Source of the DNA: a virus
Virus record (IMG/VR): IMGVR_UViG_3300042474_000510
Location: 1-56,370 of that record
Reading direction: 5' to 3' (one strand)
DNA: 56,370 bases
Below the pieces are notes generated by a model. That model saw only the letters and a program-made list of their open reading frames with translations. It did not search any database and was not told the DNA's origin. This document shows positions 1 to 56,370 of the stretch, piece by piece. Position numbers and translations under genes: made by a program. Within the stretch, counting starts at the first letter, position 1, and the number at the start of each line of letters is the position of its first letter.

Positions 1-242
1 ACTGGAATCTTTGAACCTTTGATGGTATCAATTAGAGCAAAAGCTGAGGGAACTTCTCCACCGGGAGAGTTGATGATAAATTTAATTTGTTTAGGACGAT
101 CTTTTCGCATTAGGTTTCTGGCGAGAATAAACTTAAGAGCATCGCCAGTGCTAGACGCATCGAATGTAGAATTAAAAAGATAGTAGTGAAAATCTTCGAT
201 GTTGGGAACTTCTGGGGTTTCTTTTTCTTTATCTAGACTCAC
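1..242 (-). CDS. clpP: ClpP-like protease subunit, 3' part cut by window edge
   Basis: The minus strand reads openly from a GTG at 242 to the window edge, giving about 80 residues. A strong GGAGG lies six bases before the GTG, which fixes this start. The translation carries the ClpP signature INSPGGEVPSAFALIDTIKG, the conserved strand-loop before the catalytic serine, so the protein is the N-terminal third of a ClpP-type serine protease. ClpP normally forms a tetradecameric chamber fed by a Clp ATPase. Phage copies may process virion proteins or redirect host proteolysis. The catalytic Ser-His-Asp lie outside the window, so activity cannot be judged. Confidence 0.85.
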   Translation of the reverse strand, partial: MSLDKEKETPEVPNIEDFHYYLFNSTFDASSTGDALKFILARNLMRKDRPKQIKFIINSPGGEVPSAFALIDTIKGSKIP

Positions 243-293
243 CTAATCCTCCATTAAGAAAGGGGAGGCACGGACATTGCCTCCCCATATTTA

Positions 294-824
294 TTATCTC
301 TGAATGTGCATGTGGTTGTAGTGACCCTTAACACGCCAAAGAACGGTATAGCCAGCAGCACGAGCGGAAGATGCAACTTGGTCAAACTTACGCCCGTATC
401 TGGAATGTGCTTCATATACGCCACGACCAACGTTAACGTCAATCGCACGTCCAGCATAATGTGCCCAACCATGATGAACATGATGGACTCCGCCGAAAGC
501 TGGATGTTCGGAAACTCTTAGTCCCATGTTCTGTAGAAGATGTCCATAAGACACAATCGATGAAGACATATGACCAGAGTAATGTTTTGTGTATGTTGAA
601 TATCTCTTGCTATGGTAAGAAGTATGCTTCGTACGATAGTGATTCATTGGAGTCATAACTGACCAGCCACGATCTGGCCCACCGAGAATGTCTCCAATAG
701 GATCATAAGGGATAGTTTCGTGTTTTGAATACTGAGTATTCTGGCTGTAGTGACGGGCTTCAGCTATGTCGCTAAAAGCAAACAAAGCTGCTGCTGTCAA
801 AACAGCAAAAATAATCTTCTTCAT
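294..824 (-). CDS. Exported M15-like (D-Ala-D-Ala) peptidase
   Basis: The 176-residue protein begins with a signal peptide (MKK, then a hydrophobic stretch ending near AEA at residue 23). The middle (25-85) is rich in His, Tyr and Ser. The C-terminal domain has the zinc-peptidase pattern of the M15 / DUF882 group: H122 with AGRAIDV ending in D129 and V130, and HMH at 171-173. The family cleaves peptide cross-links in peptidoglycan. Export suggests action in the periplasm at entry or lysis, or in the virion. It lies beside another exported cell-wall protein (859-1260), on the same strand and 34 bases apart. The fold call is by motif only. Confidence 0.7.
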   Translation of the reverse strand: MKKIIFAVLTAAALFAFSDIAEARHYSQNTQYSKHETIPYDPIGDILGGPDRGWSVMTPMNHYRTKHTSYHSKRYSTYTKHYSGHMSSSIVSYGHLLQNMGLRVSEHPAFGGVHHVHHGWAHYAGRAIDVNVGRGVYEAHSRYGRKFDQVASSARAAGYTVLWRVKGHYNHMHIQR

Positions 825-858
825 AATTTTACCTTTCTGTTATGCGCAACCGACCCTT

Positions 859-1260
859 TTAACACGCGTGATAATTGAGATGTGCGGTTCCTGAGAATCC
901 GAGGGCACGAGCCACGTTTTGATTTACGTCAATGGTTCTACCTCTGACGAATGGCCCTCTATCGGTTACAACGGCTTCTACTGATCTACCGTTTGCAGGA
1001 TTGTGAATGCAAACTGTTGTACCAAACGGTAGAGTTCTATGCGCAACACCATAGTGATGACGCATGCCCGACGCTGTCCGTCCACGCCGGTCGTTATACC
1101 ACGAAGCATTGTGCGCTCCGGTGGAATAAGTATTTAGTCTATTTCCATGCTTATTTCTGTAAGCCACTGGTTCTACTGGACTTCCAAAAAGATCATCAAG
1201 AAATCCTGCATTTGCAGGCGTTACCAATAGCATTGCCATTACGGCTAAAATATACTTCAT
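859..1260 (-). CDS. RlpA-like exported double-psi beta-barrel protein
   Basis: The 133-residue protein has a signal peptide cleaved probably after ANA (residue 18). It then shows the RlpA barrel motifs in order: ASWY (52-55), TASGM (62-66), AHRTLPFG (73-80), VTDRGPF (98-104) and DVN (111-113). RlpA proteins bind or cleave glycan strands stripped of peptides, and several are lytic transglycosylases. There is no lipobox cysteine at the cleavage site and no SPOR domain, so this is a soluble barrel-only version. Together with the adjacent M15-like protein it could remodel host wall peptidoglycan. The start is ATG directly after a short gap from the tRNA genes. Confidence 0.8.
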
Positions 1261-1279
1261 AATGTTTCCTTTAAGTGAA

Positions 1280-1356
1280 TGGTGTCTCAGGTAGGACTCG
1301 AACCTACAACCGCGCTGTTATGAGCAGCGAGAACTGACCAATTGTTCTACTGAGAC
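1280..1356 (-). tRNA. tRNA with CAU anticodon (Met or Ile2)
   Basis: The minus strand folds into a complete cloverleaf: 7-bp acceptor GTCTCAG/CTGAGAC, D-stem GAAC/GTTC, anticodon stem CGCTG/CAGCG around the loop CTCATAA, T-stem GTAGG/CCTAC with loop TTCGAGT, discriminator A and an encoded CCA. The anticodon is CAT. Whether it serves as elongator Met or, after lysidine modification, as Ile for AUA codons cannot be told from sequence alone. It is the first of a pair of phage tRNAs. Confidence 0.9.
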
Positions 1357-1358
1357 GT

Positions 1359-1436
1359 TGGTGCCCTTGATCGGATTCGAACCGATACCTTTAAGAGTTT
1401 TAAGCTCTTTGACTCTACCTGTTGGTCTACAAGGGC
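1359..1436 (-). tRNA. tRNA with UAA anticodon (Leu), short variable loop
   Basis: The minus strand gives acceptor GCCCTTG/CAAGGGC, a 3-bp D-stem, anticodon stem AAGAG/CTCTT with loop CTTAAAA (anticodon TAA), T-stem ATCGG/CCGAT with loop TTCGAAT, discriminator A and an encoded CCA. The anticodon predicts Leu, but the variable region is only about six bases, whereas bacterial tRNA-Leu has a long class II arm. Charging is therefore uncertain. Its 5' end overlaps the last ten bases of the upstream HNH gene (1427-1864), so both come from one strand. Confidence 0.8.
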
Positions 1437-1864
1437 TTTAACTTCATAGCTCTTTTGTAGTTTCCTCCTTTTGGGCTTAACCCTACTCTCAAAAGAGCTT
1501 TTCTTATACTAGGTTCTTCTTTTAAAGCTAGTAATAATTCATCATCACTCACTTTAAATTTACCTGTATTTCCTTTACCACAATATGTATGCGTTTGACT
1601 ATGACAATTAGGACATAAAAATCTTAAGTTTTCTCTTCTGTTATCTACACAGTTACCGTTTATATGGTCTAATTGTAGATTTAAAGATTTTCCATTATGT
1701 TGTCCATCATTACCACATTCTTCACATACATATTGTCTTCCTTCTTCTAAAAGAAGTTTTTTAAGAAATCCAGTAGAACTGGATGAACCCAATACAAAAA
1801 CTTCTTTTTTCTTTTTATCGTTTATTGATTTTGTTGCTTTTTCTCGATGTTCTTGTGTCCACAT
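1427..1864 (-). CDS. HNH endonuclease
   Basis: The 145-residue protein has an HNH core with CEEC (47-50), LDHING (65-70), the Asn of RRENLRF (76-82) and CPNCH (84-88), so the two Cys pairs bind structural zinc and the His-Asn set cuts DNA. A C-terminal helix-turn-helix-like segment (about 108-140, DDELLLALKEEPSIRKALLR) probably recognises DNA. This is the layout of free-standing phage homing endonucleases. The gene has its own late-promoter octamer (1885-1892) just upstream, and its end overlaps tRNA-Leu. The intended target is unknown, but insertion beside tRNA genes is typical. Confidence 0.85.
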   Translation of the reverse strand: MWTQEHREKATKSINDKKKKEVFVLGSSSSTGFLKKLLLEEGRQYVCEECGNDGQHNGKSLNLQLDHINGNCVDNRRENLRFLCPNCHSQTHTYCGKGNTGKFKVSDDELLLALKEEPSIRKALLRVGLSPKGGNYKRAMKLKPL

Positions 1865-1884
1865 ATAAATCTCCTGTTTAGGAG

Positions 1885-1892
1885 TATTTATA
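1885..1892 (-). promoter_or_regulatory. T4-type late promoter octamer (TATAAATA)
   Basis: The minus strand reads TATAAATA, the exact T4 late-promoter box recognised by the gp55 sigma factor with the sliding clamp. It ends 20 bases upstream of the HNH gene start at 1864, a spacing that leaves room for a short leader and the AGGAG ribosome site. Confidence 0.6.
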
Positions 1893-1919
1893 TATTTTAA
1901 GTTTTAAGGGTCGTTGTCT

Positions 1920-2378
1920 CTACGCCAAGAGTCTATCAGCTGCGATGGAAGCAGCGAATGCGTCAGGTTTAACGAAGGGAACTATATTACACATACCCTT
2001 TACATAACCAACAGCTTCGCCAATAACGCAACTAGACCCAAACCTTTCGCTAGGATTGATATCAAGATGGATTTCAACATGACGTATGCCTATTGCTTCT
2101 TCTAGGTCTATATAAAGATTCGCCGTCCTTATTACCTCTTTCATAAGTCGAAGTCTAGGCTTATCACGCTTCTGATCATAATCTATTTCGGATTCAAGTC
2201 TACCGAAAATCTTACAACCTCTGCAACCGTCATGATGAATAACGACCACGGTAGCATATTCTGCATACCAAGTTTCACCACGTTTATATCTAGCTGAATC
2301 TGAACCAATATAGATTTTAGTGTTCAAAGATGTATTAATAATATATTCTCTAACTTGATCCAGATCCAGCTTTCTCAT
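1920..2378 (-). CDS. DUF458 / YkuK-like RNase H-fold protein
   Basis: The 152-residue protein carries the DUF458 signature: YIGSDSARY near residue 23, VVVIHHDGCRGCKIF near 45-59, and a late acidic stretch HLDINP. The family has an RNase H-like fold with conserved acidic residues and is common in Bacillus and in phages. No in vivo substrate is firmly established, and a nuclease role is inferred from fold. It lies upstream of the HNH gene on the same strand. Confidence 0.7.
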   Translation of the reverse strand: MRKLDLDQVREYIINTSLNTKIYIGSDSARYKRGETWYAEYATVVVIHHDGCRGCKIFGRLESEIDYDQKRDKPRLRLMKEVIRTANLYIDLEEAIGIRHVEIHLDINPSERFGSSCVIGEAVGYVKGMCNIVPFVKPDAFAASIAADRLLA

Positions 2379-2380
2379 GA

Positions 2381-2479
2381 TTACTTCTTCTTACGACCCT
2401 TCAATCTACGTGATTTTCTTTTCTGGGAACCAATCTTACGACGACCCTTACGTGGTCTATTCTTATTAGGCCAAGGCAT
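2381..2479 (-). CDS. Tiny basic protein (32 aa)
   Basis: An ATG at 2479 opens a 32-residue frame that is almost half Lys and Arg (for example RPRKGRRK and KRKSRRLKGRKKK). Such a peptide could bind DNA or RNA, but no family is recognised. It fits neatly between the stop of the GIY-YIG gene (2481) and the start of the DUF458 gene (2378), with no wasted bases, which supports it being real. Confidence 0.6.
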   Translation of the reverse strand: MPWPNKNRPRKGRRKIGSQKRKSRRLKGRKKK

Positions 2480-2480
2480 A

Positions 2481-2885
2481 CTATACTCCTTTTTTTAGAA
2501 AAGTCAAGTGCTTCCTATGCACTTTACACATAATCCAAGTATTATACCACTGATCGCTTTCTAGAACGTCATATTGGAATTGATACTTAGCTTCAAAATA
2601 AGACATCTCACCCTTTGAGGTGCAAAGCCTTATAATCTCTCTTGTAAATTGATCTTTGCCAAAGATATTGACGTGATGATTGAGTTCTTCATTGGATCCA
2701 TAATAATCTAACCAGTCGGACTCGACCTTGAATTTCTTTTTCTTTCCCTTTACTTGTTTAGTCTTAGAGAAATGAAAAAGCTTTTTACCGATATATCTTT
2801 TATTTGTGCGAAGATTGGTAATTATATAGACGAATCCAACATAATTACCAATATCTTCAAATATTTCACCTCTGTATATCCACAT
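2481..2885 (-). CDS. GIY-YIG domain nuclease
   Basis: The 134-residue protein shows the catalytic pair GFVYIITN (17-24) and KRYIGKK (29-35), which is the GIY-YIG core, followed by a likely catalytic Glu in the region KGEMSYFEAKYQF. There is no obvious separate DNA-binding tail. Similar stand-alone short proteins are widespread in T4-like marine phages. They resemble endonuclease II or segment-type enzymes, but the substrate is not known. It sits in a tightly packed leftward operon. Confidence 0.75.
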   Translation of the reverse strand: MWIYRGEIFEDIGNYVGFVYIITNLRTNKRYIGKKLFHFSKTKQVKGKKKKFKVESDWLDYYGSNEELNHHVNIFGKDQFTREIIRLCTSKGEMSYFEAKYQFQYDVLESDQWYNTWIMCKVHRKHLTFLKKGV

Positions 2886-3096
2886 CCCGAATCTCCTTCG
2901 GGATATTTATTCTACCAGCGGTTGTATTATTTTGCGCTCTTATATCCTTATTATTCCAAGTCCAACATTCGCCAGTTTCGTCTTGAAAACAAACCCAATA
3001 TAAATCTAGCTCAAATCCATAATCTATTAGAAAATGAGCCAACGCCTTTCCTTTTGGAGTATACAAAGGCATGGGCGGATCTATACGAGTTATCAC
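2866..3096 (-). CDS. Conserved T4-like phage protein, unknown function
   Basis: The preferred start is GTG at 3096 because it overlaps the previous stop (GTGA), giving 76 residues. An upstream in-frame start at 3135 would overlap the preceding gene by 43 bases. Conserved-looking blocks are PLYTPKGKALAHFLIDYG and WVCFQDETGECWTWNN, which I associate with small hypothetical proteins of cyanophage-type myoviruses. No function is known. Confidence 0.65.
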   Translation of the reverse strand: MITRIDPPMPLYTPKGKALAHFLIDYGFELDLYWVCFQDETGECWTWNNKDIRAQNNTTAGRINIPKEIRDVDIQR

Positions 3097-3314
3097 CAAC
3101 CATCGCTCTCGTCTTGAGGATACATCTGAGACCAAACTTCATCAAACGCCTCATCTACCGATTCGTAAATATCAAATAGTTCTGCTCCATTATCCTCAAA
3201 GATAGGAATCAGTTCTCTATAGACATCACATCTTGATTCGTAATCAGTAACGTTTGCTCTGATTACTGCAGCAATTTCCTCAAATATAGAAGTTCCGTTT
3301 GACCAACTTGCCAT
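3093..3314 (-). CDS. Small acidic protein, unknown function
   Basis: This 73-residue acidic protein (FEDNGAELFDIYESVDEAFDE) has no recognised domain. Its stop overlaps the GTG start of the next gene, and its start lies three bases from the end of 3318-3713, so it belongs to the same operon. Confidence 0.65.
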   Translation of the reverse strand: MASWSNGTSIFEEIAAVIRANVTDYESRCDVYRELIPIFEDNGAELFDIYESVDEAFDEVWSQMYPQDESDGW

Positions 3315-3317
3315 TTA

Positions 3318-3713
3318 TTATTCCTTTTTCTTATTTTGTTGATATACTACTGATCCATAAATCTCCTCATAAGATAGACCATCTGGAATAGCATTTACTG
3401 CTGAACTTGGTCTACCAGACATCCAAGATGACCATTGTGCATTAGCAGCACTAGACGCTGTTAATGGAACGGTTGAACAATATGTTTTTGATGGGCAACG
3501 TGAATTGCCGCAGACATAACCATACGCCTTACCAACTTCAAAGAACATACCGCAAACAATACAAGTAGTTCCTACGTTTTGTTGTCTTAACCAATCTTGA
3601 TGTGGTTGTTGGTAAGGATTGGTGGGAAGCCTTTCAGACTTCCCTTTGTTATATCCAGCTTCCCAACCGTTTTGATAACCGGCATCGTAACCGTTTTTCC
3701 AGTCGTCACTCAT
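3318..3713 (-). CDS. Putative zinc-ribbon protein, unknown function
   Basis: The 131-residue protein starts with aromatic Gly-rich repeats (NGYDAGYQNGWEAGYNKG) and has four cysteines arranged CxxC (CIVC) and later CGNSRC, a plausible zinc site. Its ATG overlaps the stop of nrdJ (ATGA type), so it is translationally coupled to the reductase. No family was recognised. Confidence 0.6.
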   Translation of the reverse strand: MSDDWKNGYDAGYQNGWEAGYNKGKSERLPTNPYQQPHQDWLRQQNVGTTCIVCGMFFEVGKAYGYVCGNSRCPSKTYCSTVPLTASSAANAQWSSWMSGRPSSAVNAIPDGLSYEEIYGSVVYQQNKKKE

Positions 3714-5611
3714 ATCTCACAGTTCCCTGCTGTACAAGCCAATGTCTGAACGCCCTCGACGTTATCATCCACTTCAACTAGAGCATCCCAATCAACTATT
3801 GTAGGAATATTTATAATAGTATTATCATATTCTTCCTTAGTGATTGTTTCATAAGGAGCTTGTCTATATGTACCACCATCATATGGAAGGAATGATACGC
3901 CAGACATTTCATCAAAATGATCATAGACCCAAGCACCGACTCGTGGCCACTCTGCCTCCGTTACGTTAATCGTAACAGAAGGTTTATGCTCACACCAATG
4001 ACGCTGATACTTTAACCAAAGTTCTAGGTGATCGATAGCAGATACACTCTCTCTAGTAATTGAAGACTCTGGTAGCTTCATAGGAAATGAAAATACAGTA
4101 GTAGAATGAGGCTTAGTAACGTCAGGCTCGTTAGGCACACCCGCATCAATAAGATGTTTTGTAAGAGGATCTTTATTGTCACTTCTAACACGGCGAATGT
4201 AATAATGGTCGTGACCGGGATGAATACCAGAAGGACTAAGAACCAATTGGCTGACGGTTCCAGAGGGCTTAACGCAGGTAATAGCAACTGACTGGTTAAT
4301 TCCAAGCTTTTCGCTCCATTCCTTATTCGTGTCAATAGCAACCTGACGAAGACGTTCTAGACGCTCAGGAAGTTCTGGATCTTTATAATCGTTCATTAGT
4401 GGGCAATCATAAATGCCTGTAAACGAAACACCTAGAAGCCTTTCTTCCTCTGTATTCTTCTGCCAAATCTTACGAAGATATGGGAAATGAGTCATAGTTG
4501 ATTGAAACGTTCCCAATATTGTTGCGACTCTAATCTTTCTAGCAAGAGATTTCTCACTATCATCGCTTCGTATAACGACCTCTGTGAGGTTGCAAAACTG
4601 GTATGGTCGAAGGATAATCTCCGAACAGGGATTAGTTCCGAATTCAAACGATGGATCTCTTCTTCCACTTCTTTTAGCAACTTTTTGGCTTGCTTCTCTG
4701 GAAAAGATTCCACGTTCGCCCGACTTAGACTCATAGATGGAGAGCCATTCTTGCATGAACTGTCCAACTTCTGGTTTTTCCGTATAGACTGCTGAATTAT
4801 TTGATAAAGCTCTTTGTACATTTGCTTCCCACCATTGTCCTGCTTTAGCATGACGCATACGATCATCACTAAGATTAGATAGAGAAATCATAGCAGAACG
4901 GCGAACGCCACCAACTACAACAACTTCACCAATTTTACACATAATATCATGGCACTCTAGTGAAGTTAGCTTACGACCATGAGCGTTCTTAAAGATACGA
5001 ATAACAAACTTGAATAGATCGTTGAGTGGATCTGGTCCAGAAGAACGACCACCAAATACCTTTAGTGGAGCACCAGCAGGGCGAAGCTGCGATAGATCCC
5101 ACTTTGGAACTTCACCAGCGTAAAGCAAAGAGATAAGCATACGCAATCCCTTTGACCAACCTTCCTTAGAATCACGAACTGTAATAAGAGTATCACAATC
5201 ATAAAGATTCTCAGGTATCTCTGGTAGCTTATTAACATACTGACGCTCTACAGAGAAACCAACACCTGTGCCATTCATAAGAATACACATAGCCTCGTCG
5301 AATGCTTTAGGATCGTCAATCGGCAAATAAGAACAATTATAACCAGCAACGTTATCACGATCTAGCGCCTTACCAGCTGTCATAAGAGCACGCATAGAAG
5401 GCATTACTTCTAGATTATAAATTGCGTCAAATACTTCTTGCTTTAGCTTTTGATCAACCGTCCATCCCTGGCCTGTTGAAACTTTTGTGAACATATAATC
5501 CACATAACGCTGGACTGTTTCATTCCAGTGTTCACGACGATTCTTTTCTGGAAGGAATCTTGCGTAACGGGATTTATGAATATACTGCTGGTAAACTGTA
5601 AAGTCTGTCAT
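3710..5611 (-). CDS. nrdJ: Class II (B12-dependent) ribonucleotide reductase
   Basis: The 633-residue protein makes deoxyribonucleotides for phage DNA synthesis using adenosylcobalamin. It has the N-terminal redox cysteine in YNCSYLPIDD (C93), the finger-loop motif TNPCSEI (N327, C329, E331) with the radical cysteine, the partner Cys in QFCNLTE (C340), and a swinging C-terminal CTAGNC pair (C626, C631). No R2 subunit or Fe-S glycyl site is needed for this class. The size matches the monomeric type. No intein or intron is visible. Its start overlaps the stop of a 31-residue frame (ATGA). It is a pathway neighbour of thyX, 0.7 kb upstream. Confidence 0.93.
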   Translation of the reverse strand: MTDFTVYQQYIHKSRYARFLPEKNRREHWNETVQRYVDYMFTKVSTGQGWTVDQKLKQEVFDAIYNLEVMPSMRALMTAGKALDRDNVAGYNCSYLPIDDPKAFDEAMCILMNGTGVGFSVERQYVNKLPEIPENLYDCDTLITVRDSKEGWSKGLRMLISLLYAGEVPKWDLSQLRPAGAPLKVFGGRSSGPDPLNDLFKFVIRIFKNAHGRKLTSLECHDIMCKIGEVVVVGGVRRSAMISLSNLSDDRMRHAKAGQWWEANVQRALSNNSAVYTEKPEVGQFMQEWLSIYESKSGERGIFSREASQKVAKRSGRRDPSFEFGTNPCSEIILRPYQFCNLTEVVIRSDDSEKSLARKIRVATILGTFQSTMTHFPYLRKIWQKNTEEERLLGVSFTGIYDCPLMNDYKDPELPERLERLRQVAIDTNKEWSEKLGINQSVAITCVKPSGTVSQLVLSPSGIHPGHDHYYIRRVRSDNKDPLTKHLIDAGVPNEPDVTKPHSTTVFSFPMKLPESSITRESVSAIDHLELWLKYQRHWCEHKPSVTINVTEAEWPRVGAWVYDHFDEMSGVSFLPYDGGTYRQAPYETITKEEYDNTIINIPTIVDWDALVEVDDNVEGVQTLACTAGNCEI

Positions 5612-5703
5612 TTATTTTCCTCTTTGAACATAACGGTTTCTCTATATATATTATAAATTTCTTTGAGTTTTTCATTGGGCGGAGGATATACTCGATACTT
5701 CAT
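5608..5703 (-). CDS. Tiny protein upstream of nrdJ (31 aa)
   Basis: The frame from ATG 5703 (an alternative ATG lies at 5706) encodes 31 residues, MKYRVYPPPNEKLKEIYNIY and on to KEENK. Its TGA overlaps the nrdJ ATG as ATGA, the coupling used throughout this operon. The function is unknown. The ribosome site is weak, so this is moderately sure. Confidence 0.5.
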   Translation of the reverse strand: MKYRVYPPPNEKLKEIYNIYRETVMFKEENK

Positions 5704-5735
5704 CATAACCCAAATTGGTATTTGCTTTCCCAGTT

Positions 5736-6068
5736 TCAGTCTTGCTTTCCATCTTCTTTTGGAATCTCGCTTTCGCATTGCTTAGCCTTGTATATATATC
5801 TCTTCTTTTGTTCAACTGTCCACATAGGAGCGGCATATGGATTATGTTGATCAAAAAGTTCTAAGTATTCTTCTTCAGTTACTACACGGTGTGATAATAT
5901 GTTCTCACCAACATGTTCTTGTGCTACTTCATCAAATTCTGTTTCTCCACCAGTAGTAAAATACATAACATCTTCTACAGCATAATCTGCTGGTTGGTTA
6001 TCTTCAAGTTCTACAGCGTATATATGCCGGAACATAGAGACGGTTTCAACTAATACGATTTTAGGCAT
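5736..6068 (-). CDS. Conserved phage protein, unknown function
   Basis: The ATG at 6068 gives 110 residues beginning MPKIVLVETVSMFRHIYAVE. It is acidic with a basic C-terminal region (EQKKRYIYKAKQ). Similar small proteins occur beside nucleotide-metabolism genes in T4-like phages, but no function is known. It overlaps the end of 6061-6216 by eight bases. Confidence 0.65.
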   Translation of the reverse strand: MPKIVLVETVSMFRHIYAVELEDNQPADYAVEDVMYFTTGGETEFDEVAQEHVGENILSHRVVTEEEYLELFDQHNPYAAPMWTVEQKKRYIYKAKQCESEIPKEDGKQD

Positions 6069-6216
6069 CAAGAATCTCCGTGATTTTCAAATATAAAGGT
6101 AACTCTGGATATAGATAACCAGAATATAGCTGTCTAATCTCTCTACCCTCGAACCTGTTATTCACTCTGTGAACGGCTCTGGCGAATTTCTTAAAGTCGT
6201 ATCTATCAAACAGCAT
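6061..6216 (-). CDS. Small protein, unknown function
   Basis: The ATG at 6216 overlaps the stop of the preceding 45-residue gene (TAATG), which selects it over an upstream GTG. It encodes 51 residues, LFDRYDFKKFARAVHRVNN and so on, with no known domain. Confidence 0.55.
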   Translation of the reverse strand: MLFDRYDFKKFARAVHRVNNRFEGREIRQLYSGYLYPELPLYLKITEILDA

Positions 6217-6353
6217 TATAATCCAAACTTCTTTCTTGACCACGGTGCGTTATGAAAGCAGTCATGATATATCCACCATGTGCCATCATCAAGCGCCTGT
6301 ATAGTCCTGATTGTTTCTCCATGGATATTGATCATGGTTACGATCCTATTCAT
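6216..6353 (-). CDS. Small protein coupled to thyX (45 aa)
   Basis: An ATG at 6353 overlaps the thyX stop (ATGA) and opens 45 codons ending at TAA 6216, which in turn overlaps the next ATG. The translation includes DDGTWWIYHDCFHNAPW, which is unlikely by chance. No family was recognised. Confidence 0.6.
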   Translation of the reverse strand: MNRIVTMINIHGETIRTIQALDDGTWWIYHDCFHNAPWSRKKFGL

Positions 6354-7120
6354 GACCAGAACTTCCACCACCATGATTTAGGTTCTTGTTCTACAACAGA
6401 AGATCTATTCCTTGGAAGCCAGTGATCCTCAAATCTTGGCATGTTAGGATCTAGATCAGGATACCAATACTCTTTCAAAGATGGGAAGTGCATGAGGATT
6501 TCTTTCTGTGCTGCTAGAGCAACCTGACGGTGTTCTTTCTGTGTGCCTTCTTCTGCTCTAACATCAATATAGTGGATAAATGACCTCAACGATCCACTCA
6601 TATACATTTTAGTCTCAATGAGTCCTTCTGGTAATACTGATCTAGCGACTTCTTTGGCAATGCCCATGTCAATAGCAAGTTTATATCCTTTTTCAGCGGC
6701 ACTTCTGATAAGATTTTGCTGCATCTTCCATTGATAATGAACATCGTCATCATCAGTCTCAATACTATTCTGACGGTTTTTATGATCTTGAAGTCTTGCT
6801 TCCCTTGTAACAAAATTCATATCTTGCGTGGGGTCTGCATACCTTTGTGAGAACTCTTGAAAAGTGAATGAACGGTGTCGAAGAATCTGTCTACCGATAT
6901 CTCTTGTGGTTGTAATCTCTAACGTAAGGAAGCAATGTTCCATAGGACTCCAATGTTTATGCTCAATAAGATATTTCATAAGTTTTGGTGCAGTCATCAT
7001 ATTCAACTGATTTGATGGATTGCTTACACGGGCAACATAAACAATATATTCCTCTGGCGTCATACCAGGATAATCTTCTACCATAGGTTTAGTGATTCCA
7101 ACAATCTTCACATTACTCAT
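6350..7120 (-). CDS. thyX: Flavin-dependent thymidylate synthase ThyX
   Basis: The 256-residue protein methylates dUMP to dTMP using FAD, NADPH and methylene-tetrahydrofolate. The ThyX motif RHRSFTFQEFSQRY sits at 81-94, and the N-terminal block ARVSNPSNQ plus HKHWSPMEH is intact. C-terminal residues RSFIHYIDVR and the EHRQVA helix also match the family. It works with NrdJ in one leftward operon. Its ATG overlaps the stop of the HNH gene upstream (ATGA). A truncated second ThyX lies at 8884-9093. Confidence 0.95.
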   Translation of the reverse strand: MSNVKIVGITKPMVEDYPGMTPEEYIVYVARVSNPSNQLNMMTAPKLMKYLIEHKHWSPMEHCFLTLEITTTRDIGRQILRHRSFTFQEFSQRYADPTQDMNFVTREARLQDHKNRQNSIETDDDDVHYQWKMQQNLIRSAAEKGYKLAIDMGIAKEVARSVLPEGLIETKMYMSGSLRSFIHYIDVRAEEGTQKEHRQVALAAQKEILMHFPSLKEYWYPDLDPNMPRFEDHWLPRNRSSVVEQEPKSWWWKFWS

Positions 7121-7887
7121 TTTCTCTTCCTTCTAGTCATTCCTTTAGAGAACCCCTCTGGTATTTCGGCATCTATACTTAGAAAGATATTCTTATCTCC
7201 ATCAGTATAGCATACTCTGCCTTTAGTATTACCATCGGAGTTTTCAAACTTCTGTTTCATCTTTTGTCTTATCTTGTCCTTACGTTCTTCGTTTTTTTCA
7301 TCGGAAAGGTTGAACATAGGATTATATATCTTACATCTTTCGCTTCTATCCGATCGTTCCTCGTCGGTCAAGTTCAAAACTTTACCTTTACCTGCCGCAC
7401 TTATTGAGTCTTTTATCTGTTGTGCTTTATCTTCACCATATAATTCTTCATAGGTTTTACCAGTCATAGACTTGTTTCGTTCAATAACTGCTATTCTGTT
7501 CTTTTCTCTGGATTTCTCTAACTGGAACGGATGCCTACCATCTTTTGAAAGTTCTAATTGAGTCTTACTAGAGATTTCCGATCTTTGTTCTGTTGTTAGA
7601 GAGATATGACCTGTAACAGACATGGCCCAACAGGCACCATAATCTCCTTGCGAGTAGTGAATATCATAGTGTTCTTTTGCCGAAACACATTGAAGATTGT
7701 CTATGTGATTATTGGAATGATTACCGTCAATATGATGTATATGATAACCCTTCGGTATTGGACCGAAATGTTGCTCGTATAGACGGCGATAAATAGACAT
7801 GCTGGCACTCCTAAACAGTGTTAGAGTAGGCGGGACTGGTACTCCGTGGCCTACAACTCTATTTAGTAAATCAGCACTTTCAGTCAT
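7117..7887 (-). CDS. HNH homing endonuclease with NUMOD-like repeats
   Basis: The catalytic block HIHHIDGNHSNNHIDNLQ is a textbook HNH motif, preceded by SIYRRLYEQHFGPIPKGY. Downstream are repeated basic segments (DGRHPFQLEKS, YNPMFNL) like NUMOD3 DNA-binding modules, and a C-terminal YTDGDKNIFLSIDAEIPEGF module seen in phage endonucleases. Two starts have good ribosome sites. One is ATG 7887 (AAGGA, MTESAD), which overlaps the upstream gene by eight bases. The other is ATG 7801 (AGGAG), which begins exactly at the HNH family start SIYRR. The N-terminal 29 residues may be leftover sequence fused in frame. Its stop overlaps the thyX start, so the endonuclease is wedged directly before thyX. 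Confidence 0.85.
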   Translation of the reverse strand: MTESADLLNRVVGHGVPVPPTLTLFRSASMSIYRRLYEQHFGPIPKGYHIHHIDGNHSNNHIDNLQCVSAKEHYDIHYSQGDYGACWAMSVTGHISLTTEQRSEISSKTQLELSKDGRHPFQLEKSREKNRIAVIERNKSMTGKTYEELYGEDKAQQIKDSISAAGKGKVLNLTDEERSDRSERCKIYNPMFNLSDEKNEERKDKIRQKMKQKFENSDGNTKGRVCYTDGDKNIFLSIDAEIPEGFSKGMTRRKRK

Positions 7888-8077
7888 CTTGTTTCCTTCC
7901 TTTCCAAAAAAGATATATCTCATCGGAAATTACGGTGTCCATACCCCAAACATCTACTTCTGCTTTTATAGATTTTGGTAGTTGAGAAGTGTAGATTTCC
8001 ATAAGTTCTTCATCGGTTCTCAATTTACCATCACATTCATAAAGAATGTCATGTAACCGTTCTACATCAATGCTCAT
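7880..8077 (-). CDS. Small protein, unknown function
   Basis: The ATG at 8077 overlaps the stop of the preceding gene (ATGA) and gives 65 residues, SIDVERLHDILYECDGKL and so on to WKGRKQDD. An upstream ATG at 8092 is possible. No domain is recognised. Confidence 0.6.
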   Translation of the reverse strand: MSIDVERLHDILYECDGKLRTDEELMEIYTSQLPKSIKAEVDVWGMDTVISDEIYLFWKGRKQDD

Positions 8078-8349
8078 TGATCCATCCACCATGTTATCTT
8101 AGGATTAGTCGTTTCGTATTCTTCTACGATTTCATCAAGAGTCCATATACGGTATGGAGTCGTGAAATTATCCAACCAAGCACTAAATCTATTCCAATCA
8201 TCACCTTTCATCATAGGAAGGCCAATTTCGGTATATTCAGGAACATCGCCTGAAACATCAATACGACCAGTAGACCAATCATTACCATTTTCTTCTATCC
8301 ATTTAGTATTGATTGGACCCATCCAGTTTGTTGAGTAATGTATAGTCAT
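8074..8349 (-). CDS. Conserved phage protein, unknown function
   Basis: The 91-residue protein contains HYSTNWMGPINTKW, GRIDVSGDVPEYTEIGLPMM and KITWW, a pattern I recognise from widespread small phage hypothetical proteins. It is acidic and Trp-rich, and no function is known. The ATG at 8349 shares a base with the upstream stop. Confidence 0.7.
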   Translation of the reverse strand: MTIHYSTNWMGPINTKWIEENGNDWSTGRIDVSGDVPEYTEIGLPMMKGDDWNRFSAWLDNFTTPYRIWTLDEIVEEYETTNPKITWWMDQ

Positions 8350-8540
8350 CACTTTTCCATCTTTTCATACATCTTCTTATAGATATCATATTCATCTACA
8401 TGGACATACTCTTCCATACCATTATCTCTAACCTGTACCATTTTGTATTCTGTAAGGTCGACAGACGATTTCTTTGTCATTTCGACATGAATTTTACCTC
8501 GATTATCTGTCATATGTCTTATTACAATAAAATCACTCAT
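8349..8540 (-). CDS. Small protein, paralogue of 10365-10670
   Basis: The 63-residue protein ends DLTEYKMVQVRDNGMEEYVH then VDEYDIYKKMYEK. The same arrangement (DLTDYRCIRMF, EEWVHKDEYEHFYEEY) occurs in the gene at 10365-10670, so the two are diverged copies. The function is unknown. Confidence 0.65.
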   Translation of the reverse strand: MSDFIVIRHMTDNRGKIHVEMTKKSSVDLTEYKMVQVRDNGMEEYVHVDEYDIYKKMYEKMEK

Positions 8541-8743
8541 TATTCTTCCCTTCTATACACAATCTTTTTTGCTAGTATTTCATCACCGCATTTCACACAG
8601 ATTTCACCGCTGCCAGGTCCACCCATACCATCAATCGTTTCACCACAAAGAGAACACGACCATATAGCAGCAGTTACAAAGGTGTTAGGATTGTATGGAA
8701 TAGTTCGTTTCACTAGTTCATAATAAACGGTATCGTTAGACAT
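8540..8743 (-). CDS. Small zinc-ribbon protein, unknown function
   Basis: From ATG 8743 (a GTG lies one codon earlier) the protein has 67 residues with two CxxC pairs (CSLC and CVKC) spaced by about 20 residues, the layout of a zinc ribbon. It may bind nucleic acid or protein, but no family is assigned. Confidence 0.65.
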   Translation of the reverse strand: MSNDTVYYELVKRTIPYNPNTFVTAAIWSCSLCGETIDGMGGPGSGEICVKCGDEILAKKIVYRREE

Positions 8744-8883
8744 CACCTATTCCTTCTCTTATACAAGATTTCCGCCACAACAAAGGAATCCATACCAGGA
8801 AAGTATCCTTTTTCCTGGAGATATTCAGCCTGTCTAATATACATCATCTGTTCTCGGAAGTCAAGTTCTTTCCAGGATTTCAT
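8743..8883 (-). CDS. Small protein after ThyX fragment (46 aa)
   Basis: The ATG at 8883 follows immediately after the stop of the ThyX fragment and encodes 46 residues, KSWKELDFREQMMYIRQAEY and on to LYKRRNR. Its stop overlaps the start of the next gene. It does not resemble the missing part of ThyX. The function is unknown. Confidence 0.55.
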   Translation of the reverse strand: MKSWKELDFREQMMYIRQAEYLQEKGYFPGMDSFVVAEILYKRRNR

Positions 8884-9093
8884 CTATGGCGACCAGTGCT
8901 TATGATCGATTAGATACTTTAGGAGTTTTGGTGCAGTGAGGGTGTTGTATTGATTACCGGGATTAGAAACACGGGCAGTATAGGCAATGAACTCTTCGGC
9001 GTTCATTGGACGAGTGTTAACGTCACCATATTTTCCATCTGTCTCGATTTTCATAATTGACTGTGTTACTGCAATAATCTTAGCGTTGTTCAT
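8884..9093 (-). pseudogene. N-terminal fragment of a second ThyX
   Basis: The 69-residue frame ends with TAG right after HKHWSP. Its last 40 residues match 29 of 40 in residues 20-59 of the full ThyX at 6350-7120 (shared ARVSNP, TAPKL, KYLI, HKHWSP). The catalytic RHR motif and everything after it are missing, so it cannot be an active synthase alone. The first part differs and is longer, so this is a diverged copy and not a recent tandem duplicate. It keeps an overlapping start (ATGA) with the upstream gene and may still be translated. Confidence 0.85.
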
Positions 9094-9338
9094 TTGTTAC
9101 TCTTTCCATTATTAAACGATTCTTTTTCAACAATCCATAACTTCTTCTGCTCATAGTTATGATAATATTCTAGGACATGATCTATAGCAGCCAGAAACTC
9201 GACATCAACCCATTTCTCTCCACCTTCGTCCGGAAGAGGATCAGCATTGAGACGATACGCCTCCTTTAGAGAAGCAATGACAATAGCATCAGTTTGGTCA
9301 TGGTCTAGTTCAATATTGTATTTCATTATCTTTCTCAC
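9090..9338 (-). CDS. Small protein, unknown function
   Basis: A GTG at 9338 overlaps the stop of the 32-residue gene before it (GTGA) and gives 82 residues, rich in acidic and aromatic residues (FLAAIDHVLEYYHNYEQKKLW). No domain is recognised. Its stop overlaps the ThyX fragment start. Confidence 0.55.
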   Translation of the reverse strand: MRKIMKYNIELDHDQTDAIVIASLKEAYRLNADPLPDEGGEKWVDVEFLAAIDHVLEYYHNYEQKKLWIVEKESFNNGKSNK

Positions 9339-9433
9339 CAGTTCTCTGTCACAAACTGTTTGTCCCAACAATGAGCATATCGATCATTGTGAAACACTAG
9401 AACTATCCCGTCATACATGAAGCAGTAGTTCAT
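9335..9433 (-). CDS. Tiny protein (32 aa)
   Basis: An ATG at 9433 overlaps the stop of 9433-9711 (ATGA) and its own stop overlaps the next GTG. The 32 residues (NYCFMYDGIVLVFHNDRY and so on) are hydrophobic-aromatic with no recognised family. The double overlap is the main evidence. Confidence 0.5.
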   Translation of the reverse strand: MNYCFMYDGIVLVFHNDRYAHCWDKQFVTENW

Positions 9434-9711
9434 CACTCACCTTTTGGTTCTGGGAACATTTCTTTCGCTTGTTCGTAAGCCTTATCTACCAGATGATTTT
9501 TTTCTATAACATAGTTACTTGCTACATACCAAAGTTGTTTTTCAACAATGATCTTACCGTTCTTTATTAGCTTCTCAGGAATAGCCGAAGAACTGCAACT
9601 ATGTCTCCAAGCGCTTTCTGCTTGGATAAGAATATCATACCAGTTGTATGATGGTGGAACGTTCTCTGCTCTACCATTCGAAAGAATAATCACATATACA
9701 TCGTCAGTCAT
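9433..9711 (-). CDS. Small protein, unknown function
   Basis: The ATG at 9711 has a GGAG six bases upstream and gives 92 residues (TDDVYVIILSNGRAENVPP, later EKQLWYVASNYVIEKNHL). No family is recognised. Confidence 0.6.
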   Translation of the reverse strand: MTDDVYVIILSNGRAENVPPSYNWYDILIQAESAWRHSCSSSAIPEKLIKNGKIIVEKQLWYVASNYVIEKNHLVDKAYEQAKEMFPEPKGE

Positions 9712-9754
9712 TTCTATCTCCTCCACGTTGACCTCCTCTATATTTGTCTGGCCA

Positions 9755-10114
9755 TCAGAAAATATCCTTTACGTCTTTGAGACCCTCAAGGTATTCATCA
9801 AATATCTTTACCATATCTTCCTTAACCAACTCTCGGCACTTCTTTATGATAAGAAGATATTCATTTTGAACCTTATCATGCGAGAGTTCAACATAGTCCG
9901 TAGCAATGAAATTGACTAGTTGTTCATACTTACGAAGACGCTCGATTTCATCAGCGGCTTCTATCTGTTTATCTTTCAGATATTGGCAGTCCTCAATCAT
10001 GGCCGATATGACCTTTCGCTGACGGTCTATTTCGACGGCAGCTTCTTCCATCATAGGGAGCCAGCCATCCAAGATTGATAGGCTTCTTAGCCGCTCGACA
10101 ATATCTTCACTCAT
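9755..10114 (-). CDS. Coiled-coil phage protein, unknown function
   Basis: The ATG at 10114 overlaps the upstream stop (ATGA). The 119 residues contain heptad-like stretches DIVERLRSL and AADEIERLRKYEQL of the kind seen in Ea22-type early phage proteins. A role cannot be assigned. Confidence 0.6.
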   Translation of the reverse strand: MSEDIVERLRSLSILDGWLPMMEEAAVEIDRQRKVISAMIEDCQYLKDKQIEAADEIERLRKYEQLVNFIATDYVELSHDKVQNEYLLIIKKCRELVKEDMVKIFDEYLEGLKDVKDIF

Positions 10115-10365
10115 TCCAAGAAACTCCCTATGTCTGGCGTTACCAAATCTAAACAAGGAACATAGAACTTCGCATACGTCTTATCTACATATCCTATAAC
10201 TTTAGGTTCTATACCTCTTCTCCACCCGATCCACTCGTCTGCGGAAGTATTATAGTATATCGCTTTGTAAAAACAATCATTCATTTCGTTATTGAAATAG
10301 TATGTGTAATAGTATCCAGATCGGTTAGGTTTGGCATCAGGATACTTACTCCACGTATAGGTCAT
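10111..10365 (-). CDS. Small aromatic protein, unknown function
   Basis: The 84-residue protein starts TYTWSKYPDAKPNRSGYYY, a pattern reminiscent of DUF551-like phage proteins (Trp, Pro, Gly-Tyr turn). The match is loose and no function is known. Confidence 0.55.
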   Translation of the reverse strand: MTYTWSKYPDAKPNRSGYYYTYYFNNEMNDCFYKAIYYNTSADEWIGWRRGIEPKVIGYVDKTYAKFYVPCLDLVTPDIGSFLE

Positions 10366-10670
10366 CAGTCTTTCGCCTTCATCCTCAAGAAAGTGGTGAC
10401 AGCCTTTTCTTCACACGGTTCACTTATATATGATAGTATCGCACCATGCCTCATCATCAGACCATTGAATTTGCGATACTCTTCATAGAAATGCTCGTAT
10501 TCATCTTTATGAACCCATTCCTCTGTGGTCTCTGAAAACATTCGGATACACCTATAATCTGTCAGGTCAAGTTTTTCGTTATTCTTAGCGAATGTTAACT
10601 CTGCCATATCCGAATCTTCACACTTTCGCCTTATCATAACATACTCCGATTCTGCTTTATTCTTGGTCAT
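10365..10670 (-). CDS. Phage protein, paralogue of 8349-8540
   Basis: The ATG at 10670 has GGAG seven bases upstream and is preferred over an ATG at 10721 that overlaps the next gene. The 101 residues share the block DLTDYRCIRMF with EEWVHKDEYEHFYEEY with the gene at 8349-8540. An additional C-terminal half (GLMMRHGAILSYISEPCEE) is unique. The function is unknown. Confidence 0.6.
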   Translation of the reverse strand: MTKNKAESEYVMIRRKCEDSDMAELTFAKNNEKLDLTDYRCIRMFSETTEEWVHKDEYEHFYEEYRKFNGLMMRHGAILSYISEPCEEKAVTTFLRMKAKD

Positions 10671-10713
10671 GTGTAGGCTCCTTTCCACTAAAAATATACA
10701 CAATGCTTCGTCA

Positions 10714-11358
10714 TTAGTCAAGAACCTCTAGAATACGCTGGCGCTTTTCTTCAAACTGTTGACAGGTCATCTGAAACAGTTTTTCAAGAGCATCTAGTTT
10801 AGATTGAGTTTCTGCTTGATTACGCAAGGCTTCGTCACGCTCTTTAGCCACATGCTTCAATGTAGCGTAATGGCCATTACGCTCTGAAATGGCGGCATCG
10901 AGGTCGGCTTCGGCTTTGTCAGCCCGCAAAGCATCGGGGCGACTACGCCACTCTACGACTTCCTTTGTCAGCATCTCACATCGCTCATTGGCTACGGCAA
11001 GGTCGGTACGGAGGCGGGTGATTTCGTCGGCAACTTTCTCAGACACGTAATGCCCCGTCTTGTCTATGTCTACGACGACTAGTCCATGTGGACCAAGGCG
11101 TTCCCGTAATTTTTCGACTTCCTCATTAGCGGCATCGAGGTCGGCACGAAGTTTCTTTACAAGTTTCTCTATTTGAACTACTGAGTCTGTAATCGATCCG
11201 TCATTAGGTGCTCCCATTAGTTCAGCATTGACTGAAATCAAATCAGTGTAATGCTTCTTAAACTCATTGGCTGCGGCGAGTTCGGCACGAAGCCGCAGAT
11301 TTTCCTCATATACGCTTTCTCTTACTTGCTTCAATTGCTGCTGATGAATGTCATTCAT
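10714..11358 (-). CDS. Long coiled-coil protein with internal repeats
   Basis: From ATG 11358 the protein has 214 residues and is almost all alpha-helical heptads. The unit RLRAELAAANE recurs as KLRADLDAANEE and RLRTDLAVANER, and the DNA shows matching repeats (blocks like GGCATCGAGGTCGGC). Base composition is more GC-rich than the neighbours. It may be a structural or scaffold-like protein, but no family is recognised. Confidence 0.65.
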   Translation of the reverse strand: MNDIHQQQLKQVRESVYEENLRLRAELAAANEFKKHYTDLISVNAELMGAPNDGSITDSVVQIEKLVKKLRADLDAANEEVEKLRERLGPHGLVVVDIDKTGHYVSEKVADEITRLRTDLAVANERCEMLTKEVVEWRSRPDALRADKAEADLDAAISERNGHYATLKHVAKERDEALRNQAETQSKLDALEKLFQMTCQQFEEKRQRILEVLD

Positions 11359-11455
11359 CACTGTTCCCCCATAATCCAAACATATCCATCACTATTAAGA
11401 TCAGAAATACACAGCCAAAAACAACATAACATTTGACAAACTGTTCTTCGCTCAT
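11351..11455 (-). CDS. Small membrane protein (34 aa)
   Basis: The ATG at 11455 opens a 34-residue frame with one hydrophobic helix (CYVVFGCVFLILIVMDMFGL) and charged ends. It overlaps the coiled-coil gene start by eight bases. The function is unknown. Confidence 0.55.
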   Translation of the reverse strand: MSEEQFVKCYVVFGCVFLILIVMDMFGLWGNSDE

Positions 11456-11463
11456 TAATTGTC

Positions 11464-11634
11464 TCACAATTTAACTTTTATTCCCAAAAGTTCTTTTGCA
11501 TGTTCAATTGCTTCTTCAATTGCTTCTTCAATTGCTTCTGAGTATGCAAGCTTGCGTTCATCAGATTCTTTATTTTTAATAAGAGTTAAGACAAAAAGAA
11601 TCTTCTTTAGCTTATTTGTTTCTTCATCGGTCAT
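11464..11634 (-). CDS. Small helical protein with EAIE repeat (56 aa)
   Basis: An ATG at 11634 encodes 56 residues. The centre is SEAIEEAIEEAIEHAKELL, produced by three perfect copies of a 12-base unit at 11503-11538. It follows a GAGGAG ribosome site. Repeat number could vary between strains. The function is unknown. Confidence 0.6.
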   Translation of the reverse strand: MTDEETNKLKKILFVLTLIKNKESDERKLAYSEAIEEAIEEAIEHAKELLGIKVKL

Positions 11635-11644
11635 GTTTTTCTCC

Positions 11645-11893
11645 TCATAATTTATGAAAATCTTTTTTAAAAAAAGAAATATCAGGACTAATCTCTATAA
11701 TAAAATCTTCCTCGAAATACCAAGGACAGAACCGTTGTTTATTTTCCACCGACATGTCGTTGAAACACTCTTGAAAGCGTTCTTTCCATACGTTTCTATC
11801 TTTCAAATCTTGACCATAACTAATGGTAAACATACTTTGATTTTTATATGTGTTAGTTGGAGTCAACACATTGAACCTGGTTGGTATGCTCAT
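11645..11893 (-). CDS. Small protein, unknown function
   Basis: The 82-residue protein (SIPTRFNVLTPTNTYKNQ and so on, with CPWYFEEDFIIEISPDISFF) starts with an ATG overlapping the upstream stop. No family is recognised. Confidence 0.6.
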   Translation of the reverse strand: MSIPTRFNVLTPTNTYKNQSMFTISYGQDLKDRNVWKERFQECFNDMSVENKQRFCPWYFEEDFIIEISPDISFFKKDFHKL

Positions 11894-12144
11894 AGTTCAA
11901 TTACCTCATAAGTCTTTTCAAAAATAGCAGGAGCGCATGGGTAGAACTCGCCATGAACACCTTTAATAATATAATCATTAAGACGAGCAGTCATAATGCC
12001 CTCGAGGGTCATGATCTGGATAAATGGTTCTGTATTTCCACCACGTGGAATTAACAGAGCGTTACACCATTCTGCAATTTCTTTTGCTTTATTTTCTGTG
12101 AAGAGACGAGCTTCAACTTCAACTGGTTTCTTACGGACTTTCAT
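11890..12144 (-). CDS. Conserved small phage protein (GDYIIKGV-type)
   Basis: From ATG 12144 the 84 residues read KVRKKPVEVEARLF, then LNDYIIKGVHGEFYPCAPAIF and EKTYEVIEL. This is a very common family of small phage proteins with the core DYIIKGVxGEFYPC. Its function is unknown. Five extra codons upstream (12159) are possible but lack support. Confidence 0.75.
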   Translation of the reverse strand: MKVRKKPVEVEARLFTENKAKEIAEWCNALLIPRGGNTEPFIQIMTLEGIMTARLNDYIIKGVHGEFYPCAPAIFEKTYEVIEL

Positions 12145-12352
12145 TTGTTGCCTCTGCAATTTTCTTAATAACTTCTTTAGCTGATTCTTCTACGACCCAA
12201 CGTGTTCCACCACCAGGTCCGCCGAAAACGATGGTAGATAAAGAACCATACTTCTCGCTGGATTCTTCAAAAACGCTTGTGATCCAGTCAATATTAATAT
12301 AGATTGGATCGCCCCTGTACCTGCCAGTATTAGAAAGTTTTACAAACTTCAT
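12131..12352 (-). CDS. Small protein, unknown function
   Basis: The 73-residue protein KFVKLSNTGRYRGDPIYINI has a glycine-rich turn (FGGPGGGTRW) and a basic C-terminal helix. It overlaps the primase stop, so it is co-transcribed with gp61. Confidence 0.6.
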   Translation of the reverse strand: MKFVKLSNTGRYRGDPIYINIDWITSVFEESSEKYGSLSTIVFGGPGGGTRWVVEESAKEVIKKIAEATNESP

Positions 12353-13374
12353 ACCTTACTCCATTTCTGTAACGCCAGTTTCGCTGACAAATCTCTATAC
12401 GTATTCGTTTTAATAATATGTTCGATAAATTCAGGAGACAATCCAGCAAGGACCATATCGTTGATGTCTTTATGATCCATTGACTCTGGCCAAATACAGA
12501 CATTATACCCGTTCATAATGGCTTTGTCAAGTTTCTTTTTAGTCTCTATAGACCGAGGCTCGTTGTCATATACGATCGTAAGTCCTGATTTGTCAAAATC
12601 TCTAACTGCGCTAACCAGATCACCTCCAGCAGTAGCAATAGCATTAGTAAGAAACATACTATCAATCGGGCCTTCAACGACATATATAGGCTTGTTAGTA
12701 ACCATAGTGTCCAAGCCATACAACTTAGGTATGCTATCATCAAGCACGATTGTAATGTATTTAACGGCACTCCCTGCTCTAAGGCTGCGACCTTGGTAGG
12801 CATGAACACTCTTATTACTATCCAGAAAAGGTATAAGAAGCCTCGTCTCATCTCTAGCCAGAGACTCAGTTGAAAACTTGTTGGGCACCAAATTATTAGT
12901 AAAATGCATAAAATTAGGACATGCGAATAACTTGGCATGATAAGGGGTAGGTATTCTTCTTTCATCAACAAATACTTTAATTGGATGGTTTGGTGCAAGT
13001 TGTGATACCTTCTTTAAGCCTTTAAGTGGTCCTTCTTTCATAAAGACCGGCTTCTTCATTTTGTTTACGAACTTTTCAAATTCATCTTGCTGTGGAGATT
13101 TACGATCAGCAAGTCTCTCTAACTGATATTCGTTATATAGATTTTGATCTAACATCTTAATAAAGTTAGGTATGCCCATAGTCGCACTGCAGTTATGGCA
13201 GTGAAACAACATCTTACCTTCTTTTTCGTAGATGTAACCTCTGGCTTTATTCTTATTTGATTCGGAATCACCACAGATAGGGCATCTGAAATTATATAGT
13301 TGTGGACCTTTACGCTTGAATTTATCTAAGCGGGATGATACCATACCAATATACTTGTGTTCAAGCCAATCCAT
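12349..13374 (-). CDS. 61: DNA primase, T4 gp61 type
   Basis: The 341-residue protein lays RNA primers for lagging-strand synthesis with the gp41 helicase. It has an N-terminal zinc site (C31, C34, C59, C62 in CPICGD and CHNC), the TOPRIM acidic motif VVEGPID (232-238) and the second acidic motif VYDNEP (268-273). Length and order match T4 gp61. A sigma70-like promoter (13404-13431) lies directly upstream, so it can be transcribed early and independently of the genes to its right. Confidence 0.92.
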   Translation of the reverse strand: MDWLEHKYIGMVSSRLDKFKRKGPQLYNFRCPICGDSESNKNKARGYIYEKEGKMLFHCHNCSATMGIPNFIKMLDQNLYNEYQLERLADRKSPQQDEFEKFVNKMKKPVFMKEGPLKGLKKVSQLAPNHPIKVFVDERRIPTPYHAKLFACPNFMHFTNNLVPNKFSTESLARDETRLLIPFLDSNKSVHAYQGRSLRAGSAVKYITIVLDDSIPKLYGLDTMVTNKPIYVVEGPIDSMFLTNAIATAGGDLVSAVRDFDKSGLTIVYDNEPRSIETKKKLDKAIMNGYNVCIWPESMDHKDINDMVLAGLSPEFIEHIIKTNTYRDLSAKLALQKWSKV

Positions 13375-13403
13375 ATTATAACCACTTTGTTGAAAGGTGG
13401 GCT

Positions 13404-13431
13404 ATTATAGTAGTTTATCGGGGAAAGTAAA
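13404..13431 (-). promoter_or_regulatory. Early-type promoter upstream of primase
   Basis: On the minus strand TTTACT (13426-13431) is followed after 16 bases by TATAAT (13404-13409). This is the same -35/-10 pair found before many rightward early genes. It reads into gp61, whose ATG is at 13374. Confidence 0.65.
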
Positions 13432-13438
13432 TGAAATT

Positions 13439-13849
13439 CTAGCTTAAATTAAGAACTTTTACGATCTGTGGACCATAAGCTAGAATAAAAGCTATCACCG
13501 TAAACGCACCCATATACATATACATCGTCTTTTCCATACTATTAATTTTAGTAGAAAGAGACTTGTATTGTTCTTCGCCTTCTTCTCTCAACTTATTAAT
13601 TTCATCGATGACACGAATATCTTCGGCACGCATCGTTTCGTATACTGTTCTTAGCTTATTATCCGATTCTTCTCTACGTCTTTCAACTATATCCTCAAGA
13701 GAATCCATAAATTTTTCTTGTTGAGTTAGACGTAACTCATGAACGGCTATCATCTTATTAAGATCACCAGATATTTCTGTTAGTTTCGAAATAGCATCTT
13801 CTATCTTTGTTTGTCTATTTTCGAACATATCTAGTTGTCTTGTATCCAT
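13439..13849 (-). CDS. Coiled-coil protein with C-terminal membrane anchor
   Basis: The 136-residue protein has a long helical region (about 10-105) and a hydrophobic C-terminal segment (YMGAFTVIAFILAYG) likely to span the membrane. No family was recognised. It lies at the end of the structural module and overlaps the metallopeptidase stop by one base. Confidence 0.6.
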   Translation of the reverse strand: MDTRQLDMFENRQTKIEDAISKLTEISGDLNKMIAVHELRLTQQEKFMDSLEDIVERRREESDNKLRTVYETMRAEDIRVIDEINKLREEGEEQYKSLSTKINSMEKTMYMYMGAFTVIAFILAYGPQIVKVLNLS

Positions 13850-14337
13850 TATTTCTTCCCGATGGTTTGGAGTCTAGAAATAGGACCAATTATATCTACA
13901 ATCTTTTTCTTTTTCGTTCTACCACCAGGTTCGCCTCTTGGACCAACACCAATACCTTCAACTCCACCTGCACCGGCTGAATTAGCTGGAACTGTAGAAG
14001 CAACATCTTCTCTAATTGGTTTTAGCTTGAATGCGCTTGGAAAGGTAGTATCGAATTTTCTCATTACACGTCCTGCGATTGCGTTAGCTTGATCTTCTTT
14101 AAATCTTTCACTACCGCCTTTTTGTCTAAAATGAATAAGCTCATGAGTAATAGTTCTCATGACATCAATAGGGTGACGGTCTGTTATTCTTATCCAGATA
14201 TCATTACCCATAGAATGACCGAAAGCTGCCTTTTTGTTCTCTGCGCTTCCAACGTAATGAATCGTTGGTAACTTAGTAAGACCAAGTTCTTTAGCTGCAA
14301 ACTTTACGAACATTTCGATTTCTTTAGGCGCTTTCAT
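13849..14337 (-). CDS. HExxH metallopeptidase-like virion protein
   Basis: The ATG at 14337 gives 162 residues. ITHELIHFRQK contains HELIH, the zinc-binding HExxH of metallopeptidases, and a downstream Asp/Glu set (KEDQANAIAG) could supply the third ligand. The C-terminal part (VPANSAGAGGVEGIGVGPRG) resembles Gly-rich tails of T4-like marine phage virion proteins. A structural or prohead-associated peptidase is a reasonable guess, but the substrate is unknown. Confidence 0.65.
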   Translation of the reverse strand: MKAPKEIEMFVKFAAKELGLTKLPTIHYVGSAENKKAAFGHSMGNDIWIRITDRHPIDVMRTITHELIHFRQKGGSERFKEDQANAIAGRVMRKFDTTFPSAFKLKPIREDVASTVPANSAGAGGVEGIGVGPRGEPGGRTKKKKIVDIIGPISRLQTIGKK

Positions 14338-14726
14338 CAAACTTTCCTTAATTTGTCTACAATGTTCAGATCCATCTCAATCATATTCGTATCTATAACG
14401 GTTTCATCGTTTACGTTATAGATTTTATCAGGCATAATTTCCAGAAGAATCAGAAATGGCTTAATGTATTTCATCTGAGGTTTAAGTTTTAAATAAAGAA
14501 CTCTATTCAAAACTTCAGGACCAAAACAATTATTAAGAATAATAATGTGATTGAGAATTAATCTCTCTTTCAGTTCACCATATTCAATGTATCTTGTTAT
14601 TAATTTTTTAATATATTTTATTCTATTCAGATCTTCTAAAAAGTCTTCAGTAGATGCATACTCTACGTTATCGTAATGTGAGGCACAATATAATAAAAAA
14701 TTCTTATCAGTCAGTTTTTCATACAT
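14337..14726 (-). CDS. Conserved T4-like phage protein, unknown function
   Basis: The 129-residue protein has the block LLYCASHYDNVEYASTEDFL followed by a helical, Ile/Leu-rich body. I recognise this arrangement from T4-like cyanophage and pelagiphage genomes, where it sits among structural genes. No function is known. Confidence 0.7.
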   Translation of the reverse strand: MYEKLTDKNFLLYCASHYDNVEYASTEDFLEDLNRIKYIKKLITRYIEYGELKERLILNHIIILNNCFGPEVLNRVLYLKLKPQMKYIKPFLILLEIMPDKIYNVNDETVIDTNMIEMDLNIVDKLRKV

Positions 14727-14739
14727 ATAACAACTATCT

Positions 14740-15357
14740 TTAACCTATACGACGATAATAACCATTATCAAAAATCCAAGTAGCGAATGAACCAGAGTTT
14801 GCTAAGTCAACGCTAGTAGTGAATACTCCATTGGATAGATTCTCAATTCTGTTTGGACTTAGTGTAGTAACTGTTGTCTTATATAGATCTCCGTTACTGG
14901 CACACTTAACTGTATAGATCTTACCATTAGATATAGAACCATCAACTGGTAAAGTAACAGTAATAATAGAAGCTGAAACATCAGATCTACAAATAAAAAC
15001 TTCCTGAGAACTATTAGCTGAATGATTGTTCCAAGAAATAGTTAACATACTTCTGCTTAAAGAAGTGCTAGTAAGATTAGCTTGTAGTTGTGTTTTAGTT
15101 GGATAGTTAACAAGATTTGATGTTAAGATTGAATTGGCGTAAGCCACGGCATTAGAATACGCCGTGGCTGCTGATGTATTTACTAAGTTAGCTGCGGTTG
15201 TAGCGATAGATGCAGCGACGTTAGAAATAAAGTTGTTAACAGTAATAGTTCTGACCGAAGGTGCCCCTGAAGGATCTCGGAGGACTAAAACCCTGTCAGT
15301 GGAAGCAACGTTAGTTGTGACCGGAAGTTCAGATACTCTTTTACTGTTATCAGCCAT
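14740..15357 (-). CDS. Putative tail-fibre or virion structural protein
   Basis: The 205-residue protein begins MADNSKRVSELPVTTNVAST, a common N-terminal adaptor of phage fibre proteins, followed by Ala/Thr/Ser-rich helices and a beta-rich C-terminal domain ending WIFDNGYYRRIG. It sits immediately downstream of another structural gene. A short tail fibre or fibre-like decoration is likely, but the exact position is unknown. Confidence 0.65.
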   Translation of the reverse strand: MADNSKRVSELPVTTNVASTDRVLVLRDPSGAPSVRTITVNNFISNVAASIATTAANLVNTSAATAYSNAVAYANSILTSNLVNYPTKTQLQANLTSTSLSRSMLTISWNNHSANSSQEVFICRSDVSASIITVTLPVDGSISNGKIYTVKCASNGDLYKTTVTTLSPNRIENLSNGVFTTSVDLANSGSFATWIFDNGYYRRIG

Positions 15358-15367
15358 TTATCACCTA

Positions 15368-15994
15368 TTAAGCAGTAGCTGTGAATTTAGCGACTGCTGT
15401 ATTAACAGAAGCAGCACCGGTAGCAGAAGCAACCGCCTTAACCCAAGTATTAACGCCTAGTGTAGCGATATTTGCGGTAAGGGTAGCTGATGTTTGACCG
15501 CTAAATGCAGTATTACCAACTGTAGTTGTATAGGTAACGTTATCTGTTGATTTATACCATAGATAGCTAATTGAAGCTCCTGATGGAACTGAAGTAGCTG
15601 CTGCAGTAAACGTTCTAGAAATATTACCAGAAACGCTACCAGAATTAGCGGCTGGATTAGTTGTAATAGTTAGTGTATAATCTGGGAATGAAGTGTCCTC
15701 AGCATCTCCAGTAATACCGCCAGCTACTAGAACTTCGTCAAAGATACGTCCAGAGCGACCGCCTTGACCAGTTGTTCTTAGAACCCAACCAGTATGAGCT
15801 GTTCTACCGCTACCAGCAGCAATTTCGTTATCGTCAACGGCATATTGACCAACCGTTACGCCGTCAAAATATGCGTTAGATGTAGTATTACCAAATAGAA
15901 GATCTCTATTATTTGTATTAGGTGCTTTTTTCAACTGTGCAGGAGCATAGATAGTTGAATTAGAAGCAGCGTCGTTTTTACCCCATAATGGCAT
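15368..15994 (-). CDS. Virion structural protein with Ig-like domain
   Basis: The 208-residue protein starts MPLWGKNDAASNSTIYAPA and has TGWVLRTTGQGGRSGRIFDE, both typical of a small structural protein of T4-like marine phages. The C-terminal half (about 115-208, beta-rich with SISYLWYKSTDNVTY) is an Ig-like domain of the kind displayed on capsids or tails to bind surfaces. The start is preceded by AATAAATA, a one-base variant of the late octamer, at about 16013. Confidence 0.7.
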   Translation of the reverse strand: MPLWGKNDAASNSTIYAPAQLKKAPNTNNRDLLFGNTTSNAYFDGVTVGQYAVDDNEIAAGSGRTAHTGWVLRTTGQGGRSGRIFDEVLVAGGITGDAEDTSFPDYTLTITTNPAANSGSVSGNISRTFTAAATSVPSGASISYLWYKSTDNVTYTTTVGNTAFSGQTSATLTANIATLGVNTWVKAVASATGAASVNTAVAKFTATA

Positions 15995-16026
15995 TTTTAG
16001 TCCTCCTAGATATTTTATTGTATTTA

Positions 16027-16299
16027 TTAATCTTTTAATCCTAGCATATCCGATAGATAATCAGATTTGCTGTTTATAAGTTTGTGTAATTCGCCTTCTT
16101 GAATCGTATGATAACCTTTATGGAACTTAACATTTTCATTTTTAATATTTTTAGTTCCCTTGGCGACAATTAATTCACTATCATCAGACTTTCTTTCTAT
16201 AATAGAAAGATTTTCTACAGTATTTGGTTTTGGTGGAGGAGCCTGTCTCTTTGGCTCCTCCTTTTTACCTATAATAAGGTTATTGCAAATAATAGTCAT
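16027..16299 (-). CDS. Small protein of the structural module
   Basis: The 90-residue protein has a Pro-rich hinge (KKEEPKRQAPPPKPN) and a lysine-rich body (FHKGYHTIQEGELHKLI). Its ATG shares one base with the stop of the 689-residue gene upstream. The function is unknown. Confidence 0.6.
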   Translation of the reverse strand: MTIICNNLIIGKKEEPKRQAPPPKPNTVENLSIIERKSDDSELIVAKGTKNIKNENVKFHKGYHTIQEGELHKLINSKSDYLSDMLGLKD

Positions 16300-18368
16300 T
16301 ACTTCTTTGAATCAGTTAGTGTTTTTCTTGGTAGCTTCTCAGAAGTTGTATTATCTACTGTTTCACCAGAGTCGGCTGGAGCAACAGAAGCTGTTTCGAA
16401 GATCGATTCGAAATGAGCTAGTTCATTCTCTGAGAACATAATCTCTTCAACTTCTTCAGAAACCGATGGACCCTTTGGATTCATATTTCTTAGCTTTGAA
16501 GCTGAAGAACCTTTTTCACCGGCTACGTTTGTCTGATACTGCTTGCCCTTCCATGTAAAGTCTCCACCCTTACCACCAGCAGCCTTTCTAGCAGCAGCGA
16601 AAGCTGCACCGAAAGAACCTGATTTAGCAGTTGAGCTACCACCGAGGCTTGATGGACGATGTGGTGGTAGTGGAGCAGTTGTTGCTGAGCTATAGTTTGA
16701 ATGAGCAGTTGTTGATAACTGTGATGGGCTAGTAGCACCACCAACGTTAGCTTTGCTTCCCTGACCAGGCGCTCTATTTGCCTGATCTACCTTTGGTTTT
16801 GGGAGTGGAGCAGCTACGCCTGTACCACCACTTTGGGCAACATTATCGCGTGGACGACCGCTTGATACTGGTAGAGTTTGAGTCTTAGCAGCATCTCTAT
16901 TTTGAGCAGCGTTTACTCTATCTCTAATCATAGAATGACCAGCAACCGTAGCACCACCAACGCCAGCAGCGACAGCGGCAGCACCGGGTTTATCAGCAAT
17001 AACCTTGGCGCCTTTACCAGCTACATTAGCGGCTCTATCAGCTGTTGTTGCTGAAGTAAACTTACCAGCGGCTCTACCGGGAGAAACATTTAAACCACTA
17101 GCGCCTCTGCTAAAGTTTTTAGCTGCGCTACCCCAAACGCCTTCTTCGATCTCTTCAGCTTCTTCACGAACGCCCTTCTTATCAAGTGCGCCCTTTGCCT
17201 TTGAGATTACATCACCAGCAGCGTTACCGCCCTTATAGCCAGTGTATGGTTTTGTTGGTGTTGATGGGTCAACATACTTCTTTGGATCTTTTGTTACAGC
17301 TGGACCAACATTCTCACTGCCTTTTGGACCAATAACGCCCTCTTCAACGTTCTTTGAAACAACTGAACGGCGATGCTTTAGATAAGAGTCTGACTTATCA
17401 ACCTTACCATCGTTGTTAACGTCATCGTCTTCCTTGCCAACTGGATCTAGCTTCTTTAGCTTCTTAGCAGCTTCAAAGATATTTCCAGAATTTACTGATT
17501 GTAGCTTTAGAAAAGCTGAGATTAGATCCTTATTGTCTTCCATTTCTGTTGATTCCTGTGTTGGTTGTTTGCCTCTTCTGGCCATGTTTTTGACGGATTG
17601 ATTTGCTACTGGAGCAGCTGGTGCTGGTGCCGTAGTGGTTGTTTGTTGTGGTGTAGCTGGTGCAGTTGCTGGTGGGGTAGTAGCTTGTGGCTTAGCTCCA
17701 CCAATATTAATATCAGGTAATGTATGCTTAACTGGCGCAGGTTCGATTGGTTTAACATCACCACCAACATTTACCTTTGTCTGCTTACCAGTAGATACAT
17801 ACTTCTCTACTGGTTTCTTAGCTGTACCTGTACCACGAATGTTTGTCTGATACTTCTTACCTTGATATTCAAACTGTCCTGTAGTCTTAGCGCCTTTTTC
17901 CGAAGCAGCCTTTCTAGCAGCAGAGAAAGCTTGACCAAAAGTCATTGGCTTAGAGGGTGTGGTAGTAGATGTAGCAGCTGGCTTAGCTGGAGTTGAACCA
18001 CCAGAAGCTGGAGCAGAAGTAGCTGGAGTTGTAGGAGTTTCTTCTCCCTTTTTACCAGTTAAAGCAACAGCGGCAGCACCGGCACCGGCAACTCCTGATA
18101 ATACCGATGAAACCTTATCAGCTTTAGTTGAAGTTACTGGTCTAGCTGGACCCTTTGGTTCAGCTTTTGCTTTTGGAGTTGTAGGAGTATATCTTGGTGA
18201 TGGATATGATTCACCGCCCTTTGCTGTCTCTCCACCAACTACTTTAGCAGAAGAACCAGCGGTTGACTTTGGACCATGGATCTCACCTTCCAAAGGCTTA
18301 ACCTTTGGTTTTCTTACCTTTGATACGTAAGAAAAAAACTTACCCAATCCTTCGTTAATATCGTCCAT
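16299..18368 (-). CDS. Very large low-complexity virion-type protein
   Basis: The 689-residue protein is mostly Ala, Pro, Thr, Ser and Gly linkers. It contains two copies of a module [16 protein letters not shown]…[12 protein letters not shown] and [16 protein letters not shown]…[12 protein letters not shown], about 45 residues each. The same module recurs in the gene at 20697. The tail ([20 protein letters not shown], then [11 protein letters not shown]) resembles C-termini of T4-like structural proteins. The linker composition suggests an extended or internal virion protein. No enzymatic domain was seen. Confidence 0.65.
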
Positions 18369-18403
18369 TTAAACTGTTCCTCTGAAAGTTTTTGTAATAT
18401 TTA

Positions 18404-20260
18404 TTATTTCAGCTTTATTGGCTCACCTTGAGCTAAAGGCTTAACCTTTGCCTTGGGTTCTAATTTAATACCTTCACCGGGAGCTAATGGCTTTTCGCTC
18501 TTTAAAGGTTCTTTAGGTTCTCTAACGCCTAAAGTCTCGCCTGCTTTTCTCATATAGTCAGCAGCTGTGCTTGCTCCGGGTATTTTACCGATAGCTTTAC
18601 CAACTTCTTGACCAACTTTAGTTTGTCTAGCTAGATACTCTGCGCCTTTAGAAAGTAATCCACCAACTTCAGCTGCGGCACCTGGAGGCGTAGCAGTAGT
18701 AGCAACATCCCATGCTGCTCCTTTATAATCACCTTTCTTAAACTTTTCATAGGGATCGGTGAAAACTGATTTAGCGGTATCTATAGCAGTTTGTTTAACG
18801 TCCTTAGCATCACCACCGTAATACTTAGCAGCGGCGGCACCAGCTGCACCACTTGCTGCGGTAGTAGCGGCAGTTGTACCGATGGCGCTCTTAGCTAATT
18901 TACCAATAACGCCTTCTGCTACGTTAAGATCAACAATCTTTTCTGGAGGATTAATGATAATTGGTGGGTTATCATAAACTCTTGTCTTACCATCTGTAAG
19001 ATCATCTTTACCAGCGCCAGTTTCCTTAACAACTTTTTTGACAACTTTGGCTAAGTTTCTACCTTCATCTATTACGTTCTTAATAGAAGCGTTTCTTGCT
19101 AGTGTCTTTTGCTTAGTATTCTTTCTACCAACATATTCTAGTTCTTTACGATCACCAGCATCTTTTCTAGGAACATTCTCAATGCTTCTGCGTTCGTTTT
19201 CTTCTTTCATAGAAGCATATCTTGTTTCTTTTTTAGCAAAGTGAGTCTTAACTTTAACTGGAACGTAATCTAAAATATCAAAGTTAGCATCATGTGGAAC
19301 ACCAAGCTTTGGACCCTTGAAACTAAAAGCTTTTGGCTTAGCAGGGGTTGGTGGATTTGTACCGGCTGGTGGAATTGGTGGGATTGCTACCATTGGCTTA
19401 GTATTAGTTGGAGCAGCAACCTTTGGTTCTGTTGCAGGTGTAGTCGTAACCGTAGGAGCAACTACTGGTGTAGTAGTTGATGACTTAGTTGGTGTTTCGG
19501 TCTTAGTTGGAGTATCTGTCTTAACACCAGTTGTAGTTGTAGTTTTTGTTTCTGGTTTAACTTCAGTCTTTGTTTCTGGTGCTACTTTAGCTTTAGGGGC
19601 AACTGCTGTTTTAGTTGCAGGTGTAGTTGTAGTAGGTAACGTTGACTTCTTCGTAACAGTAGCAACTTCTTTACTACCAGCAGCGGCTGGAAGACCAGAC
19701 TTTGTAACTACAGCTGGAACGTTATGAGTTGGTGCTGTTCTTAAATGACTTAGAAAATCAACAACTTTAGTTTTAACGCCCTCATTAACCTTACCTTGTA
19801 GAGTCATACTTGACTTCTCTTTAGCAAGCGATCTTTGTCTTGAGACGTTCTCAGGCGCCTGTGATTCGCTTCCCTCTGTGCTTTTTCCAGGTGGTCTGAT
19901 ATGAGGAGTTGAAGTTCTTACAGACTTAAATTGATTACCTTGAAACTTATCGGTTCCCATATGACCAACAGCTTCATCCATCTTATCTTCACTGCCAGGA
20001 AGTTTGCTATCCTCTTCATCTTCTTTTACTTTTTTCTTTGAGCTTTCGGCGTGTAGCTTACCTTCGCCACCAGTGCCGCTACCAACTAATCCGCCAACGT
20101 CCTCATCAATTGGCTTGCTATCTTTAGCACCAAAGGACGATTCCTTTCTGACTACTTTCTTGATAGCGTGCTCAAGAGTAATCTTAGGTTGATCCGATGG
20201 AGTAAAGTTGCCTGTAGCAATATTTCTGATGACGTGTTCTAAGCTTAGTTTATCGCTCAT
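18404..20260 (-). CDS. Large Pro/Thr-rich virion-type protein
   Basis: The ATG at 20260 gives 618 residues (an upstream ATG at 20299 would overlap dps). It opens SDKLSLEHVIRNIATGNF, with a repeat-like SLEHVIRNIA / TLEHAIKKVV. It continues with a Thr/Pro/Lys linker (about 200-300) and ends with a helical Ala-rich region. No catalytic domain was recognised. Its neighbours and composition suggest a virion component, perhaps an internal or capsid-linked protein. Confidence 0.6.
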   Translation of the reverse strand: MSDKLSLEHVIRNIATGNFTPSDQPKITLEHAIKKVVRKESSFGAKDSKPIDEDVGGLVGSGTGGEGKLHAESSKKKVKEDEEDSKLPGSEDKMDEAVGHMGTDKFQGNQFKSVRTSTPHIRPPGKSTEGSESQAPENVSRQRSLAKEKSSMTLQGKVNEGVKTKVVDFLSHLRTAPTHNVPAVVTKSGLPAAAGSKEVATVTKKSTLPTTTTPATKTAVAPKAKVAPETKTEVKPETKTTTTTGVKTDTPTKTETPTKSSTTTPVVAPTVTTTPATEPKVAAPTNTKPMVAIPPIPPAGTNPPTPAKPKAFSFKGPKLGVPHDANFDILDYVPVKVKTHFAKKETRYASMKEENERRSIENVPRKDAGDRKELEYVGRKNTKQKTLARNASIKNVIDEGRNLAKVVKKVVKETGAGKDDLTDGKTRVYDNPPIIINPPEKIVDLNVAEGVIGKLAKSAIGTTAATTAASGAAGAAAAKYYGGDAKDVKQTAIDTAKSVFTDPYEKFKKGDYKGAAWDVATTATPPGAAAEVGGLLSKGAEYLARQTKVGQEVGKAIGKIPGASTAADYMRKAGETLGVREPKEPLKSEKPLAPGEGIKLEPKAKVKPLAQGEPIKLK

Positions 20261-20262
20261 TG

Positions 20263-20697
20263 TTATACCTTTATAAACGATCTTAACATCCAACCCCATT
20301 TTTCATGGGCAGTGATGCGATCTTGAATAAAATTTGAAATACCGAATTTTCTATCTCTTTCGGCTAAAGCATATGCTCTATTCAAAGAAGCTAATACTCT
20401 CTCATTATCATTAGCTAATTTGGTTATCATCATTAGAGCTTCTGGAACATTCTTTTCTTCTTGAATAGTTGTTAACTCAAGAAAACGAATCATTGAACCG
20501 GGAGCAAAAGCATCTAAAGTTCTAATACTTTCAGCAATACCATCTGCTGCGTCTGATACTTCGTTATATATCTCATCGAAGAACTTGTGATATTCAGAGA
20601 AACTGGTGCTTCTTACATTCCAATGAAAGTTCTGTGCCTTAATAGCAAAAACATAAGTGTCAGCTAAAGCAACCTTTAGAGCTTCAGTTAAATCCAT
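20263..20697 (-). CDS. dps: Dps-like ferritin-fold protein
   Basis: The 144-residue protein is a four-helix Dps. All ferroxidase ligands are present with family spacing: H25 (NFHWNV), H37 (YHKFF), D52 and E56 (DAADGIAE). Dps dodecamers oxidise and store Fe(II) with peroxide and may shield DNA. It lies inside the virion-protein module between two large structural-type genes, so it may be made late or packaged. A Bfd-like ferredoxin (24856-25041) lies 4 kb away on the same strand. Confidence 0.88.
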   Translation of the reverse strand: MDLTEALKVALADTYVFAIKAQNFHWNVRSTSFSEYHKFFDEIYNEVSDAADGIAESIRTLDAFAPGSMIRFLELTTIQEEKNVPEALMMITKLANDNERVLASLNRAYALAERDRKFGISNFIQDRITAHEKWGWMLRSFIKV

Positions 20698-22847
20698 TAT
20701 TCATCGCCTCCACCAGATGATCCACTCTTTCCGGGTGGATGCTTTTCAATTTTACCAGATGCCATACGAACAGCTACCATAGGCGTAGAAACGTTTGTTC
20801 TTTTACCTGTTGTTCCTTCTGGAACTGATAACTCTTCTTTAACGCTTGATGCCTTTAACTTTGTAGAAGGTAGATACTTCTCACCCTTTACGTTTGTCTG
20901 GAACTCTTTACCACCGTATGAGAACTTACCTTTACCACCAACTTCTGAACGAGCAGCCTTGAAAGCTTGTCCACGAGAGAAGTAATCAGGACGACTTGGA
21001 GGTGTTGGTGCGTTAACTACTGGATTAGAAGCCTTTGGTGCTTCTGGTGCCTTTGGAGCTTCATACTTCTTAGGCGTTAGAACTTGTTTCTCATAATCGG
21101 AAACAGAACGACCTTGTGCCTTATATGAAATACCTTTAGCTACATCAGATTGTCTCTGGAACTCTGATTTCTTTTCGCCAGCTGGTGTTGGTTCCATTAC
21201 TGTGGCAGCAGCAGTGACAGCTGGACCTGTAGCAATACGAGCAACCTTACCTAGAAGACCAGCTGCCTTACCAGCAGCGGCTGGAATCTCAACTGGAGCA
21301 GTTGGTTTAACTTTAGCCTTACCTGCGTCGCTCATACCAGAAGATAGCTTAAATCCACCGCTCTTTTCTACGCCACCAGAAGTAGCACTAACAGTAGTTG
21401 GTCTTGAAGAAGAACCGAAACTAGCCGTTGGCTTTGGAGCAGACGTTGGAGCAGAAGCAGTCTTTGGTGCTGGCTGATTAGCAGAAACACGCTGTGGAGT
21501 TAACGTCTTTGCTGTAGCAGACGTTGAACCAGAAGTCATTGATCTCATACCGCCTGGATTGCTTGGAGAAGAAGTGCTATATCTTGTTGGACCAGTTCTT
21601 CTTAGTCCTTCGCCACCGGGAGCAGAACGTCTTGAAAGCTCAATACGAGCGGTTCTTGAAAGTTTTGATGGACCCATAGAAGAAGCGGTTGGAGCATGAG
21701 CCGCAGTAGCAGTAGCACCAACGTCTTCTGATACCTCTTTCTTCTTCTTAGCTGCTACCATTAGACGAGCAGCACGATGAATACCTTCTTCTCTCTTATG
21801 ATGCTCACCAGGCTTCTTTTCTTTTTCTCTAGTAGCTTTCATAGCTTTATTTGTATAATCTAATCTTAGCTTCTCTGAAGTCTCGTTAATTTCTGTCTCT
21901 TCGCAATTCCATTTACGTAGTGAAAGAGCCTTACGAGTTGGTCTGCCTTTTTCGTCCTTCATTGGACCTGGCATACCACCCATTCTAGCACAGAAAGACT
22001 TACGACGCTTAGCTGCTTTACTGTCTGGATCTAATTTCGATGGAGGAGTTGTTACAGCTGTTTGTAGTTTTGAGCCTGGATTTTCTCTACGATAGGACTC
22101 AACGCCCTTTTTGTTAAGACCGCCTTCTGGGTTCTTACCTTCTTTACGCTGCCAAGCTGCGCTTTCCTTAACAACTCTCTTGATGACTTGACCGGGAGTT
22201 GATCCCTTATAAATGGCAACTAATTCATCAGATCCATCGAATCTTGATGCTGACTTATCTGGATCGTTTGAGTGTTTTTCCATTCTTTCTTTGCCTTCTT
22301 CAAGACCAGCTTTGTTTAACTTTGTATAATAATCTGGCTTCTCGCCTAAATGAGCAAGAGCAATTCTTTTAGCATCAGCGGCATGAGTTGTGTGTTCTTT
22401 CTCTACCTTGATGCCCTGTTTAACAGCTTTGTTGATTTCTGAAACAGGCTTATCGTATTTCTTAGCTAATTGTTCAGGAGACATTACAGACTTGTTTAGT
22501 TCCTCTTCTTTAACAGGAACACAATTAGGAACGGTTCTACCATTCTTCTTTTTCATACCAATGGCTTCATAGCCCTTCCAGCATGCCTTCTTAAGGTCTT
22601 CGTCCAATTCCACTGCAAATCCTCCTGCGATAAAAGAATTTACACGATCAAAGGCGAACTGTTCTGGTGAGTTACCAAATTCTTCAACCCAAGTCGTGTA
22701 ACCACGACGATATACTTCCTCAAGAATATCGGTGGAAATACCTGATTTTTGTGATTTTTTGTATAGAGATAGCTTAGCTTCGTTAGTGAGAACTACGGCA
22801 GACTTTGCCTCTAGCTGAGAGTCATAATCGTTGAATTTCTTTACCAT
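20697..22847 (-). CDS. Large multi-domain virion-type protein (DUF5661/DUF6321-like)
   Basis: The ATG at 22847 gives 716 residues; a TTG at 22874 is an alternative. Blocks in order are SGISTDILEEVYRRGYTTWV with FAFDRVNSFIAGGF, CWKGYEAIGMKKKNGRTVPN, THAADAKRIALAHLGEKPDY (DUF5661-like), AWQRKEGKNPEGGLNKKG with CARMGGMPGP (DUF6321-like), a Ser/Ala/Thr/Pro linker, and a C-terminal copy of the FKAARSEVGGKGKFSYGGKE module. These blocks occur in head-associated phage proteins, but the function is unproven. The start is 69 bases downstream of an exact late octamer (22916-22923). Confidence 0.7.
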   Translation of the reverse strand: MVKKFNDYDSQLEAKSAVVLTNEAKLSLYKKSQKSGISTDILEEVYRRGYTTWVEEFGNSPEQFAFDRVNSFIAGGFAVELDEDLKKACWKGYEAIGMKKKNGRTVPNCVPVKEEELNKSVMSPEQLAKKYDKPVSEINKAVKQGIKVEKEHTTHAADAKRIALAHLGEKPDYYTKLNKAGLEEGKERMEKHSNDPDKSASRFDGSDELVAIYKGSTPGQVIKRVVKESAAWQRKEGKNPEGGLNKKGVESYRRENPGSKLQTAVTTPPSKLDPDSKAAKRRKSFCARMGGMPGPMKDEKGRPTRKALSLRKWNCEETEINETSEKLRLDYTNKAMKATREKEKKPGEHHKREEGIHRAARLMVAAKKKKEVSEDVGATATAAHAPTASSMGPSKLSRTARIELSRRSAPGGEGLRRTGPTRYSTSSPSNPGGMRSMTSGSTSATAKTLTPQRVSANQPAPKTASAPTSAPKPTASFGSSSRPTTVSATSGGVEKSGGFKLSSGMSDAGKAKVKPTAPVEIPAAAGKAAGLLGKVARIATGPAVTAAATVMEPTPAGEKKSEFQRQSDVAKGISYKAQGRSVSDYEKQVLTPKKYEAPKAPEAPKASNPVVNAPTPPSRPDYFSRGQAFKAARSEVGGKGKFSYGGKEFQTNVKGEKYLPSTKLKASSVKEELSVPEGTTGKRTNVSTPMVAVRMASGKIEKHPPGKSGSSGGGDE

Positions 22848-22915
22848 TTGGAGTTTCCCTTTAGGCTTATCCAATATTTAGCAGGTCTGCCGTAGCCTTA
22901 CTGCACTAACAATCT

Positions 22916-22923
22916 TATTTATA
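22916..22923 (-). promoter_or_regulatory. T4-type late promoter octamer (TATAAATA)
   Basis: The minus strand reads TATAAATA between the structural gene at 22931 and the 716-residue gene at 22847. The position gives a 69-base leader and makes this gene and the dps downstream of it candidate late genes. Confidence 0.6.
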
Positions 22924-22930
22924 AAAGATA

Positions 22931-24238
22931 TTATCTTGATACTTCTTCCCAGTCCATAGAAGCGTATATATCAGCAGCACCAGCATCAGATGCAGCAACT
23001 AATGTTAACTCATAAGGAGAGGAAGTAAGTCCATTTCTTTCCAGCTGAAACTTAAATAGTGCTTCTTTTAGAATATCAACAGGACTTGAACCCTGATTAG
23101 AACCACTGGTCCATCCGGACGCCAAAATTCTTCCACCAGCAAAACTTGTTCCTGTAAGATTATATTCAACAGCAGAATCATCTCCTGCAGTAGTCCATGT
23201 TCCGCCTGTAGTTGCACCAGAAGCTACTACTCTCCAATTATAATTAGCATTGTTGGTTATTCCTAGTATCGATAAAGCAGTAAGAATAACAATAGCATCA
23301 AGTCTATCAGGAGAAGCCTTCAATCTAATTGAGACAACTGGATAATATGTATTAACTGTTGTTAAATCTCTAGGAGCGCCAATAGCTGTTCCAATGGCTT
23401 GTTGTAATCCTCTTAGTTCATAACCGCCTTCTGAAATAACAGAGGTGCAAATTTGTTTTAAGATGCTTGAACCAGAAGTAGTTCCAGTATTTTTAATTTC
23501 ATAACGGCATGGTAATGAAGCTGTTGTAATATAAGTTGTTGTTACCAAATTTGAATGATAGAATGTATGACAATGAATAAATTTACCATCAATAACAAAC
23601 CCAAGTCTAACGCAACCAACACCAAGCCATTCAATATCCATCCATAGAATTTGAGCTTTTGTGATATCTAATGTTAGAAGAGAAGCACCAGCGCCGTCTA
23701 ATTTGTCAATATTCCAATTTGCCTGAGAAACTCTTGTTTCTTGCAAACCACCAGAGACAAAAGTTCTTTCAACAAAAGAAAGAGTTGTGCCATCTAATTC
23801 TAAATAAAAACCATTTTTGGCGCCGTAGTATCCAACACGTTGTCTTAAATTAGTTTTTGCTGTATTAAAAGCAAAAGTGTTCATAATCTGAAGGGATTTA
23901 CCAGGCTGATAAGAAAATACTTTAGTTGTTTCACGAACAACTTCTGCGTTTGTTGCCGTAGATACGTTTAGATTAACAAGACCTTCATTAGTAGAAAAGG
24001 CATAAGTTCCACCAGCGGTATTAGAAGTGGACCATAGATTGTTATCACGGTAACGATGAGAGGAATCAAAAAGAGTTAGTGGACTTGAAACTCTGGCTCT
24101 ACCAAAAGCATCAACGGCTGTTCCTGTAGGATTTGCTGGTCCAACTTGATTACCAAACTGATCGGCAAGCATAACAACTTCGAAAATAGTTTTACCATCT
24201 GGTAAGTATTGATGCGTATCTTTACGAAACTGTGCCAT
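22931..24238 (-). CDS. Virion structural protein
   Basis: The 435-residue, mostly beta-strand protein starts AQFRKDTHQYLPDGKTIFEV and has AVDAFGRARVSSPLTLFDS, a block I associate with structural proteins of large marine and freshwater myoviruses. The body is rich in Thr, Ser, Asn and Gly and ends with a conserved DWEEVSR. No enzymatic motif is visible. It shares one base with the stop of the upstream small gene. Confidence 0.75.
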   Translation of the reverse strand: MAQFRKDTHQYLPDGKTIFEVVMLADQFGNQVGPANPTGTAVDAFGRARVSSPLTLFDSSHRYRDNNLWSTSNTAGGTYAFSTNEGLVNLNVSTATNAEVVRETTKVFSYQPGKSLQIMNTFAFNTAKTNLRQRVGYYGAKNGFYLELDGTTLSFVERTFVSGGLQETRVSQANWNIDKLDGAGASLLTLDITKAQILWMDIEWLGVGCVRLGFVIDGKFIHCHTFYHSNLVTTTYITTASLPCRYEIKNTGTTSGSSILKQICTSVISEGGYELRGLQQAIGTAIGAPRDLTTVNTYYPVVSIRLKASPDRLDAIVILTALSILGITNNANYNWRVVASGATTGGTWTTAGDDSAVEYNLTGTSFAGGRILASGWTSGSNQGSSPVDILKEALFKFQLERNGLTSSPYELTLVAASDAGAADIYASMDWEEVSR

Positions 24239-24498
24239 TATTTCTTACCTTTGGTTTTCTTATTGTTCATATCAGTAGGATTGTGAGCTTTGATGCCAAT
24301 ATCGTCTCTATCATGATGATGGAAATCTTTCATCACCTTTAACATAGCGCCATTGACTTTATCGGAAGCAAGTTGATTGGTCGTGACATATTGACTTACA
24401 CCATCAACTGGGGCAGAAGGATCTCCTGTAACATAACCAAGACCTCTTACATCACCGGAAATTGTTTCTTCTTTGAAAAAATCTTTAAAAGAAAGCAT
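24238..24498 (-). CDS. Small protein upstream of structural gene
   Basis: The 86-residue protein starts MLSFKDFFKEE, the kind of short amphipathic N-terminus common among T4-like virion proteins. It ends with a His/Asp-rich and then Lys-rich tail (DFHHHDRDDIGIKAHN). The function is unknown. Confidence 0.6.
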   Translation of the reverse strand: MLSFKDFFKEETISGDVRGLGYVTGDPSAPVDGVSQYVTTNQLASDKVNGAMLKVMKDFHHHDRDDIGIKAHNPTDMNNKKTKGKK

Positions 24499-24540
24499 AT
24501 TGATCCTCTGAAACTCTACAATTTGTATTATTTAGGAAAA

Positions 24541-24569
24541 GAAAAAGGGCAAGCCTTTCGACTTGCCCC
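24541..24569 (-). terminator. Rho-independent terminator, leftward
   Basis: On the minus strand GGGCAAG and CTTGCCC (loop of eight) form a perfect 7-bp hairpin followed by TTTTTCTTTT. It ends transcription arriving from the Bfd-like and 63-residue genes, separating them from the structural module. Confidence 0.8.
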
Positions 24570-24674
24570 GATGAATTTCTAACAAAAATACGGTCGGGTG
24601 GAACCCCACCATTTACTCCCGACTATTCCGTGGCCCTTTCTTTATTAGGCTCGTGCCGCTTCCACTACTGTGGA
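24570..24674 (-). ncRNA. Possible structured small RNA before terminator
   Basis: The 105 bases between gene 24675 and the terminator contain no convincing gene. On the minus strand they fold into TCCAC-AGTA-GTGGA, and into a nested hairpin GTCGGG…CCCGAC enclosing GGTGG-GGTT-CCACC, directly followed by the terminator. The only frame (26 codons through the terminator hairpin) is not credible as a protein. A small RNA or a structured 3' untranslated region is possible. The family is unknown. Confidence 0.4.
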
Positions 24675-24866
24675 CTACATATTTTTGCTACTCTTATTTA
24701 GTATAAAGGAAGGCGTGAATCCTGCAAAACCACCGCCTAAATTAAGAAATTTCATATATTTTTTAGCATCTTCTTGTTTTTTAAAGGTATTGATGTGATA
24801 CCCTGTTGCCTTTTCTTCAACGCAATAAGCCTCACCGACCTTTACGACTTTATAATCAAGCGCCAT
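24675..24866 (-). CDS. Conserved small phage protein
   Basis: The 63-residue protein reads ALDYKVVKVGEAYCVEEKAT, then KKYMKFLNLGGGFAGFTPSF. The GGGFAGFTPSF ending is familiar from small T4-like cyanophage proteins of unknown role. It overlaps the Bfd-like gene by eleven bases. Confidence 0.65.
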   Translation of the reverse strand: MALDYKVVKVGEAYCVEEKATGYHINTFKKQEDAKKYMKFLNLGGGFAGFTPSFILNKSSKNM

Positions 24867-25041
24867 CCATAACCTCCTTCATAACTCTACGGATCTCTTC
24901 AACCAACACCTTACTACACACAGCACAATCTGGTTGCCAATTCATCATATTCAAAACCAGTCTTTCGTTTGGTTCATGAACAAATTGAATAGCATCCCTA
25001 ATTTTTTCAGTGGTTATTTCGTTACAAGAACATACGATCAA
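24856..25041 (-). CDS. Bfd-like [2Fe-2S] ferredoxin
   Basis: The 61-residue protein has C4 and C6 (VCSCNE) and C39 and C42 (DCAVC), the CxC…CxxC ligand set of bacterioferritin-associated ferredoxin. Bfd reduces bacterioferritin cores to release stored iron. The start is a TTG that overlaps the HNH gene stop (TTGA). A link to the phage Dps is inference: Bfd partners normally with haem-bearing bacterioferritin and not Dps. Confidence 0.8.
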   Translation of the reverse strand: MIVCSCNEITTEKIRDAIQFVHEPNERLVLNMMNWQPDCAVCSKVLVEEIRRVMKEVMDGA

Positions 25042-25598
25042 CTTTGTTTCCTCTCTTTACATTTATCAAAATGATATCTATACATACTATTGCTTTTTCC
25101 AACCTTTCCGCAGTGAGGACATTTATGTATTTTTTGAGTATGATGATTGCCTTCTTTTATTAATTTTAAATGAGCGTTTCTTTGCACATTCCCGCCAATT
25201 AAAGGATGTAATCCATTTTCTATCATTTTTCTGTTATGTTCAGAGCCTCTTTCTCCAGAAAAATGATGTTTTCCATTTTTAGATGCTATTTTCATAGGAT
25301 TACTGTTTCCTATGAAATGATGCTTACCAGACTTTATCCTATCGGCTTGAACTTTTTTAGATAGTTCTGATAATTGTTCTGAAGACATTTTCATCTTTCT
25401 AGACAGCAACCAACAAGCACCCCAATCTCCTTGAGAATGATGTATATTGTAATGTTCTTGAATAGAAAGAGCAATTAAATTTGAAGGGTCGTTGTTTTTA
25501 TCATTTCCATCAATATGGTGAATATCATAAGTTCTACCGTCCTCATCTTTAGGAATAGGACCATAATATTGTTCGTAAATACGACGATAAATACGCAT
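25038..25598 (-). CDS. HNH homing endonuclease
   Basis: The 186-residue protein begins RIYRRIYEQYYGPIPKDEDG with the catalytic IHHIDGNDKNNDPSNL, then EHYNIHHSQGDWGACW, all matching the HNH gene at 7117. NUMOD3-like repeats (KHHFIGNSNPM, KHHFSGERGS) follow. A C-terminal zinc finger (CPHCGKVG…HFDKC) replaces the other copy's tail. It is likely a free-standing homing endonuclease inserted between replication genes and the Bfd-like gene. The ribosome site GGGAG and the upstream leader resemble those of the 7117 copy. Confidence 0.87.
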   Translation of the reverse strand: MRIYRRIYEQYYGPIPKDEDGRTYDIHHIDGNDKNNDPSNLIALSIQEHYNIHHSQGDWGACWLLSRKMKMSSEQLSELSKKVQADRIKSGKHHFIGNSNPMKIASKNGKHHFSGERGSEHNRKMIENGLHPLIGGNVQRNAHLKLIKEGNHHTQKIHKCPHCGKVGKSNSMYRYHFDKCKERKQS

Positions 25599-25657
25599 AG
25601 CTGTGTCTCCCGTTAGAGCATAGAGTCCTTAGAGCGCCAACTCGTGAAGGACACATC

Positions 25658-25665
25658 TATTTATA
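25658..25665 (-). promoter_or_regulatory. T4-type late promoter octamer (TATAAATA)
   Basis: The minus strand reads TATAAATA 60 bases before the HNH gene start, directly after a pair of tiny membrane-protein genes. T4 homing endonuclease genes often carry such late promoters. Confidence 0.6.
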
Positions 25666-25668
25666 TAA

Positions 25669-25773
25669 TTATGGGTTCCCCAAATATTGCATTAGAGTTT
25701 TAAGAAATACATATAGTGCGTTTGCGATTACTGCTGCTTTAAAAGCTGCCCAACCTAGTGGGTTTAATTTCAT
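25669..25773 (-). CDS. Tiny membrane protein (34 aa)
   Basis: The ATG at 25773 overlaps the upstream TGA (ATGA). It encodes KLNPLGWAAFKAAVIANALY followed by a short hydrophobic end, one likely membrane helix. No family is recognised. Confidence 0.5.
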   Translation of the reverse strand: MKLNPLGWAAFKAAVIANALYVFLKTLMQYLGNP

Positions 25774-25865
25774 TGCACAAATAACGGAACGAAGTGCGCA
25801 AGGATAACCCGGAATAAACTAGCAAATAATATAGCAGGAACGATTACTCTAGCCCATTCAGGCAT
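25770..25865 (-). CDS. Tiny membrane protein (31 aa)
   Basis: An ATG at 25865, just after the helicase stop, gives PEWARVIVPAILFASLFRVI and LAHFVPLFVQ, a single hydrophobic helix. It is coupled by overlap to the next tiny gene. The function is unknown. Confidence 0.5.
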   Translation of the reverse strand: MPEWARVIVPAILFASLFRVILAHFVPLFVQ

Positions 25866-25867
25866 AG

Positions 25868-27259
25868 TTACTTGAATCCTTCAAACTTAGGTTTAGGTTT
25901 GCGCCGCTCTGTTTCTTCTTCCATAAACTTACCTTTGTCCATTACTGGACGATCATCTGTAATACCATCTTGAGCTGATTGCTCAACGTCGTATAATCGC
26001 ATCTTGCTGCGATCCACCCCAAGGACGAACCTGCGATTAGACCCAGGATCAGAGTAACGGTTCTTGAGCTGTTTAACCATGATCTGACCGAGACTTTCAA
26101 GTTCTTCGGAACTGATGAGTGCAAACATAAAATCAGCTGTGGCTGGGAGTCCAAAGGATTCCGATGTATCCTCCAGTCCCACGTCGCTGTTCGAATATCC
26201 GCTTCGAGTTGTTTGAGTTGCAGTGACGATAGGGACGTTGTACTCAACTGCCAACCCTCGAAGCTCTTCTGCGATTGCTTTGACAAGGGTATAAGAATTG
26301 ACGTTGGCTCCATTTTTAATCCTCGAAGATAGGCAGATGTTCAAATAATCAATATAGATAATATCAGGTTCAAAGTTCTTCTTAATTCTTAGTTCATTAA
26401 GAAGATGACGAAAGTTAGCAGAACCAGCGCAAGCTGTTGGATATTCTTTAATAATCAGCTTACCAGTAATCTTTTCCTTTAACTTATTAATCTTAGTATC
26501 ATAAGTTTGTTTAGGAATAGATTCTAACTGATCAACAGTAATATCTAACAAGTTAGAGTCAATACGTTCTGCTATCCTTTCCTCCGCCATTTCTAGCGTG
26601 ATATACAGTACGTTAAGCCCTCTTGAGATATTTGCTGCTGCGCAGTGGCACATGAATAGGGATTTACCAACGCCTGTCCCTGCCAAGGCAACGTTGAGCG
26701 TTTTGTTCGGTAATCCACCATTTGTAATTGTGTTGAAGTAGTCAAGATCGAAAGGAACTCTTTTCTCTTTACGATGGTAGAACTCGTATCTCTCATCACT
26801 GTCAACCAGAAAATCATGACCAATGTGGGTATCAAAAGAGACACCAAGAGCGTCAGTGAGGATTGTCGGTATATTTCCTTTGGAGATTGATCCATCTTTT
26901 TCATCCATTATTTTGATTGACTTCATGATCGCAAGATAAAGTGCTTTATCCTGACAGAACTTCTCTGTCTGATCCAAGAGCCAATCTAGTTGAGTGTTAG
27001 AATCAGCTTCAAGACCAGCAATAACTTCCTTGCTATCCTTAAAAGTCTGATCGTTTAGTCCTTCTTTATTAGACAGGTCTATTGCTAACGCTTCTATAGA
27101 AGGGAAAGAGTTATACTTTTTTACATAGTCATCAATAATATCAAAAACTACACGTTCTGAATAATCCTGAAAGTAATCGTTCTTGATAAAAGGTATAACC
27201 TTTCTGTTGTATTTATCGTTGAATAATAAATTAGAAAGTATAACTCTCTCAATGTTCAT
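25868..27259 (-). CDS. 41: Replicative DNA helicase, T4 gp41 / DnaB type
   Basis: The 463-residue protein is the hexameric 5'-3' helicase of the T4-type replisome. The N-terminal helical domain is followed by Walker A GTGVGKS (about 194-200), Walker B IIYIDYLN, and ATQTTRSG in motif H4 position. Its ATG shares a base with the uvsX stop. It works with gp61 primase and gp43 polymerase encoded in the same direction. It ends RRKPKPKFEGFK, a basic tail. Confidence 0.93.
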   Translation of the reverse strand: MNIERVILSNLLFNDKYNRKVIPFIKNDYFQDYSERVVFDIIDDYVKKYNSFPSIEALAIDLSNKEGLNDQTFKDSKEVIAGLEADSNTQLDWLLDQTEKFCQDKALYLAIMKSIKIMDEKDGSISKGNIPTILTDALGVSFDTHIGHDFLVDSDERYEFYHRKEKRVPFDLDYFNTITNGGLPNKTLNVALAGTGVGKSLFMCHCAAANISRGLNVLYITLEMAEERIAERIDSNLLDITVDQLESIPKQTYDTKINKLKEKITGKLIIKEYPTACAGSANFRHLLNELRIKKNFEPDIIYIDYLNICLSSRIKNGANVNSYTLVKAIAEELRGLAVEYNVPIVTATQTTRSGYSNSDVGLEDTSESFGLPATADFMFALISSEELESLGQIMVKQLKNRYSDPGSNRRFVLGVDRSKMRLYDVEQSAQDGITDDRPVMDKGKFMEEETERRKPKPKFEGFK

Positions 27260-28314
27260 CAAACCTCCGTATTGTCTTCTTCGTCGTAAACCAAAGAGCC
27301 TTCAGTGTCAAGTGAGTATCTACGTTTAATATAGGAAGCAAAATCTGTTTCCTTGAAAATACTCATCCAAAATTCTTTAGAGTCCACGATATCACCCGCT
27401 CTGAAGTTCTTTCCATCCACTTCCCCAGTTGTTCTATCCACTTTGGCGTACCACCCAACTTTCGGCTTAGCCACATAACCACCTTCGAGGGCAATATCGA
27501 GCAGACCGCTCCAACGATTAATACCACCCTCATAACTAACGGTAATCGGTATCTTAGATTTTTCACGAACGTAACGGGATTTCTCAACATTAATGACAAA
27601 ATGGTAGCCTTGAATCTCAGTGCCATCTTTTTCCTGCTGCCGTCCTAGAATCCAAATGTTATCCGCACCGTAGTAAGCGCCAGTCCCGCCACCAACAATA
27701 TCTTTAGGGAACATACCAATTTCTTTGTAAGTATGATTGACTGCCACAAGGGGAATATCCTTTAACGTCAGATGTGGGGTAATCATTCTGAATAGCGATT
27801 TAAGCTGCTTAGCACGAGACATATCAGCAACTGACTTCTCGTTTAGAGCATCTTCAACCTCTTTCTTAGACGCTAAATTGCCGATAGAGTCAACTATAAT
27901 CAGGACGTTTTCATCACGAGTTATCTCTTTTAGTTGCTTCATCAGATCAAACTTAAGTTCTTCAACGTCTGTGATAGGCGTATGAACAACTGAATCAAGA
28001 GGGATCTTGAACTTCGTAAAATAACTCTGTGGTGTACCAAACTCCGAATCATAGAATAGAATTACACCATCTGGATACTTCTTAAGATAGGCAGATGCTA
28101 ATAGTAAAGCAAATCCTGTCTTAAAGTGCTTTGATGGACCAGCCAACATAGTTAGACCGGGAGTAATACCACCATCGATTGTTCCTGATAACGCTACATT
28201 AATCATAGGAACGGTAGTAGGAATCATATCCTTCTTCGTGTAAATCTTCGAATCAGTCAACGTTGACGTATAATCAATCGTTGAGTTTTTAATCAACTTA
28301 TCCTTTAACGACAT
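27259..28314 (-). CDS. uvsX: UvsX, RecA-like recombinase
   Basis: The ATG at 28314, with GGAG six bases upstream, is chosen over a GTG at 28326. The 351-residue protein has Walker A GPSKHFKT (59-66), Walker B VLIIVDSIGNL, and the L2-type region DIVGGGTGAYYGAD. It drives strand exchange for recombination-dependent replication, as in T4. Length and motifs match UvsX better than bacterial RecA. Confidence 0.93.
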   Translation of the reverse strand: MSLKDKLIKNSTIDYTSTLTDSKIYTKKDMIPTTVPMINVALSGTIDGGITPGLTMLAGPSKHFKTGFALLLASAYLKKYPDGVILFYDSEFGTPQSYFTKFKIPLDSVVHTPITDVEELKFDLMKQLKEITRDENVLIIVDSIGNLASKKEVEDALNEKSVADMSRAKQLKSLFRMITPHLTLKDIPLVAVNHTYKEIGMFPKDIVGGGTGAYYGADNIWILGRQQEKDGTEIQGYHFVINVEKSRYVREKSKIPITVSYEGGINRWSGLLDIALEGGYVAKPKVGWYAKVDRTTGEVDGKNFRAGDIVDSKEFWMSIFKETDFASYIKRRYSLDTEGSLVYDEEDNTEV

Positions 28315-28326
28315 ATACTTCTCCAC

Positions 28327-28593
28327 TTAGCTCTTAATGTAAGCATCCATCTTCTTAATGAAAGCATCGATCTGTTTAGTTCTATCAGCACCAGCCCATT
28401 TAATAATATCCTTATCAGGATTCTTCTTTAGCTGTAGTAATAGAGGCATAATCATTTTACGTAGACCATCTAGCTTGACCTGAACAGATCCTAGCTGATC
28501 TTGTAACTCTAGTTCTCCCGACTTTAGTTCATCTTCCGATGTAAAACCAAAATCAAAATCTATATTGAAATCATCTTCTGGCGTATCAGACAT
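28327..28593 (-). CDS. Conserved small protein between uvsX and polymerase
   Basis: The 88-residue protein opens with an acidic FNIDFDFGFTSEDEL and ends with LLLQLKKNPDKDIIKWAGAD. Proteins of this type sit beside uvsX in T4-like marine phages. It may be an accessory factor, but no function is established. Confidence 0.75.
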   Translation of the reverse strand: MSDTPEDDFNIDFDFGFTSEDELKSGELELQDQLGSVQVKLDGLRKMIMPLLLQLKKNPDKDIIKWAGADRTKQIDAFIKKMDAYIKS

Positions 28594-28602
28594 TTAATTC
28601 TC

Positions 28603-31083
28603 CTATGTGAAAAAACTTTCTAGCGTTGAAATATTCTCAGTTTGCCAACCTATAATTGAAGTAATAGCTTTCAGAGGGTCCATGAATGATTTCTCAAACT
28701 GTTGCTCTCTGTCGATATACTTTTCTAGGTTAAACTGTTTAGGAAGAACGTCATGGATTGCGATAACCGTTTCCTGAATAGGATTTGGTTCGATAAGATA
28801 TGCGAACTTAATCTTATCACCATCCATGATAGGTTGGATTTCCTTAACATCATGAAACTTTAGCATATTATTAAAGATTAAAGCGCCTTTAACATGAATA
28901 GGCGTTCCCTTCTTGTATATAGACGCTTTATCTGTATACTTTCCCATATTCTTAACGCTACGAGGAAATGCAATATCCTCTAGCGGCAGATCCAAGAACT
29001 CTTGTTTGAATGTAGTTATAAACTTCTTGAGTTCATCCTCAGTCCCGTTCATAATAATCTTTAATGCTTTCTTGATGTTCTCACGACAAGCATGTGGAGT
29101 AGAAGAACGAACTGCTTCGATTCCCTGAATCTTTAACTTTGGCTCACTATACTGTACACCTTCAACGTTCCATGCGTTGAGGATATACATCTTCTTAGCT
29201 TTCCAAATACCTTTATTAGCAATAGTTTCACGCTTCATCTTCATCTTCTGTTGATAAGCGTTCATATACTCTGCTAATTCAGCGTAACAATTATCGATGA
29301 ATGGTTGAATTCTATCTTCACAGAACTTATCTAGCGACTCAACTATGAGTAGTTGATCATCGCCGCCAATAACATCAACCACACCGGCCATACTAACATA
29401 AATCGAATCAGTATCTGAGGCGATAACATAATCAACACCCTTTGTCTTTAAAATCTTATTCATATAATCGTTAATCTTACGCTCAATCCATCTAATAGAT
29501 AGCTGACCGGACATTGTAATAGATTCTGCTAGATCAAAATTAAACCAACGGAAATACTGATTACCTAGTGCGCCATAAGCTGAGTTAAGCTGAATCTTAC
29601 GAGCCATCTGCATATTATGATAGCGTGAGATTAGCTTCTCGTCTTCTGAATTAGGATTATTTTCATAACGCTGTTTAGCTTCAAGCATTAACTTCTTATA
29701 CTTTGTTCGGTCGTCATACATACGTTCCATCAAAGCTGGTAAAAAGCCTTGTTCGTCTTTGCGGTAAAAGCAACCGTTAGCAGCGTAAGTATAAGTGTTT
29801 TGACTTCTAAATGGAATCTTATCAAGAAGCTCTTCAATAGAAAGAGGCTCCGACGCTTTACCACAATAAGTCTCAGGACTGATATTATACTGCATAATAA
29901 GATGAGGATATAGACTGTTCAAGTCAAATGAGACTACCCAATCATTAAGTCCTAGCTTTGGTTCTTTAACGTAACCACCAACTAGGTTATCAAATCCATG
30001 ATTACGCTTGGTTTGTGGTATAACGATATTTTTCTCAAGGAGATAGTTATGAATAATAATATCCCAAGGACGAATAGTTGTCATTGTATCGTTAAAGTTC
30101 ACCTTGGCGTCATAGGCTAGAGCCATAATCTGCTCAATAAACTTCAACTTATCATCAAGACGTTCTACTAGAACAACGTCATGGATGTTATATTCTAGGT
30201 AAAGCTGAAAGTTATCTCTGTAAAGATTATTAAGACTGCCATACTCAGAATAGTCAATCTTATTCTCACCAAGTTCAATACTTGCGATATAATCTAGTTT
30301 ATATGATTCCTGATTACCGAATGTGAACTTACGATAGATCTGAAAGTAATCTAGAACAGAGATACCGTGAATATCGTAGCTCTTGCTCTCTTTTGATTTG
30401 AACTCTACGATCTTCTCATCTACCATCTTCCAAGGAGAAAGACGTTTAATTTCTTTTTCACCAAACAGATTTTTAATACGAGTAACAAGATAAGGAATAT
30501 CGAAGAACTCAATATTCCATCCAGTGAGGATGTCCGGCATCCAGTCTTTACTCTCCCAAACCTGTAGAAACTTCTGTAGAAGATCTTCTTCATTCTTACA
30601 CTTTAGATAATAGATATTTTCTGATTTAGGAGTAAAGTCCTTAACGCCAAAGCAAGCAATCTTGTTTCTTAGTTTAAGTGAGATAGCAGTGATGGGTTGA
30701 TCGGCAAGTTCGATGTTAGGAAAGCCAACAACATCGTCGCCGCCGCACTCAATGTCAAGAGTAACAATATTAATGAGGGACGGGTCATAATTGATTTCGC
30801 CTTTGAACTTATCAAAGATGTAAAGATATTGGAAAGTAGTTAGACCATAGATCTCCATATTGGAGACATCTTTGTATCTTTCCATAAAGTCTCTAGCGTC
30901 TCTAATACCGTCAAAGTCCATGCGCTCGACGGGTTTGCCATCTAGAGTTTTATACTTACCATCTGGTTTAGGAAGAAATAGATATGGCTTATATTTGTCT
31001 ACGTATTGAACTCTAGAACCTTTATCAAAACCACGAACGTAAACTTTATCACCACGAGAAAAAATATTTGTATAGAAATCCAA
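28603..31083 (-). CDS. 43: DNA polymerase, T4 gp43 family B
   Basis: The start is most likely TTG 31083, since GGAGG lies five bases upstream, giving 826 residues beginning DFYTNIFSRGDKVYVRG. The 3'-5' exonuclease motifs are DIECGGDD, NIEFFDIPYL and YNIHDVVLVE. The polymerase motifs are A DLNSLYPHLI, B LNSAYGALGNQY and C ASDTDSIYV. All catalytic acids are present, so both activities should be intact. It is the replicative polymerase. A structured leader (31084-31230) precedes it. Confidence 0.95.
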   Translation of the reverse strand: MDFYTNIFSRGDKVYVRGFDKGSRVQYVDKYKPYLFLPKPDGKYKTLDGKPVERMDFDGIRDARDFMERYKDVSNMEIYGLTTFQYLYIFDKFKGEINYDPSLINIVTLDIECGGDDVVGFPNIELADQPITAISLKLRNKIACFGVKDFTPKSENIYYLKCKNEEDLLQKFLQVWESKDWMPDILTGWNIEFFDIPYLVTRIKNLFGEKEIKRLSPWKMVDEKIVEFKSKESKSYDIHGISVLDYFQIYRKFTFGNQESYKLDYIASIELGENKIDYSEYGSLNNLYRDNFQLYLEYNIHDVVLVERLDDKLKFIEQIMALAYDAKVNFNDTMTTIRPWDIIIHNYLLEKNIVIPQTKRNHGFDNLVGGYVKEPKLGLNDWVVSFDLNSLYPHLIMQYNISPETYCGKASEPLSIEELLDKIPFRSQNTYTYAANGCFYRKDEQGFLPALMERMYDDRTKYKKLMLEAKQRYENNPNSEDEKLISRYHNMQMARKIQLNSAYGALGNQYFRWFNFDLAESITMSGQLSIRWIERKINDYMNKILKTKGVDYVIASDTDSIYVSMAGVVDVIGGDDQLLIVESLDKFCEDRIQPFIDNCYAELAEYMNAYQQKMKMKRETIANKGIWKAKKMYILNAWNVEGVQYSEPKLKIQGIEAVRSSTPHACRENIKKALKIIMNGTEDELKKFITTFKQEFLDLPLEDIAFPRSVKNMGKYTDKASIYKKGTPIHVKGALIFNNMLKFHDVKEIQPIMDGDKIKFAYLIEPNPIQETVIAIHDVLPKQFNLEKYIDREQQFEKSFMDPLKAITSIIGWQTENISTLESFFT

Positions 31084-31230
31084 AATTACCTCCAAAAACG
31101 GCGTCCGGTCTAAAAGACCCACAGACCCTATAATAAAAAGATGGCTCCATCTATATCTTAAAGCATGCACTCAGATATAGACACCTAGTTAATTCTAGCG
31201 CTCTCATGAATTTCAGAGGAGGGAGCCGAC
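31084..31230 (-). promoter_or_regulatory. Structured leader of the DNA polymerase gene
   Basis: The 147 bases between the polymerase and the upstream gene hold three hairpins on the minus strand: CTATATCT/AGATATAG (31151-31180), AGATG-GAGC-CATCT followed by a T-run (31139-31152, terminator-like), and GGTCT-TTT-AGACC (31107-31119), which sits 13 bases before the GGAGG at 31089-31093. T4 and RB69 gp43 repress their own translation by binding a hairpin at the ribosome site, so an analogous operator is possible here. The first two hairpins share bases and exclude each other. Confidence 0.45.
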
Positions 31231-31968
31231 CTATGAGTTAGATTTTTCTCCACCGATAATCTTTAGGGATTTATTCAATCTTTTAAGTTCCAAAAGATGA
31301 CCAGAACCCACTATATATACCCCGGATTTACAATTAAGTAAATAGCCATTTCTTTCGTCTTCAGACTTTTTAGCTAATTTTCCTAATTTATTTGGATAGT
31401 CTTGCCAGTTCTTTGGCCATTCAAGCTTTTCGCCTGTTGTTAAAAACTTCTTTACGTTTTCTTCTGTTGCTGGCATTCTAGACATTTTTAGGAAATCTAT
31501 GTCTTCTTCGCTGCCTGCCTTTAGAAACTTAGTTAAATCATTTGCGTCATAATCTCTATCTTGGAAATACTTATTGCCTTTTTGATTCTTAATTAATGAA
31601 TCAAATATAGATAGTTTTGGTGATACAAATTTACTAATCATATTATTAGCTTTAACATTACTAAACATAGGAGCCATAAACTGTATTGGATAACCGTCTA
31701 CGCTCTTAGCAAACTCATCGTCCCAAGAACCTTCATAACTTTTATTAGAACCAAAGAGTTTAACATTAGACTCTATGTCTCCACCATTACCTTCATACCA
31801 AATACCGTGTTTCTTACCTATGGATAAGACCTTTTCCTTTAGTTCGTCAGAAAGAACTATTGGAGAGCCATGACCGCTACCAACGTAAGCTTTAGTTGGA
31901 CCATCAAAGATTACACCATATGGTGCTTGGCTTTTACTTTCTGATATAAATTGTAAAAAAGATTTCAT
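31231..31968 (-). CDS. Protein of unknown function with T4-like head-type N-terminus
   Basis: The 245-residue protein starts MKSFLQFISES, a short amphipathic leader shared by many T4-like capsid-associated proteins. The rest (YGVIFDGPTKAYVGSGHGSP, later KTGVYIVGSGH-like block near the end) repeats a VGSGHG/VGSGHL motif at both ends, and no domain was recognised. Its ATG overlaps the stop of the holin candidate. Confidence 0.6.
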   Translation of the reverse strand: MKSFLQFISESKSQAPYGVIFDGPTKAYVGSGHGSPIVLSDELKEKVLSIGKKHGIWYEGNGGDIESNVKLFGSNKSYEGSWDDEFAKSVDGYPIQFMAPMFSNVKANNMISKFVSPKLSIFDSLIKNQKGNKYFQDRDYDANDLTKFLKAGSEEDIDFLKMSRMPATEENVKKFLTTGEKLEWPKNWQDYPNKLGKLAKKSEDERNGYLLNCKSGVYIVGSGHLLELKRLNKSLKIIGGEKSNS

Positions 31969-32264
31969 TCGTCCTTTTTGTCCTTGATCAAGTCCATCTG
32001 TTTCATTTTTTCTTGACCTCTAGACCAAGAAGACACGCCCAAGATAGCGCCCATAGATAAGTGGAATACGCCAGCGTTTTGTAAAGTAAGTGGTTGCCAT
32101 TCTCCAAAGTTACTACTCCCAGATTGCATCGCATACCAAACATAAAAGATTGGTCCGATAATAAAGTCAAATAAACATATAGCAACATAAGCCCAAGCGA
32201 GAGTGGCACGCCAATATCTGGTATACCAACTCTCTGCGTTATATGCTTCTTGTAGCTTATCCAT
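31965..32264 (-). CDS. Holin candidate
   Basis: The 99-residue protein has two or three membrane helices (about 20-45 with FDFIIGPIFYVWYAM, and 62-80 with GVFHLSMGAILGVSSW) and a charged C-terminus, matching the 3TM-type phage holin pattern. It is encoded directly after the M15 endolysin with overlapping start and stop, the usual arrangement of a lysis cassette. Holins form the membrane lesions that release endolysin. Confidence 0.75.
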   Translation of the reverse strand: MDKLQEAYNAESWYTRYWRATLAWAYVAICLFDFIIGPIFYVWYAMQSGSSNFGEWQPLTLQNAGVFHLSMGAILGVSSWSRGQEKMKQMDLIKDKKDE

Positions 32265-32752
32265 TAGCCTATTACAGCCGCTTGGAAGTGCATACCATCT
32301 GGGCGAGACTTCCAGTCACCACCCCAAACCCAACCTTCTTCTTTAAAGAACTTAACCATTGGGCTTTCATCAGTAAAACTTTCGGAATGATAACCTGGCT
32401 TCCATCCAAGCTGATTCTCTGGAGCGTTAATATCAATAGCTAAACCATAAGCATGCATCGATAGGTTTCTTCCGCCACGCATAGGTCTTACCATATGTGC
32501 GCCAGAGAAAACATCTAGACCGTGATGTTTAATAGTAGCCTTATCTTTACCATAATATTCCCAAGTCTTGGTTAGAACTCTAAGTAAAGACTCAGCGCAA
32601 ATCTTATTCATTGTACATCTTTTAATGACAATATCTCCCATATACATTGTATAAGGAAGAGTTACTAGTGTTAGATTTTTGCTAAAAGAACGCTGTGTTG
32701 GATTTCCAAATTTAGCAAGACACTCAGATTGCTTTGGCCATTTATTACTCAT
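32264..32752 (-). CDS. M15 family endolysin (peptidase)
   Basis: The 162-residue protein has the zinc-peptidase motif SMHAYGLAIDIN (H100, D107) and the final MHFQ (H155), the ligand set of VanY / M15 L-Ala-D-Glu or D-Ala-D-Ala peptidases. There is no signal peptide, so release through a holin is expected, and a holin candidate follows immediately. It is distinct from the exported M15-like protein at 294-824. Confidence 0.85.
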   Translation of the reverse strand: MSNKWPKQSECLAKFGNPTQRSFSKNLTLVTLPYTMYMGDIVIKRCTMNKICAESLLRVLTKTWEYYGKDKATIKHHGLDVFSGAHMVRPMRGGRNLSMHAYGLAIDINAPENQLGWKPGYHSESFTDESPMVKFFKEEGWVWGGDWKSRPDGMHFQAAVIG

Positions 32753-32764
32753 ATTAATACTCCA

Positions 32765-33112
32765 TTATTTCTTTTTAGGTTTCTTATCCTTATCGGGCTT
32801 TGGAAACGTTTTCATATACATATCGTTGAAAATATGCTTTTCGTGATTACGGATAACGCGATTGATTGCAGTATCATGGTCTGCGGTGTTCGCAGAAATC
32901 TTAGATTTATTATGTGTAGATCTATAGACCTTGCCACGTAAATCTTTAGGCATAATCACTTTGCCAACTTCTTTACCCTCATGGGAAACCATAGTGATCA
33001 CACCATGTGGAGTTTTGCTAATCTCAGAAGTATACCCACGACCATGATCGTGAGCTTCCTCATCTAGCTTATCTTTTATGGCTTCTTTGATTATATCTGT
33101 AATTTTTGACAT
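32765..33112 (-). CDS. Basic protein, unknown function
   Basis: The 115-residue, lysine-rich protein has a helical N-terminus (ITDIIKEAIKDKLDEEA) and a Lys/Pro tail (KPDKDKKPKKK). No family is recognised. It lies 12 bases upstream of the endolysin gene. Confidence 0.6.
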   Translation of the reverse strand: MSKITDIIKEAIKDKLDEEAHDHGRGYTSEISKTPHGVITMVSHEGKEVGKVIMPKDLRGKVYRSTHNKSKISANTADHDTAINRVIRNHEKHIFNDMYMKTFPKPDKDKKPKKK

Positions 33113-33134
33113 AGGTTCCCCCAGTGGTTTTCCT

Positions 33135-33470
33135 TTATTTAGGTTTCCACTGGTGGCGCCTCTGTCTTTTCCAATTTTTGTGATTGAAATCAGATCTCAT
33201 ATAATCGTCCCAGCAAGTGGGCGTTCTGTTTCTTTTTGCTCTGTGTTTTACTTTCAGGAGCTTACATTCTTCATCATGATAAAAAGAGTCAATCTCACGA
33301 AGCTCCTGAAAGGTTCTTGGATAACGATACCATCCAAATCCACCACGAAAACAACGAGTGCCACTGACGGGCATTCTACGAAATTTCTTGCCACCTATTG
33401 CATGATCTGGATTGTATCTTCTAATACGAATGATACCAAGTTCGTCTTCCCAACGAAACAAAGTAGTCAT
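33135..33470 (-). CDS. Conserved basic phage protein
   Basis: The 111-residue protein contains a Gly/Arg-rich stretch (SGTRCFRGGFGWYRYPRTF) and a C-terminal basic region (KHRAKRNRTPTCWDDYMRSD). Similar RT-Q-E-R style proteins occur in T4-like cyanophages, without known function. Confidence 0.6.
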   Translation of the reverse strand: MTTLFRWEDELGIIRIRRYNPDHAIGGKKFRRMPVSGTRCFRGGFGWYRYPRTFQELREIDSFYHDEECKLLKVKHRAKRNRTPTCWDDYMRSDFNHKNWKRQRRHQWKPK

Positions 33471-33536
33471 TTTGTCCTCCTAGTGTTTGAGTATTACACT
33501 AGAAAAACTCCCCTTCGCTATACATGATTGTTATCC

Positions 33537-33986
33537 TTAAACGATGTTAACTTTTTTAGGTTTCTTTTCCTCTGGAATCATATTTTCCAGATAGATCTTC
33601 AAAATACCATTGAGCATTTCTGCGTTTTTCACTTCAACGCTATCGGCAAGAGTAAATTTGCGTGTGAATACACGATCCGCAATACCCTTATAGATATATT
33701 GTAGTGGATTGATTGTAGCATCAGCCATATCGTTAACTGTCATACCACCTTTAACGACTAATACGTTATTGGCGAGTTCAATGTCAATATTTTGTTTGCC
33801 GAAACCTGCAACAGCCATTTCAATAGTATAATTGTTGTCGTCAACTTTCACGATATTATATGGAGGCCAATTTTGGGCTGCTGCTTTTGCGTAGGTATCT
33901 TGTACAGAATTCAAGGTATCTAGAACCTTATCAAAGCCTACAAGATATTTGTTGAAGTTGTTAAATGCAAATGGATCGTTTGTCAT
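33537..33986 (-). CDS. hsp20: Small heat-shock protein Hsp20 / IbpA-like
   Basis: The 149-residue protein has an alpha-crystallin domain (about 42-135): YNIVKVDDNNYTIEMAVAGF, NNVLVVKGG, VFTRKFTLADSVEV and the closing NGILKIYLE. ATP-independent holdases of this kind are frequent in T4-like phages. It is the next gene downstream of pmoC and has its own promoter in between. In cyanophages hsp20 commonly lies near psbA, so a role in protecting the labile metabolic enzyme is a reasonable inference. Confidence 0.93.
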   Translation of the reverse strand: MTNDPFAFNNFNKYLVGFDKVLDTLNSVQDTYAKAAAQNWPPYNIVKVDDNNYTIEMAVAGFGKQNIDIELANNVLVVKGGMTVNDMADATINPLQYIYKGIADRVFTRKFTLADSVEVKNAEMLNGILKIYLENMIPEEKKPKKVNIV

Positions 33987-34006
33987 AGTTATCTCCTTTT
34001 AAGCGA

Positions 34007-34039
34007 GAAAAATAATCAGCGTTCCAATCAGGCAACGCT
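34007..34039 (-). terminator. Terminator-like hairpin in the hsp20 leader
   Basis: On the minus strand AGCGTT and AACGCT (ten-base loop) pair and are followed by GATTATTTTTC. It lies between the promoter at 34044-34073 and the hsp20 start, so it could attenuate transcription. The stem is short, and the call is weak. Confidence 0.35.
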
Positions 34040-34043
34040 TCAT

Positions 34044-34073
34044 ATTATATAGTAATTGTGAGGGGGAAGTCAA
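34044..34073 (-). promoter_or_regulatory. Sigma70-like promoter for hsp20
   Basis: On the minus strand TTGACT (34068-34073) and TATAAT (34044-34049) are 18 bases apart and point into hsp20. This gives hsp20 an expression route independent of pmoC. Confidence 0.65.
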
Positions 34074-34086
34074 TACCTCCCCCTCA
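34059..34086. repeat. 9-bp inverted repeat after pmoC
   Basis: TGAGGGGGA (34059-34067) and TCCCCCTCA (34078-34086) form a perfect 9-bp stem. The T-run (34089-34097) lies on the plus-strand side, so it is a proper terminator only for rightward transcripts. For pmoC mRNA it is a strong 3' hairpin without a U-tract. Its loop carries the -35 element of the hsp20 promoter. Confidence 0.65.
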
Positions 34087-34095
34087 ACTTTTTTT

Positions 34096-34860
34096 TTATT
34101 CTGTTAGAAGTGCTACGCCTTCACGCCCTAGCAAAGCATGAACACGTCCTAGAATTTGGAGAACAACGCCGAACACACCAAGTGCCATCCAGCCAAAGAA
34201 CACGAAGCCCCAATGCAATGGTGCTACGAATAGTTCTTCCATGAACCAGAAAGTATGACCCCATTCGTTGAGACCAACGTTTGGAATGATCATAAATGGT
34301 CCAATAGCTACAATCAAGAATGCAAGGCTGTATCCATGTGAGAAGTATGGAATACGGGTTCTTGCATAGAAGAAAGCACCTACTGCAATTACGCTATAGA
34401 TTGGATATGACATGTAGAATTCAATGATGTGACTTGGAGTAAAGTCAGTATCACGAATAACAGTCATATGCCATGTACCATCCTGTTCAGTAAAGAAGGA
34501 TGCGCCCCAATAAATGGCAGCAGCATACACAACAAGCCACTGAACAAGAACTACTAGACGACGCATTTCCTCACGAGGAGCTACGGCGTCAATGTCACGA
34601 TCTCTCGTCTTCCAAAGATAACCAGCAAGTGCTAGTCCTGAGACTAACTCAAGCGGAATCTCCGTCCAGAGAATAGACATCCAATATGTCTGAAACTCGG
34701 GTGCAAATGAGTCAAGACCAGCCCTCCAGCCGAATACCTGCTCATAGATTCTGACGATTAGATAGAATGTGTTTAGAAGCGCAAGGCCAATCCACATTCC
34801 ACGGAGATCAACGACATCTGACTTTGCTGCGACTGCAGCGGTTGTAGTTACTGTACTCAT
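34096..34860 (-). CDS. pmoC: Particulate methane monooxygenase subunit C (PmoC)
   Basis: The 254-residue protein is a complete PmoC, a multi-helix inner-membrane subunit of copper-dependent methane monooxygenase, which oxidises methane to methanol. All known metal ligands are kept. The first set is D127, H131 and H144 (in EQDGTWHM and FTPSH). The second set is N198, H202 and H216 (in GLNEWGH and PLHWG). The N-terminus VDLRGMWIGLALLNTFYLIV and C-terminus GREGVALLTE are intact. No pmoA or pmoB is present in the window, so the product must enter host PmoA/PmoB complexes. GGAG lies six bases before the ATG, and a late octamer lies upstream (34936-34943). GC content is higher than in neighbours (29 of 60 in 34141-34200 against 19 of 60 in 33541-33600). 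From memory the closest relatives are Methylocystis/Methylosinus. Confidence 0.96.
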   Translation of the reverse strand: MSTVTTTAAVAAKSDVVDLRGMWIGLALLNTFYLIVRIYEQVFGWRAGLDSFAPEFQTYWMSILWTEIPLELVSGLALAGYLWKTRDRDIDAVAPREEMRRLVVLVQWLVVYAAAIYWGASFFTEQDGTWHMTVIRDTDFTPSHIIEFYMSYPIYSVIAVGAFFYARTRIPYFSHGYSLAFLIVAIGPFMIIPNVGLNEWGHTFWFMEELFVAPLHWGFVFFGWMALGVFGVVLQILGRVHALLGREGVALLTE

Positions 34861-34908
34861 ATATTATTCTCCATAGAGAAAAAAATCAAGTGGTCAGTTT
34901 CGCCTTTG

Positions 34909-34926
34909 GTGACGGTGAACCGCCAC
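34909..34926 (-). promoter_or_regulatory. Hairpin in the pmoC 5' leader
   Basis: On the minus strand GTGGCGG, TTCA and CCGTCAC form a 7-bp stem with one G-U pair. It lies between the late octamer and the pmoC ATG. It would only pair fully in the pmoC-sense RNA, because the plus strand has an A-C mismatch. It may stabilise or regulate the mRNA. Confidence 0.4.
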
Positions 34927-34935
34927 TCTTGGTGT

Positions 34936-34943
34936 TATTTATA
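34936..34943 (-). promoter_or_regulatory. T4-type late promoter octamer upstream of pmoC
   Basis: The minus strand reads TATAAATA (GTATAGTATAAATAACACC in context) 75 bases before the pmoC ATG. An exact octamer in the only sizeable gap of this region suggests pmoC is a late gene. Confidence 0.65.
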
Positions 34944-34971
34944 CTATACCTCTATTGAAAAGTCAACTGGC

Positions 34972-35193
34972 TTAGTTAAGTTTTTTTCCGAAAGTTTCTT
35001 TGGCTGTGCAAAGAATATCCATATTTCTTCTGTCAAGAATGAATATTGGAGTCATATTCGCTGCTCTATATTCTTCTGCAACTTTAAGAACAGTTCTAAG
35101 ACCGCTCTCTTCGTCTTCTGGAATAAAAGAAGCTGCTGCTATAACAACGTTTTCTGGAACTTCGACTAAATCTTGTAGGTTTAATTTTTTCAT
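34972..35193 (-). CDS. Small protein upstream of pmoC
   Basis: The 73-residue protein (KKLNLQDLVEVPENVVIAAA, then EYRAANMTPIFILDRRNMDI) looks like a compact alpha/beta protein, but no family is recognised. It overlaps the upstream gene's stop. Confidence 0.6.
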   Translation of the reverse strand: MKKLNLQDLVEVPENVVIAAASFIPEDEESGLRTVLKVAEEYRAANMTPIFILDRRNMDILCTAKETFGKKLN

Positions 35194-35528
35194 TTATCTT
35201 TCTTATAAAAAGCTGAAAGGTAAGTCTGCATTGCATCAGAGAATACCTTATATCCAAACATAGTAACCATCATAGTATTCTTATACATAGTATACACTGG
35301 ATTCTTATCCAGAACATCTTCTTCTTTTTTAACCTTTGGTGGTTTGCTATCTAATAAAGTCTTATCTTCTATCATATCCTCAAAGAATTGTAATTTCATC
35401 TTTGATTGATATTCAACGTCATCAACCTTGGGATCATTCTTTAATAGTTTTTTAATCCTTTTGATCAATTTAAGTTGCCTTTTTGTAGCGTGATACTGAC
35501 ATAACAATATATGATCTAGATCGTCCAT
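35190..35528 (-). CDS. Lysine-rich helical protein, unknown function
   Basis: The ATG at 35528 (after TAA of the upstream small gene) gives 112 residues, starting DDLDHILLCQYHATKRQLKL. It is strongly basic, with a C-terminal helix (MMVTMFGYKVFSDAMQTYL). A TTG four codons earlier is possible. The function is unknown. Confidence 0.6.
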   Translation of the reverse strand: MDDLDHILLCQYHATKRQLKLIKRIKKLLKNDPKVDDVEYQSKMKLQFFEDMIEDKTLLDSKPPKVKKEEDVLDKNPVYTMYKNTMMVTMFGYKVFSDAMQTYLSAFYKKDK

Positions 35529-35529
35529 T

Positions 35530-35664
35530 TTACATTTCAAAGGTTCCAGGGACTAACCACCATGACACAGCAGCCCAATAAGGCTTATCCAATAATGGAT
35601 CAATCTCAAAACAGGCAGTAACCATTTCAAAGGACTGCTGTTCGATATAATATTCTACTATCAT
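35530..35664 (-). CDS. Small protein (44 aa)
   Basis: An ATG at 35664, overlapping the stop of the next gene to the right (ATGA), opens 44 codons (IVEYYIEQQSFEMVTACFEI, ending WWLVPGTFEM) and stops two bases before the following ATG. The close packing supports it. The function is unknown. Confidence 0.6.
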   Translation of the reverse strand: MIVEYYIEQQSFEMVTACFEIDPLLDKPYWAAVSWWLVPGTFEM

Positions 35665-35966
35665 TTGTCTTTGTCCGTCACATATAATTCATCAAGATTT
35701 TCGTATAAAACCTTTTCAAATTCTTCACCTAATCTTTCTTGTTTTTTAAGAAATTCATTCATTTCATATTCTATATGATCACCATTATGAAATCTAATTC
35801 CTAATAAGTGATCGTGCATGGCCATCATAGCATTAGCAAACCAACCAATCATATATTCTTCATCACGGAAAGCATCACGATCCATATCTTTTGTAGTTTC
35901 AATAAAAAACTTGGCCCATGCTTGTGCATCTGGATTTTGATGTATGCTCATATCATAATCGGTCAT
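35661..35966 (-). CDS. Conserved T4-like phage protein
   Basis: From ATG 35966 the 101 residues include HQNPDAQAWAKFFIETTKDM and EEYMIGWFANAMMAMHDHL, a block known from T4-like marine phages. The function is unknown. An upstream in-frame extension to 36044 would overlap the phosphoribosyltransferase gene and is rejected. Confidence 0.7.
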   Translation of the reverse strand: MTDYDMSIHQNPDAQAWAKFFIETTKDMDRDAFRDEEYMIGWFANAMMAMHDHLLGIRFHNGDHIEYEMNEFLKKQERLGEEFEKVLYENLDELYVTDKDK

Positions 35967-35967
35967 A

Positions 35968-36333
35968 TTAAATAATATCCATAGTAAAGATTGCACGAAT
36001 ATAGTGTTGAGGATCAAATGGAATACGGTTACGAGCAAATACAACGAAACCTAAATCATTGCCTTCCATAACGTCTTTCATTGACTTGCCTGTAGTATAT
36101 ACGTCATCAACGACTAATCGTAATGGGTGTCCGGGCGTAATATACTTCTCTAACGATTGAGCCAACTTAACGCCACCACGAGGAATACCGTAAACACTAC
36201 CAAATCTAGTACGCTCATGTATAATCCTTGATAAACAATTCCAGTCTTCATCTGTTAATGCGTCACACTCAATTTTCCAATTTAACTCATGTCCAGCGTG
36301 GGAAATAAACTTTCCCCTATTGAATAGATTCAT
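35968..36333 (-). CDS. Phosphoribosyltransferase-like protein
   Basis: The 121-residue protein has the PRPP-binding motif LRLVVDDVYTTGKSM (acidic pair followed by TTGKS) and an upstream VYGIPRGGVKLA loop, which define a type I phosphoribosyltransferase fold. It may salvage purines or pyrimidines, but the substrate pocket cannot be assigned by eye. It is shorter than most salvage enzymes. Confidence 0.8.
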   Translation of the reverse strand: MNLFNRGKFISHAGHELNWKIECDALTDEDWNCLSRIIHERTRFGSVYGIPRGGVKLAQSLEKYITPGHPLRLVVDDVYTTGKSMKDVMEGNDLGFVVFARNRIPFDPQHYIRAIFTMDII

Positions 36334-36584
36334 GACTTTTTCCGTTTTTTATTAAACAAATACCATTGGAGTCTTATGAAACCAATGACTCTGTTTATAT
36401 AGTCTGTCAGATAAACGTCACGCTTGTTATTGAGTAACCATAGTCTATCATAGTCAGCTTGTAGGGCAGAGATTAGATAAGCAGCCTTGCGAGGAACAGA
36501 CATACATTTAACATGATTGTTCTTCTCAATCCAATCTGCTAACTCATGCAGTTGTTTGATTATTTCGTCGTGGTCATTCATCAT
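36330..36584 (-). CDS. Small protein, unknown function
   Basis: The 84-residue protein (NDHDEIIKQLHELADWIEKN, then basic KKRKKS end) overlaps both neighbours by ATGA junctions. No family is recognised. Confidence 0.6.
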   Translation of the reverse strand: MMNDHDEIIKQLHELADWIEKNNHVKCMSVPRKAAYLISALQADYDRLWLLNNKRDVYLTDYINRVIGFIRLQWYLFNKKRKKS

Positions 36585-36757
36585 GCACCCCAGTAAATTA
36601 CTTCTTCTATTTTACGACCCCACAAAAATGCGCCATCATTATATGCTCGTATTCTGAGAAGAACTTTCAAGTCAGAAGAAAACATGGCGTAGTCAAGAAT
36701 ACCACACTCTTCCATAAGCAGATCAAATGTAGGATTGGCCCATTCTTCGTCAGTCAT
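36581..36757 (-). CDS. Small protein (58 aa)
   Basis: An ATG at 36757 encodes 58 residues (TDEEWANPTFDLLMEECGIL, later NDGAFLWGRKIEEVIYWGA). Its stop overlaps the next start (ATGA). The function is unknown. Confidence 0.65.
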   Translation of the reverse strand: MTDEEWANPTFDLLMEECGILDYAMFSSDLKVLLRIRAYNDGAFLWGRKIEEVIYWGA

Positions 36758-36941
36758 CTATTCTCTCACCAACTTCATTGACGTGGAAACCAGCACGGAC
36801 TTCTAATTCATCCTGTGTTTGTTTATAGAACTTGAACACATGATTACAATACCATCTGTCCCAGTCTCCACCGTCAAACTTTTGTTCTTTCAAATATTCA
36901 TCAAACAGTTTGTTATACTCTGCTTGAGTTATTGATTTCAT
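36750..36941 (-). CDS. Small protein, unknown function
   Basis: The 63-residue protein (KSITQAEYNKLFDEYLKEQK, then FDGGDWDRWYCNHVFKFY) overlaps the stop of 36938-37117 by ATGA. No domain is recognised. Confidence 0.6.
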   Translation of the reverse strand: MKSITQAEYNKLFDEYLKEQKFDGGDWDRWYCNHVFKFYKQTQDELEVRAGFHVNEVGERIDD

Positions 36942-37117
36942 TTTAGGATTTCTCTAATCCTTGTATATTGCACATTTGCTGGTTTAAGTGTTCCAAAGTC
37001 AATAATCGCCTCAGGTGCAAATGTGCTTGGATCTTCTGTAAATCCAACAACAAATCCTTCAACCAAAATCATATCACCAACTTCAAGTTTATCAGGATCA
37101 ATTTGTAACTGTGCCAT
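36938..37117 (-). CDS. Small beta-rich protein (59 aa)
   Basis: An ATG at 37117 encodes AQLQIDPDKLEVGDMILVEG and continues to TRIREILK, ending in an ATGA overlap. The KLEVGDMILVEGFVVGF stretch looks like a small beta-barrel. The function is unknown. Confidence 0.6.
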   Translation of the reverse strand: MAQLQIDPDKLEVGDMILVEGFVVGFTEDPSTFAPEAIIDFGTLKPANVQYTRIREILK

Positions 37118-37133
37118 TATAATTCTGCCTTCA

Positions 37134-37307
37134 TCATTTATCTTTATGACACTTAATGCCCATTCTACCTTCTACCCAATTACCTAACATATTAATCTCA
37201 GCATGGGTAGTACCAACAGTGCAAAGTTTGGGTTCAACTTTGGCTTCTTGGTTTTGACAAACGCTACCCACACACATGAATACAGTTGCTAATACTAAAG
37301 TTTTCAT
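37134..37307 (-). CDS. Small exported protein with Cys residues (57 aa)
   Basis: From ATG 37307, which shares a base with the upstream TGA, the 57 residues start with a signal-like KTLVLATVFMCVGSVC. The cysteine near residue 16 could be a lipobox (VGSVC), so it may be a small lipoprotein. Two further Cys occur later. The function is unknown. Confidence 0.55.
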   Translation of the reverse strand: MKTLVLATVFMCVGSVCQNQEAKVEPKLCTVGTTHAEINMLGNWVEGRMGIKCHKDK

Positions 37308-37456
37308 CAGAAACCAAACTGTGCCTTGACGATCTTAACGGCGATATCAAAAGCTTCGCCTAGAACGACTTCATCAACTTCCACTCCACGCTCACGGAAA
37401 ACTTCTCCCATAGCGTCAACTGCTTGTGTCTTTGTCTCAGATGTAATATCAAACAT
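37307..37456 (-). CDS. Small protein (49 aa)
   Basis: An ATG at 37456 with GGAG upstream encodes FDITSETKTQAVDAMGEVFR and ends KAQFGF. It is the first gene of the leftward run that reaches pmoC. It faces the divergent spanin genes. The function is unknown. Confidence 0.6.
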   Translation of the reverse strand: MFDITSETKTQAVDAMGEVFRERGVEVDEVVLGEAFDIAVKIVKAQFGF

Positions 37457-37468
37457 TATGTTCTCCTT

Positions 37469-37476
37469 TATAAATA
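37469..37476 (+). promoter_or_regulatory. T4-type late promoter octamer for spanin genes
   Basis: The plus strand reads TATAAATA, ending 18 bases before the ATG at 37495, with CGGAGGA in between as ribosome site. It is the only late octamer noticed that points right, and it fits a lysis pair. Confidence 0.65.
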
Positions 37477-37494
37477 TCCTAAACGGAGGATGAC

Positions 37495-37875
37495 ATGGAA
37501 ATACTATTATCTCTCATAACTTCAGGATCATTACGTTATATAGTAATCCTATTACTCGTAGCCATTGGCGGAACTTATTTCTATGTGTCCTACAAGAACT
37601 ACGGTGAGTTGCAAAGAGAATTAGCTCAATACCAGTATAATATAAAACAGCTTGAGCAATTAGTAAAGGACAGAGAAAATCAGATTCAGAACCTTAATCA
37701 GATTAATAAGGATAAGGATGAAGCTGTGGTTCTACTTGAGCAAGAAAGACGAGATCTTGAAGATAAACTAAAATCTATTGAGAGTGATATTGATATAGAG
37801 GTAGGTAAAGGTAACGATAGACCTTCTTCTAACATTCTTAAGGATACATTTAGAAAATTAGGAGTTATGAAATGA
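37495..37875 (+). CDS. Inner-membrane spanin (Rz-like)
   Basis: The 126-residue protein has a single N-terminal transmembrane helix (about 14-30, YIVILLLVAIGGTYFYV) and a long coiled coil (about 35-100), the layout of an i-spanin. i-spanins bridge to an outer-membrane lipoprotein to fuse the two membranes at lysis. The next gene encodes a lipoprotein and overlaps it by four bases, which strongly supports the pairing. Confidence 0.75.
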   Translation: MEILLSLITSGSLRYIVILLLVAIGGTYFYVSYKNYGELQRELAQYQYNIKQLEQLVKDRENQIQNLNQINKDKDEAVVLLEQERRDLEDKLKSIESDIDIEVGKGNDRPSSNILKDTFRKLGVMK

Positions 37876-38162
37876 AGCTGACCTACTTGCTAACCATATG
37901 TGCGACCATCTTGCTGACCAGCTGTAATGACCAAAGTCAAGTTATTACAAGCTACAGATATATGGTAGTTCATCCGTCAGAAGCAATGTATTATTGCCCT
38001 GTTCTTAAAGAATTTCCTAATTGGAAGACTTTAACTGATGCACAAGTTGCAAAGACAGTAATACAGCTACAGAAGAACAATTTGAACTGCAAGAGTTCAA
38101 TGCAATCTATTAAATCATTTTTGGATAAGGAAGAAAAAAGGCTCCAAAGTCAGGAGCCTTAA
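37872..38162 (+). CDS. Outer-membrane spanin lipoprotein (Rz1-like)
   Basis: The 96-residue protein has a lipoprotein signal ending LLTSC (Cys at residue 18) and a soluble helical tail. The ATG overlaps the i-spanin stop (ATGA). It is longer than classical Rz1 and not Pro-rich, so the call depends mainly on position and the lipobox. The last codons overlap a terminator hairpin. Confidence 0.7.
   Translation: MKLTYLLTICATILLTSCNDQSQVITSYRYMVVHPSEAMYYCPVLKEFPNWKTLTDAQVAKTVIQLQKNNLNCKSSMQSIKSFLDKEEKRLQSQEP
38132..38160 (-). terminator. Terminator at convergent gene ends
   Basis: AAGGCTCC (38138-38145) and GGAGCCTT (38153-38160) form an 8-bp stem. On the minus strand it is followed by TTTTTTC, so it ends the leftward holin-like transcript. 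On the plus strand it lies within the end of the spanin gene and has a poorer U-tract (AATCTTT). Confidence 0.75.
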
Positions 38163-38165
38163 TCT

Positions 38166-38384
38166 TTAGTTGCCTGCGGCGTCTTTAACTGTTGTAATCT
38201 GCGTTAGGAAACGCATAACAGCCATTACTAGACCAGCGGCTAGACCAGCGGCTGGTACAACTAGATTCTCTGGAACACCCCATCCAGCTAACACTGATGT
38301 CCAATCAATACCACCAACCTTTTCGCTGACGATTGGTAGAACTGCCATTAGGAAAGCTACGAGATAAGTCTTATAACCGTTCAT
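38166..38384 (-). CDS. Small holin-like membrane protein
   Basis: The 72-residue protein has two hydrophobic segments (TYLVAFLMAVLPIV and VVPAAGLAAGLVMAVMRFL) around a polar loop, a common design for short phage holins. AGGAG is placed before the ATG. It converges on the spanin genes. The other holin candidate lies beside the endolysin (31965), so one of the two may be an antiholin or unrelated. Confidence 0.6.
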   Translation of the reverse strand: MNGYKTYLVAFLMAVLPIVSEKVGGIDWTSVLAGWGVPENLVVPAAGLAAGLVMAVMRFLTQITTVKDAAGN

Positions 38385-38421
38385 GATAATCTCCTTTCAA
38401 TGAATTGCCTGTTAGGCTGTA

Positions 38422-38625
38422 TTATTTAGGAGTATCTTCGGTCTGCTTTGTCATACACTGTGTTTTGAGATTATAACCTATCCAGAACGACCTTTGTCTA
38501 CGGTCGCACCAGTTTTTACTCTTTAGGAACTTTTCGGGATCAACACCATTACGCGCAACGCCTTTACCGATAACAAGTATTCTGGATAGTTCTTCTTTTG
38601 GTATTTTATGTCGGCGCTTGGACAC
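38422..38625 (-). CDS. Small basic protein, unknown function
   Basis: The 67-residue protein (SKRRHKIPKEELSRILVIGK, later CDRRQRSFWIGYN) is basic. The RxxFWxGY ending faintly recalls ribosome modulation factor, but the match is too weak to name it. Confidence 0.55.
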   Translation of the reverse strand: MSKRRHKIPKEELSRILVIGKGVARNGVDPEKFLKSKNWCDRRQRSFWIGYNLKTQCMTKQTEDTPK

Positions 38626-38683
38626 GTGGATTCTCCGTTATTAGTATACACTTATAATATACTAAAAAGTCTGAGAAGTAAAA

Positions 38684-38995
38684 TTATTCATTTCTCCAAA
38701 CGAGCGCCTTTTTCTTTTCATCATCAGTTAAGATGTGAGCGATATGATGCGCTTCGGTCTTCAGTGTACCCTTCGGTGCTACAGCTTTTATTCTATCAGA
38801 AAGATCATTATAGTTTCTTTCCAACAGAGTAACTGTATAATCAAAAGCACCATCTGATAACTTCGGATCATCTAGTTCATAGTATAAGTAGCAGGAGTAT
38901 AGAAACATTGTCTCCTGCCACTCTAACATCTTCTGCCAACTAACAGCTTGACATGTATCGGAATAACCACTATTTTCTGTCTTTACCCAAGTCAT
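38684..38995 (-). CDS. Conserved phage protein, LigA N-terminus-like
   Basis: From ATG 38995 the 103 residues include YLYYELDDPKLSDGAFDYTV, close to the YY-x-D-P-x-x-SD-x-x-YD motif at the N-terminus of NAD-dependent DNA ligases. No adenylation domain follows, so it is a stand-alone small protein of that type. The function is unknown. Confidence 0.6.
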   Translation of the reverse strand: MTWVKTENSGYSDTCQAVSWQKMLEWQETMFLYSCYLYYELDDPKLSDGAFDYTVTLLERNYNDLSDRIKAVAPKGTLKTEAHHIAHILTDDEKKKALVWRNE

Positions 38996-39195
38996 CACGA
39001 CCTCTCTATGATGTCCAGTAAACCCTTCAGGAATTCAACCTCAGATAAAGCGCCTTTCTGTAATCCCTTATAATAAGGGTCTTTCAGTGGATCTTGCGCT
39101 GCATAATTGGTTCTGTTCCGAAGCCTGTCATAAAGAAACTCTTTTATTTCCACTAGTGCTGTGTCTGCATTCTTAGTTAAGAACTTATTAGTCAT
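38995..39195 (-). CDS. Small protein, first gene of leftward early unit
   Basis: The ATG at 39195 gives 66 residues (TNKFLTKNADTALVEIKEFL). An ATG at 39210 is an alternative start. It is the first gene downstream of the leftward promoter at 39239-39267. The function is unknown. Confidence 0.6.
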   Translation of the reverse strand: MTNKFLTKNADTALVEIKEFLYDRLRNRTNYAAQDPLKDPYYKGLQKGALSEVEFLKGLLDIIERS

Positions 39196-39238
39196 TGTCT
39201 CTATCCTCATAATTAGTTATTTCATCGTCCACAGAGTA

Positions 39239-39267
39239 ATTATACTATTATAATTTTAACAAGTAAA
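39239..39267 (-). promoter_or_regulatory. Leftward early promoter
   Basis: On the minus strand TTTACT (39262-39267) and TATAAT (39239-39244) are exactly 17 bases apart. It faces away from the rightward promoter at 39301. Confidence 0.75.
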
Positions 39268-39300
39268 GTGAATTATCTTCTGGGTTACATTATTTTTTAA

Positions 39301-39329
39301 TTTACTTGTTAGGCGCTTTCCTTTAATAT
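39301..39329 (+). promoter_or_regulatory. Rightward early promoter
   Basis: TTTACT (39301-39306) and TAATAT (39324-39329) are 17 bases apart. With the leftward promoter it forms an inverted arrangement (AACAAGTAAA…TTTACTTGTT). It starts the rightward early region. Confidence 0.75.
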
Positions 39330-39359
39330 AAGAAAATAAGAAAACGGTGGAGATCACTA

Positions 39360-40019
39360 ATGGTTAAGCTGTCCCGTCCCTCCAAGATGCCTTGCGCTAC
39401 TTGGTCACTGGAAGCAAGAAAAACTTGCCCAGGTTCGGTTGATCCTGTAACCAAGGAATCAGTCCCGGTCTGCGAAGGTTGTTACGCCTCTTATGGTTTC
39501 TATAAGATGCCTGCCTCCAAGAAAATTCGTATTAACAATCGTAAAGATTGGCAGCGCAAAGAATGGGTTAGTGAGATGATCGAAGCGATCAATACTCAGA
39601 AACCCGATAAGCAAGGTAAACGATATTTTCGTTGGTTTGACTCCGGCGACATCTATCATCCTAATCTTGCCGTTAAGATTTTAGAGGTTATGAAAGGAAC
39701 TCCAAAGGTTAAGCATTGGCTTCCTACTCGTTCCTACAAGATACCTAAGATCAGAGAAACATTAGAGGAAATGAAACTTCTTCCTAATGTTATGGTTCGT
39801 TATTCGTCTGATTCGATAACGGGAGAACACGGTGAGATTCACGGATCGGTGGTTATCCCTGATCATGACTTTAAGATCAAGGCAAAGAAGTGCGATGCTT
39901 ATGAACGAGACGGTAAGTGCGGTGACTGTAGAGCTTGCTGGAGTAAGAGCGTTAAGTTAATTGCTTACAGCGCTCACGGCGTTAAGATGAAGACAGTCGT
40001 TAAAAAACACGCTGCTTAG
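39360..40019 (+). CDS. GP88-like Cys-rich phage protein
   Basis: The 219-residue protein starts VKLSRPSKMPCATWSLEARK, then CEGCYASYGFYKMP and FRWFDSGDIYHPNL, with a second Cys group CDAYERDGKCGDCRACW. This matches the widespread prophage family sometimes called gp88, which is reported with Cys clusters and unknown function. It is the first rightward early gene. Confidence 0.75.
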   Translation: MVKLSRPSKMPCATWSLEARKTCPGSVDPVTKESVPVCEGCYASYGFYKMPASKKIRINNRKDWQRKEWVSEMIEAINTQKPDKQGKRYFRWFDSGDIYHPNLAVKILEVMKGTPKVKHWLPTRSYKIPKIRETLEEMKLLPNVMVRYSSDSITGEHGEIHGSVVIPDHDFKIKAKKCDAYERDGKCGDCRACWSKSVKLIAYSAHGVKMKTVVKKHAA

Positions 40020-40028
40020 GAGTATATA

Positions 40029-40604
40029 ATGAAACCGACATACGAAGAAGCACTCAAAGGAACTATGCAGTGGCGTGATAACTATAAGGATATTGGCATT
40101 CTATTGTCATTCCATGGTTATCGTAATGGTCCTGAGTATCAGAGCGAAGGAACATGGTGCTATTATCTATTACTAGATGAACGCATGTTCAATCCCAAAG
40201 ACTGGAAAAAGATGTGGTTTAAACCTCAAGTTACAGATTGGGGGTTGGACTATAACTATTATGCGTTTCCTGATGTTGACTTTCACGGCGGCATCACGTT
40301 CTATGAACAGGGTGAGCAATATGAACGCAAGACAGGTAAGAAGTTTAAGACGCTCAAGGTAGGATGTGACTACGCTCATCTTTGGGATAGCGAACGTGGT
40401 TATCCTGATTATTATGATAGCGTCTTGTTTGATGCTAAACACTCTGTTACGTGTTTACTTTCTCACTTTCCTAACGTAAAGTGGAAGTGCGGTTATTCTG
40501 GTATTTGGGACGACCCAAAGAATTTCTATATTGCTAAGAATGGAAAACGAATCCATATTAGCATGGAAGAAAAGATCGAATGGGCAGAATGGAAACGAGC
40601 ATGA
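40029..40604 (+). CDS. Conserved phage protein, unknown function
   Basis: The 191-residue protein is rich in Trp, Tyr and Gly (TDWGLDYNYYAFPDVDFHGG, later KWKCGYSGIWDDPKNFYIAK). I know similar proteins only as hypothetical phage genes. Its stop overlaps the next ATG (ATGA). Confidence 0.7.
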   Translation: MKPTYEEALKGTMQWRDNYKDIGILLSFHGYRNGPEYQSEGTWCYYLLLDERMFNPKDWKKMWFKPQVTDWGLDYNYYAFPDVDFHGGITFYEQGEQYERKTGKKFKTLKVGCDYAHLWDSERGYPDYYDSVLFDAKHSVTCLLSHFPNVKWKCGYSGIWDDPKNFYIAKNGKRIHISMEEKIEWAEWKRA

Positions 40605-40776
40605 GAAAGTATCATCCCGGCGATAAGGTAACAGTCAGAGCAATTGTGCGGTATAACTGTATGTCTGGTAGATTGTTAGGGGTTGAGATTATCGGTGAAG
40701 GTAATATTGATCATGTGACAGTAGTAATACCTGTCGATCAAATAGTATCACACGAGAAGGTGCCGCCAGGACAGCC
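40601..40776 (+). pseudogene. Small beta-barrel-like gene interrupted by foreign segment
   Basis: The ATG overlaps the upstream stop. The reading gives RKYHPGDKVTVRAIVRYNCM and later VIPVDQIVSHEKVPPGQP, a short beta-rich phage protein. The phage-like sequence ends at the 7-base repeat GACAGCC (40770-40776). If the segment up to the second copy is removed, the frame ends four codons later (QPICLP then TAA), giving about 63 residues, as expected for such a protein. Confidence 0.6.
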
Positions 40777-41288
40777 TTTGGAAAGGGATGCTGCAAGTGC
40801 GTCTCGAAGACGAAGCCGACGACACCGCTGCGCTGGCGCTTCTCGCACCCGCCGCGCACAATCCAGGAGGAACGCCATGAGCAGCATGCGCAAGCTCGAA
40901 CGCGATTTCGCTCATGCCGACGCCGCTGCCGTCAACGGCTTGCTCGCGCAGCTCGGCGACGAAGACGTTATGGCACGGTTCGGCCTTGAGGCGCGGCTCG
41001 CCGACCTGCAGGCCGAGATCGCTCGGCTCGACGCCGCCGGCGACGAGCCTGTCGCGTCGGCCGCCCTGTTCTTCGGCGGTCGTCCTGTACTCGGCCAGCG
41101 GGGGATCGAGAGCGAATTCGCCGGCACCGTTATCACCAAATTTCAAGATATCGTCGCGAAGGTTCTGGCGCGCTGGGTGACACCTCGACCCTCGCCGACC
41201 CCGGCGTGGTCGATGCGCTCATCAAGGATCACGCCTCCAGCTGACGTTTGTCGACGCGCCACCTGCGTCGGCCTTGGCCTTGACAGCC
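40770..41288 (+). other. GC-rich foreign segment with 7-base direct repeat ends
   Basis: This stretch is strikingly GC-rich: 40 of 60 bases in 40921-40980 against 18 of 60 in 41401-41460. It is bounded by GACAGCC at 40770-40776 and again at 41282-41288. Its codon use (GCC, CTC, GGC) is of a high-GC bacterium such as a methanotroph host. It holds the end of one small frame (40788-40880) and one frameshifted gene (40877-41244). It could be an insertion, captured host DNA, or an assembly chimera. No transposase or terminal inverted repeat is visible. Confidence 0.75.
40877..41244 (+). pseudogene. Frameshifted bacterial-type gene in the GC-rich segment
   Basis: An ATG at 40877 with AGGAGG upstream starts SSMRKLERDFAHADAAAVNG. 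The high-GC coding pattern continues to about 41165, then jumps frame to GALGDTSTLADPGVVDALIK and ends at TGA 41242-41244. Its start overlaps the stop of a preceding frame (ATGA), as in a bacterial operon. No family is recognised. The frameshift suggests decay or a sequence error. Confidence 0.5.
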
Positions 41289-41332
41289 AATATGTTTACC
41301 ATAATGTTAGTAGGTTTGTAAAAGTATATAAG

Positions 41333-41704
41333 ATGCACACAGCTAAAATCAAACCGCTATTCAAACCCGGTGATCGTGTTATATGGGATGATACGGCATA
41401 TAACAAGAAAAGAAAAGCAACTGTTATTGCTTGCTGTGATGATGAGTATTATACTATTGAAGTGGATAGTAAGTATTCAAAATATAATACATTCAACGTC
41501 CATGTAGACAATCTTGATCCCATGCCCAAAGAAGTTAAGATAGCAGATAAAGAATATGCTGTCAAGTGTGCTAAATGGTTTAAATCTGCTTACGCAGCGA
41601 TAACAAAAGCTGGTGGTGTTCCTGAATATGTTATCGACAGTATTCCGGCTGATGTGTTAGATAATCTTATACGGAACGATCTCCACTTGGAGTATAAGAA
41701 GTGA
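41333..41704 (+). CDS. Phage protein downstream of the foreign segment
   Basis: The ATG at 41333 begins a 123-residue AT-rich gene, HTAKIKPLFKPGDRVIWDDT, then KKRKATVIACCDDEYYTIEV, an SH3- or KOW-like small barrel followed by a helical region. Upstream in-frame sequence belongs to the foreign segment and is not part of the protein. The function is unknown. Confidence 0.65.
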   Translation: MHTAKIKPLFKPGDRVIWDDTAYNKKRKATVIACCDDEYYTIEVDSKYSKYNTFNVHVDNLDPMPKEVKIADKEYAVKCAKWFKSAYAAITKAGGVPEYVIDSIPADVLDNLIRNDLHLEYKK

Positions 41705-41997
41705 CCCTATACTATTATTCTACAGAATATCCTAATGAAAAACAGGATATGGATGAGTTCTTTGAGTATATTGCATATGAGTATGAAGACATCAATAGAT
41801 TGAAATGTGATATAAATTGGTTGACAGAAGATATAGCAAAAGTAATGTATTATGGTCATGATGGTTGGGAATGGTGGAAGTATGGTCAAACTCAAACCAT
41901 CCATTTGTGGGATAGTGATAGAAACTATCTTGGTCATTTTGATGCTGAATATGAAGTCGAACCTTCTTTCATTACTAGGGATATAGTGAAGCCATGA
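41701..41997 (+). CDS. Acidic aromatic protein, unknown function
   Basis: A GTG at 41701 overlaps the preceding TGA (GTGA). The 98 residues are Tyr/Trp/Asp-rich (DGWEWWKYGQTQTIHLWDSD). No family is recognised. Confidence 0.6.
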   Translation: MTLYYYSTEYPNEKQDMDEFFEYIAYEYEDINRLKCDINWLTEDIAKVMYYGHDGWEWWKYGQTQTIHLWDSDRNYLGHFDAEYEVEPSFITRDIVKP

Positions 41998-42338
41998 ACT
42001 CACAGGAACTCTTGAAGGCGGGATATAAACAGTGTGTTGATCATATGGCACCTGAATATGTCAAGGAAACACGCTATTTTTATCAAAAGAAAATATACCG
42101 TATAACTGACGGTATATTGTTATATTTTATCAACGTATATGAGTATGATTGGCGTCATTTTAATCATAGGAACAAAGACTTTGCTTATGAAGCAAAACTA
42201 CATTTATATGTTGATGATAAAGCAGACTGTCTACATGTGCATTTTAATTGTGATAAGTTTGAGGTAAGAGAACTAGAAGAATATGTCAGTGATCTATATC
42301 TACAAATAGGCTGCGTTCCAGACAAACATAATGATTGA
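41994..42338 (+). CDS. Small protein, unknown function
   Basis: The 114-residue protein starts NSQELLKAGYKQCVDHMAPE with a C-terminal acidic region. Its ATG overlaps the upstream stop (ATGA). No domain is recognised. Confidence 0.6.
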   Translation: MNSQELLKAGYKQCVDHMAPEYVKETRYFYQKKIYRITDGILLYFINVYEYDWRHFNHRNKDFAYEAKLHLYVDDKADCLHVHFNCDKFEVRELEEYVSDLYLQIGCVPDKHND

Positions 42339-42363
42339 GGTGTATTATGCCAGATGATATCAT

Positions 42364-42663
42364 ATGACAAATATGATGTCTATGGTTTTTATAAGAGTAG
42401 CAAGGTCACTGTGGAATTGGACGATAAATAAGAAAAACATTCCCAAAGAGCGATTGATGTCAAGTTTATCAGAATCATTACAAAGACGCAAAGAAGTAGC
42501 AAAAGAGCGTCTTGCTATATGCATGGATTGCGATAAATACAACCATACTACAACTCAATGTAATGAGTGTGGTTGTATTATGTTGTTAAAAACAATTCTT
42601 GCTAGTTCGTCATGTCCTTTGAAAAAGTGGGGAGTTGATAACGAAGAAAATCATAAGGAATAA
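42364..42663 (+). CDS. Zinc-ribbon protein (DUF6171-like)
   Basis: The core RLAICMDCDKYNHTTTQCNE and CGCIMLLKTILASSSCPLKK has four to five Cys in the pattern of a small phage zinc ribbon that ends SCPxxKW. The start is uncertain: ATG 42364 or ATG 42457 (SSLSESLQRRKEVAKERL). It lies just before the tail-fibre adhesin gene. Confidence 0.65.
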   Translation: MTNMMSMVFIRVARSLWNWTINKKNIPKERLMSSLSESLQRRKEVAKERLAICMDCDKYNHTTTQCNECGCIMLLKTILASSSCPLKKWGVDNEENHKE

Positions 42664-42668
42664 CATTT

Positions 42669-43358
42669 ATGGCTACACCAGCTTCCGGTCAAATATCATT
42701 TTCGCAGATAGCACAAATTGTTTATAATAATGCCAGCGCTACAGTTTCTTTTAATGATACTGACGTTAGAAAGTTATTGAATACAACTACTGATCTTAGT
42801 ACAATATCATTCAGCGTTGCTTATAGCAAACCAGTAGCTAATTCTTATTCATATACATCTGCCGGAGATTACACTCTTTTAATTCTACCATATCAGAACA
42901 TAGACGTTGATGCTCGTGGCGGAGGTCAGGGTGGTAATGGTGGAACGGGTTCAGATACTTGTACTGGATGGTGTGGACAATTATGCTTCTTTAACTATTG
43001 CTGTAACGGCAGAGGCGGTGCTGCAGGTGATTCAGGTGGTGATAGTTATTTCAGAGGCGACGGTAAAGATATAACAGCATATGCTGGAACTTCAAGTGGT
43101 GCAGGTGGTGGTTATGGTGGATCTGTAACTACAGGCGGCGGTGGAGCCGGTGGCACTTTGGGTTACGGTTTCGGATGTACTGGTAGCAACGGTAGTGCTG
43201 GTAATCCTGGTGGTAGAGTTACAAAGACTTATACAAAAGGTTCCGATGGACCAGGATACACTACTTCTATAGCCATAAGAGTTGGTGGTGGTGGAGCCGG
43301 TGGATATAACGCCGGTGGAACTGGTGGTTCTGGCGCTGTATATGTATCAATAAGATAA
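42669..43358 (+). CDS. Glycine-rich tail-fibre adhesin (gp38-like)
   Basis: The 229-residue protein has the fibre-adaptor start ATPASGQISFSQIAQIVYNN, then FNDTDVRKLLN. The C-terminal half (about 85-229) is a run of GGxGG segments (ARGGGQGGNGGTGSDTCTGW, GGGGAGGYNAGGTGGSG), the polyglycine arrangement of T4-type receptor-binding tips. Five or more cysteines sit in the middle. It should bind the host surface. A structural gene among small early genes is an unusual position. Confidence 0.75.
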   Translation: MATPASGQISFSQIAQIVYNNASATVSFNDTDVRKLLNTTTDLSTISFSVAYSKPVANSYSYTSAGDYTLLILPYQNIDVDARGGGQGGNGGTGSDTCTGWCGQLCFFNYCCNGRGGAAGDSGGDSYFRGDGKDITAYAGTSSGAGGGYGGSVTTGGGGAGGTLGYGFGCTGSNGSAGNPGGRVTKTYTKGSDGPGYTTSIAIRVGGGGAGGYNAGGTGGSGAVYVSIR

Positions 43359-43371
43359 TCGGAGAAATAAT

Positions 43372-43956
43372 ATGTCAGAACAACCATTATATCTTATGAT
43401 TGATGAAGATGGTAAGCCAGCGTCTCATCCAATTATAGAACAAAACCTAAGAGATATATTTGAAAATTTCTATGATAGAGATCCACCTAAAGGGTTTGTT
43501 AAGTTCGTAAAGACTCCCATGCCTCAGTTAGGGCCATACGAGAAATATGATTACTTGGAGTATGCTTATAGCCCAGAACTGTCAGAACAGTATAAACAAC
43601 CAACTTGGCACGAAGTTCATCATATAGCTACAATAGAGAACGATGAACGTAAGGATATTATCAAATCGTTTAAGAAACTAAATCCAGATCTTCAAGATTG
43701 GGTTTATGATGAAAACCTTAAATCACTAGTTCCACCAATTCCAAAGCCAGATGATGGTAAAGAATATCTATGGAACACAGACCATAAGGAGTGGATGGAA
43801 GCTAAGCCAGAAATGCACTTTGATAAAATGATAGAGGTTGCTAAAGAATTAGGTTATGATCTAGCAGCAGGTCTACATGGTAAGCCAAAAGGCGTAACTG
43901 AAGAAATGGTAAATGAGATCATTGCTCAGATACGAAAAGAAAATGTAAATGAGTGA
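43372..43956 (+). CDS. Protein next to tail adhesin, possible fibre accessory
   Basis: The 194-residue protein is acidic and Pro-rich (PIPKPDDGKEYLWNTDHKEW). The WNxDxKEW block is also seen in phage tail-fibre assembly proteins. It overlaps the next gene by eight bases, so the adhesin, this gene and the oxygenase form one unit. Its role is inferred from position only. Confidence 0.6.
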   Translation: MSEQPLYLMIDEDGKPASHPIIEQNLRDIFENFYDRDPPKGFVKFVKTPMPQLGPYEKYDYLEYAYSPELSEQYKQPTWHEVHHIATIENDERKDIIKSFKKLNPDLQDWVYDENLKSLVPPIPKPDDGKEYLWNTDHKEWMEAKPEMHFDKMIEVAKELGYDLAAGLHGKPKGVTEEMVNEIIAQIRKENVNE

Positions 43957-44512
43957 AGCGTTCAAGTTATTAGGAACGATTGAGGTTGACTCTTTAGTTG
44001 GTAAAGTTAATAAAATCATAGAGAAGGGTTGGGAGAGTTATTGCTACGATCCTGGCCCTCCTTGGAATGAAATGAACAAGATACAATCTCTGGATATGAT
44101 TTTTTTATTCACTTATCCAGAGATAGATAATATAATAATGCAGAATATGATAGTTAATGAAGAGTTACTTGAATTATTCGATGAAGATATAAAGTTAATC
44201 AATACAATATACAATAATCACTATCCCAATCAAGAGCCTAAGAGAATCACTCTCAGTAACATGAGAGCGCATTCGGTTATTCCCGCTCATATAGATTACA
44301 AATATCATTATGAGAACACAACGAGGGTTCATATCCCTATCATTACAAACAAAAATGTAGTATTCACTTTTCCTTCCGTTGACAAAACTTTACATATGAA
44401 AGCTGGAGAAGTTACTTTGTTTAATAATAATATTTTACATTCAGGCGTTAACGATTCAGATGAGAATAGAATTCATCTGATAATCGACTATGCCGGGGAT
44501 GAATACATCTAA
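43949..44512 (+). CDS. Aspartyl/asparaginyl hydroxylase-like 2OG-Fe(II) oxygenase
   Basis: The 187-residue protein has the iron-binding set H114 and D116 (PAHIDYKYH) and H164 (NNILHSG), with R174 (ENRIHLI) as likely 2-oxoglutarate ligand, on a cupin-type fold (VHIPIITN, MKAGEVTLFNN). This matches the Asp/Asn beta-hydroxylase family. Such enzymes hydroxylate protein side chains. The adhesin two genes upstream is a candidate substrate, by position only. Confidence 0.75.
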   Translation: MSEAFKLLGTIEVDSLVGKVNKIIEKGWESYCYDPGPPWNEMNKIQSLDMIFLFTYPEIDNIIMQNMIVNEELLELFDEDIKLINTIYNNHYPNQEPKRITLSNMRAHSVIPAHIDYKYHYENTTRVHIPIITNKNVVFTFPSVDKTLHMKAGEVTLFNNNILHSGVNDSDENRIHLIIDYAGDEYI

Positions 44513-44523
44513 AAACATCTAGC

Positions 44524-44551
44524 TTTGTTATTCGCTTTCCTTTATTATAAA
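44524..44551 (+). promoter_or_regulatory. Early-type promoter
   Basis: TTTGTT (44524-44529) and TATAAA (44546-44551) are 16 bases apart. The stretch CGCTTTCCTTTATTATAA closely repeats CGCTTTCCTTTAATATAA of the promoter at 39301. Confidence 0.6.
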
Positions 44552-44569
44552 ATTATAAAGGAGCATCCT

Positions 44570-44842
44570 ATGCGTAATCTCACTATAACCAAGAAGATAA
44601 AATGCGAGTTTACTCCTAATCAATGGGAGTTACTCACTAATAAGTTTGACGATTCTGAACTTCGTCATGTTGTTAATGATCTAAACGAAGGTTTGGAGGT
44701 TTTGTTTAACAGCGGCGAGAGTAAAGCATTCACTCTAGGCGTTATGATGGGCGAATTAAAAAAGTTTAAGCAGTATGGCGCTTATGACTCAGAGCCTATG
44801 TATTTTCTTGAGCGTGTCGTAAACGAAATCTATGGAGAATAA
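44570..44842 (+). CDS. Small early protein
   Basis: The ATG at 44570 with GGAG upstream gives 90 residues, RNLTITKKIKCEFTPNQWEL and so on, helical and mixed charge. No family is recognised. It is the first gene after an early promoter. Confidence 0.65.
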   Translation: MRNLTITKKIKCEFTPNQWELLTNKFDDSELRHVVNDLNEGLEVLFNSGESKAFTLGVMMGELKKFKQYGAYDSEPMYFLERVVNEIYGE

Positions 44843-44844
44843 CT

Positions 44845-45393
44845 ATGCCTAATTGGTGCTGGAATAGCGTAACCTTTACGCATAAAGATCCTGCTATGCT
44901 TCAACGCTTCGTTAAAGCGTCAGAGACAGGTATTCTTCAGGAGTTTGTTCCTTGCCCAGATGAACTCATAGAAGCAAAGGCAGACTTTACACCTAAACCA
45001 GATCTTATGGAGAAGTATGGTTATAACGACTGGTATGATTGGCGATTAGCCAACTGGGGAACGAAGTGGGACTTTACTTGCGACGCAGAACTTAATGGAG
45101 ATACTATCTCTACTGGGTTTGATACTGCTTGGGCACCGCCCATCGCAGCATATCGCACGTTAGAAGAAATGGGTTTCGAGATCGAAGCATACTACCACGA
45201 ACCAGGTATGGGTTTCGCAGGTAAGTATGAGTTTGGCGAAGAAGAATATTGTGAGTATGATTTCTCCGATGATAATTGGAGAGATACGATGTCCGATGAT
45301 GTTGCAGATATGTTAGAGTCAGAGTATGACTTTTATCTGCAAATGAAGGCGGAAGAAGAAGCTGAAGAAGCTGAAGCGAAGAAGGAAGATTGA
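44845..45393 (+). CDS. YubB-like ferredoxin-fold protein (DUF1281)
   Basis: The 182-residue protein starts MPNWCWNSVTFTHKDPAMLQ, the exact signature of the DUF1281/YubB ferredoxin-like domain found on plasmids and phages. The C-terminal tail is strongly acidic (KAEEEAEEAEAKKED). No biochemical role is known. It binds no Fe-S cluster despite the fold name. Confidence 0.8.
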   Translation: MPNWCWNSVTFTHKDPAMLQRFVKASETGILQEFVPCPDELIEAKADFTPKPDLMEKYGYNDWYDWRLANWGTKWDFTCDAELNGDTISTGFDTAWAPPIAAYRTLEEMGFEIEAYYHEPGMGFAGKYEFGEEEYCEYDFSDDNWRDTMSDDVADMLESEYDFYLQMKAEEEAEEAEAKKED

Positions 45394-45394
45394 T

Positions 45395-45679
45395 ATGGAT
45401 ATAGATGAAAAGACAGAAGCTATGCACGTTCTCATGGACAAAGCTTTTGAAGAGATTAGTAACACGTATCTTAAATTTGGCGAGTCAATGAAACCCTTTT
45501 ACGAGGATGATCCGTTTCTTCATATCTATGCCACTTACAAGGGCATGCAGACTATCTTTGCTAGAACAGAATCTGAAATGAAGAACGCAGTGAAAGAGAA
45601 GGTTGGTATTGACTATATCTCTATGTTCGATAAGCAATACGAAGAAGCCAAAGATGTGGATGGATTGACTCCTCAGTAA
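45395..45679 (+). CDS. Small helical early protein
   Basis: The 94-residue protein (DIDEKTEAMHVLMDKAFEEI and so on) is helical and acidic. It starts one base after the YubB-like stop. The function is unknown. Confidence 0.6.
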   Translation: MDIDEKTEAMHVLMDKAFEEISNTYLKFGESMKPFYEDDPFLHIYATYKGMQTIFARTESEMKNAVKEKVGIDYISMFDKQYEEAKDVDGLTPQ

Positions 45680-45686
45680 CAAGATA

Positions 45687-45732
45687 GGTTAAGGTGGATA
45701 GTATTTACTTCCATCTGCCTTAACCTTATTAT
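45687..45732 (+). promoter_or_regulatory. Early promoter enclosed by an inverted repeat
   Basis: TTTACT (45704-45709) and TATTAT (45727-45732) are 17 bases apart. GGTTAAGG (45687-45694) and CCTTAACC (45718-45725) flank the -35 box, so upstream transcripts could form a hairpin here while new ones start. The gene at 45758 follows. Confidence 0.65.
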
Positions 45733-45757
45733 AAAATCGTCTAATAGGAGATTGACT

Positions 45758-46183
45758 ATGTCTACACGTTCAGCCATAGGTATTCTTAGTGACGATGGTA
45801 GAGTGCTTGCTATCTACTGTCACTGGGATGGTTATCTTTCCCATAATGGAAAGATGCTACAGCATCACTATAACTCACTATCCAGAGCCAAGAAGTTATT
45901 GAGTTATGGTAATGCTAGTTTTATTGCTCCCGAATTAGGTCGTAAACATAACTTCGACAAGGCATCTACGCATCATCCTGACTGGTGCTGTTTCTATGCT
46001 CGTGATCGAAACGAGACAGATCAGCAAGCCAAGTCGTTTGATACGACTAAAGAGTTTGAAGATCATTACGACTGGTCTGAGTATTATTATCTGTTTACTA
46101 ACGGTAAATGGGTATACAAACGATCAAGAGACGAGATATATCACGATCTAGCAACTGCACTAAATCAAGTAGAAGCAGCTTAG
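45758..46183 (+). CDS. Conserved phage protein (STRS…CHWDGY type)
   Basis: From ATG 45758 the 141 residues begin STRSAIGILSDDGRVLAIYC and continue HWDGYLSHNGKMLQHHY, a pattern common to hypothetical proteins of many phages. Conserved His, Trp and Asp hint at an enzyme or ligand-binding fold, but no function is known. Confidence 0.75.
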   Translation: MSTRSAIGILSDDGRVLAIYCHWDGYLSHNGKMLQHHYNSLSRAKKLLSYGNASFIAPELGRKHNFDKASTHHPDWCCFYARDRNETDQQAKSFDTTKEFEDHYDWSEYYYLFTNGKWVYKRSRDEIYHDLATALNQVEAA

Positions 46184-46196
46184 ATCGGAGAATATC

Positions 46197-46958
46197 ATGA
46201 CGCATGAAACGGATGAGGCGATTGAACGTCGCCTCAAAGAACGATTTGACGTTCTAGATCATATGACGGAAGCATCTATATTAGGTAGCGTCCGTTCATT
46301 CATAGTATCTGGTGCTCCAGGCTTGGGTAAAAGCTATAGCATCGAAAAAAAGCTAATGAAATATGATCCTGATAGACTAGCTCATACCATAGTCAAGGGA
46401 CACGCTAAAGCTGGCGGTATATTTCCTATTCTATATGACTATCGTCATGAGGGTCAAGTGGTTGTATTTGACGATGCTGACGGTATATTCGAGGATTCCG
46501 TATCTTTGAATATTCTAAAGACAGCTACCGATACAACTTCAACTAGACACATTAGTTGGGCATCAAAGACAAAGTTCCTTGATAGCAACGATGAGGTTAT
46601 ACCACGTTCGTTCATCTACGAAGGAACTATTATTTTTCTAACCAATCTAGACTTCAACGCCATAATAAGCTATGGTCATAAACTAGCACCACATCTTGAA
46701 GCTTTGATGTCTCGTAGTTATTATATTGATATGACTATGCGGACTCAGCAAGAGTGTTTGGTTAGAATAAGACAGGTAATCAAGGAAGGTTTGCTAGACG
46801 ATCTGTCCGGTAATGAGATGATTGATGTGGTGACCTTCATTGAGACCAACTATGCGACCATGCGCGAGTTATCATTACGTAGTGTAGTCAAGCTTGTTAA
46901 CTTGCGTAAGAGTTCGCCAGATTGGTATTCAATCGCTAAGATTAGCTTATGCAAATAG
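46197..46958 (+). CDS. AAA-type ATPase
   Basis: The 253-residue protein has Walker A VSGAPGLGKSYSIE (GAPGLGKS at 39-46) and Walker B VVVFDDAD (about 88-95), with sensor-like LTNLDF near 142. It resembles small phage AAA ATPases that act on DNA or protein complexes. The partner is unknown. It is followed by a HAD phosphatase gene. Confidence 0.8.
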   Translation: MTHETDEAIERRLKERFDVLDHMTEASILGSVRSFIVSGAPGLGKSYSIEKKLMKYDPDRLAHTIVKGHAKAGGIFPILYDYRHEGQVVVFDDADGIFEDSVSLNILKTATDTTSTRHISWASKTKFLDSNDEVIPRSFIYEGTIIFLTNLDFNAIISYGHKLAPHLEALMSRSYYIDMTMRTQQECLVRIRQVIKEGLLDDLSGNEMIDVVTFIETNYATMRELSLRSVVKLVNLRKSSPDWYSIAKISLCK

Positions 46959-46967
46959 GAGATTGGT

Positions 46968-47405
46968 ATGGATTGTTATATTGTAGATATAGATGGGACG
47001 ATAGCTAATACCGAGCATCGCATCCATTACATTACTAACGGTCATAAAGACTGGAAGTCATGGCATGCTAACGCTCATAAAGATGAGCCTATTGATGAAG
47101 TAGTTCAGATTCTTGACTTAGCTTCTGCTGCTGGTATTAAGATTGTTCTATGCACTGCTAGAGACGAAAAGTGTAGAGAAGATACGCTTAAATGGTTAGA
47201 TGACAATGATATTCCATTCGACGCACTGTATATGCGTAAACAGTGGGATCGTCGTGACGATGACATCGTTAAGTTTGAATTACTAGAGCAGATCTATGAA
47301 GCAGGTTACAATCCTATCTTGGTATTGGAAGATCGTAACCGTGTAGTTAAGATGTGGCGGTCAGCGGGTCTGCGTTGCCTACAGGTGGCTGACGGCGACT
47401 TTTAG
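46968..47405 (+). CDS. HAD-family phosphatase (Pnk 3'-phosphatase-like)
   Basis: The 145-residue protein has the HAD motifs DIDGTIANTEHR (D7, D9), LCTARDEK and VLEDRNRVVKMWR. It corresponds to the C-terminal phosphatase half of T4 polynucleotide kinase, which repairs 3' ends, for example on cleaved tRNAs. There is no kinase half in the protein or next to it. Confidence 0.85.
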   Translation: MDCYIVDIDGTIANTEHRIHYITNGHKDWKSWHANAHKDEPIDEVVQILDLASAAGIKIVLCTARDEKCREDTLKWLDDNDIPFDALYMRKQWDRRDDDIVKFELLEQIYEAGYNPILVLEDRNRVVKMWRSAGLRCLQVADGDF

Positions 47406-47429
47406 CTTTTAATGTTACGGTGTATTAGT

Positions 47430-47435
47430 TATAAT
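47430..47435 (+). promoter_or_regulatory. Probable early promoter, -10 box
   Basis: TATAAT (47430-47435) lies in a typical early intergenic gap that also has GTTAC at 47414-47418. The spacing to a -35 box is not ideal, so only the -10 is marked. Confidence 0.35.
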
Positions 47436-47461
47436 TAAAATATAACTAAAGGAGAGTCGTC

Positions 47462-47686
47462 ATGTTCAACTGGCTTTTTGGTAAGAACTACGAAGTTGAA
47501 ATCGCTGATCTTAACCGTGTGATTACTAGCTTACAGAAGCAGGTTAATAACATGGAGAAGCTGCTCAATGACATTGATGTTCCGAGTGAGGTTGAGACAG
47601 CTATCTCCAACGCCGATATTGATAGCTTGGCTGAGAACGCTCTCGAAGAAGCTATGAATCGTGCTACCATTCGGTTCCGTTACTAA
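47462..47686 (+). CDS. Small coiled-coil early protein
   Basis: The 74-residue protein (FNWLFGKNYEVEIADLNRVI, LQKQVNNMEKLLNDI) has an amphipathic coiled coil and an acidic second half. The N-terminal NWLFGK may associate with membranes. The function is unknown. Confidence 0.6.
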   Translation: MFNWLFGKNYEVEIADLNRVITSLQKQVNNMEKLLNDIDVPSEVETAISNADIDSLAENALEEAMNRATIRFRY

Positions 47687-47698
47687 TAGGAGCCTAAC

Positions 47699-47908
47699 AT
47701 GATCTACGATGAGGTTATGACTCAATTAGATAGGTCAACCAGAGAGATAGTAGACGGCCAGAGTAAACCATATGCTTATGCTCTTGGTTATACTCAGTCT
47801 ATGCTTGCTCGTATTATATCCGTGCATGTTCCTAAGTCTAAACATAAGAAGATTATAGAACAACTGAAAGAAGAAGTGGAAACTATACAACGTGCTACGA
47901 GAACTTAA
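47699..47908 (+). CDS. Small helical early protein
   Basis: The 69-residue protein (IYDEVMTQLDRSTREIVDGQ, then basic HVPKSKHKKIIEQLKEEV) is preceded by AGGAG. No family is recognised. Confidence 0.6.
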   Translation: MIYDEVMTQLDRSTREIVDGQSKPYAYALGYTQSMLARIISVHVPKSKHKKIIEQLKEEVETIQRATRT

Positions 47909-47976
47909 GTATGCGTGGTGGTTATTACTCCCTATAGCCTCACTCTATCTAGCAATCAACTATACTGGAGACTACA

Positions 47977-48126
47977 ATGCTGACGAAAGAGATCATCTTC
48001 GAAGATTTCAGAAAACTGAAGACTTCTGAGGAGAAAGTGAACTATCTTCGCTGGCTTCAGGATCAGAAGACAGGACTACAGATCAACTATGATAAGTTGA
48101 TTGAGTATTGGTCTAACCAGAAGTAA
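47977..48126 (+). CDS. Small helical early protein (49 aa)
   Basis: The ATG at 47977 after GGAG encodes LTKEIIFEDFRKLKTSEEKV and ends EYWSNQK. It is helical and charged. An overlapping frame with a membrane helix starts at GTG 47892 but is less likely. The function is unknown. Confidence 0.6.
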   Translation: MLTKEIIFEDFRKLKTSEEKVNYLRWLQDQKTGLQINYDKLIEYWSNQK

Positions 48127-48135
48127 CAGTTAGTA

Positions 48136-48167
48136 TGTTACTCTTGATTACGTTATTATAATAATAT
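48136..48167 (+). promoter_or_regulatory. Early-type promoter
   Basis: TGTTAC (48136-48141) precedes an AT-rich TTATTATAATAATAT with TATAAT at 48157-48162. The same GTTACTCTTGATT sequence recurs before the gene at 49333. Confidence 0.5.
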
Positions 48168-48184
48168 AACGTAAGGAGAACATT

Positions 48185-48346
48185 ATGCAACGAGCAATGA
48201 TTCACGAACGAGACTACGACCAAGCATCATCTGTTGTCGGTTATGATATCGACATCAAGTGGCGTGAGGGTCATTTCGTTCTGATTAACTTAACTGACGC
48301 TGAGATCGAAGCCATTGCTCGTGCCAGCATCTGGGTGGAGGAATAA
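48185..48346 (+). CDS. Small early protein (53 aa)
   Basis: The ATG at 48185 after AAGGAG gives QRAMIHERDYDQASSVVGYD and ends RASIWVEE. It is a small alpha/beta protein of unknown function. Confidence 0.6.
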   Translation: MQRAMIHERDYDQASSVVGYDIDIKWREGHFVLINLTDAEIEAIARASIWVEE

Positions 48347-48347
48347 T

Positions 48348-48545
48348 ATGTATCAGTATTATGCTATTCTTCGTGATAACGAGTATATCCTTTCCACTGT
48401 TAAGCGTTACGATAAGGACGCAGAGCAGCATATCAATCGTCAGTTGATGCTATGGGGTCATCATTATCCTAATAGCAATCTTCGTGTTATTAAACTCAGG
48501 AAGCGTGCTGACGCTACCGATAACACTGCTTGGGTGGAGGCTTAA
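48348..48545 (+). CDS. Small early protein, unknown function
   Basis: The ATG at 48348, one base after the preceding stop and with GGAGG upstream, gives 65 residues (YQYYAILRDNEYILSTVKRY). No domain is recognised. Confidence 0.6.
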   Translation: MYQYYAILRDNEYILSTVKRYDKDAEQHINRQLMLWGHHYPNSNLRVIKLRKRADATDNTAWVEA

Positions 48546-48546
48546 G

Positions 48547-48837
48547 ATGGGCTCTAGTAACTTCTATCACGTTTCGTCTGCTAACGACGCCAAACAGGCG
48601 TTCACTAAAGCACGTGACGAAGCACTATACGATCACGGACACTCTGGCTATTCAGGAACGATAGCAGAGAAAGGTAAATTTGTTATCATCCCAGTCCCAC
48701 AAGGAACTAATCCATACGACTATGCTAATAAACTAATGGAAGAAGATGACCCACGTATCTCTGATAAATGGGGTCCAGCTGGTTGTATTGAGGTAGAGAA
48801 GGGTAAGTATCTGTTTTTCGGTTGGGCTTCCAGCTAA
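48547..48837 (+). CDS. Conserved early phage protein
   Basis: The 96 residues from ATG 48547 read GSSNFYHVSSANDAKQAFTK, then ALYDHGHSGYSGTIAEKGKF. The GYSGTIAEK block is widely shared by small phage proteins of unknown role. Confidence 0.75.
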   Translation: MGSSNFYHVSSANDAKQAFTKARDEALYDHGHSGYSGTIAEKGKFVIIPVPQGTNPYDYANKLMEEDDPRISDKWGPAGCIEVEKGKYLFFGWASS

Positions 48838-48845
48838 AAAACAAT

Positions 48846-48874
48846 TTTACTTTTCTTCTGCTTTAGAGTAGAGT
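48846..48874 (+). promoter_or_regulatory. Early-type promoter
   Basis: TTTACT (48846-48851) and TAGAGT (48869-48874) are 17 bases apart. It drives the gene at 48916. Confidence 0.5.
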
Positions 48875-48915
48875 CGTTGGGTAGCTACGAAGGCCATAAC
48901 AATAGGAGTTCTCCA

Positions 48916-49209
48916 ATGGCTTTGAAGACTAAGGTAAAGTTTGTCGCTGAAATGGTTCGGGACAATCCTGAGAGCAGCCGTGAGACGATCATCAATAAGA
49001 TCGCTCGTCATCCGATTGCTTACCGTGGTAAGAAGTTCACGAAGCGCACTGCGGCTCGTTATTATTGGTATGTTACGACCAAGATGGATCAGACGACCAA
49101 TAAGAACTCACGCCTGGTTTCGTTGTATTTCCGTAAGAACACTGACAAGTATGAGCGTCTTGCTTATGCTATCAATGTCCTCACGAAGGCTGGCATCCTG
49201 AACGACTAA
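48916..49209 (+). CDS. Basic early protein, possible DNA-binding
   Basis: The ATG at 48916 with AGGAG upstream gives 97 residues, ALKTKVKFVAEMVRDNPESS, then RGKKFTKRTAARYYWYVTTK. The basic, helical composition suggests a winged-helix-like DNA binder, but no family is recognised. A terminator follows. Confidence 0.6.
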   Translation: MALKTKVKFVAEMVRDNPESSRETIINKIARHPIAYRGKKFTKRTAARYYWYVTTKMDQTTNKNSRLVSLYFRKNTDKYERLAYAINVLTKAGILND

Positions 49210-49242
49210 TACAAGGCGTTCATTGTTTCTCCCTGAGACTTG

Positions 49243-49276
49243 ACGGCTCGACTTAACGGTTGAGCCGTTCTTTTTT
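49243..49276 (+). terminator. Rho-independent terminator, rightward
   Basis: ACGGCTC (49243-49249) and GAGCCGT (49262-49268) pair and are followed by TCTTTTTT. It isolates the promoter just downstream. Confidence 0.8.
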
Positions 49277-49284
49277 CTCTTTAA

Positions 49285-49314
49285 TGTTACTCTTGATTCC
49301 TTTATTATTATAAT
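49285..49314 (+). promoter_or_regulatory. Early-type promoter
   Basis: GTTACT (49286-49291) and TATAAT (49309-49314) are 17 bases apart. It sits right after a terminator, so the gene at 49333 starts a new unit. Confidence 0.65.
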
Positions 49315-49332
49315 ATAGAAAAGGAGAGTGTC

Positions 49333-49740
49333 ATGGGACTAGATATGTCGCTTTATGGTGAGATCCATAACTACGGTATTGGTGATGATAAGCCTATGCT
49401 TGACGGTTATCCTCTAACAAAGCAAACAGTTGAGCTTTCGTATTGGCGTAAGCATCCCAACCTTCACGGTTATATCGTAAACACCTTCGCTGGTGGCGAA
49501 GATGAGTGTCAGCGTATTGAACTAGTTGATAGTGACCTAGAAAATATCATCGAAGCTATCAAAAATGATAAGCTACCGTTCACTGAAGGTTTCTTCTTCG
49601 GTCGTTCACCTCAGAAGGGCGAATCAGAATACGAAGAAATGAAAGAGTATGATCTTGAAGTATTCAGGAAAGCACGTAAGTGGCTTGCTACGCATAACGA
49701 CAAACAGTTTCGGAGTGTAGTATATCAATCTTCTTGGTAA
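49333..49740 (+). CDS. Conserved phage protein (ELSYWRKHPNLH type)
   Basis: The 135-residue protein includes GLDMSLYGEI, ELSYWRKHPNLHGYIVNTF and TEGFFFGRSPQKG, a very common phage hypothetical family. The conserved Trp-Arg-Lys-His and Asp/Cys residues suggest a defined but unknown activity. Confidence 0.8.
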   Translation: MGLDMSLYGEIHNYGIGDDKPMLDGYPLTKQTVELSYWRKHPNLHGYIVNTFAGGEDECQRIELVDSDLENIIEAIKNDKLPFTEGFFFGRSPQKGESEYEEMKEYDLEVFRKARKWLATHNDKQFRSVVYQSSW

Positions 49741-49752
49741 TAGGAGAGCGAC

Positions 49753-50019
49753 ATGGCTTGTCAGGGTGGAACTGTTAGAATGGTTAAGCCCTACCAAATT
49801 ATTCATCGCGCAGCATTCGTGCGTGGGTTTAAGGAGGTATTGAATGGCATCCCGATGGACTACGATGTTTATTGTGACGAACGTAGAGATCGTGAGAGCT
49901 ATGAGCGTGGTCGTCTATTTGGTATGGTATACCGAGGACCATTGAAAGATGGTAAGATAGTAACATACCAAGCTCAAGTAGCATTGAATGATGCTTTCAA
50001 TATGGGAGCAGTGATATGA
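49753..50019 (+). CDS. Small early protein, unknown function
   Basis: The 88-residue protein (ACQGGTVRMVKPYQIIHRAA, later YERGRLFGMVYRGPLKDG) has no recognised domain. It overlaps the next ATG (ATGA). Confidence 0.6.
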   Translation: MACQGGTVRMVKPYQIIHRAAFVRGFKEVLNGIPMDYDVYCDERRDRESYERGRLFGMVYRGPLKDGKIVTYQAQVALNDAFNMGAVI

Positions 50020-50216
50020 CTTTCGATGAAGTTCTCAAGGTCTTGCGTAATAGTGAGATTGATGATAGAGTGAAATTCACTCATGGCGACATGGCTGGAT
50101 ACTTTGTCAAGAGTTTATATGGTGAGTTTATCTATCATTTTGATGGTCGGTCATCAGAATATGTAAACTTCTTCCTATCTGACTTTGATCGTGACGATTG
50201 GGAGATATTACCCTGA
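50016..50216 (+). CDS. Small protein, loosely DUF2829/Tad2-like
   Basis: The 66-residue protein starts MTFDEVLKVLRNS and ends FFLSDFDRDDWEILP. The DUF2829 family, which includes the Thoeris anti-defence protein Tad2, has a similar F-x-EAL helix start and a DxxxxDWEV end. The central region differs, so this is only a suggestion. Confidence 0.5.
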   Translation: MTFDEVLKVLRNSEIDDRVKFTHGDMAGYFVKSLYGEFIYHFDGRSSEYVNFFLSDFDRDDWEILP

Positions 50217-50236
50217 TCGAATGTTTCCCTTATAAT
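50208..50236 (+). promoter_or_regulatory. Early-type promoter
   Basis: TTACCC (50208-50213) and TATAAT (50231-50236) are 17 bases apart. The -35 box lies in the end of the preceding gene. Confidence 0.55.
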
Positions 50237-50256
50237 AAAGAATAAGGAGAATTATG

Positions 50257-50445
50257 ATGGCTATCAAACGTATCATCGTTGAAGTTGAAGGTGGCGTAGT
50301 CCAGACCGTATATGGCGATAAGCTGCCGGACAACATTGAACTCGACGTTGTCGTTAGAGACTGGGATAACATCAAAGCTGGTGACCCAGATCCTCTCGCC
50401 GAGGAAGAGCAGAAAGAATCTGACTCAATGATTACCTATTGGTAG
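50257..50445 (+). CDS. Small acidic protein
   Basis: From ATG 50257 (an ATG lies at 50254) the 62 residues read AIKRIIVEVEGGVVQTVYGD and end in an acidic tail. The N-terminal VEVEGGVVQTVY is a small beta sheet seen in phage hypotheticals. The function is unknown. Confidence 0.65.
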   Translation: MAIKRIIVEVEGGVVQTVYGDKLPDNIELDVVVRDWDNIKAGDPDPLAEEEQKESDSMITYW

Positions 50446-50454
50446 GAGACTATT

Positions 50455-50973
50455 ATGAATAAGGACACTATCATCGCCGCTCTCAAGCTTAGTCCTCATA
50501 CTATTATCTTTAAGAAGATGGATGGGACTATTCGTAAAATGCGTTGCACTCTTGATCCTTTTAGCGTTAAGGATCAGCCAGAGCAGCGTGTTCCCGAGAA
50601 TGTTATCGCTTGGGACTTAGACGCCGATGACTGGCGACAGTTCCGTGCTTCTAACGTCCAGACGATGATCGGAGACTGTAATAGCGTTGATGCGATCAAG
50701 AAGGATATACAGTCTCGTGTATACAAGACTTGGATAATGCTTGTTAATAAAGAAGCAGATCGGCTATCCAAGGCATACGATGACTTCAATCGTGTTATGA
50801 CTAGTATGGACGATGATGTTCTCAACTATATCATCTTCTGGAACAACGGATTTAGCGGAGCAAGTGAGTGCGACGTAGCGCATATGGCTCGTCGTGAACT
50901 AGCGGCTCGTGGTAAACCATATAACGACGAACTATCCAGCGCTCTCAATGAGCTTCTTGAGGATTATCATTAA
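50455..50973 (+). CDS. SH3-like DUF2693 domain protein
   Basis: The 172-residue protein has an N-terminal block FKKMDGTIRKMRCTL with VIAWDLDADDWRQF, the pattern of the DUF2693 SH3-barrel family of T4-like phages. The C-terminal part is helical. The function is unknown. Confidence 0.75.
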   Translation: MNKDTIIAALKLSPHTIIFKKMDGTIRKMRCTLDPFSVKDQPEQRVPENVIAWDLDADDWRQFRASNVQTMIGDCNSVDAIKKDIQSRVYKTWIMLVNKEADRLSKAYDDFNRVMTSMDDDVLNYIIFWNNGFSGASECDVAHMARRELAARGKPYNDELSSALNELLEDYH

Positions 50974-50980
50974 TAAAATA

Positions 50981-51009
50981 TTTACTTTTCACTCTGTATT
51001 AGATATAAT
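50981..51009 (+). promoter_or_regulatory. Early promoter
   Basis: TTTACT (50981-50986) and TATAAT (51004-51009) are exactly 17 bases apart, the best example of the early consensus. Confidence 0.8.
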
Positions 51010-51051
51010 ATAAGAGTAAAAGTAAATGCTTCACTCCAATCGGAGGTTATC

Positions 51052-51144
51052 ATGCGTTACGTTATCATGTCTACTTCAGAGATCATCCTGTGGCTTATGT
51101 TCTTCTTTGTTATGGGTAGAACATTAGCTGTTTGGGTATCATAG
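51052..51144 (+). CDS. Tiny membrane protein (30 aa)
   Basis: The ATG at 51052 follows GGAGG and encodes 30 residues with one hydrophobic helix (SEIILWLMFFFVMGRTLAVW). The strong promoter and ribosome site support it. The function is unknown. Confidence 0.6.
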   Translation: MRYVIMSTSEIILWLMFFFVMGRTLAVWVS

Positions 51145-51152
51145 GAGGTTTA

Positions 51153-51248
51153 ATGCTAGAAGGTGTTATGTATTATATGGCTGTGATTGAATTAATCACC
51201 CTAGCGTTAGTCTTTTGGCTCATATACATGTCGAACTTTGGGGTATAA
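51153..51248 (+). CDS. Tiny membrane protein (31 aa)
   Basis: The ATG at 51153 follows AGGAGG and encodes 31 residues with one hydrophobic helix (VIELITLALVFWLIYMSNFG). With the previous gene it forms a pair of membrane peptides. The function is unknown. Confidence 0.6.
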   Translation: MLEGVMYYMAVIELITLALVFWLIYMSNFGV

Positions 51249-51249
51249 T

Positions 51250-51441
51250 ATGGGCTATTATCGTAACGCTACAGCTGAGAGAAGCAAGCGTATGGCTGAG
51301 TTATATGATAAGGGTTATACCACCACTGAGATCGCAGAGCGATTTGGTATAACCAGTGGTCATATAAAGAGGACTATTAACAATTACAAAAGGAAGCTTG
51401 AGAATGAAAAAGCTAAAGGATGTGTTCTTCAAGGTCAATGA
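51250..51441 (+). CDS. Helix-turn-helix protein
   Basis: From ATG 51250 the 63 residues include AELYDKGYTTTEIAERFGIT, a resolvase-type helix-turn-helix (Gly/Thr before the recognition helix), with a basic tail. It likely regulates transcription. The last 38 bases overlap the next gene. Confidence 0.7.
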   Translation: MGYYRNATAERSKRMAELYDKGYTTTEIAERFGITSGHIKRTINNYKRKLENEKAKGCVLQGQ

Positions 51442-51598
51442 TAACGTCTCCATTTACCGTTATGATAACGGGTTTATGGTAGAGATTGGTGGTCGTGACC
51501 TATCGGATGAGTGGATCAACAAGAAGTTCGTGGCTAACACTCTGGATGAGGTTATTGAGGTCATCAAGGACTATAATACTCTCCCTCTGGCCGAATAA
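51404..51598 (+). CDS. Small conserved early protein
   Basis: The ATG at 51404 gives 64 residues with VEIGGRDLSDEWINKKFVAN, a block common in small phage proteins. It overlaps the helix-turn-helix gene by 38 bases. The function is unknown. Confidence 0.65.
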   Translation: MKKLKDVFFKVNDNVSIYRYDNGFMVEIGGRDLSDEWINKKFVANTLDEVIEVIKDYNTLPLAE

Positions 51599-51605
51599 CA
51601 ACCAT

Positions 51606-51629
51606 GGTGGCTTCGGTCACCCTTTTTTT
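51606..51629 (+). terminator. Terminator with TTCG tetraloop, rightward
   Basis: GGTGGC-TTCG-GTCACC (51606-51621, one G-U pair) is followed by CTTTTTTTA. The next promoter's -35 box begins four bases further on. Confidence 0.8.
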
Positions 51630-51632
51630 ATC

Positions 51633-51661
51633 TTTACTGTTAGCTATGTTTTCTTTATAAT
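51633..51661 (+). promoter_or_regulatory. Early promoter
   Basis: TTTACT (51633-51638) and TATAAT (51656-51661) are exactly 17 bases apart, immediately after a terminator. Confidence 0.8.
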
Positions 51662-51686
51662 AAGAAAATAGAGAAAGGAGATCGTC

Positions 51687-51956
51687 ATGACTAACTGGAG
51701 ATATACACTTCATATCAAGGATGCGTTCGTTGATAACGCCGATGAGCTTAACGAAGAGCAGGTCATTGCGTTAGCACAGACGCTAACAGGTCGCCTTAAA
51801 GCATTCGTATCTAAACTCAGTGCTAACGCTGACTTGCGTTATGAGATAGAGGACGTAGCTTGGGAAATGTCTAACTGCACTACAGTTGAAGAGATTGACG
51901 AGGCTCTATATCTCATGTATGATGTATGCGACGCTAATCGTGTCTGGGTTAAGTAG
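51687..51956 (+). CDS. Small helical early protein
   Basis: The 89-residue protein (TNWRYTLHIKDAFVDNADEL, then VEEIDEALYLMYDVCD) is acidic and helical, a common early phage type. The function is unknown. Confidence 0.65.
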   Translation: MTNWRYTLHIKDAFVDNADELNEEQVIALAQTLTGRLKAFVSKLSANADLRYEIEDVAWEMSNCTTVEEIDEALYLMYDVCDANRVWVK

Positions 51957-51965
51957 GAGACGGTC

Positions 51966-52163
51966 ATGATTAAGACTACCAGAGAGCAGCGACTAGCTAT
52001 TCATCGTCTATGGTTACGTGCTCGTGATCCTAGCCAGAACTTACCGACATCAGCTACATACCGTCAATTTCGTCGTCGCATTCATGCTGGTTACGACTGT
52101 ATTATGATTAATATATGGGGTATGTGGATCGGTATTGAGAAAGACGGATACACTCATTCTTAG
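51966..52163 (+). CDS. Small basic early protein
   Basis: The 65-residue protein (TREQRLAIHRLWLRARDPSQ, then RRRIHAGYDCIMINIWGMWI) is basic with a hydrophobic end. Similar short proteins occur in other phages without known function. Confidence 0.65.
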   Translation: MIKTTREQRLAIHRLWLRARDPSQNLPTSATYRQFRRRIHAGYDCIMINIWGMWIGIEKDGYTHS

Positions 52164-52172
52164 GAGACTGCT

Positions 52173-52577
52173 ATGACTATGCCTGCCGGTGAATATTATA
52201 TTGGCGACCTATGTTACGTTATGCATGACGAGTGGGACGAGGTTTGTGGTTTTATTTGTGATCATGAACGTGGTTCTGCTATCGAAGGCGAGTTCACTCT
52301 TAAGGATGGTCGTCGCTTCGCTGTATATAACACTGCCTACGGTGACGGTGTATATTATGATCAACACGATAACGATTATGGCGTCGATGCCGGTGTTATC
52401 GGTTGTATTCGCACGGCAGATATATCCGAATCAGATAAGGAAAATATTCCTGACGGTCACGTTCATCTGTTCGAGAAAGAGTTTCCCACCTATACCGATG
52501 GCGGCAAATTGTATTTCGGTGATGTAGTTATTGATACCGACCCTGACTATGAGGAGGAATACGATGACGAAGCCTAA
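52173..52577 (+). CDS. Conserved phage protein (GEYYIGDLCYV type)
   Basis: The 134-residue protein has PAGEYYIGDLCYVMHDEWDE, RFAVYNTAYGDGVYYD and a C-terminal acidic tail. The pattern is widespread in phages and plasmids, probably a beta-sandwich of unknown function. An ATG two codons later is an alternative. Confidence 0.75.
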   Translation: MTMPAGEYYIGDLCYVMHDEWDEVCGFICDHERGSAIEGEFTLKDGRRFAVYNTAYGDGVYYDQHDNDYGVDAGVIGCIRTADISESDKENIPDGHVHLFEKEFPTYTDGGKLYFGDVVIDTDPDYEEEYDDEA

Positions 52578-52830
52578 GACATATGAGAACCTCTCATCTA
52601 TCACCAAGATCAAGCGTCGTAATGCGGCTTTAGCTGATCCTAAAGAAACAACTAGTCGTATCAACAACATCGTCGCTCGTGCTACGTTTAACAATCCTGT
52701 TAGTGTATTAGCACTAGGTAAATGCTCTGAGTTTGCTCGTCATTGCCTCATGCTAGGCGCTTCCGATGACGATGCTATTCAAGCAACTCACAAGTATATT
52801 CAACAACTCAACGGCGTTCAGGTAGGCTAA
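52564..52830 (+). CDS. Small early protein
   Basis: The ATG at 52564 with GGAGG upstream gives 88 residues (TKPKTYENLSSITKIKRRNA). It overlaps the previous gene by 14 bases. No family is recognised. Confidence 0.6.
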   Translation: MTKPKTYENLSSITKIKRRNAALADPKETTSRINNIVARATFNNPVSVLALGKCSEFARHCLMLGASDDDAIQATHKYIQQLNGVQVG

Positions 52831-52832
52831 TC

Positions 52833-53552
52833 ATGTTTAAGAACCAGAAACTGACAGAATCTCAAGTCATAGAGATTATGAAGAATGAAACCGATAGCGT
52901 CTCTGAGATAGCAAACCAATATGGCGTTCACCGAGAGACTATTCGCAAGATATTCAACGGATCGTGTTGGGGTCATCTTAAATATCATATGGCGGGACAT
53001 GATCGTAATAAAGCGAAACATAGAAAACTAAAAGAACACGAAGTCATTGAGATATTACAGAACGTAGATATGAGTTGCGCTCAATTAGCCGCTCGTTATC
53101 ATGTTCACGAAGATACCATTCGTTGCATTATAAAAGGCACTCGTTGGAATCGTTTACATCACCTCAAGAATCCAAACAGACCCAATGATTGGACTCGCCG
53201 TAAACTAACTGAAGATGTAGTTAGAGCTATCAAGAACTTTGAGGTTGATGACTTCGATGCTCTTGCTAAGGAATACGGAGTGTCTGTTAGATACCTAAAA
53301 CAGTTTCGCAATCCAAACTTCCTTTGTGGTTGGAAATACATTCCAGTCAAGGGATATGAGGATGTGAACAACCTTCCACCCAAAAAGACAAATAAACTAA
53401 GCAAGAGCGATGTTATTGCTATCTATACAAACAGAACAACTAAACCAACTATTCTTGCTAGGAAATATAATGTATGCCCATCAACTATCTATGATATTCT
53501 TTCCGGCAAGAAAAGAACAGACATCACGTCTAATATACAACTAGAATGTTAG
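52833..53552 (+). CDS. Four-repeat helix-turn-helix DNA-binding protein
   Basis: The 239-residue protein is built of four repeats, each KLTESQVIEIMKN…EIANQYGVHRETIRKIFNG-like: about residues 6-50, 64-108, 122-165 and 188-232. Each has a turn before a T-I-R/K recognition helix and a final Trp/Gly. The units resemble the helix-turn-helix modules of homing endonucleases but have no nuclease domain. It is probably a sequence-specific regulator or a nuclease-less remnant. Confidence 0.75.
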   Translation: MFKNQKLTESQVIEIMKNETDSVSEIANQYGVHRETIRKIFNGSCWGHLKYHMAGHDRNKAKHRKLKEHEVIEILQNVDMSCAQLAARYHVHEDTIRCIIKGTRWNRLHHLKNPNRPNDWTRRKLTEDVVRAIKNFEVDDFDALAKEYGVSVRYLKQFRNPNFLCGWKYIPVKGYEDVNNLPPKKTNKLSKSDVIAIYTNRTTKPTILARKYNVCPSTIYDILSGKKRTDITSNIQLEC

Positions 53553-53576
53553 ACCTGTATTCTTTATTATAATAAA
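53548..53576 (+). promoter_or_regulatory. Early-type promoter
   Basis: TGTTAG (53547-53552) precedes TATAAT (53568-53573) in the gap after the repeat-HTH gene. The spacing is 15, or 17 to AATAAA, so the exact boxes are unsure. Confidence 0.45.
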
Positions 53577-53598
53577 ATCGAAACGGTAGGAGTTTGAG

Positions 53599-53808
53599 AT
53601 GATAGACACATTCACGCTCTGGGTAATGTGGTCTGATGACGGCGTCAATCACAGTGATCACTTTAGTAGTTTATCTCGTGTAGCGTTGAAGCGTTATCTC
53701 GATCATTTCCTATCCACTCGTAAAGTCAAGTCTTATGAAGTCTATGAGTGGTCTGCTAAGACTGGTAATAGGTTGGGCGGACATGGCATGTCGGAGTATA
53801 CACGATGA
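53599..53808 (+). CDS. Small early protein
   Basis: The 69-residue protein (IDTFTLWVMWSDDGVNHSDH, later SYEVYEWSAKTGNRL) is beta-rich. Its stop overlaps the next ATG (ATGA). The function is unknown. Confidence 0.6.
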   Translation: MIDTFTLWVMWSDDGVNHSDHFSSLSRVALKRYLDHFLSTRKVKSYEVYEWSAKTGNRLGGHGMSEYTR

Positions 53809-54002
53809 AGAACTATACTGCTATGACTGACGAAGAACTAACAGCTGAATTCTATCGTCTATGGCGTCAAGTCATGTATTATATGGCCGCTGAAGGCAAC
53901 TGGTCGTCTGAGGCCAAAGAGCGTGGTGAAGCTAAAAAAGAGTATGCGGACGTTGAAGAAGAAATGCGCAAGCGTGGTCTTTCTGCTGAGACTACATTTT
54001 AG
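53805..54002 (+). CDS. Small helical early protein
   Basis: The 65-residue protein (KNYTAMTDEELTAEFYRLWR, then acidic/basic KKEYADVEEEMRKRG) is helical. The function is unknown. Confidence 0.6.
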   Translation: MKNYTAMTDEELTAEFYRLWRQVMYYMAAEGNWSSEAKERGEAKKEYADVEEEMRKRGLSAETTF

Positions 54003-54011
54003 GAGAGTAAC

Positions 54012-54101
54012 ATGTATGATGACGACACTCAGGACTTCGCTTTCGCAGCGACTATGATCTTCCTTGCCATCGGAGTGTTACTCTGTGGGCAACTTAACTG
54101 A
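54012..54101 (+). CDS. Tiny membrane protein (29 aa)
   Basis: The ATG at 54012 follows GGAGAG and encodes YDDDTQDFAFAATMIFLAIG, then VLLCGQLN. It has one short hydrophobic helix. The function is unknown. Confidence 0.55.
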   Translation: MYDDDTQDFAFAATMIFLAIGVLLCGQLN

Positions 54102-54111
54102 GGGTAGTAAC

Positions 54112-54402
54112 ATGTATATCGTATCTTATTATATGGTTGACCGTGCTTATGGTGGCCCTGAAGAGGGCGGTTGGTGGTTTGACTACGGTATTCCTGAGCC
54201 GCAGCTTGATCGGTTCGCTCGTGGTTTCTCAACGGAGGGTGAAGCATATGAATACGCTCGTCGTCTCAATCGTCATGTCTCTCCTATTCTCAACGAAGAT
54301 CGCAGAGAGGTATCGTCAGTCCTTAGTGATGGTATCTATCAGGCGGAAGTGAGCGAGGGTTATCCTCGTGCATACCCGGAACGCACTCCGCACTACTGCT
54401 AA
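54112..54402 (+). CDS. Conserved small phage protein
   Basis: From ATG 54112 the 96 residues include YGGPEEGGWWFDYGIPEPQL and EAYEYARRLNR. The GGPEEGGWW motif is familiar from phage hypotheticals. The function is unknown. Confidence 0.7.
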   Translation: MYIVSYYMVDRAYGGPEEGGWWFDYGIPEPQLDRFARGFSTEGEAYEYARRLNRHVSPILNEDRREVSSVLSDGIYQAEVSEGYPRAYPERTPHYC

Positions 54403-54412
54403 GGAGAGTAAC

Positions 54413-54568
54413 ATGGACGACCGTGTTAAAGAGATCGTCTGGGCGGAAGGTCACTACGCCTACAAGGATTTAGTCAACCTAATTGATAATCCATATGACG
54501 GCGTCAACGAAACATTAAAGCGTATATGGTATGACGCTTGGTGGGACGCCTTCTATGAGGATCAATAA
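54413..54568 (+). CDS. Small early protein (51 aa)
   Basis: The ATG at 54413 with AAGGAG upstream gives DDRVKEIVWAEGHYAYKDLV, ending WWDAFYEDQ. It is acidic and aromatic. The function is unknown. Confidence 0.6.
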   Translation: MDDRVKEIVWAEGHYAYKDLVNLIDNPYDGVNETLKRIWYDAWWDAFYEDQ

Positions 54569-54581
54569 TAACATCTAGAAT

Positions 54582-54610
54582 GTTACTCCTGTATTCTATA
54601 TTATTAGATT
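54582..54610 (+). promoter_or_regulatory. Early-type promoter
   Basis: GTTACT (54582-54587) and TAGATT (54605-54610) are 17 bases apart, matching the early pattern imperfectly at the -10. Confidence 0.5.
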
Positions 54611-54628
54611 ATAGAGAAGGAGACGATC

Positions 54629-54796
54629 ATGTGGAATGTCTACTCTGAACGAGAAAACGGGCAAATTGTATTAGAAGCTGAAGATTGCGGCTCTGAGGAA
54701 CTTGCGTGGGATGTCGTGGAGTATATGAATCACACTGAGAATTGTCCCTATCCTCTATGGGTAGAATTCAAGGGAGTCGTCAATGTGGTATCTTGA
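54629..54796 (+). CDS. Small early protein (55 aa)
   Basis: The ATG at 54629 with GGAG upstream gives WNVYSERENGQIVLEAEDCG and on to EFKGVVNVVS. It overlaps the next gene by 14 bases, and the two may be distantly related (both start MW and end in a PxWV block). The function is unknown. Confidence 0.6.
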   Translation: MWNVYSERENGQIVLEAEDCGSEELAWDVVEYMNHTENCPYPLWVEFKGVVNVVS

Positions 54797-54932
54797 AGAG
54801 ACTCGTGGGCCAATCGTCCTATTATTCAAGACTCACGCTGAAGTATTAGCTGCCTATGCTAAGTGCACGCCTGACTTCGATGGCGTCATTCCGTGGGTTA
54901 TCAAGTTCAGCCCTAATGGAGAACTGCCATGA
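54783..54932 (+). CDS. Small early protein (49 aa)
   Basis: The ATG at 54783 with GGGAG upstream gives WYLEETRGPIVLLFKTHAEV, ending IPWVIKFSPNGELP. The stop overlaps the next ATG (ATGA). The function is unknown. Confidence 0.6.
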   Translation: MWYLEETRGPIVLLFKTHAEVLAAYAKCTPDFDGVIPWVIKFSPNGELP

Positions 54933-55240
54933 AAGGTCGTCGCATGCGTGGCTCTGTAGGTTCCGCTACAGTCTGCACTAACCTATTAGGTATGGATGTA
55001 GTTATTGAGTTCGACTATGAGATCACCTGCGAGGCGATCCCTCAGTCATATGACGAACCATCCTCTCCTATGGAATACGAAACATTCTTTACGGGATTAT
55101 ATGAAGATAAACCTGGCGTCGATTATAAGCCCAAGGATTATCTTGAGACTCCCGCTTGGCTTGTAACTCTGCTAGATGAATACTTAAGCGAGAGTGACCG
55201 AGTTTATGATGAGATCGTGAAAGATTTATCGGAGTATTAA
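54929..55240 (+). CDS. Small acidic early protein
   Basis: The 103-residue protein (KGRRMRGSVGSATVCTNLLG, then VVIEFDYEITCEAIPQSYDE) resembles a beta-barrel followed by an acidic helical tail. The function is unknown. Confidence 0.6.
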   Translation: MKGRRMRGSVGSATVCTNLLGMDVVIEFDYEITCEAIPQSYDEPSSPMEYETFFTGLYEDKPGVDYKPKDYLETPAWLVTLLDEYLSESDRVYDEIVKDLSEY

Positions 55241-55242
55241 TC

Positions 55243-55470
55243 ATGACTATTAACATTAGAGGTTCTATCAAATGCGTAAGTGTCGCCTATTTAGAGCGTG
55301 ATATAGCTGTAGGCGGATTAACATGGGCGGTATATAATAGAATAACAGGTCATATCGTGGCTCTCCTTCATTCAGAAGGCATAGCTAGGCGCTTAGCAGT
55401 ATCAATGAATAGTGCTGATAGCTGCTATACTGACGGCTATGATTGCTGTGAATTATGGAGAGATAAATGA
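55243..55470 (+). CDS. Small early protein
   Basis: The 75-residue protein (TINIRGSIKCVSVAYLERDI, later SCYTDGYDCCELWRDK) has several Cys near its end. Its stop overlaps the next ATG. The function is unknown. Confidence 0.6.
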   Translation: MTINIRGSIKCVSVAYLERDIAVGGLTWAVYNRITGHIVALLHSEGIARRLAVSMNSADSCYTDGYDCCELWRDK

Positions 55471-55580
55471 ACGAAGAAGAAAAGAAAGCAGCCAAGATAG
55501 CAGCTATGGAATTGCTATTACAGCAGGGCTATATCTCACTGGCTAAGTTCATCGAACTAATCAGGAACTTGAAGAAATGA
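55467..55580 (+). CDS. Tiny helical early protein (37 aa)
   Basis: The ATG at 55467 overlaps the previous stop (ATGA). It encodes NEEEKKAAKIAAMELLLQQG, then a helical end. The next ATG overlaps its stop. The function is unknown. Confidence 0.55.
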   Translation: MNEEEKKAAKIAAMELLLQQGYISLAKFIELIRNLKK

Positions 55581-55714
55581 TCGTATATGTCTGCTACTCC
55601 GATGAAGGCGTTCTGCGCGTGTTCTCTGATAAGATTAAAACTGAGGACTATGCTGTTCATATGTATGAATTGGGCGGCTATGTTCAGGTGAGAAGAGCAG
55701 AGGTGGAGGAATAG
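55577..55714 (+). CDS. Small early protein (45 aa)
   Basis: The ATG at 55577 overlaps the previous stop (ATGA). It encodes IVYVCYSDEGVLRVFSDKIK and ends RRAEVEE. The function is unknown. Confidence 0.6.
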   Translation: MIVYVCYSDEGVLRVFSDKIKTEDYAVHMYELGGYVQVRRAEVEE

Positions 55715-55716
55715 TC

Positions 55717-56052
55717 ATGGGAACTAATATCAATGACTATCTCGTATATGGTCGTAAGGTCTTATGGGATAACGAGTTCATGGACGCCTATGAGAAAAAC
55801 TGGGACGATCATATTATAAATGTTATAGCTGACGGTATGAGCGGTGAGTATATCGTTATTGGCCCTATTATTTGGGAGTCATATAATCATCGTTGGGATG
55901 GAGACTCTAATACTTCATTCTCAGATATTGATGTGTTTAATCTGCCTAAATTAGAAGCTGAATATAAACAAATGTTTCGTGAGGAATATCCTGAGTATAG
56001 TCACTGGGTAGATCAACCATTCACTCTTTTTGCCTTTACTCACTATTCATAG
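55717..56052 (+). CDS. Conserved phage protein, unknown function
   Basis: The 111-residue protein starts GTNINDYLVYGRKVLWDNEF and contains WDDHIINVIADGMSGEYIVI. It is acidic and aromatic, and similar early proteins occur in other phages. The function is unknown. Confidence 0.65.
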   Translation: MGTNINDYLVYGRKVLWDNEFMDAYEKNWDDHIINVIADGMSGEYIVIGPIIWESYNHRWDGDSNTSFSDIDVFNLPKLEAEYKQMFREEYPEYSHWVDQPFTLFAFTHYS

Positions 56053-56061
56053 GAGATATCC

Positions 56062-56244
56062 ATGGAAAGGTTCGACACGGAAAAATTCTATTGTTTAGCC
56101 TATAATGGCGATCTAGTTGATATCGGTTATCATGATAGCTGGGAAGAAGCTAATCGCTATGCGGAAGATGATCTAGCACTACAGCCAATATGGGTATTCG
56201 GTGAGGAGTCAGCTAATCAGTGGCGCTCCGTATTAAACCAGTAG
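56062..56244 (+). CDS. Small early protein
   Basis: The 60-residue protein (ERFDTEKFYCLAYNGDLVDI) starts with ATG after GGAG. No family is recognised. Confidence 0.6.
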   Translation: MERFDTEKFYCLAYNGDLVDIGYHDSWEEANRYAEDDLALQPIWVFGEESANQWRSVLNQ

Positions 56245-56270
56245 ACTGACGCTCGTGTTTTCTTTATAAT
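56242..56270 (+). promoter_or_regulatory. Early-type promoter
   Basis: TAGACT (56242-56247) and TATAAT (56265-56270) are 17 bases apart, pointing into the last gene of the window. Confidence 0.55.
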
Positions 56271-56299
56271 AATAAAATCAAATAAGGGGGAGAACAATC

Positions 56300-56370
56300 A
56301 TGACCCGCAAGATTTTAATTGAAAAGAACGGTGATTATTACAGAGTCATCGGCGCTGTATATAATAATGA
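56300..56370 (+). CDS. Partial gene at window end
   Basis: An ATG at 56300 after GGGGGAG opens 23 codons (TRKILIEKNGDYYRVIGAVY) that run off the window. The beginning resembles a small beta-sheet protein. No function can be given. Confidence 0.6.
   Translation, partial: MTRKILIEKNGDYYRVIGAVYNN

Follow-up and report, generated by a model that had tools for sequence, protein, structure and literature searches.

Stand-alone pmoC genes in phages of freshwater lakes were first reported in 2020 (Chen et al., Nat Microbiol, PMC7674155), and 25 viral pmoC genes have been reported (PMC10904782). The phages described by Chen et al. are large T4-like myoviruses that carry pmoC with no pmoA or pmoB, they encode an alpha-type PmoC close to that of Methylocystis, hsp20 often adjoins the gene, and a smaller group among them has genomes of 159–174 kb with 35–44% GC (PMC7674155). 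The locus analysed here is the same in all these respects. It differs in that both the CuC and the CuD ligands can be assigned, whereas the CuC trio alone was reported; the paper contains no mention of promoter, leader, untranslated or selection, and no genome in its Table 1 equals the length of about 168,874 bp that we deduce below, LR_1 being 168,581 bp long (PMC7674155). The amoC gene of Thaumarchaeota viruses, as cited in the same paper, is also a C subunit carried alone from a copper membrane monooxygenase, but the hosts are archaeal, the process is ammonia oxidation and the virus is unrelated (cited in PMC7674155). As stand-alone phage pmoC was known already (PMC7674155), and from freshwater, as the initial annotation of this DNA had stated, the gene in itself adds one more example. 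Phage pmoC could alter lake methane release.

The psbA gene of T4-like cyanophages likewise encodes a subunit of host energy metabolism and is under purifying selection in T4-like phages, and replacement of the fast-turning-over host subunit has experimental support. That support for turnover and replacement belongs to psbA; for phage PmoC both would be putative. Lambdoid morons are genes inserted between phage genes, with their own promoter and a flanking hairpin, and they have relatives in which the site is empty. The pmoC unit also has its own predicted promoter, a flanking hairpin and an empty site in related phages, but its promoter appears to be a sigma-70/late composite, it belongs to a T4-like phage and it includes a long conserved leader. 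Hairpins that stabilise the 5′ end or control translation exist in bacterial and T4 mRNAs, and the pmoC message would similarly have one hairpin near its predicted 5′ end and a small one over the Shine-Dalgarno sequence, with the difference that the leader sequence is specific to pmoC and matches no described RNA family of Rfam at gathering score. What the locus offers beyond Chen et al. is a putative composite promoter, a pmoC-specific foldable leader and central deletions that keep the leader. No description of such a gene-specific leader or composite promoter was found in the openly accessible papers that were read.

The window, that is, the whole stretch of DNA analysed, is a virus record of 56,370 bases. 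The pmoC unit and its neighbours comprise the following features.

34972–35193, minus strand: gene for a 73-aa phage hypothetical protein, left neighbour of the pmoC unit, which adjoins hsp20 directly in pmoC-free relatives
34961–34966, minus strand: sigma-70-like -35 box TTGACT, separated by 17 nt from the late-promoter TATAAA (from the sequence and -35 counts)
34936–34943, minus strand: putative T4-type late promoter TATAAATA, doubling as -10 (same octamer before structural genes; gp55 homologue)
34885–34930, minus strand: conserved pmoC leader AAGAGTGG...GACCACTTGAT, foldable as an extended hairpin (pattern searches, predicted folds)
34867–34880, minus strand: small predicted hairpin TTCTC-TATG-GAGAA over the Shine-Dalgarno GGAG
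34096–34860, minus strand, including the stop codon: pmoC, 254 aa (open reading frame, PF04896 profile, structure relatives, ligand positions)
34059–34086, minus strand: strong 12-bp hairpin just past the pmoC stop codon (MFE -22.2 kcal/mol, z -3.9)
34044–34073, minus strand: sigma-70-like promoter of hsp20, TTGACT-18-TATAAT (from the sequence)
33537–33986, minus strand: hsp20, small heat-shock protein (phrog_432), right neighbour of the pmoC unit

The pmoC reading frame has 254 codons, starts with ATG and is preceded by a GGAG Shine-Dalgarno sequence (34869–34872); a plus-strand reading of 34096–34860 was ruled out by its many stops. Its product matches PF04896 (AmoC/PmoC) with 358 bits, the cut-off being 26.7, over positions 6–244 of 245 and hence in full length. 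The nearest solved structures are the Methylocystis-type PmoC chains 3rfr and 4phz (E ~1e-158 and 6e-156), which align approximately from end to end. In the M. capsulatus structures, CuC is bound by Asp156, His160 and His173 and CuD by Asn227, His231 and His245 (PMC12576850). With an offset of 29, the phage residues D127, H131 and H144 correspond to the first set and N198, H202 and H216 to the second; each is found exactly where the initial annotation had placed it, in a PmoC that is full-length as claimed. Its remark that pmoA and pmoB are absent from the window also holds: a search of the window and of every pmoC viral locus that was fetched gave no match to PmoA or PmoB (of the longer contig G001, described below, it covered all but ~112 kb). 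Among phage PmoCs of 200 residues or more, all 52 distinct sequences retain the six ligands; the set was picked by length and similarity, and decayed copies are for that reason under-sampled in it. Judged by its length and ligands, the phage PmoC is a complete subunit that should be able to bind copper. No pmoC was found in isolated phages among 50,697 phage records. A bacterial contig (L161) encodes a divergent PmoC-like protein with two changed CuC ligands (D to T, H to N).

Upstream of pmoC, the arrangement TTGACT-17-TATAAATA occupies positions 34966 to 34936. The T4 late consensus is quoted as TATAAAT (in PMC3037559). In the same phage, the octamer TATAAATA is also found before the genes for tail sheath, head scaffold, major capsid/head protein and tail tube, and a gp55-type late sigma factor is encoded (phrog_234, E 6.7e-52; 43% identity to T4 gp55). 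A -35 match of at least 5/6 at a distance of 16–18 nt was present at 17 of 32 distinct pmoC TATAAATA sites versus 6 of 113 other TATAAATA sites. This higher frequency of a -35-like hexamer before pmoC suggests a composite promoter, used by both the host-type and the late polymerase. At the other end of the unit, the hairpin at 34059–34086 is not followed by a U-run and overlaps the -35 of the hsp20 promoter. The TATATAAT of the latter is also found before hsp20 at most of the pmoC-free sites examined. The hsp20 gene has a conserved leader hairpin of its own, the loop of which reads TGCCTRATGG, and its start codon is preceded by CTCGCTTAA-AGGAG (33987–34049; also in the pmoC-free contigs L309–L316 and L322–L324).

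The conserved pmoC leader, which would begin approximately at the late transcription start, was read in 18 versions before intact or deleted pmoC. Its specificity was assessed by searching IMG/VR, a collection of 2.9 million virus contigs, with the strict pattern AAGAGTGG-N-GACCACTTGAT; a looser pattern, TATAAATA plus AAGAGTGG, was discarded as too unspecific. The strict pattern is present in 45 contigs. In 43 of these, pmoC starts 21–29 nt downstream, and the other two occurrences are without promoter and look like chance. The pattern occurs once in the window, and a covariance model of the leader matched the pmoC copy alone in the phage genome. The leader is missing from the empty site, that is, from 15 Hsp20 contigs (e.g. 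L309–L316) in which the 73-aa gene is followed by hsp20 without pmoC, and it is still present in two contigs (L043, L019) that have pmoC at other genome positions. No match was obtained in 11 methanotroph genomes or in the fetched host loci, and inheritance from a host was ruled out on these grounds. The leader can serve as a DNA tag by which pmoC-phages are recognised even when contigs are short.

Predicted folds of the leader consist of one extended hairpin. The pmoC leaders of all pmoC-phage types (n = 31) have a median MFE of -16.1 kcal/mol and a z of -2.1, as compared with -5.8 kcal/mol and +0.26 for the other TATAAATA leaders of the same contigs (n = 49); the p-value of 5e-9 for this comparison, as any computed over leaders or contigs, overstates independence because distinct leaders and contigs share descent. 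A general late-gene leader was ruled out, taking into account both the weak folding of these other leaders and the single copy in window and genome. A T-rich stretch after the leader had prompted a terminator or attenuator reading, which was rejected, the stretch being interrupted in many versions. In a bistable reading, GTGG would have two possible partners, GTCAC close by and CCAC farther away; in unconstrained folding the long-range hairpin has the lowest predicted energy in nearly all versions, a result that speaks neither for nor against this reading.

The leader likely acts as RNA. That it is instead a site acting at the level of DNA, or flanking sequence inherited together with the gene, and not a regulator of pmoC, we regard as unlikely, though well worth weighing. 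Seventeen arm positions are invariant or nearly so, as a protein-binding inverted repeat would be, and the outer arms offer no covariation evidence because of this near invariance, no two-sided change having been seen. The antisense strand moreover folds nearly as well as the sense strand, the difference being weak (p 0.06). The same arms, however, stand before a gene whose synonymous sites are heavily diverged, and shuffling the inner part with the arms fixed makes the fold worse (mean z -2.5). One inner pair, formed in only part of the sequences, varies as C-G, U-A and U-G, and its change from C-G to U-A may count against a DNA site; the location of the leader downstream of the promoter, within the predicted transcript, and its absence from pmoC-free sites and from the 11 methanotroph genomes do so as well. 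We would put at somewhat short of even the chance that the leader belongs to a new cis-acting RNA family of phages that serves a single metabolic gene, moves with pmoC from one genome position to another and controls its message, which may be by protection of the 5′ end, by an effect on translation or by sensing (of copper or of the energy state).

Other pmoC-phages have other leaders. A different structured leader, GACCRGGYAWCCTATCCYGGA, was found in 10 IMG/VR contigs, every one of them a pmoC-phage, and in some pmoC-phages of the gamma type TATAAATA is followed by hairpins of other kinds. If the cis-acting RNA family proposed above is real, these different structured leaders in the same place would mean that dedicated RNA control evolved more than once. 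Six contigs (L024, L027, L040, L046, L053 and L054) show a second structured leader upstream of pmoC, with CTAAATA replacing TATAAATA; just upstream of it lies an inverted repeat whose arms co-vary, and it includes a block, GACCGGG..CCCGG..CCGGTC, that can pair in two ways, each excluding the other.

At least 117 stretches resembling pmoC are present in IMG/VR. A quick tree of broad scope places the alpha-type phage PmoCs inside the Methylocystis branch; in a more careful one, built from 58 Methylocystis/Methylosinus-type rows, 34 alpha-phage PmoCs lie on one side of a single branch (support 89/56, modest). This grouping, with its modest support, allows a single acquisition of alpha-phage pmoC followed by spread among phages. 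By the Nei-Gojobori method, dN/dS was 0.063 relative to the nearest phage allele and ranged from 0.02 to 0.14 among the 34 alpha-type phage PmoCs (median pairwise value ~0.065–0.067). The bacterial PmoC set gave a higher median, 0.115. Values of dS often exceeded 0.5 and were saturated in the phage-versus-bacteria comparison. Intact phage pmoC is under strong purifying selection. Nesting within Methylocystaceae and purifying selection had both been named beforehand as support, and both were obtained: the PmoC of the window groups with phage PmoCs inside the Methylocystis branch, and the median pairwise dN/dS is ~0.065. GC3 is 0.38 in phage pmoC versus 0.75–0.79 in hosts, and this low value, taken with synonymous sites that are saturated relative to the closest bacterial genes, shows that pmoC has long resided in phages. 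Purifying selection, retention of the ligands in 52/52 sequences, the putative composite promoter and the gene-specific leader argue for a maintained, regulated function.

We favour, with moderate confidence, an explanation in which pmoC forms a moron-like unit with a composite promoter and a folded leader, its product joining the host complex. A T4-like phage of a Methylocystis-type methanotroph would carry pmoC as a moron, i.e., a gene unit complete in itself. The same -10 would probably be used first by the sigma-70 polymerase of the host and at a later stage by the gp55-type late polymerase, and the mRNA would begin with the conserved folded leader of ~46 nt, whose most likely role is to protect the 5′ end, to tune translation or both, sensing being no more than conceivable. 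Extra PmoC would be made late, perhaps from early on. Most likely it would enter the host membrane and form complexes with the PmoA and PmoB of the host, in place of or in addition to host PmoC, at a time when expression of host genes is declining, and methane oxidation and energy supply would thereby last through virion production. Replacement of the host subunit in existing complexes, the role that the initial annotation had proposed by analogy with psbA, is plausible from the sequence data. In situ, phage pmoC was among the most expressed genes, along with structural genes, in other, larger phages; three smaller (159–168 kb) pmoC-phages of Lake Rotsee had few RNA reads (PMC7674155).

Phage PmoC might also act as the orphan PmoC copies of hosts do, supplying extra protein that serves assembly, repair or the handling of copper when cells are stressed, a role that we hold to be rather improbable but far from negligible. 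Many methanotroph genomes have a pmoC without pmoA within the fetched 3 kb flanks, and the parallel with additional pmoC copies was raised by Chen et al. (PMC7674155). The bacterial PmoCs nearest to the phage protein (L082, L083, L087) nevertheless sit beside pmoA, and several without nearby pmoA (L101, L104, L105) are more distant, at ~77% identity. This case against an orphan-like role is weak, because some pmoA-less copies are identical to the operon copy (L084, L086).

A central deletion of pmoC that eliminates all ligands, with promoter, leader and both gene ends kept, was found in 8 of 43 leader-bearing contigs. Five contigs (L208, L285, L287, L288, L291) have a 37-codon broken-frame allele, and three (L281, L282, L289) have a 52-codon frame in which the first ~37 residues are joined in phase to the last ~15. 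Both deletions start after ...YLIVR and are two separate events; assembly error is unlikely, since identical junctions recur in contigs of several data sets. Chen et al. also reported, in 2020, that part of one population had lost the centre of the gene and that pmoC was in fragments or incomplete in several phages (PMC7674155). Repeated loss of this kind is what would be expected if pmoC were a passenger in the course of being lost, a gene that was acquired, was neutral or of short-lived use, and decays again and again. We consider this improbable, and clearly more so than the orphan-like role, as dN/dS is so low at a dS often above 0.5 and as six of six ligands persist in all of the 52 distinct near-complete sequences, even if decayed copies are under-sampled in that set. 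Ligand loss accompanied by dN/dS near 1 in close relatives had been named beforehand as evidence that would count against the replacement role. The loss does occur, but dN/dS of the intact copies is far below 1. The deletions and the low dN/dS together indicate that purifying selection acts on pmoC where the gene is intact, although some lineages can dispense with it. The central deletions are natural loss-of-function alleles, ready for comparison with intact ones. The printed stretches of L281 and L282, ~330 nt long, are identical except for several changes in the leader loop, one of which keeps a pair (U-A to U-G).

The window is 100% identical to IMGVR_UViG_3300042317_000390 (L004 = G001, 168,653 bp). 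Its positions 1–2425 correspond to the end of that contig and 2647–56370 to the start, and positions 2426–2646 bridge the two with 221 bases missing from G001. As the window joins both ends, the genome would measure ~168,874 bp and be circularly permuted or circular as assembled. Genes in the window encode a T4-type DNA polymerase, a UvsX-like recombinase, a DnaB-like helicase, a primase, ribonucleotide reductase, thymidylate synthase, a virion protein, an endolysin and Hsp20. Tail sheath, major head protein, gp55 and gp43, together with a size of ~168.9 kb, are features of a large T4-like myovirus. When isolated phages are compared, the DNA polymerase is closest to those of marine viruses and of Synechococcus T4-like phages, at ~50% identity. 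Transfer RNAs were the sole RNA-family matches in the window (Rfam, gathering score). That the window is bacterial DNA wrongly called viral has next to no probability: its PmoC is 95% identical to Methylocystis PmoC over residues 16–254, but phage replication, structural and lysis genes lie all around it, the GC content is 40%, the gene order is common to many contigs and the T4 core genes belong to a 168.9-kb genome, which bears out the phage origin and excludes placement in a bacterial chromosome. At 6350–7923 the thymidylate synthase gene is accompanied by an HNH intron-like endonuclease gene, with a 4-base overlap on its upstream side, and a second HNH endonuclease gene lies at 25038–25598, near the DnaB gene.
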